Shown: piece by piece, positions 1 to 64,000 of the stretch
Layout: every line of letters starts with the position of its first letter
How positions within the stretch are numbered: position 1 is the first letter of the stretch
Assembly (NCBI GenBank): GCA_019347575.1
Contig: JAHWKY010000001.1
Span: 1 to 64,000, forward strand
Direction: 5' to 3'
DNA length: 64,000 bases
Origin: Actinomycetota bacterium
GTDB lineage: Bacteria > Actinomycetota > Nitriliruptoria > Nitriliruptorales > Nitriliruptoraceae
The notes under the pieces: generated by a model
What the model saw: the letters and a program-made list of their open reading frames with translations, nothing else
Databases searched by the model: none
What the model was told of the DNA's origin: nothing
Program-made: the position numbers and the translations under genes

Positions 1-44
1 CGGGTGTGCTTGGTCGGCCCTCGCCGGTGGCGGGGGCGGGCGGG

Positions 45-1322
45 TCAGGGGGGTGGTCGTTCGAGGACGTCTCCTTGGGGTGCGGTGAAGGTGGCGGAGT
101 TGTCGGGGTGGAGGGTGATGCGCCAGTGGCCTTCGTGGACGGCGAGGTGGCAGCTCAGGCACAGCGAGATGCCGTTGTCGACGCAGGTGGGGCCGAGGTC
201 GAGCCAGTGGCGGATGTGGTGGGCGGTCTGGGCCGCTCGGCCGCAGCGGCGGCAGCGTCCGCGGTCGCGGGCGTAGATGGCGCGGCGCATGGGGGCGGGC
301 CAGGCGTTGGTGGAGCGGCCCACGTCGAGGACCTGGCAGGGCCCGTTGGTGATCACCCGGGAGATGTCGGCGTCGCACAGCATCCGCCGCGCGGTCTCTG
401 CGGGGATGGGCTGGCCCTGGAAGGTGATCGCCGGTTCGGGGCCGGACCGCATCCGCAGCCCGTACTCGTCGAGGTCCAGGCCGCGGTCGGTGATCAGCCA
501 CGGCAGGTCGACGATGATCATCGCCTGGGTGGGTAGCCCGCGCGAGTCGGGGAACCCGGGCGTGCCCATGGCGATGTCGGCGAGCTGACCCAACGCGTCG
601 TGGAGGCGCTGGGGGTAGCTGCGACGCTGATCCTCCGGCACGTCGTTGTCGGAGCCGGTCAGGGGCTCCAGCGCGGACTGGAGCTTGTTGGCGACCTCGG
701 GCGTGAACAGCCCCTCGCCGTGGATCATCCCGTCGCGACGCTCCACGAACCGGAACCGGCGCTTGGCGAGCTGATCCTGCGCGGTCGACCGGCCCCGATC
801 CGCAGACTGCTGCATCGCGCGTCGGCGGGCGCGCCGAGCGGTCTGTTCGGGGGTGTGCTCGCGGGCGTAGGCGACCAGCTCATCCACCAGCGCGTCGGCG
901 TGCTCATCTTCGACGGTGCCGGCGGCCTTGCCGATGACGCGGACGTGCTCGGGGGAGATCTCGCCCGCCGCAGCCGCCTCGGCGACCGGCTCGTGAGCCT
1001 CGACCGTCTTGGCGACGGCGGCGTCCTTGGCGGCGACGTCGCCGTCGACGCCCAGCTGGCCGCTCAGCCACTTGCTGTGGCGCTCGGCCCCGTTGGAGTT
1101 GCGCTGTTCGGTGGCGGCGATCCAGCGTGCCCGGACGGTGGCGAGCTTGTTGGACAGGGCCTGGATCTGCTTCAGCCCGGCCGGCAGCTCGTCGGGGTGG
1201 ACCTGCAGGGGGTCGGTGGCGGCGAGCGCGTCGATCGCGTCGTGGGCACGGGGGAAGTCGGGCACCGGTGTGGCGGTGTCGGAGGCTGGCCCGTAGGCCC
1301 GCATCGTGTCGGTGCTTCCCAT
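45..1322 (-). CDS. DUF222 / HNH endonuclease domain protein (13E12 family)
   Basis: A 425-residue protein with an N-terminal helical DUF222 region (about residues 25-300) and a C-terminal HNH nuclease fold (about 345-400). The HNH part shows a CRRCG zinc knuckle, then a HHIRHW motif and a second CLSC knuckle before a terminal HLAVH. The family is abundant in actinobacteria as the 13E12 repeat proteins; the nuclease role is inferred from the fold and the in vivo substrate is unknown. The ATG at 1322 has a GGGAG about 11 nt upstream; an in-frame ATG six codons later is possible. Divergent from the glycosyltransferase at 1514. Its promoter carries an SOS-like box, as does that of the paralogue ending at 46632. 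Confidence 0.9.
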   Translation of the reverse strand: MGSTDTMRAYGPASDTATPVPDFPRAHDAIDALAATDPLQVHPDELPAGLKQIQALSNKLATVRARWIAATEQRNSNGAERHSKWLSGQLGVDGDVAAKDAAVAKTVEAHEPVAEAAAAGEISPEHVRVIGKAAGTVEDEHADALVDELVAYAREHTPEQTARRARRRAMQQSADRGRSTAQDQLAKRRFRFVERRDGMIHGEGLFTPEVANKLQSALEPLTGSDNDVPEDQRRSYPQRLHDALGQLADIAMGTPGFPDSRGLPTQAMIIVDLPWLITDRGLDLDEYGLRMRSGPEPAITFQGQPIPAETARRMLCDADISRVITNGPCQVLDVGRSTNAWPAPMRRAIYARDRGRCRRCGRAAQTAHHIRHWLDLGPTCVDNGISLCLSCHLAVHEGHWRITLHPDNSATFTAPQGDVLERPPP

Positions 1323-1354
1323 CCCGGTCGCAGTCTCCCAGCCGCGAGGGAACT

Positions 1355-1383
1355 AATGTACCGAACAAACGTATGCATGTCAA
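1355..1383 (-). promoter_or_regulatory. Consensus sigma-70 promoter of the DUF222/HNH gene
   Basis: On the minus strand a perfect -35 TTGACA (1378-1383) is followed by a 17-bp spacer and TACATT (1355-1360). The start codon lies about 33 nt downstream of the -10. It is the best-matching promoter in the window. Confidence 0.75.
1362..1375. promoter_or_regulatory. SOS/LexA-like box inside the promoter spacer
   Basis: CGAACAAACGTATG matches the actinobacterial LexA core CGAAC-N4-GTTCG at 8 of 10 fixed positions and lies between the -35 and -10, where a repressor would block polymerase. Several M. tuberculosis 13E12 genes are, from memory, LexA-controlled. LexA binding here is inference. Confidence 0.45.
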
Positions 1384-1498
1384 GCACTCGGGCGAAGAAG
1401 TTTGGATCTGTGGAGGACCGCGACCGATGCTGGGGAGGAGGGGCCCGTTCGAGCGACCCCAGCGGGGGAGCGCACCCTGGGACACCGACCACCCGCCT

Positions 1499-1504
1499 GT
1501 AGAG
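1499..1504 (+). promoter_or_regulatory. Candidate -10 element, near-leaderless start
   Basis: TAGAGT sits 9 nt before the ATG at 1514, so the transcript would have almost no leader. The -35 is weak (GGGACA with a short spacer). A GC-rich hairpin with arms GCTGGGG and CCCCAGC lies just upstream, around 1429-1463. Confidence 0.35.
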
Positions 1505-1513
1505 TGCGGCGCC

Positions 1514-3982
1514 ATGGCCGACCAACCGCTGCCGACCGTCACGGTCGTCGTCATCAACCTCGACGGACGCGACTACCTCGAGCCGTGCTTGCGGTCGGTG
1601 CTCGACCAGGACTACCCCGAGGATCGTGTCGAGGTGATCCTCATCGACAACGCCTCCACCGACGGGTCGGTCGAACTCGTGCGCGAGCGGTTCCCGAGCG
1701 TGCAGGTCATCGTCAACGACACCAACACGGGCTTCGCTCCCGCGGTCAACCAGGGAGCCCGCGCGGGTAGCGGCGAGTACCTCGCGCTGATCAACAACGA
1801 TGCCGTCGCCGACCCGGCGTGGTTGCGCGAGCTGATCACCCCGATGCTGTTCAACGAGCGCGTCGCGTGCACCGGCGGTCTGGTGCTGGACGCCGAGGGC
1901 CTCACCGTCGACTTCGCGGGCGGGGCGGCGGGCTGGCACGGACACGGCTTCCCGATCGGGCACGGCGAACCGCCGCCTGAGGACCTGCGGCAGGGACCCA
2001 CGCTGTTCGCGACCGGCTCGTCGTTGGCGACCCGTCGCAAGCTCTTCCTCGAGATCGGTGGGATGGACGAGGACTACTTCGCGTTCTTCGAGGACGTCGA
2101 CTACGGCTGGCGGTTGTGGATCCTCGGCCACGACGTGCTGTTCATCCCCACCTCCATCCTCTACCACCGACACCACGGCACCATCGAGCGGTTCGGCGAC
2201 GCACGCGAGCGCTACCTGCTCGAACGCAACGGGCTCGCCACGCTGTTCAAGAACTACGAGGACGACCGACTGGCACGGACGTTCCCGGCCGCGACGATCC
2301 TCTCGATGGTTCGGGGCGTGGAGGAGGAGGGCACCGACCTCGGCGACTACCGCATCACCGAGCGCGCAGCGGGCACCCGTCCCGAGCCGATCATCACCGA
2401 CCTCACCGGCGCACACCTCGCCGCCATCCGCGACTTCAGCCTCGAGCTGGACAAGTGGCGCGAGAAGCGCGACTTCGTCCAGGCGCGGCGCCGTCGCGCG
2501 GATCGAGAGCTGCTGCCGCTGTTCCGCCACCCCCTCATCAGCAACATCCCGTCGGAGCGCTACCACGCCATCCTCGACCAGTTCGTGCGGACCTTCGACC
2601 TGCTGTCCGCCGCATCAGCGCAGCAGAAGATCCTGATCGTCTGTGCCGACCGCCTCGGCGAGCGCATGGCTGGTCCCGCGATCCGGGCGTGGGAGATGGC
2701 CAAGCTGCTGGCGCGCGAGCACGAGGTCGTCCTCGGCACGCTCGCGGAGCCCGGCCTCACCAGCGACCGTTTCGGCGTCGAGCACCTCACCCCCGACAAG
2801 ATGCGTGAACGCATCGCGTGGTCCGAGGTCATCGTCACCCAGGGCGTGACGATGTGGTGGTACCCGGAGATGGTCAAGAGCAGCGCGGCCATCGTCATCG
2901 ACCTGTACGACCCGTTCCACATCGAGGCCCTGGAGCTGCGCCGCCACCAGCCCCTTCAGGAGCGCTGGACCTTCGCCAAGAGCGATGTGCAGGTCGTCAA
3001 CCAGCAGCTCGAGCGCGGTGACCTGTTCCTCTGCGCCTCCGAGAAGCAGCGAGACTTCTGGCTCGGTCAGCTCGCGTCCCTCGGCCGGATCAACCCGGCC
3101 ACTTACGACCAGGATCCCGATCTGCGGGCGCTGCTCGAGGTCGCGCCGTTCGGACTTCCTCCGGAGGCTCCGGTTCAGGAGCGCAGCGCGATCAGGGGTG
3201 CGGTTGAGGGCATCGGTCCCGACGATCTCGTCTTCCTGTGGGGTGGCGGGATCTACAACTGGTTCGATCCGTCGACGCTGATCCGCGGGATGGCCCAGGC
3301 AGCCGAGGAGGATCCGCGCCTGCGCCTGTTCTTCCTGGGCACCGCGCACCCCAACCCCGAGATCCCCGCGATGTTCCGTGCGGGGGAGGCGTTGCAGACC
3401 GCGCGATCGCTCGGCGTGCTCGACAAGCACGTGTTCTTCAACGAGGGCTGGGTCCCGTACGAACAGCGTGCCGACTGGCTGCTCGACGCCGACGTGGGTG
3501 TGTCGACGCACTTCCTCCACATCGAGACCGAGCTCAGCTACCGCACGCGCATCCTCGACTACATCTGGGCCGGTCTGCCGATCCTGTGCACCGAGGGCGA
3601 CTCGCTGTCCCGGCTGGTCAGGACGCACGACCTCGGCGAGGTCGTCCGGGCCGAGGATCCCGAGGACGTGGCGCGGGGCATCCTCGCCCTCGCCGATGCG
3701 GGACGCCGCTCCGACATCCAGGGACGCATCGCCGAGCTGGCGCCGGAGATGACGTGGGAGCAGGCGCTGCAACCGCTCGTGTCCTTCTGTCGGCTCCCTC
3801 GACGCGCCCCGGACCTCGATCCGGCGGCACGGAAGCGCTACGTCGACCGCGGGCCCGCCGGGATCTTCCAGCGCAACCCCGCGGATCTGGCCAGACGGTT
3901 CGTCGCGGTCGCGCGGGAGCGTGGATGGTCCACTGCCGCGCAGATGGCCAAGCAGACCGTCCGACGCCGGTTGGGCCGCTGA
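1514..3982 (+). CDS. Bifunctional glycosyltransferase, GT2 plus GT4-like domains
   Basis: An 822-residue cytoplasmic or peripheral enzyme. Residues about 10-290 form a GT-A family 2 domain resembling rhamnosyltransferases: TVVVINLDGRDYL at the start, a nucleotide-contacting IDNASTDGS, then NTGFAPAVNQG and the DxD-like INNDA. After a helical linker (about 290-375), residues about 380-740 form a GT-B, GT4-like domain beginning KILIVCADR and containing GGGIYNWFDP and FNEGWVPY. The fusion implies two sequential sugar additions, probably in envelope polysaccharide synthesis given the CWB2 protein and ABC exporter downstream. Substrates cannot be read from the sequence. The ATG at 1514 is chosen because the GT2 fold starts there; in-frame upstream sequence overlaps the divergent gene. 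Confidence 0.85.
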   Translation: MADQPLPTVTVVVINLDGRDYLEPCLRSVLDQDYPEDRVEVILIDNASTDGSVELVRERFPSVQVIVNDTNTGFAPAVNQGARAGSGEYLALINNDAVADPAWLRELITPMLFNERVACTGGLVLDAEGLTVDFAGGAAGWHGHGFPIGHGEPPPEDLRQGPTLFATGSSLATRRKLFLEIGGMDEDYFAFFEDVDYGWRLWILGHDVLFIPTSILYHRHHGTIERFGDARERYLLERNGLATLFKNYEDDRLARTFPAATILSMVRGVEEEGTDLGDYRITERAAGTRPEPIITDLTGAHLAAIRDFSLELDKWREKRDFVQARRRRADRELLPLFRHPLISNIPSERYHAILDQFVRTFDLLSAASAQQKILIVCADRLGERMAGPAIRAWEMAKLLAREHEVVLGTLAEPGLTSDRFGVEHLTPDKMRERIAWSEVIVTQGVTMWWYPEMVKSSAAIVIDLYDPFHIEALELRRHQPLQERWTFAKSDVQVVNQQLERGDLFLCASEKQRDFWLGQLASLGRINPATYDQDPDLRALLEVAPFGLPPEAPVQERSAIRGAVEGIGPDDLVFLWGGGIYNWFDPSTLIRGMAQAAEEDPRLRLFFLGTAHPNPEIPAMFRAGEALQTARSLGVLDKHVFFNEGWVPYEQRADWLLDADVGVSTHFLHIETELSYRTRILDYIWAGLPILCTEGDSLSRLVRTHDLGEVVRAEDPEDVARGILALADAGRRSDIQGRIAELAPEMTWEQALQPLVSFCRLPRRAPDLDPAARKRYVDRGPAGIFQRNPADLARRFVAVARERGWSTAAQMAKQTVRRRLGR

Positions 3983-4054
3983 GCCGCCGCCGGCGGGCCC
4001 GTAGGTGCCACCTGAGGATCTCGGCCCCACCTGTTACTCTTCGTACCTCTCACG

Positions 4055-4190
4055 TCGGGGCTAGACCCGGCGCGGGAGGCGGGGAAGGGTCTCGGAACCG
4101 AGGCGTCGAACCACCTCGCTGGTAACCCGTCTGCCGTTGGGGCAGACGACCGAGAACCGGCAGTTGCGCCACGGGGGCGTGCCCGAGGAG
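4055..4190 (+). promoter_or_regulatory. Structured 5' leader of the CWB2 gene (possible riboswitch)
   Basis: The gap between the glycosyltransferase and the CWB2 gene is dense in potential structure: a perfect 8-bp stem CGTCTGCC/GGCAGACG with a 5-nt loop (4128-4148), a CTCG/CGAG mini-hairpin (4091-4102), and GC-rich blocks on both sides. Unpaired patches such as GGTAACCCG and CCGAGAACCGGCAG loosely recall the c-di-AMP (ydaO-yuaA) riboswitch, which precedes cell-wall genes in actinobacteria. The match is partial, so no class is assigned. Confidence 0.35.
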
Positions 4191-4198
4191 GGCCCATC

Positions 4199-7100
4199 TT
4201 GTCCAACATCACTTCGCTCCGTCCGCTGGCCGCCGTGGTGGCGGCTGCACTGGCGGCGACGCTGCTGATCGCCCTGCCATCACGATCCGATGGCGCCACG
4301 ACCATCGACTACCCCAACACCGAGCGCATCCCCGGAGATGACCCCGTCGAGATCGGCGTCAACATCTCCCAGCGCCTGTTCGGGAACGACGGGGCGCAGG
4401 CGGTCGTCCTGGCTCGCAAGGACAAGTTCCCGGACGCCCTGGGCGGCAGCACCGTCGCGGCCGAGTTCGGTGGCCCCGTCCTCTACACGACCAGCACCGA
4501 CCTCGACACCGCGACCCGCAACGAGATCGACCGCGTGCTGGCGCCGGGTGACAACGTCTACATCATGGGCGAGGTCGCAGCCATCTCGGTCGAGGTGGAA
4601 CAGGAGCTGCAGGCACGCGGGTACCGCACCCCGCGTCTGGGGGGCCAGACCCGTGTGGAGACCGCGGCCGAGGCCGCCTTCGCGGTAGGTGCTGGTCCGG
4701 GCCGTACCGCCATCATCGCGCGTGCCTTCGACGACCCCGGCGCCATCGAGAGCACCCAGGGATGGGTCGACTCCGTCAGCTGCGGTGGGTACGCCGCGTT
4801 GAGCGAGACACCGGTCCTGCTGACCGACAAGAACCGCGACCCCCAGCGCATCCCCGAGGCGACCCGGTCGATGTTGCAGCGGCTGGGGATCTCCGAGGTC
4901 TTCATCTGCGGTGGCCCGGCTGCCGTACCCCAGGCACACGCTGACGACATCGCGGCGATGGGCATCAAGGTCAACCGCTTCGCCGGAGCGACCCGCATCG
5001 AGACCGCGGTCGACGTGGCGAGCAACCTCTGGGGGTACCGGACCACCGACGGCAAGGCGTTCATCATCGTCAACGGCTGGGGCGCGAACTTCGCCTACGG
5101 CCTCGCCGCCTCCCAGCTGTCGCGGCGTGAGGCCGCACCCATCCTCCTCGTCAACCGCACCGAGCCGACGAGCTGCTCGGGCAACGAGCAGTCCCGGGCG
5201 ACCCTCTGCTACCTCGCGCAGCACAACCCGTCGATCTCCGGCCTGATCGCCGTCGGTGACGTGAGCCTGGTCGACGATGTCGTCTTCCGGGCAGCGGCCG
5301 AGGCCGGCGGCCTCGAGGAGGACAACACCGCCCCAGCGCGCCCGTCCAACGTCAGCGCGACGGACCGGCCCGAGGACGACGGCACCAACGTCAACGTCAA
5401 GTGGGCCGCGTCGACCGACGACAACCCCGGACCCATCACCTACAACGTCTACTTCCGCAACAACGCCGACGACGAGGCGCTCACGCGCGCGAACAGCACG
5501 CGGCGCACCACCAGCAAGACCAGCCTGACGATCACCGGGCTGACCGAAGGCCAGAGCTACGACGTTGCCGTCGACGCGGTCGACCAGTTCGGCAACCGCT
5601 CCGGCCTCTCCGCGGTCGCCAGCGCCGGTCCCCTCGAGGACGAGGTCCCCGCCGCCCCGAGCGAAGCACCCACCGCCAAGAACACGACGACCGGCGTGGG
5701 CCTGAGCTGGAAGAGGGCACCGGAGGCCGACGCCGCCGCCTACCGCATCGAACGCGCCGAGCCGACGGGCGGCGGACCGATCCAGGAGCCCTGCGACAGC
5801 CCCTTCCTGTCGTGGGCGCACGTCAAGAACGTGTCCCCACGGAGCACCACCAGCTTCATCGACACGACCGCTAAGGACGGCATCCGCTACTGCTACCGCT
5901 ACCGCGTGCTCGACACCTCCAGCCCCGCCAACGAGAGCGGCACGTCACCGGTGACCGAGTGGACGTTCGACAAGCAGAACCCCGACCAGAACGCGCCCGC
6001 CGGCACACCCTCGATGTACGCGGTGAACATCGACCAGGACCGCAGGCTCGTCGGCACCACCAACAACTCGCGCATGCGCGCGGGAACGACGCTCCGTGTC
6101 GACGCCGTCGTCCCGGCCGGCGCCTACAGCGCGTCCGAGACCCTCGGTCGCATCGCCGTCTACGACGGCGACACCCGTCTCTCGGCCGTGGACGACTCCG
6201 ACGAGTTCGATCCCACCGGCGCCGAGCAGATCGTCAGCGTCTTCGTGGCCCTCAACGCCACCGGCGAGCGGTCGATCTCGGTCGCGATGCAGGACGCGAC
6301 CGGCAACGAGGGCACCCGCTCCACGGTGTGGCGGCTCGACGTCAACGCGCAGCACCTGCCCACACCGGTGATCGAGTCGATCGCCGCGGTCAACACCGAC
6401 CCGGCGGACCTGCTCGACCAGCGCATCCCCGACGCCCCCGGGATCGACGCGACCCCGCGCATCGTGGTCGGCAACCTCGATCCGTCCGCTGGCAACCAGC
6501 GGCTCCAGGTCTACCGCAACGACGAGGTCGACGCGTCGTTCTGCCTCACCCCGAACCAGATGTCGGGTGGGCAGTTCGTGATCAACGCGGGACCGGGCGA
6601 CAGCGACTACACCCTCCCCGGCGGCGCCCACCCGCTGCTCGTGACGGCGCAGCCGGCGGTGTTCACCTCGCCGTCGACCTGCATCGCCGACCCGATCCAG
6701 GGTGCGGCCCGTCGCTCGGGTGACTCCAACACCGTGCGCTACCTGTTCGAGACCGCCGAGTTCGGGATCCTCGCCGTCGATCCGCCGAACAACGCGTTCG
6801 ACCCCTACGGCTTCCGCGACGGCGGCGCCGTCCCCATCGAGGTCGTGTTCAACAAGGACGCGACCACGACGTCCCGCGTGACGCTGTCGGGACCCGGGAT
6901 CGCCACGCCCATCACGGTGGAGAACGACGGCGCGGACGGCGACAGCACCGCCGGCGACGAGCGCATCGACTTCGACGCGCCGCCGCTCCAGACCGGCCAG
7001 TTCGAGCTCGACATCGTCGCGAGCCCCCTCGACGGCATCGGCAGCGGCGTCTCCACCACGACCACCTTCACGGTGGGCTTCATCCACCTCGTCCACGGCT

Positions 7101-8113
7101 CCAAGGCCGTCGGTGGCGGTAACGGCAGCACGAACGCCCCGAGCGGGTCAGTGACGTTCGTGGTCGACGCGGCCGCTCCCAGCGGCACCTACCGGGTGTT
7201 CAGCTCCGCCGCCACGTGTCCGGCGGCGCCGGTCGCGACCCTCGCGCACAGTGCCGGCACCACCACACGCAACAACACGGCCGACCCGGGCGGCGAGCTG
7301 ATCTGGACCTACCAGTCCAACAGCCGGCCTGACCAGACCTTCTGCCAGGACGACGGCGCCATCCCCGCCGGGCTGACCGCCGCCGACCGCGCTCTCCTCG
7401 GCATCCGCCAGACCCCCGTGGCGTCCACGTTCTTCGTCGACGGCATCGGCAACACTGCGTTCGAGGACACGATCCTCGTGTACCGGCCGGGCCAGACGTC
7501 GCTCGGCACGACCACGTGGCAGACGGACGCGACCGTCGTCCGCCAGGCGGACGGCAGCACGGGCAGGATCCCCAACGAGCGCGTCCGTCCGAGCTGGGAG
7601 GTCTACTTCTACGTCCGTGACGACAACGGCAACGAGTCGGTCGCGGGTCGGGACGGCCTCATCCGCCGGCTCAACAGCATCCGTGCCAACGACGGGTTGC
7701 CCGCCAACCCGCCCACCGGCCCCGAGCTCCAAGCGGGCGACTTCCTCGAGCTGTTCTTCAACGGGGTCACCCTCGACGACATCGGCCCTCCGCTGGGCGG
7801 CAACGGTGGCATCGTCATCCTCGCAGGTGACAAGCTCGTCAACCCGAAGTTCGGCAGCGCCGGGAGCGGCGGGTCGAGCGCCAACCAGTCCGGCAACCTG
7901 CTGAAGATCACGTTCGGGTCGAACACGACCGTCGGTGGCCAGCCGGTGCCGCAACCGGTGACGCCACCGACGAGCGTCCACGGCGGCGCCAACTGGTTCG
8001 GCGTGAACTGGCTCGTCGACATCAGCGCCGACGGCGACAACAGCGAGGAGTCGGGCCACGTCGTCCTGCTGCCACCCGAGGAGGAGGCGGTGAGCACCAC
8101 CGGCACGTTCTGA
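4199..8113 (+). CDS. Secreted cell-wall-binding repeat 2 (CWB2) protein with FN3 domains
   Basis: A 1304-residue exported surface protein. A signal peptide (residues 1-32, positive start, Ala/Leu core, cleavage near SDGA) precedes three CWB2 repeats at about 50-385, recognised by the recurring FPDALGGSTVAA, R(I/V)ETA and VFICGGPAAV patterns. Fibronectin type III modules follow at about 390-475 and 485-590, then several Ig-like or beta-sandwich segments to the C-terminus. CWB2 repeats attach proteins non-covalently to the wall. No hydrolase or protease domain is evident, so an adhesive or structural role is inferred. The TTG start has GAGGAGG about 8 nt upstream and gives a clean signal peptide. 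Confidence 0.9.
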   Translation: MSNITSLRPLAAVVAAALAATLLIALPSRSDGATTIDYPNTERIPGDDPVEIGVNISQRLFGNDGAQAVVLARKDKFPDALGGSTVAAEFGGPVLYTTSTDLDTATRNEIDRVLAPGDNVYIMGEVAAISVEVEQELQARGYRTPRLGGQTRVETAAEAAFAVGAGPGRTAIIARAFDDPGAIESTQGWVDSVSCGGYAALSETPVLLTDKNRDPQRIPEATRSMLQRLGISEVFICGGPAAVPQAHADDIAAMGIKVNRFAGATRIETAVDVASNLWGYRTTDGKAFIIVNGWGANFAYGLAASQLSRREAAPILLVNRTEPTSCSGNEQSRATLCYLAQHNPSISGLIAVGDVSLVDDVVFRAAAEAGGLEEDNTAPARPSNVSATDRPEDDGTNVNVKWAASTDDNPGPITYNVYFRNNADDEALTRANSTRRTTSKTSLTITGLTEGQSYDVAVDAVDQFGNRSGLSAVASAGPLEDEVPAAPSEAPTAKNTTTGVGLSWKRAPEADAAAYRIERAEPTGGGPIQEPCDSPFLSWAHVKNVSPRSTTSFIDTTAKDGIRYCYRYRVLDTSSPANESGTSPVTEWTFDKQNPDQNAPAGTPSMYAVNIDQDRRLVGTTNNSRMRAGTTLRVDAVVPAGAYSASETLGRIAVYDGDTRLSAVDDSDEFDPTGAEQIVSVFVALNATGERSISVAMQDATGNEGTRSTVWRLDVNAQHLPTPVIESIAAVNTDPADLLDQRIPDAPGIDATPRIVVGNLDPSAGNQRLQVYRNDEVDASFCLTPNQMSGGQFVINAGPGDSDYTLPGGAHPLLVTAQPAVFTSPSTCIADPIQGAARRSGDSNTVRYLFETAEFGILAVDPPNNAFDPYGFRDGGAVPIEVVFNKDATTTSRVTLSGPGIATPITVENDGADGDSTAGDERIDFDAPPLQTGQFELDIVASPLDGIGSGVSTTTTFTVGFIHLVHGSKAVGGGNGSTNAPSGSVTFVVDAAAPSGTYRVFSSAATCPAAPVATLAHSAGTTTRNNTADPGGELIWTYQSNSRPDQTFCQDDGAIPAGLTAADRALLGIRQTPVASTFFVDGIGNTAFEDTILVYRPGQTSLGTTTWQTDATVVRQADGSTGRIPNERVRPSWEVYFYVRDDNGNESVAGRDGLIRRLNSIRANDGLPANPPTGPELQAGDFLELFFNGVTLDDIGPPLGGNGGIVILAGDKLVNPKFGSAGSGGSSANQSGNLLKITFGSNTTVGGQPVPQPVTPPTSVHGGANWFGVNWLVDISADGDNSEESGHVVLLPPEEEAVSTTGTF

Positions 8114-8196
8114 CGTGGCCGTCGGCACGACGCCGCGCACGCCTGGCGAACGGCCGGGCATGCGGGTGCCGGAGGCCGAGGGGTCGGAGGCGGTCC

Positions 8197-8202
8197 TATA
8201 CT
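8197..8202 (+). promoter_or_regulatory. -10 element giving a leaderless transcript
   Basis: TATACT is separated by 7 nt from the GTG start at 8210, so transcription would begin at or next to the start codon. No Shine-Dalgarno precedes the gene, which fits a leaderless mRNA. No good -35 was seen. Confidence 0.5.
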
Positions 8203-8209
8203 CCGCGGC

Positions 8210-9076
8210 GTGCGTGCGCTCCGTGACAAGCTGAGCGACCTGTGGCGGGCTCGGGAACTCCTGCGCCAGCTCGTCAACAAGGAACTCAAGGTCCGCTACA
8301 AGAACTCGGCCCTGGGGTTCCTGTGGTCGCTGTTGACCCCGGCCGCAATGACCGTGGTCTTCACGGTCGTGTTCCAGTTCGTGTTCCGACTCGGGATCCA
8401 GGACTTCGCGGCGTTCTTCCTCGCCGGGTACCTCGCGTGGATGTTCTTCTCCAACTCCGTGCAGGGCTCGATCCAGGCCATCGTCGGCAACGGCAACCTG
8501 ATCAAGAAGGTGTACTTCCCCCGCGAGGTGCTGCCGCTGTCGATCGTGCTGGCACAGCTCATCCACCTCCTCCTCGCCCTGGTCGCGGTGAGCCCTTACT
8601 TCATCTGGACCCGAGGCTGGGGCATCCTCAGCCACCTCCCGGCGCTCGCCGTCGGCATCGTCCTGCTGACCATCTTCACCAGCGGCTTCTCGATGCTCCT
8701 CGCCGGGGCCAACGTGCAGTTCCGCGACCTGCAGGAGCTGATCGTCGTCGTCTTCCTCATCTGGTTCTACGCCACGCCGATCATCTACCCGGTCGCGCTC
8801 GTCGAGCAGCAGATCCAGCGGGGCGTGCAGGTCGCCGAGGTCTACGGCCACATCATCAGCCTGAACCCGATGACCTGGTTCGTGAAGCTGTTCCGCGACG
8901 CGATGTACGGGACGGTGGAGGTGGCCACTCAGGGGGTCGAACCGTTCACCGTCGCACCCTCGAGCTGGCCCAGCATCGAGCTCATCGGTGCGGTGACGCT
9001 CACGAGCCTCGTCGTGTTCACGCTCGGGTACCTCGCGTTCCACCGCTTCGCCCTGACCTTCGCGAAGGAGGTCTGA
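8210..9076 (+). CDS. ABC-2 type polysaccharide exporter permease (Wzm/TagG-like)
   Basis: A 288-residue integral membrane protein with about six hydrophobic segments. The N-terminal amphipathic stretch with KELKVRYKNSALGFLWSLL is the hallmark of Wzm/TagG permeases, followed by the LAGYLAWMFFSNS and FYATPIIYP signatures. It forms the channel that exports an undecaprenyl-linked polysaccharide or teichoic-acid-like polymer. The ATPase partner begins 2 nt after its stop. Flanking glycosyltransferases suggest an envelope-glycan cassette. GTG start, apparently leaderless. Confidence 0.92.
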   Translation: MRALRDKLSDLWRARELLRQLVNKELKVRYKNSALGFLWSLLTPAAMTVVFTVVFQFVFRLGIQDFAAFFLAGYLAWMFFSNSVQGSIQAIVGNGNLIKKVYFPREVLPLSIVLAQLIHLLLALVAVSPYFIWTRGWGILSHLPALAVGIVLLTIFTSGFSMLLAGANVQFRDLQELIVVVFLIWFYATPIIYPVALVEQQIQRGVQVAEVYGHIISLNPMTWFVKLFRDAMYGTVEVATQGVEPFTVAPSSWPSIELIGAVTLTSLVVFTLGYLAFHRFALTFAKEV

Positions 9077-9077
9077 G

Positions 9078-17721: not shown

Positions 17722-20700
17722 TTGGCGGAGCCGACGGACCCGTCCGGGGGCGGTGGCGAGCCCGTGCCGCCCGCGGTCGACCAGCTGTTCAACGATGCGA
17801 TCGAACGTCAGGTGGCGGAGCAGCGCAACCTCAACCGCCTCCTCGAGGATCTCGAGACGTCGTTGTCGTCGATCCGTGGCCGCATCGACGAGATGCAGAG
17901 CCAGATCGCGCGCGAGGTCGGACCGACCGTCGACCGGCTCGGGGGTCTCGACGCGGCGATCCGCTCGCTGCGTGAGAGCATCGGGGCGCAGGGAGTGGCG
18001 ATCCGCGTCGAGCTGCAGCAAGCGGTCGAGAGCCTGCGTCACGAGACCCGGGAGACGTCGGTCCCCATCGATCGCATCGACGCGCTGCACCAGGCGGATG
18101 TGCAGCTGGGCGAACGGGCCGAGGCCATCCTCCGTGCGCTCGAGACCGGGATCGGCCGGCTCGACGCACGCCAGACGTCGCTCACCGAGGATCTCGCGCG
18201 GCTGAGCACGCGGCTGATCGAGGCGACCGAGGCGGCGGAGGGAGCACGCGAGAGCCTCGCCCCCGCGGCGCTCCGACTCGACCAGCGGCTCGGCGAACTC
18301 GAGGGCGCTCTGCGTGAAATCGTCGCGCGTCAGGGCGACCGTGCCGACGAGCACATCGATGCGGTCGAGCAGCGCCTCGACCAGCGCTTCGCGGGGCTGA
18401 TCGCCGGGCTCGAGGAGCGCTTGCAGGCGGTGTCGGTCTCGCTCGCCGATCGCGCCGACAGCGTCGGAGAGGATCTCGTTGGCCGCTTCGCGACGATCGC
18501 GAGCGACGTCCGCGCCACCAACGATCAGCTCCGCGACACGCTGACGGCGAGCGTGGAACACGCGACCGCGGAGCAGCACCGCACCCTCGAGGAGGAACTG
18601 TCCGCGCACCGCCACGCTCTCGACGAGGGGTTGTCCGCGCAACGGGCGGTCCTCGACGAGCAGTTCGAGGCGCACCGCGGTGCGGTCGACGCGACCGCCG
18701 CACGGATCGGATCGGTGGCGACGCGCACGTCCGAGGAACTCGACGACCTGAGTTCCGCGCTCGCGACCCTGCGACGGCTGGTCGCCGACGAGGCCAACGC
18801 CCGCGAGAACCTGCAGACCGAGCTCGTCGCTCAGATCGTCACGGAGATCGCGGGGCGCGCCGAGGCGCTCCAAGAGGTCATCACACGTGCGTTGAGCAAC
18901 GACCGAGAGACGCTCGGGGCGGCGCTGGACGACCAGCGTCGCACTATCACCGAGCTGGTCGAGCGTCGAGACGAGGCGATCACCGAGCTCGTCACGGAAC
19001 GTCAACGCGTCACCGACGAGCACTTCGAGACGCAGCGCGGTGAGCTCGCCAACCGCCTCGACGAGCACCGTCGAGCCATCGAGCAGCATCTCGCCGAGCA
19101 GCAGCACGCGGTCACGTCCCGCCTGGACGAACAGGGCCGCACGGTGGCCGAGCGGCTCGGGGCACAGGAGGAGTCCATCACGGCCGAGCTGGGGGCGCAC
19201 CGCGCGACCATCGCCGACCAGCTCGCGGCGTCCGAGGAGTCGATCGCGCGGCGGATGGCCGAGGAGCACAGCGCTGTCACCGAGGCGCTGGCCGCGCAGC
19301 GCGAACTCATCGCGACGGCACTCGAGGCACGGCTCGACGCGATCGAAGTGGGTTCCGCGCGTCGCCTCACCGCGATCGACGACGTGCTCACGAGCACCGC
19401 GGAGTCGCTGCGTCAGACGCTCGGCGACCGTATCGAGCTGTTCGACACGACCCTGGGTCAGCGCCTGGAGGCGTTCGAGACGTCGACCCGTGCGCACCTC
19501 CAGGCGCTCGAGATGGCCACACGAGAACGCCTCGAGGACTTCGAGGCCGCTGCACGGCGGCGTGACGAGGCCGCCGAGGCGGCGGCCCGAGAGCGGGCTG
19601 AAGCGGCCGAGAGCGCGGCCCGCGAACGTGCGCAGGCTGCCGACGCCGCAGCTGGCGCACGCGCCGAGGTGGCCGAGACGGCACTCGCCGACCGACTCGC
19701 CCGCATCGATCGCCTCGTCGAGGAGCAGGCGGTGTCGTTCGACCGGGTGCTCGCCGGTCTCGCCGAGGGGATCGAGTCCAGGCTGGGGGAGGGTCTCGCC
19801 GGCGTGAGCGCGAGTTCCGACGAGCAGGCCGCTCGTCTCGACGCGTTGCTGGGCGCCGTTGGGCAGACCTTCGCCGAGCAGTCCCGCCACCTCGAGGCGC
19901 TCGGGGCCGACCTGCGGTCGACGCTCGACGAGGAGACCCGTCTGCAGACCGACCGCCTCGACGCTGCGGCCGTCGGGATGCGCGACCGACTCGAAGCCAC
20001 CATCGCCGCCGTCGAGCAGACCGTCACCGCTGCGATCGCGGATCTGCGCCAGGAGCAGCAAGGATCGCTCCGGCGGATGACCAGCAGCGTCGAGTTGATG
20101 GACGGACGCCTCGATCAGCGCTTCACCTCGCTGCAACACGAGCTGACCACGGCACAGGGAGGGCTGATCGAACGCCTCGAACGCACCCTCGAGGAGGCCG
20201 AGGCCCGTCTCGCGGGGTCACGTGACACGTTCCGCGACGCCGCGAGCCAGCTCCAGCGCACCACCGACGAGCTCCGCGCGAGGGTCGAGGCGGACCTCGA
20301 GCGCGTGACCGCCACGCTCCGTGACGACGCCCAGAGCGCGAACGACGACCTGCGAGTGGCCGCTCGTCGTCTCGAGGAGACCTTCGAGCACCTGCGTCAC
20401 CTCGAGACCTCGCTGGTGTCCTACCTGGACGCGCGCGACCAGCGGCTCGAGGTCGAGCGCCACGCCGCGATGCGCGACCTACTCGACCAACTCGCCGAGG
20501 GGCTGTCCCGACGCGATCGCCGGCGACTGGCGAGTCGTATCGCCGAGCTCGACGCGGAGATGCCAGCGCCGCAACCGTCTCCGGTCGGTGTCGCGGACGA
20601 CGCCGATGGCTTCTTCGACCGGTTGCTGGCGCCCGACGAGACGACCGCACCCCCCGGTGCGAAGCCCGAGGCGGACGAGGCCGCAGCCGGCGGGGCGGAG

Positions 20701-20985
20701 GTCGATGCGGCGGAGCTCGAACCCGAGCCGGAGCCGGAGCCGGAGCCCGAGGTCGCCGAAGAGGTCTCCGAGGCTGATGCCGATGCCCTCGCGGAGGCCA
20801 CGATCGACCGGTTGGCGCAGGTGAACGGCGTCGGGCCAGCACGGCTCGAGGCGTTGCTCAGCCGCTACCCCTCACCGCTCGACATCCCGAACGCACCCGT
20901 CGCCGAGCTCGCCGAGATCCCCGGGATCACCCCCGCGCTCGCGCGACGAATCAAGCGCGCGCTGGCGACTGCGCCCCGCGCCTGA
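17722..20985 (+). CDS. Giant coiled-coil protein with C-terminal helix-hairpin-helix
   Basis: A 1087-residue protein, almost entirely Ala/Glu/Arg/Leu-rich heptad-like sequence from about residue 25 to 960, with recurring motifs such as RLDEQGRTVAERL and QRLEAFETSTR that suggest repeats of about 11 residues. An acidic linker (EPEPEPEPEPEV, about 1005-1017) connects to an HhH module (about 1035-1085: VNGVGPARLEALL, then IPGITPALARRIKRAL) that normally contacts DNA non-specifically. No membrane segment or ATPase motif is present. Overall it resembles a cytoskeletal or chromosome-tethering scaffold such as actinobacterial polarity coiled-coils; function unknown. TTG 17722 is chosen for its GGAGGGAG about 6 nt upstream; GTG 17701 is the alternative. 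Confidence 0.8.
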   Translation: MAEPTDPSGGGGEPVPPAVDQLFNDAIERQVAEQRNLNRLLEDLETSLSSIRGRIDEMQSQIAREVGPTVDRLGGLDAAIRSLRESIGAQGVAIRVELQQAVESLRHETRETSVPIDRIDALHQADVQLGERAEAILRALETGIGRLDARQTSLTEDLARLSTRLIEATEAAEGARESLAPAALRLDQRLGELEGALREIVARQGDRADEHIDAVEQRLDQRFAGLIAGLEERLQAVSVSLADRADSVGEDLVGRFATIASDVRATNDQLRDTLTASVEHATAEQHRTLEEELSAHRHALDEGLSAQRAVLDEQFEAHRGAVDATAARIGSVATRTSEELDDLSSALATLRRLVADEANARENLQTELVAQIVTEIAGRAEALQEVITRALSNDRETLGAALDDQRRTITELVERRDEAITELVTERQRVTDEHFETQRGELANRLDEHRRAIEQHLAEQQHAVTSRLDEQGRTVAERLGAQEESITAELGAHRATIADQLAASEESIARRMAEEHSAVTEALAAQRELIATALEARLDAIEVGSARRLTAIDDVLTSTAESLRQTLGDRIELFDTTLGQRLEAFETSTRAHLQALEMATRERLEDFEAAARRRDEAAEAAARERAEAAESAARERAQAADAAAGARAEVAETALADRLARIDRLVEEQAVSFDRVLAGLAEGIESRLGEGLAGVSASSDEQAARLDALLGAVGQTFAEQSRHLEALGADLRSTLDEETRLQTDRLDAAAVGMRDRLEATIAAVEQTVTAAIADLRQEQQGSLRRMTSSVELMDGRLDQRFTSLQHELTTAQGGLIERLERTLEEAEARLAGSRDTFRDAASQLQRTTDELRARVEADLERVTATLRDDAQSANDDLRVAARRLEETFEHLRHLETSLVSYLDARDQRLEVERHAAMRDLLDQLAEGLSRRDRRRLASRIAELDAEMPAPQPSPVGVADDADGFFDRLLAPDETTAPPGAKPEADEAAAGGAEVDAAELEPEPEPEPEPEVAEEVSEADADALAEATIDRLAQVNGVGPARLEALLSRYPSPLDIPNAPVAELAEIPGITPALARRIKRALATAPRA

Positions 20986-21054
20986 GCGGTCTCGCCGCGC
21001 ACTACCCGTAGGGGCCGCCCCGACCGTTCGACCACAACCACTTGTGACTTCCCC

Positions 21055-21083
21055 TTGACGCGACCCTGGCGAAGGTCCAGAAT
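21055..21083 (+). promoter_or_regulatory. Promoter of the whiB gene
   Basis: TTGACG (21055-21060), a 17-bp spacer and CAGAAT (21078-21083) form a good sigma-70-type promoter about 100 nt before the WhiB start, leaving a leader of about 90 nt. Confidence 0.55.
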
Positions 21084-21181
21084 GACGAACGTGTAGTTAC
21101 GCCGCTGTTACCGGACCGGACGGAGACGGCGGACGTAGCGGACACGGGCGAATGCCGGTGATGTCGGGTGAGGAGTGCCAG

Positions 21182-21454
21182 GTGGTTGGAGCCGCGGCGG
21201 AGGTCGACGAGAGGCTCATCCTGCAGGACGAGGACGAGCGTCTGTGGATGATCGATGCGAAGTGCCTCGATGCTGACCCGGAGGCGTTCTTCCCCGAGAA
21301 GGGCGGCTCGACCCGGGAGGCCAAGCGCATCTGCGCGGCCTGCCCGGTGCGGACCGAGTGCCTCGAGTACGCGCTCGACAACGACGAGCGCTTCGGCATC
21401 TGGGGCGGCATGTCGGAACGGGAGCGGCGTCGGCTCAAGCGGATGGCCTCCTAG
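21182..21454 (+). CDS. whiB: WhiB-family iron-sulfur transcriptional regulator
   Basis: A 90-residue WhiB-like protein. It has the four cluster ligands, an isolated Cys in AKCLDADPEAFFP followed by CAACPVRTEC, then the G(I/V)WGG turn (FGIWGGMSERER) and a basic tail (RRRLKRM) for DNA contact. Such proteins bind a 4Fe-4S cluster and work with the principal sigma factor. Position next to the F420 genes, metallopeptidase-like, DUF3499 and manB genes matches the mycobacterial whiB2 (whmD)/Streptomyces whiB locus, so a role in septation or development is inferred. GTG 21182 has GAGGAG 6 nt upstream; ATG 21152 in frame would add ten residues. Confidence 0.9.
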   Translation: MVGAAAEVDERLILQDEDERLWMIDAKCLDADPEAFFPEKGGSTREAKRICAACPVRTECLEYALDNDERFGIWGGMSERERRRLKRMAS

Positions 21455-21630
21455 GACCTAGGAGGCTGACGCGGCGCCGATCTGGCGCCCTCCGCGTCGC
21501 CAGGTGCGGCCGGGGGCAGGCCCCGCCCTGTGCTACCGTCCCGGGCCCGCCCGCCGTCCCCGGCGGGCGTCGTGACGTTCACCGGCGTGCCGCTCCCCGC
21601 CGGTATCCCGTCCCTTAGGAGCCCGACCTG

Positions 21631-24600
21631 GTGGATGCGGCACCGCGCGTGCTCGCCATCGTGGTGGTCCACGACGGCGCCCACTGGCTCGATGCGTCCC
21701 TCCAGGCGTTGCGTGACCAGACCTACGACGCGCTCGAGGTCGTGGTCGTGGACAACGGTTCGTCCGACGGGTCCCGCGACATCCTCCTGCGGCACTTCGA
21801 CCCCGACGACCTGCTCGTGGCCGAGCGCGACCTCGGTTTCGGTGCTGCGGTCTCGATGGCGCTCGATGCCGCGCCACCGGACATCGACTACCTGCTGTTC
21901 GTGCACGACGACCTCGCCCTCGACCCCGACACGGTCACGCGGCTCGTCCATCATCTCGAGGAGGATCCCTCCCTCGCCATCGTGGGGCCTAAGCTCGTCG
22001 ATTGGGCCGATCCGGGCCGACTCGGCGAGGTCGGCATGGGTATCGACATCACGGGACGGGCCGACTCGGGCGTCGATCCCGACGAGATCGACCAGGGCCA
22101 ACGCGATCAGATCCGGCCGGTGCTGTACGTCTCGAGCGCGGGCATGCTCGTGCGTCGGGACGTGTTCGACCAGCTCGGCCGCTTCGACCGCCGCTACCAC
22201 CTCTTCCGCGAGGATCTCGATCTGTGCTGGCGCGCGTGGTTGGCCGGCCACCGGGTCGAGGTGCTCCCGCACGGCACCGCCCGCCACGCCGCCGCGGCGG
22301 CCAACTACCAGCGGCTCGGTCAGACCGCGTTCATCGGGCCGCGCTACTTCGCCGAGCGGAACACGCTGAGCACGCTGCTGAAGAACTACAGCGCGCCCCG
22401 CCTCGTCTACCTGCTGCCGCTGTTCCTGGTCGTCGGCATCGCCAAGATCGTGGGGTTCGTCGCTACCCGGCGGGTCTCGGATGCGTGGCAGACCGTGCGA
22501 GCCTGGGCGTGGAACATCCGCGACCTCCGTGCGACGCTGCGGCAGCGACGGGCCGTGCAGGGCCTCCGGGTCCGCACCGATGGCGAGCTGCGGCCGCTGT
22601 TCGAGCGCACCGCGCCCCGCGTGCGCGCCTACGCGGAGGCCGTCGGTGACTGGATCGCCGGCGGCGGGGAACCCGCCGTCCTCGACGAGGAGGTAGCCGA
22701 GGAGCCGCCGACCGCCACCCGGCGCGCCGTCGAGTTCGTCCGCAGCCACCCTCTGAGCGTCGGGGCGAGCATCCTGATGGTCGTCGGCGTGGTCGTCGCG
22801 CTGCCCCTGCTGGGCTCGGGGCAGCTCCGCGGCGGCGAGCTCGCGCCGTGGCCGAGCAGCGCTCGTGCGTTCCTGACCGCGTACGTCTCGGCGTGGCACG
22901 ACAGCGGTGGGTTCGGTACCTCCACATCGTCGTCGCCGGCTCAGGCGTTGCTGGGGGCGTTCGGATACCTCACGCTGGGCTCAGCGTGGCTGGCGCAACG
23001 AGCCCTGCTGCTCCTGCCGATCCCGCTCGCGTGGCTCCTCACGCTGCGCGCGGGGTTGGTGGTGACCGACCGACGGGTTCCCCGGCTGGCCGCTGCCACC
23101 GCGTACGCCCTGAGCCCCCCCGCCATCGCCGCGGTCACGACGGCCGAGGTCGGTGGGCTCGTGGCGCTGGTGGCACTGCCGGCGCTGGTCATCGCGGGCA
23201 CGGCGATCGTCGCTCCGTCGGCCTCCCCCGCACGTGCCTGGCGAGGAACCGCAGCGGCAGCGCTGGTCCTGGCCGCCACGGTGGCGTTCGAGCCCCCCTT
23301 CGCCATCATCGCGGGGGTCGTCCTGGTCATCGCGCTGGCGGGCGTGCGCGTCGCTGCGTTCGAACCGGGTGAGCGAGGGATCGTCACGGTGCGCCTCCTC
23401 GCGGTGCCGCTCGCCACGTTCCTGCTGCTGTTCCCCTGGTCGATCGAACTGTTCCGCGCCGACTCGCCCGTCCTCGGCGGCTTCCGGGACGTGACCGCCC
23501 CCGCTGAGCCGTTCTGGCGCTGGCTCGTGCTCACGCCCGAGGCGGCTGGCTTCCCCGGCGTGGCAGCCGGTGTCGCGTTCGTGGCTGCCGGCGTGCTCGG
23601 CGTGGCGTTGGGCCTACGACGGCGGCCCGTCGCGGTGCCCGCGTTGTGGGGGCTGGTGCTGGTCGGCGTCGCGACCGCATGGCTGACCGGCCGGAGCACG
23701 GGACCGACCTGGGTCTGGGTGGGGATCCCCCTGTTGCTCGCCGCCGCCGCGTACGCGGGGCTCCTGGCACTCGCGTTCGCGTCCGCGGGGGAGGCGTTGA
23801 CCCAGCACGCCTTCGGCTGGCGACAGCTCGCCAGCGCGATCACGGTCATCGTCGTCATCGTGGGCATCGGCGGTTCGCTGTTGCACCTGCTGCGCGATCC
23901 GTGGGGCGAGATCGCGCGTGCCGCCCCGATCCTGCCGGCGTTCATCGAGACCGAGACCGCCGAGGTCGGACCGTTCCGGACGGTCGTGCTCGCCGACCGC
24001 AACGGGCGCTGGGAGTGGGACATAACGGGCGCGAACGGGCCACTCATGACCCAGTTCGGCGTACCACCAGCACGCGCGCTGGTCGCCCTCGTCAGCGACG
24101 CGCTGGAACGGACCGCGTCGGCCACCGATCCCGGGGCGGCCGCCGGTCTGGCGTTGGCCAACGTCCGCTACGTGGTGGTGCCCGAGGGCGGGACGAGCGA
24201 GGCCGTCTCTGAGGCGTTCGAAGAGCAGTTCGCGATCGAGCCGGTACCCGTGAGCGCCGGAGAGGTGTACCGCGTCACCGAGTGGCTCCCGCGCGTGGCG
24301 TTCGTCCCTACCGCCGTCGCCGACTCGCTGTCACGCCGAGGTGAGCTGCCGCTGGGAACCGACCCGGTTCCCTTCGTCCCGCTCGGCGCGACGCGCTACG
24401 TCGGAGATGCGCCAACCTCCGGCGAGGTGCTCGTGTCCGAGGCCGCTGCCGGGGGATGGACCGCGCGAGCCGACGGCGCCGCCCTGCCGCTTCGAGTACA
24501 GAGCGGGCTCGTCCGCTTCGGTGTGCCCGTCCGGGCCGATGTCATCACGGTCGAGTACGCGCGTCAGAGCAGCCGCACCGCACTGGTGCTGATCGAGCTC

Positions 24601-24672
24601 CTCGTGTTCCTGCTCGTGGTCTCGCTGATGTTGCGGCCACCTCGCTTCGCGACCGGCGAGGGGAGGCGCTGA
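21631..24672 (+). CDS. GT2 glycosyltransferase fused to a large membrane domain
   Basis: A 1013-residue protein. The N-terminal GT2 domain (about 1-290) carries AIVVVHDGAHWL, VVVDNGSSDGS, DLGFGAAVSMAL and a DDL acidic motif. From about 365 to 790 there are roughly ten hydrophobic helices interrupted by short loops, resembling GT-C or membrane-polymerase regions, followed by an extracytoplasmic domain (about 800-985) and a last transmembrane helix (about 988-1005). A membrane envelope-glycan assembly protein is likely; it occupies the syntenic position of the mycobacterial rhamnosyltransferase wbbL1. GTG start with AGGAG upstream; stop overlaps the next start by one nucleotide (TGATG). Confidence 0.85.
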   Translation: MDAAPRVLAIVVVHDGAHWLDASLQALRDQTYDALEVVVVDNGSSDGSRDILLRHFDPDDLLVAERDLGFGAAVSMALDAAPPDIDYLLFVHDDLALDPDTVTRLVHHLEEDPSLAIVGPKLVDWADPGRLGEVGMGIDITGRADSGVDPDEIDQGQRDQIRPVLYVSSAGMLVRRDVFDQLGRFDRRYHLFREDLDLCWRAWLAGHRVEVLPHGTARHAAAAANYQRLGQTAFIGPRYFAERNTLSTLLKNYSAPRLVYLLPLFLVVGIAKIVGFVATRRVSDAWQTVRAWAWNIRDLRATLRQRRAVQGLRVRTDGELRPLFERTAPRVRAYAEAVGDWIAGGGEPAVLDEEVAEEPPTATRRAVEFVRSHPLSVGASILMVVGVVVALPLLGSGQLRGGELAPWPSSARAFLTAYVSAWHDSGGFGTSTSSSPAQALLGAFGYLTLGSAWLAQRALLLLPIPLAWLLTLRAGLVVTDRRVPRLAAATAYALSPPAIAAVTTAEVGGLVALVALPALVIAGTAIVAPSASPARAWRGTAAAALVLAATVAFEPPFAIIAGVVLVIALAGVRVAAFEPGERGIVTVRLLAVPLATFLLLFPWSIELFRADSPVLGGFRDVTAPAEPFWRWLVLTPEAAGFPGVAAGVAFVAAGVLGVALGLRRRPVAVPALWGLVLVGVATAWLTGRSTGPTWVWVGIPLLLAAAAYAGLLALAFASAGEALTQHAFGWRQLASAITVIVVIVGIGGSLLHLLRDPWGEIARAAPILPAFIETETAEVGPFRTVVLADRNGRWEWDITGANGPLMTQFGVPPARALVALVSDALERTASATDPGAAAGLALANVRYVVVPEGGTSEAVSEAFEEQFAIEPVPVSAGEVYRVTEWLPRVAFVPTAVADSLSRRGELPLGTDPVPFVPLGATRYVGDAPTSGEVLVSEAAAGGWTARADGAALPLRVQSGLVRFGVPVRADVITVEYARQSSRTALVLIELLVFLLVVSLMLRPPRFATGEGRR

Positions 24673-26354
24673 TGCGGCCCACCGTCGTGTTCGCGGCGAT
24701 CCTGGTCCTCATCGGGGTGGGGGTCGGGGCAGATCAGCTCCTCGCCCCGGTCGAGGTCGGGCCGGTCGAGACCCGGACCACCGGCCCCTCGACCGCAGGC
24801 GCGTCCTACTGCGCGGTCGGTGACACCGCGCAGGGCAACGGGCTCTCGCTCATCACCGCCGCGCCGAGCGTCGGTCCGCGGTCCGCCGAGACCCGCATCG
24901 ACCTGCTGTCCGAGGGCCGGGTCGAGCGCGGTCCGGAGGTCGAGGTCTTCCCCTCCACGGCCACCGCCGCGGAGGTCCCCGGCGGACAGGAGGGCATCGC
25001 CGCTGTCGCGCGCTGGTGGCGCAACCCTGCGGTGGTGACCCGCGTCTGGGACGTCAACGCCGCCGGTGTACCCAACGGCGTGGTCGAGGGCCCGTGCCCC
25101 GCGACACCGAGCCGTCGCTGGATCGTTCCCGGGATGACGACCGCTGGCGGTGCGACGGCCCACCTCGTGCTGGCCAACCCCTTCGAGACCGACGCGACGC
25201 TCAGCGTGTCCCTGCTGACACCCGACGGTCCCGTCCAGCCGATCCTGCTCGAGAACGTGGTCGTCCCGCGACGTGCGGTCCGTACCATCCTCGTCAACGA
25301 GCACCGCCCCGAGGAGCTCGACGTCGGTCTGGTTGTCGAGACCCGTGCCGGGCGGGTGGTGGCCGAGGCGTACCAGGTCCTCGACGCCGCGGTCGGGGGG
25401 GTGGAGGGGATCACGCTCGTCCCGGCGACCGCCGAGCCGGCGGAGACGTGGACCGCGCCGTGGTTCCAGGACGACACCCCCCCGCGGGCGCCGCTCCCCG
25501 TCGAGGCAGCGACCCCGGAGGCGACCGAGCCCCCGACGCCGGAGCAGGAGCCCACGGCCGAGGAACCGCCTCCCCCCCAGAGCCAGGTGGAAGCGGCGGA
25601 GCCGGGTGCCCGCAGCTGGATCTGGGTGGCGAACCCCTCGGACCGCCCGGCTGCGGTGACGGTCACGCTGCACACCGTTGATGGCGGCGTCACCCCCGAC
25701 GGGCTCGAGGAGCTGACCATCCCGCCCGGGTCCACGAGCCGGATCGACCTCGCCGGCCTCCTGCCGGAGGGGCCGCGGCGGGGCGGCTGGACCGTGCGCT
25801 CCGAGAACGGCGTGCCCGTGGTCGCCGCCAGCGCCACGCGCATCGCGGCGGACGCCGTCGAACGCACCGGCATCGCGGTGACGTCGGCCGCCCCCCAGGC
25901 GGACACCATGTGGGTCCTGTCGGGACACGCTGCCCCGGACCGGGGCGCCTTCGTGCACCTGCTGAACCCCACATCTGAGGCGGCCACGATCGACATCGAG
26001 CTGTGGGGCGGACTCGGACTCGTCGAGGCGCCCGAGCTCACCGGGATCAGCGTTCCGGCAGGCTCGGTGACGGCGGTGGACATCGGTGCCCACCTGCCAT
26101 CGGACGCGACCGGCGCGACCGCCTTCGTCGTCGCCACCGAGGGCCGCGTCATCGCCGCGCGCCAGGCGTTGCAGTCCGACGGCCAGCTCGACCTGACCGC
26201 GGCCCTGGGCGTCCCGTCCCAGCGTTGGAGCGGCGGGCGCGAGGTGAGGCCGGTCCGGTTCGAACCGGGACTGTCCCGTCGTATCGGCACCGACTCCGGC
26301 CCTGCTCTGGAGCCAGCGCTCGTCCCCACCGAGCAGGAGTCACCTGCGTCCTAG
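24672..26354 (+). CDS. DUF5719 family secreted or anchored protein
   Basis: A 560-residue protein with an N-terminal hydrophobic segment (residues 4-22) and an extracytoplasmic body. Two or three related beta-rich modules of about 110 residues are visible (about 150-245, 310-405 and 415-500), each with a pattern like LVLANP or WVANPSDRPAAVTV, a hydrophobic strand and an (V/I)PP-type turn. A Pro/Glu-rich linker (about 275-305) separates them. DUF5719 proteins are repeatedly found beside this GT2-membrane protein in actinobacteria; the one-nucleotide overlap (TGATG) supports obligate coupling. Role unknown, probably a partner in envelope-polymer assembly. Confidence 0.8.
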   Translation: MRPTVVFAAILVLIGVGVGADQLLAPVEVGPVETRTTGPSTAGASYCAVGDTAQGNGLSLITAAPSVGPRSAETRIDLLSEGRVERGPEVEVFPSTATAAEVPGGQEGIAAVARWWRNPAVVTRVWDVNAAGVPNGVVEGPCPATPSRRWIVPGMTTAGGATAHLVLANPFETDATLSVSLLTPDGPVQPILLENVVVPRRAVRTILVNEHRPEELDVGLVVETRAGRVVAEAYQVLDAAVGGVEGITLVPATAEPAETWTAPWFQDDTPPRAPLPVEAATPEATEPPTPEQEPTAEEPPPPQSQVEAAEPGARSWIWVANPSDRPAAVTVTLHTVDGGVTPDGLEELTIPPGSTSRIDLAGLLPEGPRRGGWTVRSENGVPVVAASATRIAADAVERTGIAVTSAAPQADTMWVLSGHAAPDRGAFVHLLNPTSEAATIDIELWGGLGLVEAPELTGISVPAGSVTAVDIGAHLPSDATGATAFVVATEGRVIAARQALQSDGQLDLTAALGVPSQRWSGGREVRPVRFEPGLSRRIGTDSGPALEPALVPTEQESPAS

Positions 26355-26380
26355 GACGTCGGGACGGTCGGCGCCCCGAG

Positions 26381-26746
26381 TCAGTCGAACGCCGAGGGGT
26401 CCTCGCCGGTCGCCGCCGCCAGCTCGACGATCACGATCTCCCGCAGGAGCCTCGCGAGTTCCTCTCGGGTCGGCGCTCGGGCCTCGACAGGTCCGCGGTA
26501 CAGCACGAGCCGCCCGGGCGTGCCGCGGGTGAAGGCGGCCAGGATCGGCTCGTCGGACTCGGGCGGCACCTGGTCGACCTCGATCCGGAAGGACCCGACG
26601 GCGTCCAGCAGCGTGCTCGGCAGTGCCCTGACGACCCCTCGCGCGAGCCGCTCGAAGCTCGCTCGGCTGGGGGTGCGGTAGCCGGCGTCGGGCCGGCGGC
26701 TGCCGTCCACGGGGCGGCGGCCCAGGCGGCCGCGTCGATCGTCCAC
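26381..26746 (-). CDS. Metallopeptidase-family (zincin-like) protein lacking HExxH
   Basis: A 121-residue protein matching the small zincin-like metallopeptidase family along its length: FERLARGVVRALPSTLLDAV, then RLVLYRGPVE and a final helix. Where the family has its HExxH zinc site this protein has REIVIVELAAATG, so no catalytic His or Glu pair is present. The mycobacterial gene at the same locus (Rv3259) is, from memory, a similar divergent member, so this may be a non-catalytic subfamily. GTG start at 26746; converges on the DUF5719 gene. Confidence 0.7.
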   Translation of the reverse strand: MDDRRGRLGRRPVDGSRRPDAGYRTPSRASFERLARGVVRALPSTLLDAVGSFRIEVDQVPPESDEPILAAFTRGTPGRLVLYRGPVEARAPTREELARLLREIVIVELAAATGEDPSAFD

Positions 26747-26828
26747 ACGCTCACGCTACCGCGGGCGGGACCTGTCCGGTGCCGGGCCAACTGACGGCTG
26801 AACCACCACAGCGAACCACAACAGGTGG

Positions 26829-26853
26829 CTTAGGTGCCGGCGGGTTACCTAAG
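26829..26853. repeat. Inverted repeat CTTAGGT/ACCTAAG
   Basis: A 7-bp dyad with an 11-nt spacer lies between the divergent metallopeptidase-like and DUF3499 genes. A related dyad (CTTAGGT ... ACCCAAG, 9-nt spacer) appears at 27958-27980, followed by another GGTTACCCAGAC at about 27990-28001, upstream of the DUF6788 gene. It could be an operator; nothing identifies the regulator. Confidence 0.3.
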
Positions 26854-26876
26854 AGTTCCGCCGTGAGGCACGGGTC

Positions 26877-26974
26877 GTGCTACCGCTTCGCTGCTTGAGC
26901 ACGAGACGGGTCGTGCTACCGCTTCGCTGCTTGAGCACGAGACGGGTCGTGCTACCGCTTCGCTGCTTGAGCAC
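26877..26974 (-). repeat. Repeat family B, three tandem copies
   Basis: Three identical 26-bp imperfect palindromes, ends GTGCT/AGCAC, at 26877-26902, 26913-26938 and 26949-26974, separated by the same 10-nt spacer. The reverse complement occurs as pairs at 50583-50642 and 52656-52714. It resembles a REP-type intergenic element. It lies between divergent genes, and translating through it gives only a repetitive artefact. Confidence 0.8.
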
Positions 26975-27032
26975 GAGGACGCTGACGTCGAGGTTGCTTG
27001 GTCGCCGGACGTCGCGGTCGTACCGTGCGGGC

Positions 27033-27821
27033 GTGGCTGAGGCACGGCAGCATCGGGAGCGGGTCGTCCGTCCACTGGCGGCGGCGAGCGGACGTGCGTG
27101 TGCGCGGCCCGGCTGTCCCGCCCCCGCTCGTGCGACCCTGAGCCTGGTCTACGACGACCGCGTGCTCGTCCTCGAGGGCCTGCACGACGAGTCCTCGCCG
27201 GCCACCTACGACCTGTGCGGGACCCACGCGGACCGCACCGGGCCTCCGTACGGGTGGGAGCTGCGCGACGGCCGGCGCCCCGCTGACCTCGATCCCGACC
27301 GGCCCCGCGATCTGGGTGGTCCGGACACGGTCGCGGTCCTGGCGCAAGCGCTCAACCGCGGTCGTGACGACGCGGCCCCGACTCGAGGGCCGGTAGCGCA
27401 GCCGCCGGCCGCCACCGAGCGCTCGCCCCGGATCGCCGCGGCGACCGCTCCGGTGCCGCATCGCGCCGGACCCGTCGACGCGCCTGTGGTCACCGCTGAC
27501 GTCCCGCGGCCCCGTCCCGTGCTGGCCGCGCGCCCCGCCTCGGAGCCCGACCGACCCTCGACCGCGGACCCCGCTGGCGCCGCGGACGGCGCCATCGACG
27601 ACGCTGCCGAGGAGCTCGCGGCGCTCGCCGCCGTCCTCGCCGAGATCGCCGACGACGACCCGCCCCGTGATACCGACACGTACCTGCGGCAGATCGAGGC
27701 GATCGCGGACGCCGTTCCGGATGTGGCCCGCAGTGACCACGCAGCGTCACCGCCGACCAGTGCCGGACCCGCTGGTCAGCACCGTGCCGCCGGTGAGGGA
27801 GCCCGCGCCCAGGCCTGGTGA
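27033..27821 (+). CDS. DUF3499 family protein
   Basis: A 262-residue protein. The conserved DUF3499 core (about 15-90) has CARPGCPAPARATLSLVYDDR, then YDLCGTHADR and GWELRD; the spaced Cys and His residues look like a small zinc-binding fold. The remaining 170 residues are Pro/Ala/Asp-rich, apparently disordered, with an acidic helix near the end. Family function is unknown; the gene is conserved next to manB and whiB across actinobacteria, as here. GTG 27033 is the last start before the core; no clear ribosome site. Frame further upstream runs through the family B repeats and is rejected. Confidence 0.7.
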   Translation: MAEARQHRERVVRPLAAASGRACARPGCPAPARATLSLVYDDRVLVLEGLHDESSPATYDLCGTHADRTGPPYGWELRDGRRPADLDPDRPRDLGGPDTVAVLAQALNRGRDDAAPTRGPVAQPPAATERSPRIAAATAPVPHRAGPVDAPVVTADVPRPRPVLAARPASEPDRPSTADPAGAADGAIDDAAEELAALAAVLAEIADDDPPRDTDTYLRQIEAIADAVPDVARSDHAASPPTSAGPAGQHRAAGEGARAQAW

Positions 27822-28031
27822 TCGGCCACGACGCCGCTCCGCGCCGCCAGCGGCGCCCTCACCGTTCCCTCGCCGCTCAGCCGCCCGGCCGTGCGCCCCG
27901 TGCGCGGGAAGGTGCGTTCCGTGGCCCCTCAACCCTGGAGCGTTGACTATGTGGTTTCTTAGGTGTCATGGTTACCCAAGACGCGGCCTGGTTACCCAGA
28001 CATGCCGCACGCTGCTGGGACGGAGGTGCCC

Positions 28032-28346
28032 ATGACGCTGCCCCGTGACCTCGTAGCCGAGATCCGCCGCCTCGACCAGTACGACCTGCGGCGGCTCATG
28101 ATCATCATCCGCGGTCTGCTGTTGCACGCCGACGGCGCTCCCGGCCCCGCCGAACCCGGCCTCCCGAGGGGGCTGACGTACCGACAGGAGGAGGTCGTGT
28201 GCGGCAAGGACCGCTGCTCGTCGTGTCCCCACGGGCCGTACTGGTACGCCTACTGGAAGGAGGATGGCCGCACCCGCAAGCGCTACATCGGCCGTCACCT
28301 CTCCGGCGAGCCCCTCGAGCCGGTGGTGCCCGACGAGGCTGAGTAG
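28032..28346 (+). CDS. DUF6788-like small zinc-ribbon-type protein
   Basis: A 104-residue protein. After an N-terminal helix (DLVAEIRRLDQYDLRRLM) comes the recognisable core YRQEEVVCGKDRCSSCPHGPYWYAYWKEDGRTRKRYIGRHL; the Cys triplet plus His suggests one metal site. Similar proteins are common and uncharacterised, often in mobile or accessory contexts. ATG 28032 has GGAGG 7 nt upstream. The 210 bp before it contain a possible TTGACT (27942-27947) and GGTTACC(C)-type repeats, but no other gene. Confidence 0.7.
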   Translation: MTLPRDLVAEIRRLDQYDLRRLMIIIRGLLLHADGAPGPAEPGLPRGLTYRQEEVVCGKDRCSSCPHGPYWYAYWKEDGRTRKRYIGRHLSGEPLEPVVPDEAE

Positions 28347-28374
28347 GATCGGGCCCCGACCTCCCGGAGCGCAC

Positions 28375-29739
28375 GTGGAACCGCGGCTCGCCCGCATCTT
28401 CAAGGCCTACGACATCCGTGGACTCGTCGACGAGGAGCTCGACGAGGAGCTCGTCCGTCGTATCGGCGCGGCCTCCGCCGCGGTCATCGCCGACGGCGCC
28501 GAGGGTTTCATCGTCGCACGCGACATGCGCTCGTCCTCGCCCGCCCTGTCCGCCGCGTTCGCGGCGGGGGTCGTCGCGCAGGGGATGGATGTCGTCGACA
28601 TCGGGCTCGCGTCGACCGACCTCCTCTACTACGCCTCAGGTGAGCTGGGACTGCCCGGGGCGATGTTCACCGCGAGCCACAACCCGCCGACGTACAACGG
28701 CATCAAGCTGTGCCGTGCGGGGGCCGCTCCGGTCGCCATCGACAGTGGCGGCGCGACGATCCGTGACCTCGTGGCCGACGGCGGCCCGGTGCCCGCTGAC
28801 GAGCGCGGCACGGTGACCGAACGCAGCGACCTGCTCGACCGCTACGCCGCTCACGTGCGCTCCTTCATCGACACCGATGCGCTCGAGCCGGTGTCGGTGG
28901 CCATCGACGCCGGCAACGGCATGGCGGGTCACGTCGTCCCCCCCGTGTTCGATCCGCTGCCGTTCCAGCTGACGCGGCTGTACTTCGAGCTCGACGGCAC
29001 CTTCCCCAACCACCCGGCGAACCCGATCGAGGAGGCCAACCTCGCCGACCTGCAGCAGGTCGTGACCTCCCAGGGACTCGCGCTCGGCCTCGCCTTCGAT
29101 GGCGACGCCGATCGGATGTTCGCCGTCGACGAGCAGGGTCGCACGGTCTCGTCATCGCTGGTCGGCGCGGTCGTCGCGGACCGGCTGCTGCGCCGCAGCC
29201 CGGGCGAGACCGTGCTCTACAACCTCATCTGCAGTCACGTGGTCCCCGAGACGATCGCGGCACGTGGCGGCACCGCCGTGCGCACGCGCGTCGGGCACTC
29301 GTTCATCAAGCAGCGCATGGCCGAGACCGGCGCGATCTTCGCCGTCGAGCACTCGGGGCACTACTACTTCCGCGACAACTACCGTGCTGACTCCGGACTC
29401 ATCGCGGCGTTGCTGCTGCTCGAAGCGGTCGCGGAGGCCGGCGCCCCGCTCTCGCAGGTCGTCGCCCCGTACGCCCGGTACGCCGCGTCCGGCGAGATCA
29501 ACTTCGAGGTCGCCGACCAGGAGGCGGCACTCGCTGCGGTGGCAGAGCGGTTCTCCGATCGTGGCAAGATCGATCGCGAGGACGGCCTGACCATCGAGAC
29601 CGAAGCGGGTTGGTTCAACCTCCGCCCCAGCAACACCGAGCCGCTGCTGCGGCTCAACGTCGAGGCCAACGACGCCGACACCATGCAGCGACTGCGCGAC
29701 GAGGTGGCCGCGACGATCACCGCCGACGACCCGTCCTGA
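28375..29739 (+). CDS. manB: Phosphomannomutase / phosphoglucomutase
   Basis: A 454-residue alpha-D-phosphohexomutase interconverting mannose-6-P and mannose-1-P (and probably the glucose phosphates), feeding GDP-mannose or UDP-glucose for envelope glycans. Visible are the start FKAYDIRG, the phosphoserine loop TASHNPPTYNG, the Mg-binding DGDADR and the C-terminal phosphate-binding RPSNTEPLLRLNVEA. GTG start with GGAG 6 nt upstream; TAGGAT at 28344-28349 may be its -10. It heads a compact set with Trm112, the SIS isomerase, PNP and mtnA. Confidence 0.95.
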   Translation: MEPRLARIFKAYDIRGLVDEELDEELVRRIGAASAAVIADGAEGFIVARDMRSSSPALSAAFAAGVVAQGMDVVDIGLASTDLLYYASGELGLPGAMFTASHNPPTYNGIKLCRAGAAPVAIDSGGATIRDLVADGGPVPADERGTVTERSDLLDRYAAHVRSFIDTDALEPVSVAIDAGNGMAGHVVPPVFDPLPFQLTRLYFELDGTFPNHPANPIEEANLADLQQVVTSQGLALGLAFDGDADRMFAVDEQGRTVSSSLVGAVVADRLLRRSPGETVLYNLICSHVVPETIAARGGTAVRTRVGHSFIKQRMAETGAIFAVEHSGHYYFRDNYRADSGLIAALLLLEAVAEAGAPLSQVVAPYARYAASGEINFEVADQEAALAAVAERFSDRGKIDREDGLTIETEAGWFNLRPSNTEPLLRLNVEANDADTMQRLRDEVAATITADDPS

Positions 29740-29749
29740 GGAGCACCGC

Positions 29750-29941
29750 GTGGCACTGGACCCCGAACTGCTCGAGATCCTCATCTGCCCGGATTGCCAC
29801 GGCACCGTGGAGTACAAGGAGCGCCGCAAGGTGATCCTGTGCCTCGACTGCGGGCTGCAGTACCCCGTACGGGACGGCATCCCCGTGATGCTCGTCGAGG
29901 AGGCGAAGGGCACGAGCCGCCGCCCGAAGTCGAACCCGTGA
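29750..29941 (+). CDS. Trm112 family zinc-ribbon protein
   Basis: A 63-residue protein with the CPDC and CLDC zinc-binding pairs and the YPVRDGIPVML signature of Trm112/YcaR proteins. In eukaryotes and archaea Trm112 activates methyltransferases; the bacterial partner is unclear. GTG start 10 nt after the manB stop. Its stop overlaps the GTG of the next gene (GTGA), so it is coupled to the isomerase. Confidence 0.9.
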   Translation: MALDPELLEILICPDCHGTVEYKERRKVILCLDCGLQYPVRDGIPVMLVEEAKGTSRRPKSNP

Positions 29942-31008
29942 GCCGCCTCGACGACCTCGACCTGTCCCGGCTCGACCCCGCCGGGATGCTGGCAGCCGTG
30001 ACGTCCTCCCCCCAGCAGTGGGGCGAGGCCGCGGAGCTGGCGCTGTCGGCGCCCCGCCCCGGCGTCACCGCCTCGGATGTCTCCGCCATCGTCGTCGCGG
30101 GCATGGGCGGCTCGGGCATCGTCGGTGACATCGCCGTCGAGCTCGCCGCCCCGCACGGGGTGGCACCCGTCCTCGCGGTCAAGGGCTACGAGCTGCCCGG
30201 TCTGGTGGGCCCCGACACACTCGTCGTCACGGTCAGCTACTCGGGCGACACCGAGGAGACGCTGTCCTGTCTGGACCAGGCCCTCGAGGCGGGTGCGACG
30301 GTCTACGCCGTGACGTCGGGTGGGCAGGTCAGCGAACTTGCGGCCGAGCGGGGGTTCCCGATCGTGCTCGTCCCGGGCGGACGCCAGCCGCGTGCGAGCC
30401 ATGGCTACCTGTCGGGGCCGGTGGTCGGTGTGCTCGACCAGATCGGAGCGGCTCCGGGAGCGGTCGACGACCTCCTGCAGATCGCACCGGTCCTCGAACC
30501 ACTCGTCGGGGACTGGGGTCCCCACGTCCCCACGGCCCAGAACCCGGTCAAGCAGGCCGCCGAGGAACTCGCCGACCTCGTGCCGGTGTTCTACGGGGGG
30601 ACGGGGTGGACCGCGCTGGCGGCGCTGCGTGGCAAGTGCCAGGTCAACGAGAACGGCAAGCGACCAGCGTTCCACGCCGTCCTTCCCGAACTCGACCACA
30701 ACGAGGTGGTGGGGTGGTCGGGGCGCGACGATCTGCAGGCAGGCTTCGGCCTCGTGGCCCTGCGGGATCCCGCCGCCGAGCACGCGCAGGTCGCCAAGCG
30801 GTTCGAGGTGACGCTCGACCTGGTCGGCACCGGGTTCGGTGCGGTCCGGTCCTACACCGTCCCGACCGATGCCTCGCCGCTCGCCCGCTTCGCTGCTGCG
30901 ACGCTGTACGTGGATCTGCTGTCGGTCTACTTGGCGTTGCTCGACGAGGTCGATCCGAGTCCGGTCGACGTGATCACCGAACTGAAGCAGCGCATCGCCG
31001 TACCTTGA
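29938..31008 (+). CDS. Bifunctional phosphoglucose/phosphomannose isomerase (SIS domains)
   Basis: A 356-residue protein with two SIS sugar-phosphate-binding domains. The first has VVAGMGGSGIVGDI and TVSYSGDTEETL; the second contains NGKRPAFHAVLPELDHNEVVGW, typical of the bifunctional PGI/PMI family that isomerises fructose-6-P to mannose-6-P or glucose-6-P. With manB two genes upstream this makes mannose-1-P from glycolytic fructose-6-P. GTG start overlaps the Trm112 stop by 4 nt. Confidence 0.9.
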   Translation: MSRLDDLDLSRLDPAGMLAAVTSSPQQWGEAAELALSAPRPGVTASDVSAIVVAGMGGSGIVGDIAVELAAPHGVAPVLAVKGYELPGLVGPDTLVVTVSYSGDTEETLSCLDQALEAGATVYAVTSGGQVSELAAERGFPIVLVPGGRQPRASHGYLSGPVVGVLDQIGAAPGAVDDLLQIAPVLEPLVGDWGPHVPTAQNPVKQAAEELADLVPVFYGGTGWTALAALRGKCQVNENGKRPAFHAVLPELDHNEVVGWSGRDDLQAGFGLVALRDPAAEHAQVAKRFEVTLDLVGTGFGAVRSYTVPTDASPLARFAAATLYVDLLSVYLALLDEVDPSPVDVITELKQRIAVP

Positions 31009-31032
31009 GCCGGCCCCACGGAGGGATCCGAC

Positions 31033-31844
31033 GTGCGTGAACGTGACGACCTGGTTGAACGTGCTGCGCTGGCGGTCCGCGCGCGCCTCCGCCCCGAGCC
31101 CCCACGGGTCTTCCTGACGCTGGGCAGCGGACTGTCCGGGGTCGCCGAGCGCATCGAGGATCCGATCGACATCCCCTTGGCTGCGGTTCCCGGCGTGCCG
31201 GTCTCGCGCGTCCCCGGACACCCCGGGATCCTGCGCTACGGCACCATCGGCGACGTCACGGTCCTGGCGCAGATGGGCCGCATCCACCTGTACGAGGGTT
31301 ACGACGCCGCCGAGGTGAGCCGGCTGGTCGAGGTCGGCGCGAGCCTGGGGGCGGACACCTACATCGTCACCGCGGCCGTGGGCGGCCTGCTCACCAAGCT
31401 CGTTCCCGGCGACCTGATCGTGCTCAGCGACCACATCAACCTCACCGGCACCTCCCCCTTACTGGGCCTGCTGCGCGCGGGCGAGCCGACGTTCATCGAC
31501 ATGGGGGCGGCCTACGACCACGAGCTGTTGGACCTGGCCACCCAGGTGGCTGAGGAGACGAGCGGGCGAGCCAGAACCGGCGTGTACGCGGGTCTCGTCG
31601 GCCCGGCCTTCGAGACCCCCGCCGAGATCGCGATGCTGCGCCGTCTGGGCGCCGACGTCGTGGGCATGTCGGTGGTCAACGAGGTCATCGCCGCCCGCGC
31701 ACGGGCGATGCGCGTGCTCGGCATCGCCACCGTCACCAACGTGCACAAGAAGGGCGCCCAGACCTCCCACGAGGAGGTGCTCGAGGTCGGAGCGGCGAGC
31801 GCCGACGCGCTGGCCGACCTCGTCCTCGGGGTGCTCGCACGGCT

Positions 31845-31848
<4 letters not shown>
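31033..31848 (+). CDS. Purine-nucleoside phosphorylase
   Basis: A 271-residue trimeric-type PNP. It shows LTLGSGLSGVAERI, the phosphate-binding GHPG and GRIHLYEGY, and GPAFETPAEIAMLR. The base-binding stretch ends in VTNVHKK with Asn, as in 6-oxopurine PNPs, rather than the Asp of methylthioadenosine phosphorylases. It cleaves purine nucleosides to base and ribose-1-P. Because the mtnA start overlaps its stop, a role in methylthioadenosine salvage was considered; the residues favour guanosine/inosine. GTG start. Confidence 0.9.
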
Positions 31849-32894
<1,046 letters not shown>

Positions 32895-32933
32895 CCGTCC
32901 GCGGCCCCGTCCGCTGACGCGCCCCGGCACGCT

Positions 32934-34091
32934 GTGTCCGTGTTCCGCTCGCTGGTGGATCTGCTGGTGCCCCCGCGCTGTCTGGCGTGCGGGGCCCGTG
33001 CCGAGCTGCCCTGGTGTCACCCCTGTGCGGCGGCAGCACGTCGCCTCCGCGTCGTCTCGGGGTGCGAGCGCTGTGGGTCCGCGCGAGTGTCACCAGGTCA
33101 CGGATGCTGGGCGGACGATGCCCCCGTCGAGGCGACGACCGCCGTGTTCCGCTACCGCGGGGTCGTCGCCGAGAGCGTGGTGACCGCCAAGGTCCGAGGG
33201 GCATGGGCGGGCTGGACGCCGCTGGGTGTGGTGCTCGCTCAACACGTCAGGATCGATCCCGACGAGCGTCTGACCTGGGTGCCGACAACCCCCAGGAGGC
33301 GTCGTGAGCGCGGCTTCGACCACGCCGAGCTGCTGGCGCGTGCGGTCGCTCGCCACCACGGGGTCGCGGCCGTTGCGACCCTGCTCGCCCGAGACCGTGC
33401 CGACCAGTCACGGCGCCCCGACGACCAACGCGCCGTGATCGATGACGGGGCGTTCGCCGGCGCACCCCAGGTGGTCGCCGGCGGACGGTTCGTGCTGGTC
33501 GACGACGTCCTGACCTCGGGCGGTACCGCGCGCGCGGCGGCGGCAACGCTCGTGGCCGGCGGGGCGCAGCGCGTCCGCCTGCTCGTCCTCGCTCGAGCCG
33601 GAGACCACGACCTCCGGGCAGCGGTTCCACCGACGGACGGCAGGGCCCAGATGCCCGGTGGTACCGTGGCTATCTCGCCCTCGGCTGGCGAACGAGGAGG
33701 TCCCATGCAGGTGGTCGTGAAGGGCAGGAACGTCGACGTTCCCGACAGCGTCAAGGAGCACGCGGTCGCCAAGCTCACCAAGGTACGCAAGGTCTTCGAC
33801 CGTTTCATCGATATGGAGGTGGTCTTCTCCGAGGAGAAGAACCCCCGCATCGCCGAACCGGTCCACTGCGAGGTGATCCTCCACGCGAAGGGCCGCTACC
33901 TCCGCGCCGAGGCCACCGCGACCGACCTGCTGGCCGCGGTCGATCGGGCTGAGGCCAAGCTGGCGCGACAGGTCCGCAAGCTCAAGACCCAGATGACCAC
34001 CAGCAAGCGCCAGTCCGGCAACGGCGGCGAACAGGGCATAACGGCGGAGGAGTTCGCCGAGATCCAGGCCCGGATGGACGAGCGCGTCTAA
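32934..34091 (+). CDS. comF: ComF family phosphoribosyltransferase, open frame continuing into HPF
   Basis: A 385-codon open frame. Residues 1 to about 230 are a ComF protein: two Cys pairs (CLAC, CHPC) and CERC in the N-terminal zinc-finger-like part, WVPTTPRRRRERGFDHAELLA, and the PRPP loop FVLVDDVLTSGGTARAAA. ComF proteins resemble amidophosphoribosyltransferases and take part in DNA uptake in some bacteria; their chemistry is unproven. No stop separates this domain from the hibernation factor that follows in frame (from 33705). Either a ComF-HPF fusion is made, or the ComF domain loses its own stop and both products arise. GTG 32934 start. Confidence 0.75.
   Translation: MSVFRSLVDLLVPPRCLACGARAELPWCHPCAAAARRLRVVSGCERCGSARVSPGHGCWADDAPVEATTAVFRYRGVVAESVVTAKVRGAWAGWTPLGVVLAQHVRIDPDERLTWVPTTPRRRRERGFDHAELLARAVARHHGVAAVATLLARDRADQSRRPDDQRAVIDDGAFAGAPQVVAGGRFVLVDDVLTSGGTARAAAATLVAGGAQRVRLLVLARAGDHDLRAAVPPTDGRAQMPGGTVAISPSAGERGGPMQVVVKGRNVDVPDSVKEHAVAKLTKVRKVFDRFIDMEVVFSEEKNPRIAEPVHCEVILHAKGRYLRAEATATDLLAAVDRAEAKLARQVRKLKTQMTTSKRQSGNGGEQGITAEEFAEIQARMDERV
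33705..34091 (+). CDS. hpf: Ribosome hibernation-promoting factor, short form (S30AE)
   Basis: A 128-residue HPF/YfiA domain beginning MQVVVKGRNVDVPDSVKEHA and containing KGRYLRAEATATDLLAAVDRAEAKL, which binds the 30S decoding region and silences ribosomes. The long-form C-terminal dimerisation domain is absent. The ATG has a strong GAGGAGG five nt upstream, evidence for independent initiation although the frame is open from comF. In mycobacteria comF, hpf and secA1 are adjacent; here secA lies 18.7 kb away. Confidence 0.85.
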   Translation: MQVVVKGRNVDVPDSVKEHAVAKLTKVRKVFDRFIDMEVVFSEEKNPRIAEPVHCEVILHAKGRYLRAEATATDLLAAVDRAEAKLARQVRKLKTQMTTSKRQSGNGGEQGITAEEFAEIQARMDERV

Positions 34092-34177
34092 CGCGACGGT
34101 CGTGGCCACCCCGCGTGGTGCCTCACGGACCGACATGGGCCACATGGGCTAGACTCCCACCCGGAGAGGAGAGCTTG

Positions 34178-34846
34178 GTGGCCGACGACACCATCCGCCT
34201 CGTCATCGCCGACGACCACGAACTGTTCCGACGTGGTCTGCGCATGGTGCTGGAGGACGAAGACGACATCGAGGTCGTGGGCGAGGCCGGAGACGGCCAG
34301 GCCGCGGTCGAGATGGCCGAGTCCGAGGTACCCGATGTGATCGTGATGGACGTGCGCATGCCGTCGCTGTCGGGCATCGAGGCGACGCGCAAGATCAAAG
34401 AGGACCTGCCGCACACCAAGATCCTGATGCTCACGATCAGTGACGAGGAGGACGACCTCTACGAGGCCATCAAGGCCGGCGCGAACGGCTACCTCCTCAA
34501 GGAGATCTCGATCGACGAGATCGGCAACGCGGTCCGGTCGGTCCACGCCGGACAGTCGCTGATCTCGCCCTCGATGGCGTCCAAGCTGCTGAACGAGTTC
34601 GCCTCCATGGTCAAGAAGGAGGAGGAGAAGCAGCAGGTCCCCGTGCCTCGCCTCACGCCCCGCGAGATGGAGGTGCTCGAGCACGTCGCGCAGGGCATGA
34701 ACAACCGCGAGATCGCCAAAGCGCTGTTCATCTCCGAGAACACGGTCAAGAACCACGTCCGCAACATCCTCGAGAAGCTCCACCTGCACTCCCGCATGGA
34801 GGCGGTCGTCTACGCCGTCCGCGAGAAGCTCCTCGAGATCAAGTAG
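34178..34846 (+). CDS. NarL/FixJ-family response regulator
   Basis: A 222-residue two-domain regulator. The receiver (about 1-125) has the acidic pair in VIADDHELFRRG, the phospho-acceptor Asp58 in VIVMDVRMPS and the conserved Lys in GYLLKEIS. The LuxR-type HTH (about 155-215) reads LTPREMEVLEHVAQGMNNREIA and ENTVKNHVRNILEKLH. No histidine kinase is nearby, so it is an orphan; it resembles the DevR/LiaR class. GTG 34178 has AGGAG 6 nt upstream; TTG 34175 is possible. An extended -10-like GGGCTAGACT (TAGACT 34150-34155) precedes it. Confidence 0.9.
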   Translation: MADDTIRLVIADDHELFRRGLRMVLEDEDDIEVVGEAGDGQAAVEMAESEVPDVIVMDVRMPSLSGIEATRKIKEDLPHTKILMLTISDEEDDLYEAIKAGANGYLLKEISIDEIGNAVRSVHAGQSLISPSMASKLLNEFASMVKKEEEKQQVPVPRLTPREMEVLEHVAQGMNNREIAKALFISENTVKNHVRNILEKLHLHSRMEAVVYAVREKLLEIK

Positions 34847-34915
34847 CGGGCCGGAGGTCGGTTCGGCGCCGTCTCGCACGGTCCCATCGTCGAACGTCGG
34901 GACCAGTGGTCCCTC

Positions 34916-35055
34916 ACGGAACTTCGGTCACGTTCGCGAACACCTGCATCCCGGATGGCTGCGTTGCGGACTCGCTCGTGTAGCGCTGCTACACGTCGCT
35001 CGCCGCGCCTTGCCCTCCGGGCGCAGTTGTCCGCTCGGCGTAACCGAAGTTCCGT
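34916..35055. repeat. 140-bp nested palindromic element
   Basis: Outer 13-bp perfect inverted repeats ACGGAACTTCGGT (34916-34928) and its complement (35043-35055) enclose imperfectly paired sequence and a central hairpin CGTGTAGC-GCT-GCTACACG (34977-34995). It looks like a MITE-like or REP-type element, or a long hairpin in the transcript. No target-site duplication is evident. The rest of the gene-free interval 34847-35274 holds a second CATCCCGGATG (also inside the element) and nothing else recognisable. Confidence 0.7.
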
Positions 35056-35274
35056 TCACGACCACCAGTGAGAGATGCTCCGCGGTCATCCCGGATGGCC
35101 AGTACGCTGATGCTGGGCAGACCGAGACCAGTTCGTCGTCCTGGGCGCGTCGGAAGGGGCGTCCGTGCCGAGGAGACGCCGCAGGGTCAGCGAGGTCATC
35201 AGCGCGGCACCCCGCGGCGATGACGGCGTCGGCGCGTCGGCCGGCGTCACGCCTTCCACGAGACCTGTAGGCGC

Positions 35275-37857
35275 ATGATCGTGGCGGATCCACAGGTAGG
35301 GGCCTTCGTAGGGCGCGACGACGTCCTGACGCAGCTGCTGGAGGCTTTCCGGGAGGCGTCGGCCGGCCGGACCCGTGCGGTGCTGTTGACCGGCGACCCG
35401 GGGATCGGCAAGACCCGCGTCATGGAGGAGTTCGCCTCCCTGCCCGCGCTCGAGGAGGCGTGTGTCCTGTGGGGAGGGGCGTGGGCGGGTGGCGCGCCGG
35501 CGTTCTGGCCGTGGATCCAGATCGTGCGTTCCCACCTCGGCAGGCGTGGCGAAGCCGCCACCCTCGAGAGGTTCGGCTCCGGGGCGCGATGTGTCGCCGA
35601 CCTGATCCCGGCGTTGCGGACCTCGCAACCCGCTGGGGACGGCGACCCGGGTCACGGGCGGTTCGAGCTCTTCGACGCGTTCGCGACGTTCCTGGCGAAC
35701 ACCGCCCATGCCGAGGGTGCCGCGGTCGTCGTTCTGGACGACCTGCACCTGGCGGACGAGTCCAGCCTGCGGCTCGCCGAGTTCGTCATCGGGGCGGTTC
35801 GGACAGCTCCCCTGCTGCTCCTCGGCTCGTGCCACGAGAGCGGCGCCCAGCCAGGCGGAACCGCCGACGCACTGGGCCGGTTCGCAACCTCCGCGACCCG
35901 CGTCGCACTGGGCGGCCTGACGGAGGCCGAGCTGTCCCAGCTGGTCGCGGCGCGGACGGGCACCCCGCCGGACGCCCGGGTCGTCGCGCGGTTGCACGCC
36001 CTCACCGACGGCAACCCGTCGTTCGCAGACGCGCTGTTGGCGACCGCGACGGGCCCGGACACCCCGCTTCGGCTACCCGACCAGCTCCTCAGCGTGGTGC
36101 GGAGCCGGCTGGCCGGTCTGTCGGACGCGGCCCAGGCCGTCCTCGGCTGGGCCGCCGTGCTGGGTACGGAATTCGGGCTCGAGCCGCTGCCCTACCTGGC
36201 GCACCTGCCGGCGAGGGACCTCGTTGCTCTGCTGGCGGAGGCGCGAGCCGCGGGCGTCGTGCGCGACGCTGACCAGGCCGATCGCTACCGCTTCTGCCCT
36301 GCGCTCGTGCGGGACATCGTGTACGACGGCCTCGGACCCGACCGCCGCGTGGCGATGCACGGCCGTGTGGGTGACGTCCTCGAAGGACTCGAGCGCGGCG
36401 ACCGGGCGGAGCGGCTGCCCGCGCTCGCGCACCACTACCGCCTCGCGGCCCCCCGGCGCGGAACCGAGAAGGCGTTGCGCTACACGTTGGAGGCGGCTCG
36501 CACCGCCGCCCGTCTGCTCGCCCACGAGGAAGCCGCCGGGGGGTACCAGCAGGCCCTGGACCTCCTGGCGGCCAGCCAGCCCGCCGAACGGGCGCGACTG
36601 CTCCTGCTGCTCGCGGACGAGCAGTGGCGCGCCGGGCGCACCGACCTCGCCCTCGACACTCTGGAGGAGACCGCACGGCTGGCCCGACAGCTCGGGGACG
36701 GTGAGATGCTCGCTCGGGCGGCGCTGCGGATGGGCGGTGGGCGCATCGAGTCGGGCGCCGTCCGGCCCGGACTCGTCAAGCTGCTCGAGGAGGCCCTGGC
36801 CGGAGTGGACGGCGAGGCGACGGCGCTCCGGGTGCGGCTCCTGGGACGCCTTGCCGTGGCGTTGTACTTCACCGACGACTACCTCCGCCGGGACCGCCTC
36901 AGCGCCGAGGCGGTCACCCTCGCCCGCAAGCTGGATGATCCCGCCGCTGTCGCGTCGAGCCTGAACACCCGACACTTCGCGATCTGGGGGCGCGGAACCT
37001 TGGCAGAGCGGTTGGCCCTGGCGGAGGAGGCGACACGCCTGGCCCAGGACGCCGGCGATGCGGAGCTGGTGCTCGAGGCGCGAACGTGGAGGGTCGTCGA
37101 CCTGCTGGAGTACGGCGACCGCGCCGGCCTGGACGCTGAGGTCGCCCGCTACGTCGAGGACGCCGAGGCGCTGCGGCTGCCCGTCTACCGCTGGTACGGC
37201 CTGCTGTTCGCGACGATGCGCGCGCTGCTCGACGGCCGCCTCGACGCTGCGGAGGAGCTCGTCCCCCGAGCGGTCGCTGCCGGCCGGGCGGCGGGGATCG
37301 CCAGCAGCGAGCAGTTCGGTGCTGTCCAGCTCTACCTGCTGCGGCGCGAGCAGGGGCGTCTCCCCGAGCTGGCCGAAGCCGTCGAGCAGTTCGCTGCGGC
37401 CTACCCGGCGTTGCCGGTGTGGCGTTGCGGGTTCGCGCTGCTGCTCTGCGAGACCGGCCGCGCTGCCGATGCCATCGAGATTCTCGACGAGCTGGCCGCC
37501 GACGGGTTCGGGCGGCTGCCGCCGGACGGGAACTGGCTCGCGTCGGCGGCGCTCTTGGCGGAGGTGTGCGTCCGTGTCGGCGCGACCGGGCACGCGCAGC
37601 GGCTCTACGAGCTCCTCCTTCCCCACGCCGACCAGCACGTCGTCGTCGCCACCGCCGTCGCCTACCTGGGCGCCGTGTCGCACTACCTGGGGCTGCTCGC
37701 GGCGGCTCTCGGCGAGCCCGACGCGGCCGCCGCCCACTTCGCCGACGCACGGCATCGTCACGTCCAGATGCGGGCGCCAGCATGGCTCGCCCGCACCGAG
37801 GAGGCGTCCGCCGCTGCCGCGGTCGTTCGCCTGCCCGAGGACTCGGCGCGGCGGTGA
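35275..37857 (+). CDS. STAND/AAA ATPase with TPR-like repeats, no DNA-binding output domain
   Basis: An 860-residue protein. The N-terminal ATPase (about 10-280) opens with FVGRDDVLTQLL, Walker A GDPGIGKT (40-47) and Walker B VVVLDDLHLAD (about 146-156), the pattern of LuxR-LAL and adenylate-cyclase-associated AAA_16 regulators. From about 400 to 850 it is alpha-helical, TPR-like. Relatives normally end in a LuxR HTH; here the chain ends without one. The stop overlaps the GTG of the SARP gene (GTGA), so the two are probably made together and may form a heteromeric signalling complex. ATG 35275; GTG 35281 also possible. Confidence 0.85.
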   Translation: MIVADPQVGAFVGRDDVLTQLLEAFREASAGRTRAVLLTGDPGIGKTRVMEEFASLPALEEACVLWGGAWAGGAPAFWPWIQIVRSHLGRRGEAATLERFGSGARCVADLIPALRTSQPAGDGDPGHGRFELFDAFATFLANTAHAEGAAVVVLDDLHLADESSLRLAEFVIGAVRTAPLLLLGSCHESGAQPGGTADALGRFATSATRVALGGLTEAELSQLVAARTGTPPDARVVARLHALTDGNPSFADALLATATGPDTPLRLPDQLLSVVRSRLAGLSDAAQAVLGWAAVLGTEFGLEPLPYLAHLPARDLVALLAEARAAGVVRDADQADRYRFCPALVRDIVYDGLGPDRRVAMHGRVGDVLEGLERGDRAERLPALAHHYRLAAPRRGTEKALRYTLEAARTAARLLAHEEAAGGYQQALDLLAASQPAERARLLLLLADEQWRAGRTDLALDTLEETARLARQLGDGEMLARAALRMGGGRIESGAVRPGLVKLLEEALAGVDGEATALRVRLLGRLAVALYFTDDYLRRDRLSAEAVTLARKLDDPAAVASSLNTRHFAIWGRGTLAERLALAEEATRLAQDAGDAELVLEARTWRVVDLLEYGDRAGLDAEVARYVEDAEALRLPVYRWYGLLFATMRALLDGRLDAAEELVPRAVAAGRAAGIASSEQFGAVQLYLLRREQGRLPELAEAVEQFAAAYPALPVWRCGFALLLCETGRAADAIEILDELAADGFGRLPPDGNWLASAALLAEVCVRVGATGHAQRLYELLLPHADQHVVVATAVAYLGAVSHYLGLLAAALGEPDAAAAHFADARHRHVQMRAPAWLARTEEASAAAAVVRLPEDSARR

Positions 37858-40800
37858 CGCTCGTCCTGGACCGGCCACGGCTCATCGCGCGGCTGGAGGC
37901 CGCGGCGGAGTTCCGCCTGACGACCGTGGTCGCCGGTCCCGGCGCCGGGAAGTCGACGCTCCTCCACAGCTGGGCCTCGGCCCGTCCTGTCGTGTCGTGC
38001 ACCCTCATCGCCGCCGACCGCCAGCCCAACCACCTGGCCCACCGGCTGATGGTCGGCCTCCAGCCGCACGTCGGGCAGCTGCCCGACGAGCTGGCGATCG
38101 CGGTCACCGGAACCGATGGCCCGGCGCCGGACGCCGACGACCCGGCACGGGCTCGCACGCTCGGCACGCTGCTCTGTTCGGCCTTGGACGAACTGCTGAC
38201 GCGCGACCTCGTGCTCGTGTTGGACGACGCCGACCTCGTCGATGCGTCTGGTCCGGCCGCGCAGCTCATCGAGACCATCGTCCGGCAGGCCCCTGCACTG
38301 CTCCACGTCGTCGTGTCCGGACAGCGACCGCCCCCGTTCCCGATCGACAGGATGGACCAACCGCGAGGCGTGACCGCCATCACGGAGGCTGACCTGGCGT
38401 TCACGGGGGACGAGACCTGTCACGTGCTGACACGCTTGGCCGGCGATGACGCCGGGACGGTCGCCGCAGCCGCCCAGGCCGCCACAGCAGGCCATCCGGC
38501 TGCGGTGCGGCTGCTGGCCGTGGTACTGGCCAACCAGCCGGTCAGCGACTGGGCGGACTGCGTGTCCACGTTGCCCGCGGCCCGGGACGACCAGCTCCGC
38601 GAGCTGGCCGTCACGGCCTACGAGGCCCAGCCGCTGCGGCCGCGAGAGCTCGTGCGGACCGTCGCGTCACTGCCTGCCTTCACCGTGCCGCTGTGCGAGC
38701 ACCTCGGGCAGGCAGGAGCCGAGACGACCGTTGCCGAGCTCGTGCGCGATGGCCTCTTCGTCCACGCCGTCGGCGACCGCTCCGGCTGGTTCACCGTGAG
38801 CCAACTCGCCCGCCAGTGGCTGGATCGACGCCTATCGCTCGACGTCTGGGAGGCGCAGGACCTCCACCTGCGGGCGGCCGCGTGGTTCGAGACGGTGGAC
38901 GCGTTCCAGGAGGCGCTGCAGACGCTCGCGGCGATAGATGCAGCGGAGCCGATGGCGGCCCTGCTGAGCCGCCGCGCAGCGGCACTGTTGCGCGTCGTCG
39001 ACGTCAAGACCATCGTCGACGCCGTCGACGGCCTCCCGACGGTCGGGCGTCCACCGCATCTCGAGGCGCTGGTCGGGGAAGCCCTCCAGCGTGCGGGGGA
39101 GTGGGACGACGCGCTGGCGGCGTTGGAGCGCGCCGCCGGGGACGCACCCGAGATCCCCGCTGGCGTGGCCTGGCGGCTCGGGCTGGTGCACTACCTGCGC
39201 GGCGAGCTGGACGAGGCCCTCGGCGCCTACGCCCGCGCACGGATCGGCGGCGATCCGGGCGACGAGGCCTGCGTCCTGGCGTGGACGGCCTCGGTCCACT
39301 GGCTGCGGGGAGACATCGCCACGAGCCGGCAGCTCGCGGGGCGGGCGATGACTCTGGCGGAAGGTGCCGACGACTCGCGGGCACTGGCGTTGGCCCACAC
39401 CGCGCTGGCCCTGCTCTCCGCGAACGACGGCGACCGTGCAGCCAACCACGCCCATTACGCGCGTGCCCTGCACCACGCCGAGCGTGCCGGGGACCTGCTC
39501 CAGGTCGTGCGGATCCGCGGCAACCGGGCATCGTTGCACCTGGAGGAGGGGGCGTTCGAGGACGCCATCGCCGAGGCGGACGTCGCCATCAGCCTGGCGG
39601 ACGTGGCCGGGCTCGCGTCACTCCGCGCGCTGGCGCTCACGAACCGCGGCGAGGCCCAGTTCCGTCTCGGCCGCCTGGAGCAGGCCACCTGCGACCTCGA
39701 GGACGCCCGTGCGCTCTACGAGCAGGTCGGATCCCGCGGCGTCGCGTACCCGCTCCTCAAGCTCGCGGACGTCCATCGGGAGCGGGGCGACCTCGCGCTG
39801 GCCCGCGCCGAGTACGAGGAGGCCATCCGCCACGCGGAAGCGGCCGAGGACCGGCAGTGCCTGGTCCCCGCGCTGGCGGGGTTGGCGGAGGTCCGTGCCG
39901 GCGAGGACCCCGCCGCGGCGCGACGACTCGCCGAGCGCGCCCTCGCCGCCGGCCCCGGGATCGGCTACACCCGAGCCGCGCTGGCGGCCGCCCGCCTGGC
40001 GCTCAGTCGGGACGACCCCGACGAGGCCGCCCGCTGGTCGCGTCTCGCCGCCGATGACGCCGCGCGGCGCCGCGACCGCAGCGGGCTCGCCGAGGCGCTC
40101 GCGGTGCAGGCGGTGGCGTCGCAGCCGCCTTCGGTCGAGCTGCTCGCCCAGGCCCAGCGGATCTGGCAGCAGATCGGTGACCCGGTCGGCGAGGCACGCA
40201 CCGCCTCGACCCTCGCCGACCTCGTCGGGGACGGCTCCGCGAGCAAGGCGGCGCAGGCCCGCTTGGCCGAGCTGGGGTCCCGGCGCCCAACGCTGGCTGG
40301 ACGCGTGCCGCAGGCCCCCCCGCCGCTGGAGTTGCTGACGCTCGGTGGCTTCCGGTTGCTGCGCGACGGCGAGACCGCGCCGGCGACCGCATGGCAGTCC
40401 AAGAAGGCACGCGACCTCGTGAAGTTCCTCATCGCCCGGCGGGGCCACCGGACCCCCCGCGACGTCGTCTTCGATGCTCTGTGGTCCGAGGAGGATGGCG
40501 GCGCCATGGGCAACCGCCTGTCGGTGACCATGTCCACCGCGCGGGCGGTGCTGGACCCGGACAAGCGCTTCCCGCCGGACTACTACGTGGGGGCCGACAA
40601 GGAGGCGGTGTGGTTGGAGATCGACCACTGCGCCATCGACGTGGAGCGGTTCCTCGCCGACGTGGCGACCGGGCTCGCCGGGCGGCGCCGGGGCGAGCCC
40701 GCTGCGGCTGCCGTCCTCGCGCGCGCGGAGGCGCTCTACGTCGGGGACGTCTTCGAGGAGGATCCCTACGAGGACTGGACCGTGTCACTGCGGGAGGAGG

Positions 40801-41111
40801 CCCGCGCCGCCTACATGGCGACCGCCCGCGCGCTGGCGGAGGACGCCGCGGCGGCCGGCGAGCACGACGTCGCCGGCCGCTACCTGCTGCGGCTGCTGGA
40901 GCGTGACCCGTACGACGAGGGTGCGCACCTCGCGTTGGTCGGCTGCCTGACCGCGGCAGGCCAGCATGGCGAGGCTCGCCGCTGGTACCGCACCTACTGC
41001 GCGAGGATGGCTGAGCTCGACGTCGAGGCGGCACCCTTCCCCGGGGTTGCCGGCTCGCGCGTGCCTACCTCCCCTTCGCCTGGTGGCCGGGCGCGTCGGG
41101 CGGCGGGCTGA
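37854..41111 (+). CDS. STAND ATPase with C-terminal SARP (BTAD) transcriptional activator domain
   Basis: A 1085-residue regulator. The N-terminal MalT-like ATPase has Walker A GPGAGKST (about 26-33) and Walker B LVLVLDDADLVD (about 117-128), followed by a long TPR region (about 350-800). The last 260 residues (from about 823) are a SARP unit: an OmpR-type winged helix, LTLGGFRLLRDG and KKARDLVKFLIARRGHRTPRDVVFDALW, then a bacterial transcriptional activator domain ending YDEGAHLALVGCLTAAGQ. In AfsR-type proteins the SARP part is N-terminal; here it is C-terminal. SARPs bind direct repeats with 11-bp period, and two such sites occur just downstream. GTG start overlaps the upstream ATPase gene. 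Confidence 0.88.
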   Translation: MTLVLDRPRLIARLEAAAEFRLTTVVAGPGAGKSTLLHSWASARPVVSCTLIAADRQPNHLAHRLMVGLQPHVGQLPDELAIAVTGTDGPAPDADDPARARTLGTLLCSALDELLTRDLVLVLDDADLVDASGPAAQLIETIVRQAPALLHVVVSGQRPPPFPIDRMDQPRGVTAITEADLAFTGDETCHVLTRLAGDDAGTVAAAAQAATAGHPAAVRLLAVVLANQPVSDWADCVSTLPAARDDQLRELAVTAYEAQPLRPRELVRTVASLPAFTVPLCEHLGQAGAETTVAELVRDGLFVHAVGDRSGWFTVSQLARQWLDRRLSLDVWEAQDLHLRAAAWFETVDAFQEALQTLAAIDAAEPMAALLSRRAAALLRVVDVKTIVDAVDGLPTVGRPPHLEALVGEALQRAGEWDDALAALERAAGDAPEIPAGVAWRLGLVHYLRGELDEALGAYARARIGGDPGDEACVLAWTASVHWLRGDIATSRQLAGRAMTLAEGADDSRALALAHTALALLSANDGDRAANHAHYARALHHAERAGDLLQVVRIRGNRASLHLEEGAFEDAIAEADVAISLADVAGLASLRALALTNRGEAQFRLGRLEQATCDLEDARALYEQVGSRGVAYPLLKLADVHRERGDLALARAEYEEAIRHAEAAEDRQCLVPALAGLAEVRAGEDPAAARRLAERALAAGPGIGYTRAALAAARLALSRDDPDEAARWSRLAADDAARRRDRSGLAEALAVQAVASQPPSVELLAQAQRIWQQIGDPVGEARTASTLADLVGDGSASKAAQARLAELGSRRPTLAGRVPQAPPPLELLTLGGFRLLRDGETAPATAWQSKKARDLVKFLIARRGHRTPRDVVFDALWSEEDGGAMGNRLSVTMSTARAVLDPDKRFPPDYYVGADKEAVWLEIDHCAIDVERFLADVATGLAGRRRGEPAAAAVLARAEALYVGDVFEEDPYEDWTVSLREEARAAYMATARALAEDAAAAGEHDVAGRYLLRLLERDPYDEGAHLALVGCLTAAGQHGEARRWYRTYCARMAELDVEAAPFPGVAGSRVPTSPSPGGRARRAAG

Positions 41112-41173
41112 CGCCTCCGGTCGAGGGCGTGCAGCCTGGAACGAAGGCGGGTCGAGGAGCCTCCCCTGCACCC

Positions 41174-41195
41174 ACCCGAAGGCCACCCGAAGGCC
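41174..41195 (+). promoter_or_regulatory. Candidate SARP operator, perfect 11-bp tandem repeat
   Basis: ACCCGAAGGCC occurs twice back to back (41174-41184 and 41185-41195). The ATG of the small gene follows after exactly 19 nt. Heptamers at 11-bp period, one helical turn, are the known SARP recognition pattern. A second copy with the same 19-nt spacing lies upstream of ggt. Confidence 0.55.
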
Positions 41196-41214
41196 TGGCG
41201 GCATGATGGCGGTC

Positions 41215-41478
41215 ATGGAGACGTTCATCGTGCGGATCTGGTCCCCGGCAGGCGACGTGGCGGGTGGGGACGGCGGCCTGCACGGCACCGTCGAGCGCGT
41301 GGGGTCGGGCGCGGCCGTCCCGTTCCGCAGCAGCGGGGAGCTGCTCGAACTCGTCACGTTCCGCTCGGCGCCCGACGCCGACGACGTGATCCGCCCGTTG
41401 AGCCTCCTGCAGGACCCGGGGCCGATCACCGGGGTCGCCCCGCGACCGGACCAGCGTGACGACAGCAGCGTTCCATGA
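41215..41478 (+). CDS. Small conserved hypothetical protein
   Basis: An 87-residue protein, METFIVRIWSP at the start, then GLHGTVERVGSGAAVPFRSSGELLELV and a disordered tail. It matches in outline a common small actinobacterial family with no known function. No signal peptide or metal motif. ATG 41215 is chosen over 41203/41206 because ggt begins with the same ATGGAGA at the identical distance from its own operator; neither has a Shine-Dalgarno sequence, which suggests leaderless transcription from a SARP-dependent promoter. Confidence 0.65.
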   Translation: METFIVRIWSPAGDVAGGDGGLHGTVERVGSGAAVPFRSSGELLELVTFRSAPDADDVIRPLSLLQDPGPITGVAPRPDQRDDSSVP

Positions 41479-41520
41479 CCTTGCGGGACGGGTGTCCCCT
41501 GAGGTGGCGGGGAGGCGTCC

Positions 41521-42936
41521 ATGCGTGAGTCCGACTGGCAAGGAGTTCTCGACGCGGTCCGCGAACCGGCACTGGCCTACCTACGGTCCCTACCCGACCG
41601 TCGCGTCTACCGGCCGACGGACCCAGAGGAGATCCTGGCGTCGATGGGCGGTCCGTTGCCGTCCGAAGGCGTTCCGGCCACAGAGGTGATCGCGGCGCTG
41701 GCCCGCGATCTTGAACCCTTCATCGTCGCCCACGCGTCGGGACGGTACTTCGGGTTCGTCATCGGCGGGTTGCACCCCGCCGCTTACGGCGCGGAGATCC
41801 TCACCGCGACGTGGGACCAGAACGCGGGCCTCTACGCGGTCGCGCCCGGCGTGGCGGTCGTCGAGGAGGTGGCGGCGGGGTGGCTGCTCGACCTGCTCGA
41901 CCTGCCCCGGGATGCCTCGGTGGGGTTCGTCACGGGTGGGCAGATGGCGAGCTTCACCTGTCTGGCGGCCGCACGTGATGCGGTGCTGCGCCAGGTCGGG
42001 TGGGACGTCGAGGCGGACGGTCTGCAGGGAGCCCCGCCGGTCCACGTCGTGGTGAAGTCGGAGAAGCACAGCACGGTCGCCAGGGCGTTGCGCTTCCTCG
42101 GGCTCGGCTACAGCCGTGCGGTGGAGGTTGCCTCCGACGCCGGATCACGGATGGACGCCGAGGACCTCGACCGGACGCTGGAGAACCTCGACGGTCCCAC
42201 CATCATCTGCGTCGAGGCGGGCAACGTGAACACCGGGTCTTTCGATCCGTTCCATGCCGTGGCCGACGCCGCCGAGGCTCACCGGAGCCGAGACAACCCG
42301 ACGTGGGTCCACGTGGACGGCGCCATCGGCCTGTGGGCGCGAGCGTCCTCCGGGCAGCGGCCCATCACCGCAGGCTTGGACCGGCTGGACTCGTGGTCGA
42401 CCGACGCGCACAAACTGCTCAACGTCGCCTACGACTCCGGCATCGCCGTGTGCCGGGACCGCTCCGCGCACCGCGCCGCCATGAGCGTACAAGCCAGCTA
42501 CCTCGTCCACAGCGACGAAGGCGGTCCCCGTGATCAGTTGGACTGGAACCCGGAGTTCTCGCGCAGAGCACGCGGACTGGGGGTCTACGCGACGCTGCGC
42601 TCGCTGGGGAGCCGCGGCGTCGAGGACCTGGTCGACCGTGTCTGTGCTCTGGCCCGCCGTTTCGCCACCGCTATCGGCGAGAGCGGCAAGGCACAGATCG
42701 CCAACGACGTCGCCTTCAACCAGATCCTGGTCCGATGGCTCGCCGACGACCAGGACCATGACGCGTTCACCGACCGGGTCGTCAACCGCGTCCAGGAGGA
42801 TGGCACCGCCTTCTTCAGCGGCACCACCTGGAACGGCATGCGCTTGATGCGCATCTCGGTGTCCAACTGGGCCACGGACGAGGAGGACGTCGACCGCGCG
42901 GTCGATGCGCTCCTGCGGTGCGCTCGGGAGGGATGA
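41521..42936 (+). CDS. Group II pyridoxal-phosphate-dependent decarboxylase
   Basis: A 471-residue PLP enzyme of the aromatic-amino-acid/glutamate decarboxylase group. YFGFVIGGLHPAAYGAE and the TGGQMASFTCLAAAR segment precede the cofactor site; the invariant WVHVDGAIG Asp and the Schiff-base Lys298 in STDAHKLLN are present. It should decarboxylate an L-amino acid to an amine, though relatives act as aldehyde synthases; the substrate cannot be assigned. ATG with GGGAGG about 6 nt upstream. It lies 42 nt after the small gene and is probably co-transcribed with it, under the SARP-type operator. Confidence 0.85.
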   Translation: MRESDWQGVLDAVREPALAYLRSLPDRRVYRPTDPEEILASMGGPLPSEGVPATEVIAALARDLEPFIVAHASGRYFGFVIGGLHPAAYGAEILTATWDQNAGLYAVAPGVAVVEEVAAGWLLDLLDLPRDASVGFVTGGQMASFTCLAAARDAVLRQVGWDVEADGLQGAPPVHVVVKSEKHSTVARALRFLGLGYSRAVEVASDAGSRMDAEDLDRTLENLDGPTIICVEAGNVNTGSFDPFHAVADAAEAHRSRDNPTWVHVDGAIGLWARASSGQRPITAGLDRLDSWSTDAHKLLNVAYDSGIAVCRDRSAHRAAMSVQASYLVHSDEGGPRDQLDWNPEFSRRARGLGVYATLRSLGSRGVEDLVDRVCALARRFATAIGESGKAQIANDVAFNQILVRWLADDQDHDAFTDRVVNRVQEDGTAFFSGTTWNGMRLMRISVSNWATDEEDVDRAVDALLRCAREG

Positions 42937-42958
42937 CCTCGAGTCGCGGGCGAACGCC

Positions 42959-42980
42959 ACGCGAAGGTCACCCGAAGGCT
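42959..42980 (+). promoter_or_regulatory. Candidate SARP operator upstream of ggt
   Basis: ACGCGAAGGTC (42959-42969) is followed directly by ACCCGAAGGCT (42970-42980): the same 11-bp-period repeat as at 41174-41195, slightly degenerate. The ATG at 43000 follows after exactly 19 nt. No convincing -10 hexamer is visible between them. Confidence 0.5.
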
Positions 42981-42999
42981 GCGGCGCACCCTGCACGTC

Positions 43000-45039
43000 A
43001 TGGAGAGTCCGATGGGTGACGCGAAGGAGACCGCCGTGCGACCGTCAGGACAGCCCGCAAGGGCAGAGCGGTTCGTGAGCAGCCGACCGCTCCGGCGGAA
43101 CCCGTACCTGCTCGCCGCGATGGCGGCACTGGTTGCGGTCACCTCGATGACCGCTGCCTCAGCGGACCCGGCCGGCGAGGGGAGCAGGTTCCGCTCTGCC
43201 GTCACGAGCAGCGGAGGCGTGGTCTCCTCCCTGTCGACGCAGTCGGCCCGCGCGGGGATCGGCATCCTGGACGCCGGCGGCAACGCGATCGATGCCGCTG
43301 TGGCGACGGTGTTCGCGGTGGGCGTCACCCGGCCGGAGTTCTGCGGCATCGGCGGCGGGGGCTTCCTCGTCTACCGAGGCGCCGACGGCGAGGTCGCATC
43401 GCTCGACTTCCGGGAGACCTACCCGCTCGCCTCAGGCCCTGACACCTTCTTCATCCCTGGGATGCACCGGGACGGCACGACCGGCCTCGAGGGCGCCGCC
43501 GGGCACATGGCCGTGGGCGTCCCCGGCACCGTGGCGGGTATGGCCGCCGCGCTCGAGCGGCACGGGTCGGGGCGGTTCTCCCTGGCCGAGGTCATCGCGC
43601 CCGCCGAGCGGCTCGCCCGCGAGGGGATGACCGTCAGCCAGCAGTTCGCCGCGTTGAGCACGCTGTTCCACCAGCGGCTCTCCTACTACGAGGAGACCCG
43701 CAGCATCTACCTGCTGGGCGGCGCGACCCCGTACCCGCCCGGATCCACGCTCGTACAGGCGGACTACGCCAGGTCGCTCGCCCTCGTCGCCGCCTTCGGG
43801 CCCGAGGCGTTCTACGCCGATGCCGAGTACCCGGCGTTCGACTACAACGGCTATCGCTACGAGGCCGGACCCAGCATCGGGCGGCTCATCGTGCGGGACA
43901 TGGAGGGCGCCGAGGAGGCGGCCAGGACCAACCCCGTCATCGTGGCCCAGTGGGGGCCCGAGCCCAACGACATCGGCCTGCTGACCACCGAGGACTTCTC
44001 CACCTACCGAGCGATCTGGCGCGAGCCCCTCACGGGGACCTACCGGGGCCACGAGGTGATCTCGATGCCGCCGCCGACCTCGGGAGGCGTGCAGACGATC
44101 GAGATGCTCAACATCCTGGAGGGCTTCCCGCTCGGCTCTCCGGGCTGGGAGCACTCTTCGGCCAACCACCTCCACGCCATGGCCGAGGTGCAGAAGATCG
44201 CCTGGGCCGACCGCAACGCCCACATCGGGGACCCCGACTTCGTCGACGTGCCGGTCGAGCAGCTCACGGGCAAGGGCTACGCGAACAAGCGCCGGGCCGA
44301 GATCGGGTTCGGGGAGGACTCAGCGAGGCTCTACGAGGCCGGAGAGTTCGAAGACGAGGAGCCGCACGGAGAGGCTTCCGGCTCCGGCGGTGGGCACACC
44401 CTCCACGTCTCGGTGGTCGACGCGGCCGGTAACGCCGTGTCCGTCACATGCAGCACCGGCTTCGCCTTCGGCAGCGCGGTCGTCGCCCCGGGCACCGGCT
44501 TCACGCTCAACTCCTCGATCATCATGCCCGGGCCCCCCGGCAGCCCCGACGAAGCCCAAGCGGGCAAGCGGAGCGAGTCCCGAACGACGCCGGCGATCGT
44601 CGCCCGTCATGGCGTTCCCGTGCTCGTCACCGGAGGGGGCGGCAGCAGCACCATCCCCCGGGGCGTCGTGCAGAACATCGTCAACGTCGTCGACTTCGGG
44701 ATGGACATCGCCCAGGGGATCGACGCCGCGCGGGTCGATGCCGTCGTGGCGGACGACGGCGACACGGAAGCGCTGGAGCTGAGCATCGAGGCCCACGATC
44801 CGCGGGACCCCGGGATCCAGCACCCCCCCGGGTCCGCGCCGCGCATCTCCGAAGAGGTGCAACGAGAACTAGAGCGCCGGGGCCACACGCTCGTGCACCG
44901 CGGGGAGTACGACTTCCAACCGCACCTCGCCTCAGCGGGCGTGGACCAGATCACCGGGCGGCGGCTGGCGGTGTCGGACCCCCGGGAGGAATGGGGCTCC
45001 TGCGCTCAGGCCGATGTCCCGCCAACCACGTGCCCGTAA
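43000..45039 (+). CDS. ggt: Gamma-glutamyltransferase precursor (secreted)
   Basis: A 679-residue N-terminal-nucleophile hydrolase. A hydrophobic segment at about 36-53 is the signal peptide or anchor. The family start GGNAIDAAVATVFAVGV and GIGGGGFLVYR are clear. Autoprocessing should occur before Thr467 in GGHTLHVSVVDAAGNAVSVT, and the oxyanion and glutamate-binding GGGGSSTIPRGV is present. It hydrolyses or transfers the gamma-glutamyl group of glutathione-like compounds outside the membrane; actinobacteria that use mycothiol may instead process gamma-glutamyl amides. ATG 43000 fits the operator spacing; ATG 43012 has GGAGAG upstream and is the alternative. Confidence 0.9.
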   Translation: MESPMGDAKETAVRPSGQPARAERFVSSRPLRRNPYLLAAMAALVAVTSMTAASADPAGEGSRFRSAVTSSGGVVSSLSTQSARAGIGILDAGGNAIDAAVATVFAVGVTRPEFCGIGGGGFLVYRGADGEVASLDFRETYPLASGPDTFFIPGMHRDGTTGLEGAAGHMAVGVPGTVAGMAAALERHGSGRFSLAEVIAPAERLAREGMTVSQQFAALSTLFHQRLSYYEETRSIYLLGGATPYPPGSTLVQADYARSLALVAAFGPEAFYADAEYPAFDYNGYRYEAGPSIGRLIVRDMEGAEEAARTNPVIVAQWGPEPNDIGLLTTEDFSTYRAIWREPLTGTYRGHEVISMPPPTSGGVQTIEMLNILEGFPLGSPGWEHSSANHLHAMAEVQKIAWADRNAHIGDPDFVDVPVEQLTGKGYANKRRAEIGFGEDSARLYEAGEFEDEEPHGEASGSGGGHTLHVSVVDAAGNAVSVTCSTGFAFGSAVVAPGTGFTLNSSIIMPGPPGSPDEAQAGKRSESRTTPAIVARHGVPVLVTGGGGSSTIPRGVVQNIVNVVDFGMDIAQGIDAARVDAVVADDGDTEALELSIEAHDPRDPGIQHPPGSAPRISEEVQRELERRGHTLVHRGEYDFQPHLASAGVDQITGRRLAVSDPREEWGSCAQADVPPTTCP

Positions 45040-45065
45040 GAACGGGCCGAGCAGAGGGGTACCCG

Positions 45066-46622
45066 ATGAGCAGCATCCGTTCGATGCAACGCTGGGTTGG
45101 CATCCTGGTCCTGGGGATGCTCGGGTGGCCGCTGGTGGCGGCCCCCACCGCGGCGGCTGACTGTGAGGACGCCGCTCTCGCACCCGGCGACGAGGCGTTC
45201 TGCGCGGCGGTCAACGTCGACCGCGCCCAGGTTCCCGGAGCCGACTTCTGCGGCGTCGCCGGCGACTGCCCGCAGTGGCAGATCACGGTCGCGGACGGCG
45301 GTGCCCGGCTGCGTGTCGCGCTCAGCGCGGTGTTCCAGGAGGCCGGGGACGTCCGGCCCTGGGCGGACTTCAACGGCTCGGCGCCCGAGATGATCTTCCG
45401 ACTCCAGCTCCTCGACGAGGCAGGTGGCGTGGTCGCGGAGGACTCCACCGGCGAGACCTTCACCGCCTACGGCGTGGAGGTGTTCCTGGTACCGCCGGAG
45501 GCTGGCGTGTACACGGTCCGGGTGATCCCCGAGAGCGTGGTCGATATGGCGTTCCGGCTGCGCGCCAAGCTTGAGGTCGATGGCCACCACGAGGCCGACC
45601 ACCACCGGCGCGGCGCAGACCGCACGGTGCTGACCCCGAACCTGCGGGCGATCCCGCCGTTCGAGTTCAACTTCTACCCCCCCAGCGCGACGTACGGGCC
45701 CGGCGCGCCGGTGGCGGCGCCACAGGCCTCGTGCATGGTGGAGGAGATCGAGGAGGCCGTCGAGGAGGGTCGCCCGGCGCCGAGGCTGTGCCTCCGCTAC
45801 TCGATGGGGTTCGAGAACGCCGGTGACGGCATCTTCTGGCTGTCGGTGTTCTGCCCCGCGTGCCAGCACTACTACCCGCACACCAAGCCGATCGGGGACA
45901 CGATCTGCTCGCTCTTCGGCTGCGCGATGGGCGAGGTCGTGGGACAGCCCTGGCAGGTCGGCGAGGACGCCCGTGACTGGCCACTGACGCAGATCCGCTT
46001 CTACGCCGACGGGAGCTGCTGCCAGGTCGAGACGTTGGGATCGGCCGGGGTGGGGCGCTTCCACGCCGCGCACGGGCACCTGCACTACCAGAACGCGTAC
46101 CTCTTCGAGCTGTTCCGGGTCAACGACGAGGGCTGGAGCCTGGGCGACCCGCGGCCCAGGCAGCTGGAGCTGGTCGGCCCGGGCAGCAAGCTCGGCGTCT
46201 TCCCCGGCGACGAGATGATGTCGGGCTGGGACCGCTTCTACCAGTACCCGCGGAGCGGGGCCTGCCCGCAGAGCCCCCCCGAGCATCCCGACCACTGCGG
46301 GCCGGGCATGGGCAACTCGCCGCTGCTCGGACTGGGCGAGCCGAAGGTCAACGCCGGTTGGGGCGACATCTACGAGTGGAACCGGGGCGGCAACTACGTC
46401 GACTTCCCGACCGACGAGCTGGGCCAGCCGCTCGCGGGCTACTACGTGCTACGTGGCACGAGCGACCCCGATCGGGTGATCATCGAGACCGATGAACGCG
46501 ACAACCACAGCTACGGCTTCATCCACGTATCCGGCGACGGGACCGTAGAGCTGCTCGAGCGCGGCTACGGCACGTCACCGTGGGACGGGAGCACGGAACT
46601 CGTCACGGTGGTTCCGGGCTAG
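45066..46622 (+). CDS. Secreted lysyl-oxidase-like protein
   Basis: A 518-residue exported protein with a signal peptide (about 1-31, ending AAPTAAA). A beta-sandwich region (about 45-165) precedes a lysyl-oxidase-like domain (about 330-505). The domain has the histidine cluster RFHAAHGHLHYQNAYLFEL, which corresponds to the copper ligands, and the later WGDIYEW ... YVDFPTD ... YYVLRGTSDPD ... ETDERDN pattern of PF01186. Cys pairs suggest disulfides. Bacterial lysyl oxidases deaminate lysyl or amine substrates; activity here is inferred. ATG with AGAGGGG upstream, 26 nt after ggt, so probably the same transcript. Confidence 0.75.
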   Translation: MSSIRSMQRWVGILVLGMLGWPLVAAPTAAADCEDAALAPGDEAFCAAVNVDRAQVPGADFCGVAGDCPQWQITVADGGARLRVALSAVFQEAGDVRPWADFNGSAPEMIFRLQLLDEAGGVVAEDSTGETFTAYGVEVFLVPPEAGVYTVRVIPESVVDMAFRLRAKLEVDGHHEADHHRRGADRTVLTPNLRAIPPFEFNFYPPSATYGPGAPVAAPQASCMVEEIEEAVEEGRPAPRLCLRYSMGFENAGDGIFWLSVFCPACQHYYPHTKPIGDTICSLFGCAMGEVVGQPWQVGEDARDWPLTQIRFYADGSCCQVETLGSAGVGRFHAAHGHLHYQNAYLFELFRVNDEGWSLGDPRPRQLELVGPGSKLGVFPGDEMMSGWDRFYQYPRSGACPQSPPEHPDHCGPGMGNSPLLGLGEPKVNAGWGDIYEWNRGGNYVDFPTDELGQPLAGYYVLRGTSDPDRVIIETDERDNHSYGFIHVSGDGTVELLERGYGTSPWDGSTELVTVVPG

Positions 46623-46631
46623 TGCCACGGT

Positions 46632-47852
46632 TCAACATCGTCGGGGCGGGGGGTGGGTGCGGATCTGGTGTCCGGTGGGCGACGTGAAGGTCGCGATCCC
46701 GCTGTGGGGGTCGTAGGTGGCGCTCCAGCCCCCGGTGGTGTGCATGGCGTGGTGGCTGTCGTGGCCTTTGCAGGCGGGCAGGGTGCTGTCCCATTCGGTT
46801 TCGCCGTGGTCGGCCCAGGGGATGACGTGGTCGGCTTCGGTCCACGCCACCGGCCGATCACAGAAGGGGTAGCGGCAGTGGGTGTGGATGTGCTCCAGGA
46901 GGGGGCGGAGCCAGTCAGGGATGGTGCGCAGGGAGCGTCCGAACGCGACCGGGCGGTAGGGGCCGGCGGTGAGGATGACGTTGGTGAGGAACCCCTCGTC
47001 GTGCAGGCCCCACTGTGCGAGCAGGTCGCGGGCGAGTTGGTCGTCGATGGTGCCGGTGCGGCGCAGACGGGATTCGAACGTGGCGGCGGCTTCTCGGCCC
47101 AGCAGGGTCCACAGGTCGATCATCAGGTTGACGTGGGGACGGGCGCCGTTCTTGGTCTCCAGCGTCGCGGCGGCGGCGCGGCGCAGGATCTCGGCGAACG
47201 CGTCGTGGCGGATCTGGGCGGCGGTGCGGCGCTGCTCCTTGGGCACGTCCTTGCCGTCGGGGGTGGCCAGCGTCTCGATCAGCTGCGCCAACAGCTCGTG
47301 CACCTCGGGCACGAGCGTGCCGTGCAGGTCACCGAGCCCGTCGATGCCGGGGTGGACGGTCACCTCGCGGCGCTCGTCGGGCCCCGGCCCCATCGGCTCC
47401 GCGTCGGTGCCGTCAGGGTCGGTGTGGTCGCGGATGAGCTTGACCGCGCGGCGCACGTCGGTGGGGGTGCCGTGGCGGGCGAGGGTGACCAGGGCGGGTT
47501 CGGCTTCATGCAGGGCGGGGTAGCGGCGGGTGGTGGTGGCGCGCACGATCACATCGACGTGCTCGGAGGAGACCTGCCCCGCCTGGTAGGCGTCGCGGAG
47601 CTGGTCGTAGTGCCGCAGCCGGGTTGCGCGGCGGGTCAGCCGCGACGCGGCAGCGCCGTCCATGCCGGTGCGGGCGGCGTACCACGACGCCAGGGTGACG
47701 GCCCCGTCCGCCCGGTAGGCCCCGGCGCGTTGGGAGCGGTCCAGCAGCCGCGACTGCTGGGCCTGGAGGCGGTTGAGGTGGGTGTGGATCTCGACGGTGG
47801 CGTCGAGCACGTCACGGTCGATCTGATCGAACAGATCCACCTCAGCCAGCAC
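46632..47852 (-). CDS. DUF222 / HNH endonuclease domain protein, second copy
   Basis: A 406-residue paralogue of the protein ending at 45. DUF222 covers about 1-290; the HNH part (about 330-385) shows CRYPFCDRPVAWTEADHVIPW, then an LPACKGHDSHHAMH helix. The frame continues upstream of the GTG at 47852 as plausible protein (ALTQLRAALDV) until an in-frame TAG at 47883-47885. The promoter lies 270 bp upstream, so the gene may be a truncated remnant of a longer one, or translated after reinitiation. No ribosome site is seen before the GTG. Confidence 0.85.
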   Translation of the reverse strand: MLAEVDLFDQIDRDVLDATVEIHTHLNRLQAQQSRLLDRSQRAGAYRADGAVTLASWYAARTGMDGAAASRLTRRATRLRHYDQLRDAYQAGQVSSEHVDVIVRATTTRRYPALHEAEPALVTLARHGTPTDVRRAVKLIRDHTDPDGTDAEPMGPGPDERREVTVHPGIDGLGDLHGTLVPEVHELLAQLIETLATPDGKDVPKEQRRTAAQIRHDAFAEILRRAAAATLETKNGARPHVNLMIDLWTLLGREAAATFESRLRRTGTIDDQLARDLLAQWGLHDEGFLTNVILTAGPYRPVAFGRSLRTIPDWLRPLLEHIHTHCRYPFCDRPVAWTEADHVIPWADHGETEWDSTLPACKGHDSHHAMHTTGGWSATYDPHSGIATFTSPTGHQIRTHPPPRRC

Positions 47853-47882
47853 ATCCAGCGCGGCGCGTAGCTGGGTCAGGGC

Positions 47883-48101
47883 CTAGGCCAGGTCGGGTCC
47901 GCGTGACGGCAGCGCCCCCGCGTCGGCGCCACGACCACCATCATCGTCTCGCCCGGGATCGTCGCCACGGACGGGGTCGTCGTCTCGTCCAGCGTCGTAG
48001 CCGCCCCGCACCTCGCGCGCGACCGACGCCCCGACCTCCGTACGCGCGCCACCACCTGGGGCCTCGGCCCGGCGGTTGGGGTAGCGGCGTGTTTGTGGCA
48101 T
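47883..48101 (-). CDS. Promoter-proximal 72-codon frame, same frame as the HNH gene
   Basis: From ATG 48101, with GAGG about 5 nt upstream and starting about 20 nt after the likely transcription start, this encodes a basic start (MPQTRRYPNRRAEAPG) and an Asp/Gly/Arg-rich tail. It ends at TAG 47883, in frame with the DUF222/HNH gene 10 sense codons further on. It may be the original N-terminus of that protein cut off by an amber mutation, or a small independent gene. No family recognised. Confidence 0.4.
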   Translation of the reverse strand: MPQTRRYPNRRAEAPGGGARTEVGASVAREVRGGYDAGRDDDPVRGDDPGRDDDGGRGADAGALPSRGPDLA

Positions 48102-48127
48102 GGACCTCAACGTAGGTGCTGGGTGTG

Positions 48128-48156
48128 ACACTACCAGCTCGAACAGGTGGATGCAA
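48128..48156 (-). promoter_or_regulatory. Promoter of the second DUF222/HNH locus
   Basis: On the minus strand TTGCAT (plus 48151-48156), 17-bp spacer, TAGTGT (plus 48128-48133). It is the only promoter-like signal noted in the gene-free 47853-48337 interval; the plus-strand side, before helD, shows no clear promoter. Confidence 0.6.
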
Positions 48157-48166
48157 CATCTGTTCG
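48153..48166. promoter_or_regulatory. SOS/LexA-like box overlapping the -35
   Basis: GCAACATCTGTTCG matches CGAAC-N4-GTTCG at 8 of 10 fixed positions and overlaps the -35 of the HNH promoter. The other DUF222/HNH gene has a comparable box in its promoter spacer. Confidence 0.4.
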
Positions 48167-48337
48167 CATAGCGCGCTGTGGAGAACCGCCCGGCTGGTCG
48201 GCGGCTCATCCGTAGAGGAACGACGCGGCCCCGAGGGTGGTGCTCGCGCCGATCCGCCACCTCGACCGACGTCGCTGGTTGATGCGGAGGAGATAGGGAC
48301 CGGGGTACCTTCGTGGGTTCCGTGTCCGGGGTGAGGG

Positions 48338-50494
48338 ATGTCCGAACAGACCGACGAGCTCGCGGCTGAGCAGGAGCACCTCGAGCGTGCGTGGTCGCGG
48401 CTCGAGGAGCTGCGCGAGCGTGCGATCGAGACCGCGGACGCTCACCGCGAGGTCACCAGCCACCACCAGCAGCTGTACGAGCGTGACGTTCTCTTGCACA
48501 GCATCGCGACGCGGTACGCCTCGCTGACCATCGGCGACGAGCAGCAGCTCATCTTCGGCCGCACCGACGACCTGGCGGGCGAGACGCTGCACATCGGGCG
48601 TGTGGGGCTGCGCGACGAGGACCTCGACACCCTGGTCGTCGACTGGCGCGCCCCGGCCGCGGAGGCCTTCTACCGCGCCACCTACGCCGATCCACACGGG
48701 CTGATTCGGCGTCGCACGATCCTCACCCGCGGACGGCGGGTCATCGCGATCGAGGACCAGCTCCTCGACCCCGAGCACGCCCCCGACGACGTCGCGCTCG
48801 TGGGCGACGCGGCCCTGCTCGCCGCGGTCACCCGGAGCCGCGCGCACCACATGCGCGACATCGCGGCGACCATCCAGGCGGAGCAGGACCGCGTCATCCG
48901 TCAGCCGGAGGACGTCGACGTGATCGTGTCGGGTGGCCCTGGCACGGGCAAGACCGCGGTGGCGCTGCACCGGGTCGCCTACCTGCTGTACAGCGCGCGG
49001 GAGCGCATCGGGCGGCGAGGCGCGCTCGTGATCGGTCCCAACCGTCGCTTCGTCGACTACATCGACCGCGTGCTGCCGTCGCTGGGCGAAGACCAGGTGG
49101 TGCTCCTGCCGATCACCGGGTTCGTGTCCAAGGTCGACGACACCCTGCGCGACCCGCCCGACGTCGCCGCGCTCAAGGGCGACCCCCGCATGGCACAGGT
49201 CGTACAGCGGCTGCCCGCACAGCTCCTCCCGCAGCTCACGCCGGAGGACGTGCCGACCTTCCAGGTGGCGTCGGTCAGCTTCCGTCCCGATCCGGGGGCG
49301 CTCCAGCAGGCACGCAGCCGCGTCGCCCGCCCTGACCTCGGGCTCAACGCCCGACGCCAGTTCGCGGCCGACCGACTCGCCGCAGAGCTCACGCAGGCGT
49401 GGTCACAGGCTGCGGGGCGACGTCCGGCCGATGCCAACGAAGTCGCTGCCACGATCCGCACCGACCCCGGTTTCGATCGTCTGGTGCGCAGGTTCTGGCC
49501 GCTCGCCGACGCGCCGAGCATGTGGCGCACGATGACGACCGAGCCCGAGCGCCTGGCCGACGCCGCACGAGGCGTGCTCGACGAGGACGAGATCGCCGCG
49601 CTGGTGCGCTCGTTCCAAGGTCGGTCACCCGGCGCGGTGGGACCCGCCGACGCGGCTCTGGTGGACGAGTTGTTCGCACGCGTCGGTCCCCGCCCCAGGA
49701 AACGCCAGGAGGTGGAACGCCACCCCGACGAGCTGAGCGTGTGGAGCGAGCGCGAGGGCACCGCCGAGCGCGGCGGGGTCCCCGACCCGCAGACCTACGA
49801 CGGCTGGGCGCACATCGTCATCGACGAGGCGCAGGACCTCACGCCGATGCAGTGGCGGATGCTGGCACGTCGCAGCCGCGCGGCGAACCTCACGATCGTG
49901 GGTGACCCGCACCAGACCGCCGCGGACGAGCCGACGGACTGGAAGCAGCTCCTCGCAGAGCACCTCGACCGCCCCGACATCGTCGTGACCGAGCTGTCCA
50001 CCAACTACCGCACTCCGGCGCGCATCGTCGAGACCGCAGCCCGGATCCTGCGCCAAGCCGACCCCGACGCCGAGCCGCCGCTGAGCCTGCGCGAGGGCGA
50101 CGCCCCAGAGGTCGTCGTGGTGCCACGCGCCGAACTGGCCGACCAGGTAGCGGGCGCGGCTCAGCGGATCCTCGCCCGGGTCGACGGCACCGCCGCCGTC
50201 ATCGCCCCTCTCGAGGTTCTCGATGAGGCCGCCGCCGCCGTGACCGCGCTGCTCGGCGGCGACGACCGGCTCGCGGTCGTCGATCCCATCGCCGCGAAGG
50301 GGCTCGAGTGGGACGGCGTCGTGGTCGCCGACCCAGAGGCCGTCGTCGCCACCACCGCCACGACCCGGCGGGGCGGGCTGCGCACGCTCTACGTCGCGAT
50401 GACCCGCGCGACCCACCACCTCATCGTCGTCGCCCCCGACGACGCCGTCCCCGAGGCCCTGTCTCAGGCGACGGCGCATCCGCGCCGTCGATAG
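48338..50494 (+). CDS. helD: HelD-like superfamily 1 helicase / RNA polymerase recycling factor
   Basis: A 718-residue UvrD/Rep-type ATPase. It starts with an antiparallel coiled-coil (about 1-60), the arm that HelD inserts into the RNA polymerase channel; Walker A GGPGTGKTAVALHR (about 202-215), motif II IVIDEAQDLTPMQWRML (about 490-506) and motifs IV-VI (LSTNYRTPARIVE, AKGLEWDGVV, LYVAMTRATHHL) follow. HelD removes stalled or DNA-bound polymerase. ATG start. The final residues (SQATAHPRRR) and stop are encoded by the family A repeat. Confidence 0.9.
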   Translation: MSEQTDELAAEQEHLERAWSRLEELRERAIETADAHREVTSHHQQLYERDVLLHSIATRYASLTIGDEQQLIFGRTDDLAGETLHIGRVGLRDEDLDTLVVDWRAPAAEAFYRATYADPHGLIRRRTILTRGRRVIAIEDQLLDPEHAPDDVALVGDAALLAAVTRSRAHHMRDIAATIQAEQDRVIRQPEDVDVIVSGGPGTGKTAVALHRVAYLLYSARERIGRRGALVIGPNRRFVDYIDRVLPSLGEDQVVLLPITGFVSKVDDTLRDPPDVAALKGDPRMAQVVQRLPAQLLPQLTPEDVPTFQVASVSFRPDPGALQQARSRVARPDLGLNARRQFAADRLAAELTQAWSQAAGRRPADANEVAATIRTDPGFDRLVRRFWPLADAPSMWRTMTTEPERLADAARGVLDEDEIAALVRSFQGRSPGAVGPADAALVDELFARVGPRPRKRQEVERHPDELSVWSEREGTAERGGVPDPQTYDGWAHIVIDEAQDLTPMQWRMLARRSRAANLTIVGDPHQTAADEPTDWKQLLAEHLDRPDIVVTELSTNYRTPARIVETAARILRQADPDAEPPLSLREGDAPEVVVVPRAELADQVAGAAQRILARVDGTAAVIAPLEVLDEAAAAVTALLGGDDRLAVVDPIAAKGLEWDGVVVADPEAVVATTATTRRGGLRTLYVAMTRATHHLIVVAPDDAVPEALSQATAHPRRR

Positions 50495-50537
50495 AGGCGT
50501 GGCGAGCCGTCCGCCGTCGAGAGCGCGGTCTCGACGG
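50470..50537 (+). repeat. Structured repeat family A, third copy
   Basis: Hairpin 1 GACGGCGC-ATCC-GCGCCGTC (50470-50489) and hairpin 2 CCGTCGAGA-GCGCGG-TCTCGACGG (50514-50537). Compared with 17457-17597, both stems carry paired substitutions that keep base pairing while the loops ATCC and GCGCGG stay identical. It overlaps the end of helD. Confidence 0.8.
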
Positions 50538-50582
50538 CTCGGGCCGCATGGGGACCCGACTGGGCTCGCGCTAACGTGGCTG

Positions 50583-50642
50583 GTGCTCAAGTAGCGGAGC
50601 GGTAGCACGACAGACGGTGCTCAAGTAGCGAAGCGGTAGCAC
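50583..50642 (+). repeat. Repeat family B, two copies upstream of acs
   Basis: Two 26-bp units (50583-50608, 50617-50642) starting GTGCTCAAGTAGCG and ending GGTAGCAC, reverse complement of the triple at 26877-26974. Together with 52656-52714 they flank acs in direct orientation. Confidence 0.8.
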
Positions 50643-50675
50643 ACCAGATCCGAGCCGAGCAGGGGAGCCGCCCAC

Positions 50676-52625
50676 ATGACCCAGGCCATCGAGGACCTCC
50701 TCCAGGAGGCGCGCACCTTCCCGCCGCCGCCGGAGTTCACCGCCGACGCCCTGCTCTCGGACGAGGACATCTACGAGCGGGCCGAGGCCGACCCGGAGGC
50801 GTTCTGGGCCGAGCAGGCGCAGGCGCTCGACTGGTCACGACCGTGGGACACCGTGCTCGAGTGGGAACTGCCCTACGCCAAGTGGTTCGTCGGTGGACAG
50901 CTCAACGTCGCGGAGAACTGCCTCGACCGCCACGTCGAGGCGGGGTACGGCGACAAGGTCGCCTACCACTGGGAGGGCGAACCGGGGGACACCCGGACCA
51001 TCACCTACGCCGACCTGCTCGCCGAGGTCAACCGCTTCGCGAACGCGCTCAAGCAACTCGGCGTGTCGAAGGGCGATCGCGTCTGCATCTACCTCGGGAT
51101 GATCCCCGAGCTACCCGTCGCGATGCTCGCCTGCGCTCGCATCGGGGCACCCCACTCCGTCGTGTTCGGCGGCTTCAGCAGTGATGCGCTGCGAGATCGC
51201 ATCAACGACGCCGAGGCACAGGTGCTGATCACGGCGGACGGCGCCTGGCGCAACGGCAACCAGGTCCCACTGAAGGACAACGCCGACGCTGCCGTGGCCG
51301 AGACGCCCTCCATCGAGCACGTCATCGTGGTGCGTCGCACCGAGCAGGAGATCGCGTGGGCCGACGAGCGCGACCGCTGGTACCACGAGGTCATCGAGGA
51401 CCAGTCCGAGGACTGCCCCGCCGAGCCGATGGACAGCGAGGACCTGCTGTACCTGCTGTACACGTCGGGCACGACCGGCAAGCCCAAGGGGATCATGCAC
51501 ACGACAGGGGGGTACCTGACGCAGGTCGCGTTCACCCACAAGCACGTTTTCGACCTGCACCCCCACGACGACGTCTACTGGTGCGCCGCGGACATCGGCT
51601 GGGTCACCGGCCACAGCTACATCGTCTACGGGCCGCTGGCCAACCTGAGCACCTCCGTCATGTACGAGGGGGCGCCGGGCCACCCCGACAAGGACCGGCT
51701 GTGGCAGATCGTCGAGCGCTACGGCGTCACGATCCTCTACACCGCCCCGACCGCGATCCGCACCTTCATGAAGTGGGGCGAGGAGCACCCCGGCCAGCAC
51801 GACCTGAGCTCACTGCGCCTACTCGGGACGGTCGGCGAGCCCATCAACCCCGAGGCGTGGATGTGGTACCAGGAGCACATCGGCGGCGGCCGCTGCCCGA
51901 TCGTGGACACGTGGTGGCAGACCGAGACCGGTGCCATCATGATCAGCCCCCTTCCGGGCGTGACCACGACCAAGCCGGGTTCGGCGACGTTCCCGCTGCC
52001 GGGCATCTCGGCCGACGTCGTCGACGAGAGTGGCGAGTCGGTGGACATCCCCGGAGGCGGGTACCTCACGCTCACGCGGCCGTGGCCGTCGATGCTGCGC
52101 GGCTTCTGGGGTGACCCGGAGCGCTACGAGCAGACGTACTGGCAGCGGTTCGATGGCGTCTACTTCGCCGGCGACGGTGCCAAGCGCGATGCCGACGGCT
52201 ACTACTGGCTGCTCGGGCGTGTCGACGACGTGATGAACGTCTCCGGCCACCGCATCTCGACCACCGAGGTCGAGTCGGCGCTCGTCGACCACGAGGCCGT
52301 CGCGGAGGCGGCGGTCATCGGGGCGGCGGACGCCACCACCGGCCAGGCGATCGCGGCGTTCGTCATCCTGCGCGGCGGCTACGAGCCATCACGCGGGCTC
52401 GAAGGCGACCTGCGCGAGCACGTCGGCAAGGTCATCGGGCCCATCGCCAAGCCCAAGCGCATCCTGTTCACCGACGACCTGCCCAAGACCCGCTCGGGCA
52501 AGATCATGCGGCGGCTCCTCAAGAACGTCGCCGAGGACGACGACCTCGGCGATACCACCACGCTCGCCGATCCCGGGGTCGTGGCCGGCATCAAGGACCG
52601 CTACCTCGCCCAGGCGGACGAGTAG
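50676..52625 (+). CDS. acs: Acetyl-CoA synthetase (AMP-forming)
   Basis: A 649-residue adenylate-forming enzyme that makes acetyl-CoA from acetate, ATP and CoA. It shows the P-loop-like [20 protein letters not shown], the aromatic-rich [30 protein letters not shown] for the acetate/AMP pocket, [16 protein letters not shown] at the hinge and the C-terminal catalytic Lys in [12 protein letters not shown], the residue acetylated by protein acetyltransferases. Length matches the family. ATG, with repeats on both sides but no neighbour in the same operon. Confidence 0.95.
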
Positions 52626-52655
52626 GCACCTCTGCCCGCACCGGTGCCGGGGGCC

Positions 52656-52714
52656 GTGCTCGAGTAGCGGAGCGGTACCGCAGCATGGGTGCTCGAGTAG
52701 CGGAGCGGTAGCGC
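52656..52714 (+). repeat. Repeat family B, two copies downstream of acs
   Basis: Two 26-bp units, 52656-52681 and 52689-52714, GTGCTCGAGTAGCGGAGCGG with terminal variation (TACCGC or TAGCGC) and same orientation as 50583-50642. Confidence 0.75.
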
Positions 52715-52795
52715 AGGACTTCGTCGCGTACCCTGGTCGGCTGACGCGCAACGCGCCACCGACCCCGTCCGCTGACGCGAGAAGGCACCTCCCCG

Positions 52796-55794
<2,999 letters not shown>

Positions 55795-55801
<7 letters not shown>

Positions 55802-55820
55802 GCGGGCTGTCGCTCAGGCC
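55795..55820. terminator. Bidirectional hairpin between secA and the Rv3235-like gene
   Basis: GGCCTGAGC (55795-55803) and GCTCAGGCC (55812-55820) form a perfect 9-bp stem with an 8-nt loop. The TGA stop of secA and the complement (TCA) of the converging gene's stop are both in the arms at matching positions. No T tract follows. Confidence 0.6.
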
Positions 55821-56275
55821 GGCGCTGCGCTGAGGGCCGGGGTGGGCGGAGACTCGGGGAGGCTGGCGGTCCTGACCGCGTCGTAGCCATCCTCCGGTCG
55901 GGCGAGCTCGACCACACGCCACGCCCCCCGGTGCTGTTCCACCCTCACCGCGACGGCGGCGATACGCGGGCCGATGCGGACGACCACGACCGCGTCGCAC
56001 GACCCCTCGTCGAGGCTCTGTCCGTGGCAGGCCACCACCGCATCGGCCCCGGGACCCCAGGGTGCGACGCCGCGTCCACGGTTGTGTCGGACGGTCGCCG
56101 CGATACGCCGAGCGATGACGGGAGCGAGGATCGGGGCGAGCTGCTCGAGGGGTCGTCGACCCGACTCGACCTCCAGCCAGGCGACGACCACAGCACGGGC
56201 GAGACGGAGGGGATCGGGTCTCCCGGGGGGACGGCCGTCAGCGGGGCGGTCGCGGCGTCGGCGCGTTCTCGTCAT
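55814..56275 (-). CDS. Rv3235-like family protein
   Basis: A 153-residue protein with a basic, disordered start, a helix ([35 protein letters not shown]) and a beta-rich end ([35 protein letters not shown]). This pattern and the neighbouring secA match the actinobacterial Rv3235 family, whose function is unknown. The ATG at 56275 overlaps the stop of the upstream gene (ATGA), which decides the start over the open frame extending to 56344. Confidence 0.75.
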
Positions 56276-57117
56276 GGGGCTTCCTCCGGTGTCTCGGGTC
56301 GCCACCCGGCGACGATCAGTCCGCTCAGGTGGGGTCGCAGCCACACCTGGTGCGTGGCGGTCTCGACCTCACCCGGTGCGATCGCGGTCGCGGTGACGGA
56401 CAACGCCCACGTGGCGGTCCGGTCGAGCGCGGTGACCTCGACGTCGCGGTACCCAGCCGCGGTCAGGGCGGCGCCGGCCTCGACGAGCAGGTCGGGGTCG
56501 TCGACCGGATCGAGCGAGGGCGTGACGGGCTCGAGGTCAGCGGGGGGCAGTCGCCACGGGGTCCCGGCGAGACGTGCGGTGCCCCCGTCGGTGAGGAGCG
56601 GGACCCCGAGCCGCACCAGCTCCGCACGCTCGAACGCGTCCTGGCCGCGGTGCAGCACGATCGCCGCCACGACCGCGACCGCGGCACCGGGGGCGGGGTG
56701 GTCGAGCGCTTCGAGATGCAGGTGCTCGACGTAGCGGTCGGGGGGTGCAACCCGTTCCCCCAGCAGCGCCGGTGCCGCCCCGCCGAGATGATCGCGTGCG
56801 CTCGCCAGTGCGACGGCGACCACGTGGACGAGGCTGGCCCGGGAGAGCCCGCCGGAGGCCACGACCGTGTCCGGCGCGTCGTGAGCAGGAGGGGTCACGG
56901 TCTGCGCCGTGGAAGGTGCCGGCACCGGCACGGCCGTCGCGGTCGGCAACGTGGCGAGGACGGGCGCCGGATCGACGTCAGACGACGTGGTCGGTGCGCT
57001 CGCTCGCCCTCCCTGCGCGACGAGCACGACCAGGGCGATCCAGGGCACCACCGCCACCGCGACGACGATCCGTCGCCGGTTCGAGGGCCTCTCCGGATCC
57101 CACTCCGCTGTGGTCAA
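56272..57117 (-). CDS. Membrane-anchored hypothetical protein, partner of the Rv3235-like gene
   Basis: A 281-residue protein with a short cytoplasmic start, one transmembrane helix (about 15-35), a Pro/Thr/Ala-rich stretch and an extracytoplasmic alpha/beta region that may hold NTF2-like folds, reminiscent of conjugation-type TcpC proteins; that resemblance is weak and unverified. TTG 57117 is preferred because GGAGG sits 6 nt upstream; GTG 57123 and ATG 57255 are in frame, and the last would be nearly leaderless. Coupled (ATGA) to the following gene and divergent from sigR. Confidence 0.6.
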
Positions 57118-57255
57118 CCGCACCCTCCCGCGTTGACCCGCCGGGGGACCCGGCGCGGTGCCGGGCCCCCGACGGGTGCGACCGGTCCCGCACGAGACGG
57201 GGGCGGCGACGGGACCGGGGCCCGCGCGGTGCGCGGGCGTTCTCGTAGATGTCAT

Positions 57256-57300
57256 AGTATCTCATGCTATATCGATGTAGAGAATGCAACCCCGTTGCTG
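57256..57300. promoter_or_regulatory. AT-rich divergent promoter region
   Basis: A short block of about 45 bp, conspicuously AT-rich for this genome, separates the possible upstream ATG (57255) from the sigR side. It contains TATAGC and GATACT on the minus strand and a TTGCAT, but no arrangement has good spacing. It is the likely control point of both directions. Confidence 0.35.
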
Positions 57301-57357
57301 TGGAAGAAGCACCGCCCCGGGCCCGTAGACTCCGGTTCCGGCTACGAGAGGGCGACG

Positions 57358-58002
57358 GTGACGGAGCTGCAGAGCGCCACCTCCGACGAGCCCGTCGTGC
57401 GGCAGGTCCTGACCGACGAGCAACGCCGCGCCGCGTTCGAGGAGCAGGCCCTGCCCCACCTCGACCGGCTCTACGGCGCCGCCCTGCGCTACACGCGCAA
57501 CCCCGCCGACGCCGAGGACCTGCTGCAGGAAGCTTTCGCGAAGGCGTACGCCAAGTTCCACCAGTTCGAACCCGGCACCAACCTGCGGGCCTGGCTCTAC
57601 CGGATCGTGCACACCACCTACATCAACAACTACCGCAAGAAGCAGCGCCGTCCGCAGGAGTCGCTGCAGGACGAGATCGATGACTTCTCGCTGTACGACC
57701 GCGTCCAGGGAGCGGGCAGGTCGGCGGAGTACGAGGCCCTGCGCGAGATCACCTCGGACGAGGTCCGCGACGCGCTCGAGAGCCTGCCTGACCAGTTCCG
57801 CATGGCGGTCTACCTCGCGGACGTCGAGGGCTTCGCGTACAAGGAGATCGCCGAGATCATGGACACGCCCATCGGCACCGTGATGTCACGGCTACACCGA
57901 GGAAGGAAAGCGCTCCAGCAGGCGTTGGCCGGGTACGTCGAGGAGCGCGGACTCGTGCGCCGGGACGAGGACGCATCCGCCGACGGTGAGGACCAGCCAT
58001 GA
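57358..58002 (+). CDS. sigR: ECF sigma factor, SigR/SigH type
   Basis: A 214-residue group IV sigma factor. Region 2 (about 40-110) contains [28 protein letters not shown] and [24 protein letters not shown]; region 4 (about 135-190) contains [33 protein letters not shown]. This matches the thiol-oxidative-stress sigma SigR (Streptomyces) / SigH (mycobacteria). GTG start with GAGAGGG upstream. Its TGA overlaps the ATG of a 22-codon frame that leads into the anti-sigma gene. Confidence 0.92.
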
Positions 58003-58067
58003 CCGATCAGACATCACCCCCCAGGCCGGCAACGCCGGCTCCTCCCCCCTCAAGGGGGGAGGCATGA
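57999..58067 (+). CDS. 22-codon coupling minicistron between sigR and the anti-sigma gene
   Basis: ATG 57999 overlaps the sigR stop (ATGA) and the frame ends at TGA 58065, which overlaps the anti-sigma ATG 58064, again ATGA. The start of the frame (57999-58019) and of the anti-sigma gene (58064-58084) are near-identical, both encoding MTDQTSP, so the minicistron arose by a 65-bp duplication or insertion at the original coupled start. The peptide is MTDQTSP followed by a Pro/Ala-rich tail; probably only its translation matters. Confidence 0.6.
58025..58062 (+). promoter_or_regulatory. Twin hairpins, the second sequestering the anti-sigma ribosome site
   Basis: GCCGGC-AAC-GCCGGC (58025-58039) is followed by a perfect 9-bp stem CCTCCCCCC-TCAA-GGGGGGAGG (58041-58062). 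The right arm is the only Shine-Dalgarno sequence for the ATG at 58064, so it is hidden unless ribosomes translate the minicistron through it. Confidence 0.65.
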
Positions 58068-58342
58068 CCGATCAGACTTCACCCGATCCACATGTCGCTT
58101 GCAGCGAGGCGTTGGCGTCGCTGCAGCTGTTCCTCGACGGCGAGCTCGAACGTTCACGCGTGGACGAGCTCGCCGAGCACCTGGTCGCCTGCGCCCCGTG
58201 CGGTGACCGCGTCGAGTTCGAGCGCCACGTCCGGACGGTGATCCGCGCCGGACTGGAGGGCGACCTGTCGGTGCCGGCCGGTCTGGCCGAGCGGATACGG
58301 GGCTGTCTCGACGACGTCACTCCCTCCGACGACGTGCTCTGA
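58064..58342 (+). CDS. rsrA: Zinc-binding anti-sigma factor (RsrA/RshA-like)
   Basis: A 92-residue ZAS-domain protein. The diagnostic HxxxCxxC is HLVACAPC, preceded by an upstream Cys (CSEALASLQ) and the FLDGELE helix; these residues bind zinc and form a disulfide on oxidation, releasing SigR. The length is usual for RsrA. It lies directly after sigR through a coupling minicistron and before the epimerase (1 nt gap), so the operon is sigR-minicistron-rsrA-epimerase. Confidence 0.9.
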   Translation: MTDQTSPDPHVACSEALASLQLFLDGELERSRVDELAEHLVACAPCGDRVEFERHVRTVIRAGLEGDLSVPAGLAERIRGCLDDVTPSDDVL

Positions 58343-58343
58343 C

Positions 58344-59318
58344 GTGGCGTCCACCCAGAGCGTGCTCGTGACCGGCGGAGCCGGCTTCATCGGTTCCCAC
58401 CTCGTGGATCGGCTCCTCGCGGAGGGTCGACGGGTCGTCGTGGTCGACGACCTCTCCACCGGCAAGCTCGAGAACCTCGCCGAGGCGCGGCGCTCGGCCG
58501 GTGGCAACCTCGAGTTCCAACGCCTCGATCTCACCAAGGGCGCCCTCGACCGCGTCGCGGAACGGCACCGCCCCGAGGTGATCCTGCACCTCGCGGCGCA
58601 GATGAACGTCCGCCGCAGCGTCGAGGACCCACTGCACGACGCTGCCGTCAACGTGATAGGCACGATCGAGGTCCTCGAGGCCGCGCGCCGGTACGGCGTG
58701 CGCAAGGTGATCTTCACCACGTCAGGAGGCTGCATCTACGGCGAGCCGCCGGAGTCCGCCTTGCCGCTACCCGAGACCGCCGACGCCCCGGCGCGCTCGC
58801 CCTACGGGGCCAGCAAACGTTCCGCCGAGGAGTACCTGCGGACCTACCAGGCGCTGTACGGCATGCACTGGACCTCGCTGGCGTTGAGCAACGTGTACGG
58901 CCCCCGGCAGGATCCCGCCGGGGAAGCGGGCGTCGTGTCCATCTTCATCGAGCGCATGTTCGGCGGGCAGCCGTGCGTGATCTTCGGGGACGGCGAGCAG
59001 ACCCGCGATTTCGTGTACGTGGACGACGTCGTCCACGCGCTCGTCCTCGCGATGGACCGTGGTGACGACGAGCGTTTCAACGTCGGCACCGCCGAGCGCA
59101 CCTCGGTGCTGGCGCTGTTCCGCGCCCTCGCGGCCGCCACCGGCTACGACCGCGAGCCCGTCTTCGCACCCGAACGGCCGGGTGAGCTGCGACACAACTC
59201 GATCGACCCGCGGAAGGCCGCTTCCGGGCTCGGCTGGAAACCCTGGACCACGTTGGAGGAGGGCCTGGCTGCCACCCTGGCCTGGTCGGCGGACCTCCGA
59301 CAGGGCACCCGTCCGTAG
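58344..59318 (+). CDS. NAD-dependent sugar-nucleotide epimerase/dehydratase (GalE-like)
   Basis: A 324-residue extended SDR enzyme. Rossmann motif VLVTGGAGFIGSHLVDRLL with the NAD-preferring acidic VVVDDLSTG, the catalytic Ser/Thr in TSGGCIYG and YxxxK in PYGASKRSAEE, and YGPRQDP of UDP-hexose 4-epimerases. Likely UDP-glucose/UDP-galactose epimerase or a related nucleotide-sugar enzyme supplying envelope glycan. GTG start 1 nt after rsrA. Confidence 0.85.
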   Translation: MASTQSVLVTGGAGFIGSHLVDRLLAEGRRVVVVDDLSTGKLENLAEARRSAGGNLEFQRLDLTKGALDRVAERHRPEVILHLAAQMNVRRSVEDPLHDAAVNVIGTIEVLEAARRYGVRKVIFTTSGGCIYGEPPESALPLPETADAPARSPYGASKRSAEEYLRTYQALYGMHWTSLALSNVYGPRQDPAGEAGVVSIFIERMFGGQPCVIFGDGEQTRDFVYVDDVVHALVLAMDRGDDERFNVGTAERTSVLALFRALAAATGYDREPVFAPERPGELRHNSIDPRKAASGLGWKPWTTLEEGLAATLAWSADLRQGTRP

Positions 59319-59320
59319 CG

Positions 59321-59333
59321 TTACGCTCGGGTA
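59321..59333. promoter_or_regulatory. Possible BldD autoregulatory box
   Basis: TTACGCTCGGGTA matches 7 of 9 fixed positions of the Streptomyces BldD consensus (TNACNCWGNGTNA) and lies 53 bp before the bldD ATG. BldD represses its own gene in Streptomyces; a similar role is inferred. Confidence 0.3.
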
Positions 59334-59385
59334 CGCACGACACCGGCTGGGGGTGGATGCGGTGGTGGTAGGAGGCGGGACCGAG

Positions 59386-59862
59386 ATGGTCGAGGAAGCG
59401 TCATCGTACGCCGAGGACGTGGGTGCTCGGCTGCGGCAGGTACGCACCCAGCAGGGCCTGTCGCTGCAGGATGTGGAGCGCATCTCCCGTGGTAAGTGGA
59501 AGGCCGCGGTCGTCGGTTCCTACGAGCGGGGCGATCGCAACATCAGCGCGTCGAGGCTGTGCGAGCTGGCGGAGTTCTACAGCGTGTCACCGGCCGACGT
59601 GCTCCCGACCGACGACGTGCCGCGGCCCGTGGAACGTGGCCGTGGGATCGTCCTCGACCTCGCCGCCGTCGAGCGTGATCCAGACCGGTGGTCGGGCCTG
59701 CGTCGTTACTGCGAGTCCATCCAGCTCCAGCGGGGCGATTACAACCGTCAGATGCTGTCGGTCCGCGGTGAGGATCTGCGTGCCCTGGCCGTGATCATGG
59801 AGACCAACCCCGACGCGCTGCTGAGCGATCTGCGGGCCGCGGGGATCATCGCGCAGGGGTGA
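59386..59862 (+). CDS. bldD: BldD-like c-di-GMP-dependent developmental regulator
   Basis: A 158-residue protein. The N-terminal HTH (about 10-70) reads ARLRQVRTQQGLSLQDVERISRGKWKAAVVGSYERGDR, close to Streptomyces BldD. The C-terminal domain retains the c-di-GMP signature RGD-X8-RxxD: Arg116-Gly-Asp118 and Arg127-Gly-Glu-Asp130. BldD with four c-di-GMP molecules dimerises and represses developmental genes, including whiB-type genes. ATG with GGAGG 9 nt upstream. Its stop shares a palindrome with the converging gene. Confidence 0.93.
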   Translation: MVEEASSYAEDVGARLRQVRTQQGLSLQDVERISRGKWKAAVVGSYERGDRNISASRLCELAEFYSVSPADVLPTDDVPRPVERGRGIVLDLAAVERDPDRWSGLRRYCESIQLQRGDYNRQMLSVRGEDLRALAVIMETNPDALLSDLRAAGIIAQG

Positions 59863-59864
59863 CG

Positions 59865-60596
59865 TCACCCGCCGCTAGCGGTCGGGGAGTCCTCGTCGAT
59901 CTCGCGGTTCACCGCGTCGAGCACCGACCGTGCCACGGCCTCGGCCTCGTCCGCGCGCACCAGCGCGCTCCCGCACACGGTCTCGGCACCCTTCGCCGTG
60001 TGGATGTGCACGAAGCTCAGGGCGACGGTGTGGCCCAGGATGTGCTGCACCGCCACGCCCTCCACCTCGACCACGCGGCTGCCGCTGAGCAGCGGCTGCA
60101 GCGCCTCGAGCGTCGCTCGTGCGGCGGTGCGCCGCCGCCCCGCCGCGGACGCCGGACCGCGGGCCCGTCCAGTCAGTTCCCGATCGTCCAGCACGAGCTT
60201 GACGTCGACGAGCGATTCCAGGCCCTGTTGCGAGGCCGTGACCTCGCGGATGAGCACGCGGGGCGCACGTGCGACGCCACTGCTGTCCTCCATCTGCACG
60301 ATGCTGACGACGCGGTGGTCGATGGTGATGGCGAACCTCGCCATCAGCAACGACTGCACGTCGCGGACCAGCGTCTTGGGCGTCTTGTCGAGGGTGGCGA
60401 GGATGTGCAGCTCGTCGATCGAGCGCTCGTAGCCGGGGACGATGCGGGCCGCCAGCACGCCTGGCAGTTCGCTCACCGCGGCCTCGATGAGGTGACGCTG
60501 ACCGCTGTCGTGCAGGTCGACGTCAGCGTCCTCGCCGCTCGGCAGGTCGACGTCGGCCGTCAGGCCCGTCCTCGCATCGCTGTCGGGTGCGTCCAC
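59865..60596 (-). CDS. Conserved hypothetical protein
   Basis: A 243-residue soluble protein, acidic at the N-terminus, with two alpha/beta parts (about 30-125 and 150-235). The first contains LPGVLAARIVPGYERSIDELHILATLD, the second VVEVEGVAVQHILGHTVALSFVHIHTAKGAETVCGSALVR. It may consist of two small ferredoxin-like (ACT-type) domains; no known family recognised. GTG start. Its TCA stop complement and the bldD TGA lie in GGGTGACGTCACCC (59857-59870). Confidence 0.7.
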   Translation of the reverse strand: MDAPDSDARTGLTADVDLPSGEDADVDLHDSGQRHLIEAAVSELPGVLAARIVPGYERSIDELHILATLDKTPKTLVRDVQSLLMARFAITIDHRVVSIVQMEDSSGVARAPRVLIREVTASQQGLESLVDVKLVLDDRELTGRARGPASAAGRRRTAARATLEALQPLLSGSRVVEVEGVAVQHILGHTVALSFVHIHTAKGAETVCGSALVRADEAEAVARSVLDAVNREIDEDSPTASGG

Positions 60597-61242
60597 GTGT
60601 GGCTCCCCGCGCGGGGCCGGACGGTCGCGACCCCTCGACGAGCGTAACGGTGGGCCCCCTCAGGTCGGCGCACCCGATGCAGGGTCGAGCGGATTCTCGC
60701 CCGGCCGCGTAACTTCTCCGCGCCTCGCTCGTTGACCCGTCCGAGCAACGCCATCGGCCGCGTGGCCGATGACCGCACTAGCCCATCTGGGGGAGCGGAA
60801 TGGTCACGACTGACCATGGCCGAGGGCCCGTCCGGGCGCGACAATGGTGGACGAGACGGGAGGATGGGACGGATCACCGCAGCGGCAGCTCAGGCTCCGT
60901 GAGCCTCCAGACCCGATCCCTCTTGACCTCACGAAGCAACAACGAGACTCACACGTGGTGAAACCCCTCTTGACACCACAGAACGATACGGCTCCACTAG
61001 TAGATCCCGAAAGTTAACAAGAAGCACAGCAACTACTGACAACTGCAGAGCGAGCGGTGTGTGGGGAGGTCGGCAACGTACGACGCCGACCCTGATCGAA
61101 CGAACATCGACCGAACGTCCCCCGTCCCGACCTCGGTCGGACCGGTTTACGGCACCACCAGCACCACCATCGAGCGGAGCGGACCGCGAGCTGTCAACTA
61201 GCGGCGACGGCCAGAGGATCCCGATCTCGATGGAGGAACACC
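60597..61242. other. Long regulatory intergenic region
   Basis: No gene was found. Two related -35-like blocks, CCTCTTGACC (around 60920) and CCTCTTGACA (TTGACA 60970-60975), lie 48 bp apart with no good -10. An AT-richer patch runs from about 60930 to 61040. A BldD-like box lies between the two blocks. On the minus strand a TTGTCA with 17-bp spacer and TGTTAA is visible around 61010-61045. Confidence 0.5.
60949..60961. promoter_or_regulatory. BldD-like box upstream of the peptide and HD-GYP genes
   Basis: TCACACGTGGTGA has both half-sites of the BldD consensus (TNAC-N-C and G-N-GTNA in register) and deviates only at the central two positions. It lies just before TTGACA at 60970 and about 290 bp before the peptide gene. 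Confidence 0.4.
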
Positions 61243-61320
61243 ATGAAGAAGATCTTCTCCGCCCTCGCCGCTGTGGCAGCCCTCGTGCTGTCCGCTGGCG
61301 CGGGTTTCTCCTGGGGCTGA
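61243..61320 (+). CDS. 25-residue secreted or membrane peptide
   Basis: MKKIFSALAAVAALVLSAG then AGFSWG, directly after GGAGG with 6-nt spacing. It is essentially a signal peptide with a six-residue end. The lysine start, hydrophobic core and perfect ribosome site support real translation. It precedes the HD-GYP operon by 68 bp and may be co-transcribed. No family recognised; a signalling peptide or translational leader are the two ideas. Confidence 0.55.
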   Translation: MKKIFSALAAVAALVLSAGAGFSWG

Positions 61321-61388
61321 GCCCCTGAACGGCGTCAGACCGACCCACCCGCAGACCGCTCGCTCGGCTTCCTTCAAGAGGGAGGCTC

Positions 61389-62774
61389 GTGCGCCGCGAC
61401 CCGCGCTTCACGCTCCTGCTCGTCCTGCTCGGTGTGGGCGGCGGCGCCAGCGTCGCGTGGGCCGTTCGCATCGTCGACCCGGTTCAAGCGGGGGGCTTCG
61501 TGCTCGCCGCCTTCCTCGTCGAGCTGCTCCCGGCGCGCGTGCGTCAGGATGTCGCTGCCTCGCTGATCACGCTGGTGGCGTTCACCGCCATCCTGGTGGG
61601 TGGCCCCGCCCTCGGCGTGCTCACGGCGCCCGGCGCGGTCGCCGCGCTCGCGTTCCGGCGCTCGCCCCACAGCTTCGTCGAGCGCGCCGCCGTCAACCTC
61701 GGCCAGTGGGCTCTCGCGGCTCTGGTCGCGGGACACGTGTTCGAGCTGCTCGGCGGAGCGGCCTGGCACGACGGGGTCGTCACCTCTCTCGCCGGCGTCG
61801 GTGCCGTGGTCGTCATGGCGATGGTCCACACCCTCGTCAGCAACCTGCTGATCGGCCTGGTGATCCTGGTCACGTCGGGCGAGTCGCTGCGCAGCACGCT
61901 CGGCAGCCTCAGCGCGGCGATGCGTCTCAACGTCCTCGTCGACGTCGGGCTGTCGATCCTGGCGGCGACCGTCCTGCTCGAGATCGGCGCCCCGGCACTC
62001 GTTCTCCTCCTCATCCCCGCGCTCGTGGCGCGGCACGGGCTACTGGGGTTCCAGCGCGAGGCCGACGCCTACGACCGCCTGGTCCGCGCGTTCGTGAAGG
62101 TGATCGAGGTCAAGGACGGGTACACGCGGGGCCACGCGGAGCGGGTCGCCGAACTCGCCGAAGCCGTCGCGGGTCAGCTGGGCTACGACTACGACGCCCG
62201 ACGCGAGATCCGCTACGCGGCGCTGCTGCACGACGTGGGCAAGGTCGGTACTGATCCCGGGGTGCTCAACAAGCCCGGGCCGCTTACCGATGCCGAGTTC
62301 GAGCACATCCGCGTGCATCCCACGGTCGGCGTCGAGATCCTCGCGGATGTCGACTTCCTCGCGCCCGCTCTCGACGCGGTCCGCCACCACCACGAGCGGT
62401 GGGACGGCCGCGGCTACCCGCACGGTCTCGCGGGCAGCGACATCCCCGAGACGGCGCGGATCGTCACCGTCGTCGACGCCTTCGATGCGATGACCTCGAC
62501 CCGCTCGTACCGCCCCGCCATGACCGTCGGAGCGGCGCTGGAGGAGCTCCGGCGCTGTGCCGGTAGCCAGTTCGACGCGCGTGGCGTGGAGGCGCTCGCG
62601 TCGGTGACGCGGAGCATGGGCTGGGAGCCGACCACCCACCTCGAACACGATCGCGACGACGACGAGGTGGCGCTGGACGTGTCGGGGACCCACCCGATCG
62701 CACCGAGCGGCGCGGCCCCGGCCGGAGACCGGCTGATCGTGCTCGGGGACGAGCGCGATCGGGAGGTGAGCTGA
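61389..62774 (+). CDS. Membrane HD-GYP domain phosphodiesterase
   Basis: A 461-residue protein: about six transmembrane helices (residues 5-215, MASE-like sensory region) and a cytoplasmic HD-GYP domain (about 225-425). Metal and catalytic residues are intact: RGHAERV, LLHDVGK (His281-Asp282), HPTVG, HHERWDGRGYP and DAFDAMTS. It should hydrolyse c-di-GMP. GTG with GGGAGG upstream. The stop overlaps the next start (TGATG). Together with bldD 1.5 kb away it links c-di-GMP turnover and the effector. Confidence 0.9.
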   Translation: MRRDPRFTLLLVLLGVGGGASVAWAVRIVDPVQAGGFVLAAFLVELLPARVRQDVAASLITLVAFTAILVGGPALGVLTAPGAVAALAFRRSPHSFVERAAVNLGQWALAALVAGHVFELLGGAAWHDGVVTSLAGVGAVVVMAMVHTLVSNLLIGLVILVTSGESLRSTLGSLSAAMRLNVLVDVGLSILAATVLLEIGAPALVLLLIPALVARHGLLGFQREADAYDRLVRAFVKVIEVKDGYTRGHAERVAELAEAVAGQLGYDYDARREIRYAALLHDVGKVGTDPGVLNKPGPLTDAEFEHIRVHPTVGVEILADVDFLAPALDAVRHHHERWDGRGYPHGLAGSDIPETARIVTVVDAFDAMTSTRSYRPAMTVGAALEELRRCAGSQFDARGVEALASVTRSMGWEPTTHLEHDRDDDEVALDVSGTHPIAPSGAAPAGDRLIVLGDERDREVS

Positions 62775-63982
62775 TGGGTGCCCGCTCCGCCTGGTCGGGC
62801 TTCCTCGTCGGCGCCGTCGTCACCGCAGCACTGGCGTGCGCCTGGCTGCTGCGTCCGGAGACGCTGTCCGCGTCCCGCGGCTCCCTCGCAGTGTTCGTCG
62901 CGGCCGCGGCGCTCGGCGAGATGATCACGGTCGACAAGCTACGAGGACACGCCATCCCCGTCGCGTCCGCCGTCGTCGCCACGTTCGCTCTGCTCGGCAA
63001 CCCCCCCGGCACGACGGCAGCGGTCGCAGCCGGCGGGTGGGTACTGGCGGCGGTCGCGCGAGCCGGTGCGGGTGCGGAACTCCGACCCCTCGACCTGCTC
63101 GGACGCGTGTCGGTCGGCGTCAGCCTCCCCGGTGTCGTCGCGCTCGCGGCTCTCCTGGCTCCGACCGTCACTGTGGCGACCGTGGCGGCCGCGACCGAAG
63201 CGGTCAACGTGGTCGGCCTCGCTGCGGTGTCGCTCGTGCTCGTCGTCGGGGTGCCGTACTGGGAGGCGATCGAGGAGACCGTCGGCAAGCGTGTGCGCAT
63301 CCTGCCCGTCTACCGCGGCCTGCTGCTGTCGAGCTGGGCCGCGCTCGTCGCCTTCGCAGCGTCGGCCGGACTGGCCGCCATGGTCCACGGTGCCCTCGGG
63401 GCGTGGGCGATCGTGCTGATGCTGCTGCCACTGCTGGCCGCCCGGTCCGGCCTGCGACGCCACGCGCTCGTCCAGCGGACCTACGACCAGACCGTCCGGG
63501 CGATGAGCCGGCTGCCCGAGCTCGTCGGCGCCACGACCGAGGGGCACGGCATCCGGGTTGGACGTCTCGCCATGGAGATCGGTCGCGAGCTCGCGCTGGC
63601 GGACGAGGACGTCGCCGCGCTCGAACGGGCGGCCCACCTGCACGAACTCGGTGCCGTCCGCGAGCAGGCTGTCGGCGCGAACATCGCCACCGCCGGGGCG
63701 GCGGTCGTCCGCGAGGCCGGCAACATGCCGGCGGTGGTCGCGATCCTCGAACGCCAGCGTGACCCGTACCGTCGGCGCCGCGAGGGCGAGGACGCGTCGG
63801 TCCCGATGACCGCCAGGATCCTGCGCACCGCGTGTGAGTACGACCAGTACAGCCACCCCGGCGGTCCGGGCCGGCAGCCGTGGGACGCGCTCGAGCGGCT
63901 CCACCTCGGCATGGCTTACGAGCACGACCCCGTCGTCATCCAGGCCCTCAACCGCGTCCTCTCCCGTCGCGGCGTGCTGTGA
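62774..63982 (+). CDS. Membrane protein with degenerate HD-GYP-like domain
   Basis: A 402-residue paralogue of the preceding protein: about seven transmembrane helices (10-220), then an HD-like region (about 240-395). The first His is kept (EGHGIRVG) but the HD pair has become HLHELGAV (His-Glu) and no GYP loop remains (RQRDPYRRRR instead). It is probably catalytically inactive and may sense, bind or regulate its neighbour. ATG overlaps the upstream stop by one nucleotide. The gene ends 18 bp before the window edge. Confidence 0.8.
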   Translation: MGARSAWSGFLVGAVVTAALACAWLLRPETLSASRGSLAVFVAAAALGEMITVDKLRGHAIPVASAVVATFALLGNPPGTTAAVAAGGWVLAAVARAGAGAELRPLDLLGRVSVGVSLPGVVALAALLAPTVTVATVAAATEAVNVVGLAAVSLVLVVGVPYWEAIEETVGKRVRILPVYRGLLLSSWAALVAFAASAGLAAMVHGALGAWAIVLMLLPLLAARSGLRRHALVQRTYDQTVRAMSRLPELVGATTEGHGIRVGRLAMEIGRELALADEDVAALERAAHLHELGAVREQAVGANIATAGAAVVREAGNMPAVVAILERQRDPYRRRREGEDASVPMTARILRTACEYDQYSHPGGPGRQPWDALERLHLGMAYEHDPVVIQALNRVLSRRGVL

Positions 63983-64000
63983 AGGTCTGACCCGGCACGT

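What the first reader, a model, noticed from the sequence alone, without database searches (positions are those of the whole stretch)
41174..43002. Paired 11-bp-period direct repeats at a fixed 19 nt from two ATGs beside a SARP gene
Seen: ACCCGAAGGCC repeated perfectly at 41174-41195, and ACGCGAAGGTC/ACCCGAAGGCT at 42959-42980. In both cases exactly 19 nt separate the repeat from an ATGGAGA start. Known: SARP activators bind direct heptamers spaced one helical turn near the -35. The gene just upstream (37854-41111) encodes a SARP domain. Inference: these are its operators, and the small protein/decarboxylase and ggt/lysyl-oxidase-like pairs form one regulon, transcribed leaderless.
Basis: partly seen in the sequence, partly recalled or inferred. 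Interest (0 to 1): 0.75.

Follow-up and report, generated by a model that had tools for sequence, protein, structure and literature searches.

The report
Conserved SARP activator with adjacent operator
The short repeated DNA motif in front of two genes has the layout of a binding site for the activator protein encoded just upstream, and the same activator, motif and next-door small gene are conserved in many actinobacteria, a small regulatory circuit not described in the papers searched that resembles the AfsR-AfsS pair of Streptomyces.

Summary
A -10-like CANNNT lies 8 bp after the last CGAAGG and 7 nt before each ATG. This is published SARP promoter geometry (last repeat 8 bp from the -10; afsS -10 is CACTGT). 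In the 4.9-Mb genome the full pattern fits exactly at three places; the next matches have three mismatches. The third precedes a broken copy of the 41215 small gene. Orthologues of the neighbouring SARP gene are followed by the same repeats, -10-like hexamer and a small gene of the same family, from Nitriliruptoria to Acidimicrobiia, Nonomuraea, Pseudonocardia and Solirubrobacterales (11-bp autocorrelation z = 10.6 over 21 promoters). Box sequence follows the regulator's phylogeny rather than the host's. New details: the regulator is a MalT-like ATPase-TPR protein with the SARP domain at its C terminus, the reverse of described large SARPs, and its conserved target is a small protein with no Pfam or NCBIfam match. 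'Lysyl-oxidase-like' is not supported by Pfam.

The parts
35275..37857 (+). AAA_16 ATPase (860 aa), overlaps the start of the SARP gene by 4 nt, so probably one operon; role in the circuit unknown
37854..41111 (+). large regulator, 1085 aa: MalT-like STAND ATPase (residues 4-395), TPR, C-terminal SARP domain
   Evidence: Pfam BTAD residues 928-1061, E 1.3e-13; NCBIfam MalT residues 4-395, E 1.1e-27; profile of residues 823 on matches EmbR and AfsR structures over the whole SARP domain
40320..41050 (+). SARP domain (winged helix plus BTAD), residues about 823-1065; putative recognition helix GNRLSVTMSTARAVLDP
41174..41195 (+). operator 1: two perfect 11-bp units ACCCGAAGGCC
   Evidence: conserved in orthologous loci
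41202..41207 (+). -10-like hexamer CATGAT, 8 bp after the last CGAAGG, 7 nt before the ATG
   Evidence: same place in relatives
41215..41478 (+). small protein, 87 aa (METFIVRIW...), probably leaderless; conserved target family; predicted beta-beta-beta-alpha core
   Evidence: family found after SARP genes in many orders; no Pfam/NCBIfam match; model
41521..42936 (+). PLP-dependent decarboxylase, second gene of transcript 1 (42 nt after the small ORF, GGGGAGG upstream)
   Evidence: Pfam Pyridoxal_deC E 7.4e-34; sequence
42948..42980 (+). operator 2: three 11-bp units, GGGCGAACGCC ACGCGAAGGTC ACCCGAAGGCT
42987..42992 (+). -10-like hexamer CACCCT, 8 bp after the last CGAAGG, 7 nt before the ATG
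43000..45039 (+). gamma-glutamyltranspeptidase, probably leaderless
   Evidence: Pfam G_glu_transpept E 3.7e-114
45066..46622 (+). 518-aa protein, second gene of transcript 2; no known family
   Evidence: no Pfam match at E <= 10; partial paralogues at G000 C22, C35, C77

Best explanation
The repeats are operators of the regulator encoded at 37854-41111. Its C-terminal SARP domain binds two (or three) 11-bp units side by side on one face of the DNA, about -41 to -20, next to a weak CANNNT -10, and recruits RNA polymerase as AfsR does at afsS. The transcript starts at or 1 nt before the ATG (41215 and 43000), so both mRNAs are leaderless. The first carries the small protein and the PLP decarboxylase, the second ggt and the gene after it. 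The ancestral, conserved part is the regulator switching on the small gene next door; the ggt operon is a lineage-specific second target. Shown: sequence, spacing, genome-wide rarity, conservation, box type following regulator clade. Inferred: binding, activation rather than repression, start sites, ATP-dependent gating by the MalT-like and TPR parts, and what the small protein does.
For: Exact repeats and spacing. Three exact full-pattern sites in the genome, next at 3 mismatches. Published SARP rules match: 11-bp period, last repeat 8 bp from the -10, afsS -10 CACTGT, box centred -29.5 (PMC10936776). SARP domain matches AfsR and EmbR structures. In same-family genomes the orthologous SARP gene is followed by 2-3 such units, a -10-like hexamer and a homologous small ORF. 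Across 21 non-redundant promoters the 60 bp examined show an 11-bp period (0.421 against 0.280 in shuffles, z 10.6; 0.409 without this genome's sites). A matrix made only from boxes of the window's class finds a box plus -10 within -60 to +140 of the SARP stop in 20 of 74 held-out loci, 1% expected. SARPs of G022 and G016 (window's own family) cluster at 100/99 with Nonomuraea SARPs, and all have ACCTGAAC boxes with an LN/LR rather than LS recognition helix.
Against: No binding, footprint or 5'-end data. The ggt site is not known to be conserved elsewhere. 54 of 74 held-out SARP homologues show no such box downstream, so not all relatives use this layout. L096 and G163/L092 have the small ORF but no clear box with a -10 at the usual distance. 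In G022 and G016 the start codon is 30 nt or more from the -10, so those are not leaderless. The recognition-helix correlation is not a set of independent events. Many of the 20 held-out hits come from related genera (Kribbella, Nonomuraea).
Confidence: 0.87

Rival explanations
1. The repeats are operators, but of another OmpR-fold regulator (a second SARP, or a PhoP-type response regulator that also uses 11-bp direct repeats), and the SARP gene is next door by chance.
For: PhoP and AfsR bind overlapping sites in Streptomyces (PMC10936776), and several relatives carry a second SARP gene after the small ORF.
Against: The box stays beside this SARP gene across orders while its spelling follows this SARP's clade; no second SARP gene lies beside the box in the window.
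Confidence: 0.08
2. The SARP binds there but represses, by blocking the promoter, rather than activating.
For: The box covers the spacer and -35 region, and a repressor could also sit there.
Against: The -10 hexamers are weak and no -35 is visible, as in SARP-activated promoters; the layout equals that of afsS, where SARP activates.
Confidence: 0.04
3. The repeats are chance or a coding artefact and the spacing coincidence means nothing.
For: GC-rich DNA is rich in short repeats; with up to 3 mismatches the repeat pattern has 1.15 matches expected in the window.
Against: Three exact genome-wide sites with identical spacing and conservation with z 10.6.
Confidence: 0.01

Closest known systems
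AfsR/afsS of Streptomyces coelicolor (PMC10936776)
   Same: Large SARP with ATPase and TPR parts; activates a gene for a small protein; two 11-bp direct repeats about -40 to -19; CACTGT-type -10; weak or no -35.
   Different: SARP domain is C-terminal here, N-terminal in AfsR; N-terminal half is MalT-like; the small protein shows no family match and is predicted as beta-beta-beta-alpha; transcripts appear leaderless.
SARP-LAL regulators such as PimR, SanG, PolR (PMC5930380)
   Same: SARP domain joined to a large ATP-binding half; 2-3 direct repeats with 11-bp period bound cooperatively.
   Different: Order reversed (SARP N-terminal in PimR); PimR heptamer CGGCAAG lies away from the -35; target is a PAS-LuxR regulator gene in an antibiotic cluster.
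MalT of Escherichia coli (STAND regulator)
   Same: Sequence similarity over residues 4-395; ATPase, TPR and C-terminal DNA-binding domain in the same order.
   Different: DNA-binding domain is SARP, not a LuxR helix-turn-helix; inducer unknown; score far below the NCBIfam cut-off, so not MalT itself.

Membership tests
SARP-activated promoter | direct repeats with 11- or 22-bp period | tested here: met
SARP-activated promoter | 3' repeat 8 bp from the -10 element | tested here: met
   8 bp from CGAAGG to CANNNT at all three sites of the genome; 8-9 bp in most relatives
SARP-activated promoter | bound by a SARP domain and activated | not testable with these tools
   needs EMSA/footprint and transcription assay
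SARP family regulator | OmpR-type winged helix followed by BTAD | tested here: met
   BTAD E 1.3e-13; profile aligns with AfsR SARP domain (full-length numbering 27-252) and EmbR 15-243; Trans_reg_C itself was not reported by Pfam
Large SARP (AfsR type) | N-terminal SARP, central NB-ARC, C-terminal TPR (PMC10972967) | tested here: not met
   SARP domain is C-terminal (residues 823-1065) after ATPase and TPR
AfsS | small protein homologous to AfsS | not tested
   no Pfam/NCBIfam family hit; no direct alignment with AfsS was made
Leaderless transcript | transcription start at or next to the start codon | not testable with these tools
   geometry predicts it (7 nt from -10 to ATG); no 5' ends mapped

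The most novel reading that the evidence does not exclude
This is an undescribed, phylum-wide actinobacterial module: MalT-like STAND regulators carrying a C-terminal SARP domain, each wired through an adjacent tandem 11-bp operator to a leaderless gene for a small beta-beta-beta-alpha protein that feeds back on, or relays the signal of, the regulator, with other operons such as ggt recruited by acquiring the same box.
Probability: 0.35. Interest if true: 0.7.

Novelty: new variant of a known kind. Interest (0 to 1): 0.55.

Why it matters
It gives a class of large actinobacterial regulators that the papers searched here do not describe a predicted DNA motif, an adjacent conserved target and a predicted start site, so binding and activation can be tested directly. 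It suggests that the AfsR-AfsS arrangement, a big SARP sensor driving a small-protein gene, exists in a reversed-domain form well outside Streptomyces, and it names a small-protein family with no entry in Pfam or NCBIfam.

Tried and rejected
Exact search of the box in 198 phylum genomes found only this genome: spelling drifts, so conservation had to be tested by position. The C2:11607 exact half-match and C1:224081 one-mismatch match lie in or at the edge of coding sequence without the -10 layout. Search for further targets in five relatives with up to 3 mismatches gave mostly control-level matches apart from the known sites in G020, G021 and G033. Fold search of the small protein against the PDB gave no significant match (best E 1.0). 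Lysyl oxidase: no Pfam hit. Literature searches for the reversed architecture found no description of it; the library lacks most subscription papers.

Full report
Observation. The repeats are present letter for letter at the stated coordinates, each 19 nt from an ATGGAGA. Additional anatomy: site 2 has a third unit in register (GGGCGAACGCC, 42948-42958), and both sites carry CANNNT at the same place, 8 bp after the last CGAAGG and 7 nt before the ATG (CATGAT, CACCCT).

Chance. CGAAGGN5CGAAGG occurs exactly four times in the 4.89-Mb genome. With the spacer and the CANNNT added, three exact sites remain: the two in the window and C66:1462-1492; the next best have three mismatches, 7 matches against 2 for the reversed-pattern control. 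The C66 site has ATG at the same 21 nt from the last CGAAGG and precedes a frameshifted relic of the small gene (tblastn 55% over 22 aa).

The regulator. 37854-41111 encodes a MalT-like ATPase half (NCBIfam MalT, residues 4-395, E 1.1e-27), TPR repeats, and a C-terminal BTAD. A profile of residues 823 onward matches EmbR (3.8e-8) and AfsR (4.2e-7) over the complete SARP domain. Published large SARPs have the SARP domain at the N terminus (PMC10972967; PMC10936776), so the order is reversed here.

Known promoter rules. For SARPs the 3' repeat is 8 bp from the -10, repeats recur every 11 or 22 bp, and afsS has -10 CACTGT with two 11-bp repeats centred at -29.5. The window's sites fit these numbers; by analogy the start should be at or 1 nt before the ATG.

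Conservation. In same-family genomes the SARP orthologue is directly followed by 2-3 units of ACCCGAAGGNC (G009, G020, G021, G033) or ACCTGAACNNC (G022, G016), a -10-like hexamer and a small ORF of the same family. A scan of the collection of 84,980 species' genomes with the SARP domain gave 80 loci; the small ORF follows the SARP stop within 27-142 bp in Nitriliruptoria, Acidimicrobiia, Sporichthyaceae, Nonomuraea, Pseudonocardia and Solirubrobacterales, and lies near it in others, one binned as Chloroflexi. Upstream sequences share the layout with different spelling: ACCCGAAGG, ACCTTAAGCC, ACCTGAAC. Over 21 non-redundant promoters the 11-bp autocorrelation is 0.421 against 0.280 in shuffles, z 10.6; the only other lags above z 2 are 12 (3.8) and 22 (2.1). 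A matrix from the window's class alone finds the box and -10 near the SARP stop in 20 of 74 other loci, 1% expected; several of the 20 are close relatives of each other.

Other targets. Kribbella SARPs have the same box layout, about 6 nt from -10 to the ATG of an unrelated small protein of about 120-130 aa with M23-peptidase-like motifs (by eye); Cellulomonas and an uncultured actinomycete have other apparently leaderless genes there. So the adjacent operator is more conserved than what it drives.

Regulator or neighbour. In a tree of SARP domains G022 and G016, members of the window's own family, group with Nonomuraea at 100/99; all four have TGAAC boxes and an LN/LR recognition helix, while the CGAAGG group has LS. 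The box follows the regulator, not the species, as expected if the regulator reads it.

Small protein. 53-87 aa, pattern MxTFVVRIW...L.G.VE.V..G....F.....LL..L; no Pfam or NCBIfam hit; predicted beta-beta-beta-alpha core with pLDDT near 90 and no convincing PDB match. Function unknown; a feedback or relay role is a guess from position and from the AfsR-AfsS parallel.

Downstream genes. The decarboxylase (41521) and the gene after ggt (45066) have room for ordinary ribosome-binding sites and would be read as second genes. The latter matches no Pfam family, so lysyl oxidase is not supported.

Verdict. What is new is the breadth of conservation, the reversed domain order and the small-protein family. 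No wet data support any of it yet.

Noticed in passing
L009 (G000 C66) 1385-1503 and 2387-5767, - strand: Second genomic copy of the box in front of a frameshifted relic of the small gene, about 900 bp from a paralogue (36% over 853 aa) of the 35275 AAA_16 protein; no SARP gene found on that contig.
   Followed up: yes
L073 (G016) about 11524, - strand: A second ACCTGAACCCC ACCTGAACGGG box with CACAGT at the 3' end of the small ORF, upstream of what look like ABC-transporter genes: a possible further target.
   Followed up: partly
L070, L071, L072: In G017, G020 and G021 the small ORF is followed by a second SARP gene (N-terminal SARP domain, Pfam-checked in G017 only); in G017 and G020 DnaK-like genes follow, with GTPase-like genes further on.
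   Followed up: partly
L100, L102, L105, L115, L148: Kribbella homologues have the box before a small M23-peptidase-like protein; L105, labelled Streptomyces sp. SID13031, groups inside Kribbella and may be misnamed.
   Followed up: partly
45066-46619: Protein with no Pfam family but three partial paralogues in the same genome (C22, C35, C77) and few relatives in the class.
   Followed up: partly
46632-47870: Long ORFs on both strands over the same stretch; the minus-strand one looks like an HNH endonuclease by eye.
   Followed up: no

Follow-up and report, generated by a model that had tools for sequence, protein, structure and literature searches.

A dispersed minicistron repeat, probably a translational relay, at the sigR-rsrA stop/start overlap of an actinobacterium

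The DNA that separates a sigR-type sigma factor gene from its anti-sigma gene in the 64,000-nucleotide actinobacterial stretch analysed here (the window) is, with a probability of about 0.77, one copy of an interspersed repeat whose units act as relay minicistrons, inserted at a DTGA stop/start overlap in a manner that preserves an ancestral coupling between sigR and rsrA. We delineated computationally the repeat family, the positions of its copies, the closure of the reading frame through them, the direct gene overlap found in relatives and the predicted hairpin structure of the unit, and we consider below how these features bear on the translation of the downstream gene.

The upstream gene (57361-58002, plus strand; its frame is open further upstream and its start is not fixed) encodes an ECF sigma factor of the SigR type, scoring 268.2 bits against TIGR02947 (cut-off 251.55). 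The gene beyond the junction (58064-58342, plus strand) encodes a 92-residue protein that scores 26.7 bits against Pfam zf-HC2 (over 22.2) and 51.7 bits against the RsrA model TIGR03988, under the cut-off of 62.5 and the best of five matches in the genome; because of this latter score, we refer to the product as RsrA-like. The zinc site of ZAS anti-sigma factors follows the pattern Cys...His-x3-Cys-x2-Cys. The product fits this motif, with C13, H39, C43 and C46 invariant in an alignment of six sequences. The protein lacks two cysteines that are present in its five aligned relatives, the first lying slightly N-terminal to C13 and the second in the later RRxC/SRSC stretch.

At the junction itself, the TGA of sigR (58000-58002) overlaps an ATG at 57999, from which a frame of 22 codons runs to a stop (58065-58067) lying inside the ATGA of the anti-sigma start at 58064, and the resulting unit (57999-58067, plus strand) has an ATGA overlap at both ends. 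The first 21 nt of the two frames are nearly identical, as part of a 25-nt direct repeat (57995-58019 and 58060-58084; 92% identity, two mismatches) with a start-to-start spacing of 65 nt. This arrangement, which an earlier note on the DNA had read from the letters, is real and non-random, since the recurrence of the unit approximately 64 times in the genome places the pattern beyond chance. The window contains a single copy of the repeat.

BLASTN with positions 57900-58345 as query against the source genome (4.89 Mb in 120 contigs) yielded 67 matches, the 66 non-self ones being confined to 57981-58084 at most; a 90-base query, for which the best 40 of 70 candidates were scored, again gave 67, with three of its 66 non-self matches representing palindromic echoes of listed copies. 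A 24-base core pattern matched the genome 64 times (57 exactly, with no match to the reversed control) and a covariance model likewise 64 times, and the roughly 64 copies group into 40 sites. One pattern match with three mismatches (C5:75737-75760), absent from both the BLASTN and the covariance-model lists, is probably not a copy. The core (approximately TCACCCCCC to GGGGGGAGGC) hardly varies, and the segment between the first DTGA and the core differs between sites and is often, though not always, common to the tandem units of one site. The parse into whole units, made without five that lack a start or an end and two at contig edges, comprises 57 units, of which 40 have the usual length of 65 nt, and 36 sites, which hold one whole tandem unit (18 sites), two (15) or three (3). 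At L120, L124, L126 and L142 the contig begins or ends within the repeat; arrays there may be longer than assembled, and some of these contig ends may belong to a single site.

The earlier note had proposed that the ancestral ATGA junction was duplicated together with an insertion; the insertion stands, and the second 21-nt copy, at the start of the anti-sigma gene (58064-58084, plus strand), is probably left over from a second repeat unit, an origin that seems to us likelier than duplication of the target. We considered duplication of the target start region as a general feature of the family and rejected it. When the 11 bases after DTGA were compared between the two ends of 35 sites (L124 was left out), they gave 4.8 matches versus 4.2 in permuted pairings (131 of 20,000 permutations as high) and a common prefix of 6.1 versus 5.3 (5 of 20,000), and this excess of matches vanishes without the three sites of long identity, namely the window, L134 and L137 (4.31 versus 4.11; 4,071 of 20,000). 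The long identity at these three sites looks like the remnant of a further unit. Alternatively, the native rsrA may have shared this beginning, or the element may have acquired its 5' end from rsrA; the rsrA gene of one family relative (L035/L271) starts GTGACCGATGAG. At three places, L134 (2557-2590), L121 (near 2535) and the window (58064-58084), the gene that follows the last whole unit begins with 14-21 nt resembling the 5' end of the element, and the hisC-like gene with such a start encodes a protein a few codons longer at its start than those of the L203 and L205 relatives.

Downstream of the element, 37 of the 40 sites have a same-strand frame of 40 codons or more; the exceptions are L124, which runs into a contig end, a site of L132 (6 codons) and L137 (13 codons). 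When 36 of the 37 downstream proteins were scanned against Pfam, the 53-codon frame at L149 having been left out, 33 matched a family, among them MoaE, Oxidored_q3 (NuoJ type), LMW phosphatase, PrmA, carboxyl transferase, GatB, class I/II aminotransferase (a candidate HisC-like protein), CtaG, UbiA, RecD, SelA, ATP sulfurylase, NuoG type, semialdehyde dehydrogenase and enoyl-CoA hydratase. Across the 40 sites, the element thus precedes mostly genes unrelated to sigma factors. This distribution bears directly on the origin put forward in the earlier note, which held that the duplicated start and the hairpin form a gate dedicated to SigR and RsrA, evolved to make the dosage of the anti-sigma factor follow sigR translation and possibly the availability of proline. 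The architecture could have such an effect, and the balance between SigR and RsrA translation matters in Streptomyces according to part of PMC5472188; the presence of this unit at 40 sites nonetheless largely refutes a sigR-specific gate as the origin, the coupling is older than the insertion as judged from the loci of relatives, and we consider such a dedicated device quite improbable. The proposed link to prolyl-tRNA or ribosome speed finds no support here, the Pro-rich peptide being simply the element's frame wherever it is located, and several sites use a different frame of the core.

The sequence upstream of the element argues for insertion at pre-existing overlaps. At 26 of 33 assessable sites (the 36 parsed minus two at contig ends and one with its first unit unparsed), the stop of an upstream frame of 100 or more codons coincides with the first DTGA of the element, taken as the last DTGA within 60 nt before the core, a definition that leans slightly towards finding one. 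Element-free codirectional gene pairs overlap at -4 in 16 of 68 cases (Fisher p ~3e-7 against 26 of 33), with this background resting on a crude GC-position gene call that yielded 190 genes and 68 pairs, 16 of them at -4 and 3 at -1; within the window alone, the count is 2 of 23 pairs at -4. The remaining seven of the 33 sites show no long upstream frame with such a stop, and DNA this rich in GC can by chance keep 100 codons open.

Through the element, the first DTGA is connected to the last start by a frame or a chain of frames at all 36 parsed sites: 30 close at -4, directly or chained, five are fused in frame to the downstream gene, and one, on the plus strand of L133, has its stop 5 nt after the TTG opening a CtaG-type gene, by our reading a -8 overlap. 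Among the 30 closures at -4, two last starts open only 6 and 13 codons and a third meets the contig end; the chains at L114, L120 and L126 were started at the first whole unit parsed rather than at the true upstream edge, and at L124 the contig ends within the second unit. The four unparsed sites comprise L142, which starts at a contig edge, and three truncated copies that all close at -4, at L149 through a minicistron of 15 codons. Since the copies share common ancestry, closure at the 23 sites composed only of 65-nt units is largely one inherited fact. At the 13 parsed sites with units of other lengths, seven close at -4, five are fused and one lies at -8, and the absence of any failure among them has p ~0.005 under equally likely frames, or ~0.04 if the -8 case is counted as a failure.

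A rival reading is a palindromic repeat of the REP kind that would act, if at all, at the RNA or DNA level, for instance in mRNA stability or in the supply of a strong Shine-Dalgarno sequence, with the open frame as an incidental feature. Two strong hairpins and a Shine-Dalgarno sequence are in line with such a repeat, as is a GC-rich core consensus in which, by our reading, every frame is free of stop triplets. This reading does not predict that the element sits at DTGA junctions, that its units are usually 65 nt long (2 mod 3; 40 of 57 units) or that the frame still closes after indels and truncation, and we regard it as unlikely. The closure types similarly inform a second possibility, in which the anti-sigma factor would be read from an in-frame GTG at 57986 as a 118-residue protein running through the insertion: the frame is indeed open and in-frame fusions of element and gene occur at five other sites, but this GTG lies inside sigR, and at 30 of the 36 parsed sites the frame of the element terminates in the last DTGA rather than running on, which makes such a start very improbable here.

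At the five fused sites (L129, the minus strand of L133, L138, L143 and L145), a repeat-encoded N-terminal extension of the downstream protein is possible. In a converse arrangement, long upstream frames of 504 and 463 codons extend into the element at L146 (2400-2560) and L148 (2400-2535), respectively, and end at the downstream ATGA; here the repeat would supply the C-terminus of the upstream protein.

Comparison with related genomes points to the state before insertion. Among the sigR-rsrA loci of 80 relatives, 69 overlap directly at -4, eight lie at -1 and three are of another kind or were unread; among 29 loci of the same family, five of which are also among the 80, the corresponding counts are 18 at -4, five other and six unread. 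The same geometry prevails in family relatives, with the source genome left out, at the junctions upstream of the hisC-like gene (29 of 29 at -4), of nuoJ (20 of 24 at -4, with one more locus lacking upstream sequence) and of gatB (20 of 28 at -4 and five at -1, again with one more lacking upstream sequence). BLASTN at an E-value of 1e-3 found the element in none of the relatives' loci across the five sets (80, 29, 29, 29 and 29). Given the direct overlaps in relatives and the absence of the element from all of these loci, direct coupling is likely ancestral and the element a later arrival, as far as can be read from the compared sequences. Anti-sigma synthesis tied to that of sigR, another proposal of the earlier note, is accordingly upheld as to the coupling itself, whereas the direct -4 overlaps at 69 of 80 and 18 of 29 loci of relatives speak against its creation by the insertion. 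The five nearest sigR loci, four from Nitriliruptoraceae and one assigned to Actinomycetota, show 64-70% identity and point to a Nitriliruptoraceae-like host; the relatives listed include none of its genus.

Outside the source genome, the repeat left little trace. In 36 genomes of the order, the covariance model matched the source genome 64 times and three others once each, at 25-26 bits and near chance; in a phylum sample of 396 genomes, with the best two candidates per genome scored, BLASTN gave, besides the source genome, weak short matches (37-39 bits) in 4 of the 395 others, and among 61 relatives it detected only the source genome and one of those four weak-match genomes. The 26-base exact core had no match in viral contigs, plasmids gave no match to the element, and no Rfam RNA family matched positions 57300-58400 at its gathering score. 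Four of the 40 sites lie at contig ends, as an assembly or sequencing artefact might produce, but the flanks differ between sites, which often have their own 5' ends, and most copies sit inside contigs of 30-300 kb, so that an artefact is hardly credible.

The minimum-energy fold of the window junction forms exactly the two hairpins that the earlier note had described, with a 7-bp stem at 58024-58040 and a 9-bp stem at 58041-58062 (both plus strand), the second enclosing, as it had also noted, the Shine-Dalgarno sequence of the downstream gene. GGAGG (58058-58062) lies inside hairpin 2 at 1 nt from the ATG at 58064, and AAGGGGG (58052-58058), which by our reading is the better placed of the two, occupies its loop and 3' arm at 5 nt from the ATG. 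With a z-score of -2.39 and 4 of 200 shuffles as stable, the predicted fold by itself is only moderately unusual for such GC-rich DNA. Across 55 distinct units, hairpin 1 has two pairs changed on both sides and hairpin 2, whose loop varies in length, has none, and covariation, assessed with a structure string that contained one spurious pair (columns 59-62), therefore backs the structure only slightly.

The predicted cost of opening the start region (-12 to +3) is 22.9 kcal/mol at the window site and averages 20.7 kcal/mol at 36 element sites, compared with 10.0 at 35 flank joins and 9.3 at 72 rsrA starts of relatives; when sites common to one locus are merged, it is greater with the element than for the flank join in 31 of 32 pairs. 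The computed mean unpaired probability (0.30 with the element, 0.38 without it, 0.38 in relatives and 0.14 at the window site) separates the start regions less than the opening energy does. With its Shine-Dalgarno sequence in a stable hairpin and a high predicted opening energy, the anti-sigma start should be poorly accessible to de novo entry.

We therefore propose the following model. A short repeat, present as one to three whole tandem units per parsed site, would insert at DTGA stop/start overlaps within operons in the orientation of the downstream gene, each unit constituting a relay minicistron whose start overlaps the upstream stop, whose stop overlaps the downstream start and whose second hairpin would enclose the downstream Shine-Dalgarno sequence. 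In the window, the insertion would have split rsrA from its likely native ribosome-binding site, GGTGAGG (57985-57991, plus strand; 7 nt before the ATG at 57999), an assignment suggested by its sequence and spacing, and this site would now face the minicistron. Ribosomes that finish sigR, or that load at the native rsrA site in front of the minicistron, would read the 22-codon frame across both hairpins, terminate at 58065-58067 and start again at 58064; a ribosome arriving by way of the minicistron would melt the hairpin and come to a halt at the start codon, and the hairpin would make the downstream start costly to enter by any other route. Even the ribosomes that in Streptomyces enter rsrA independently of sigR could here be relayed. 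Mobility of the element, translation of the minicistron and re-initiation at its end are what we infer from this geometry. Since the relay would keep the ancestral coupling, the insertion could be tolerated with the operon unbroken, and most likely the element preserves the sigR-rsrA coupling rather than creating it. The translational gate of the earlier note thus survives, as an inference, in its doubly coupled minicistron and hairpin-held Shine-Dalgarno sequence, and not as a device built for SigR and RsrA, given the 40 sites: the mechanism proposed there broadly holds, but its scope and origin were misjudged.

For SigR/RsrA studies, the case cautions that a junction of remarkable build can be a repeat that has inserted there rather than a regulatory design, although the element may still shift the ratio of sigma to anti-sigma factor. 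More generally, some 40 natural insertions of one cassette would provide a ready-made experiment on translational coupling, recording which frames, lengths and overlaps are tolerated.

In architecture, the family most resembles the mycobacterial interspersed repetitive units (MIRUs), which part of the review PMC12548453, citing Supply 1997, describes as short dispersed repeats at start codons with a unit ORF coupled to the gene at -4, and which in M. tuberculosis occupy 41 locations as 40-100-bp units, as stated in part of PMC2734929. The present units are likewise short, dispersed at about 40 places and often tandem, they are inserted at start codons and stop/start overlaps in line with the genes, and their internal ORF is coupled at -4 to the downstream gene at 30 of 36 parsed sites. 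DTGA sites are reportedly named as MIRU targets in the 1997 paper by Supply. The differences lie in the host, a Nitriliruptoraceae-like member of another class of actinobacteria, and in the core with its two hairpins and buried Shine-Dalgarno sequence. We file the repeat as a MIRU-like element on the strength of its architecture; a narrow keyword search of the literature found no title on such elements outside mycobacteria. According to the same part of PMC2734929, fpg1 mRNA was more abundant where the tandem repeats separating rnc from fpg1 were longer, and such repeats may thus not be neutral. Should the sequence be unrelated to that of MIRUs, it would represent a second case of their way of life outside mycobacteria, and the choice of DTGA targets could be studied elsewhere. 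We give even odds to a broader view in which relay-cistron elements form a recurrent class of selfish, DTGA-targeting repeats equipped with a frame-closing minicistron and a hairpin-masked Shine-Dalgarno sequence, which here, in a deep lineage of actinobacteria, originated separately from MIRUs; selection on the frame, visible as closure retained through indels and truncation or as fusion to a neighbouring protein, would then record the dependence of downstream genes on handed-over ribosomes.

Direct ATGA/TGATG gene overlaps, at which part of PMC6728339 describes termination-reinitiation in the -4 geometry, have that geometry and presumed re-initiation in common with the element; they lack what lies between the genes here, namely a minicistron of approximately 22 codons or as many as three of them in a chain. 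In Streptomyces, sigR and rsrA overlap directly in the -4, ATGA-type manner and are partially coupled, with a dedicated rsrA ribosome-binding site accounting for about half of rsrA translation, as reported in part of PMC5472188. The window locus is similar in that the sigR stop overlaps a start in the ATGA manner, and different in that the likely native ribosome-binding site faces the minicistron and the rsrA Shine-Dalgarno sequence lies in a predicted hairpin. Finally, Rickettsia palindromic elements are small palindromic repeats that are tolerated within coding genes by staying in frame. The five fused sites and the two upstream frames extended into the element recall that behaviour, while the present element differs in residing at gene junctions, where it mostly closes its own frame.
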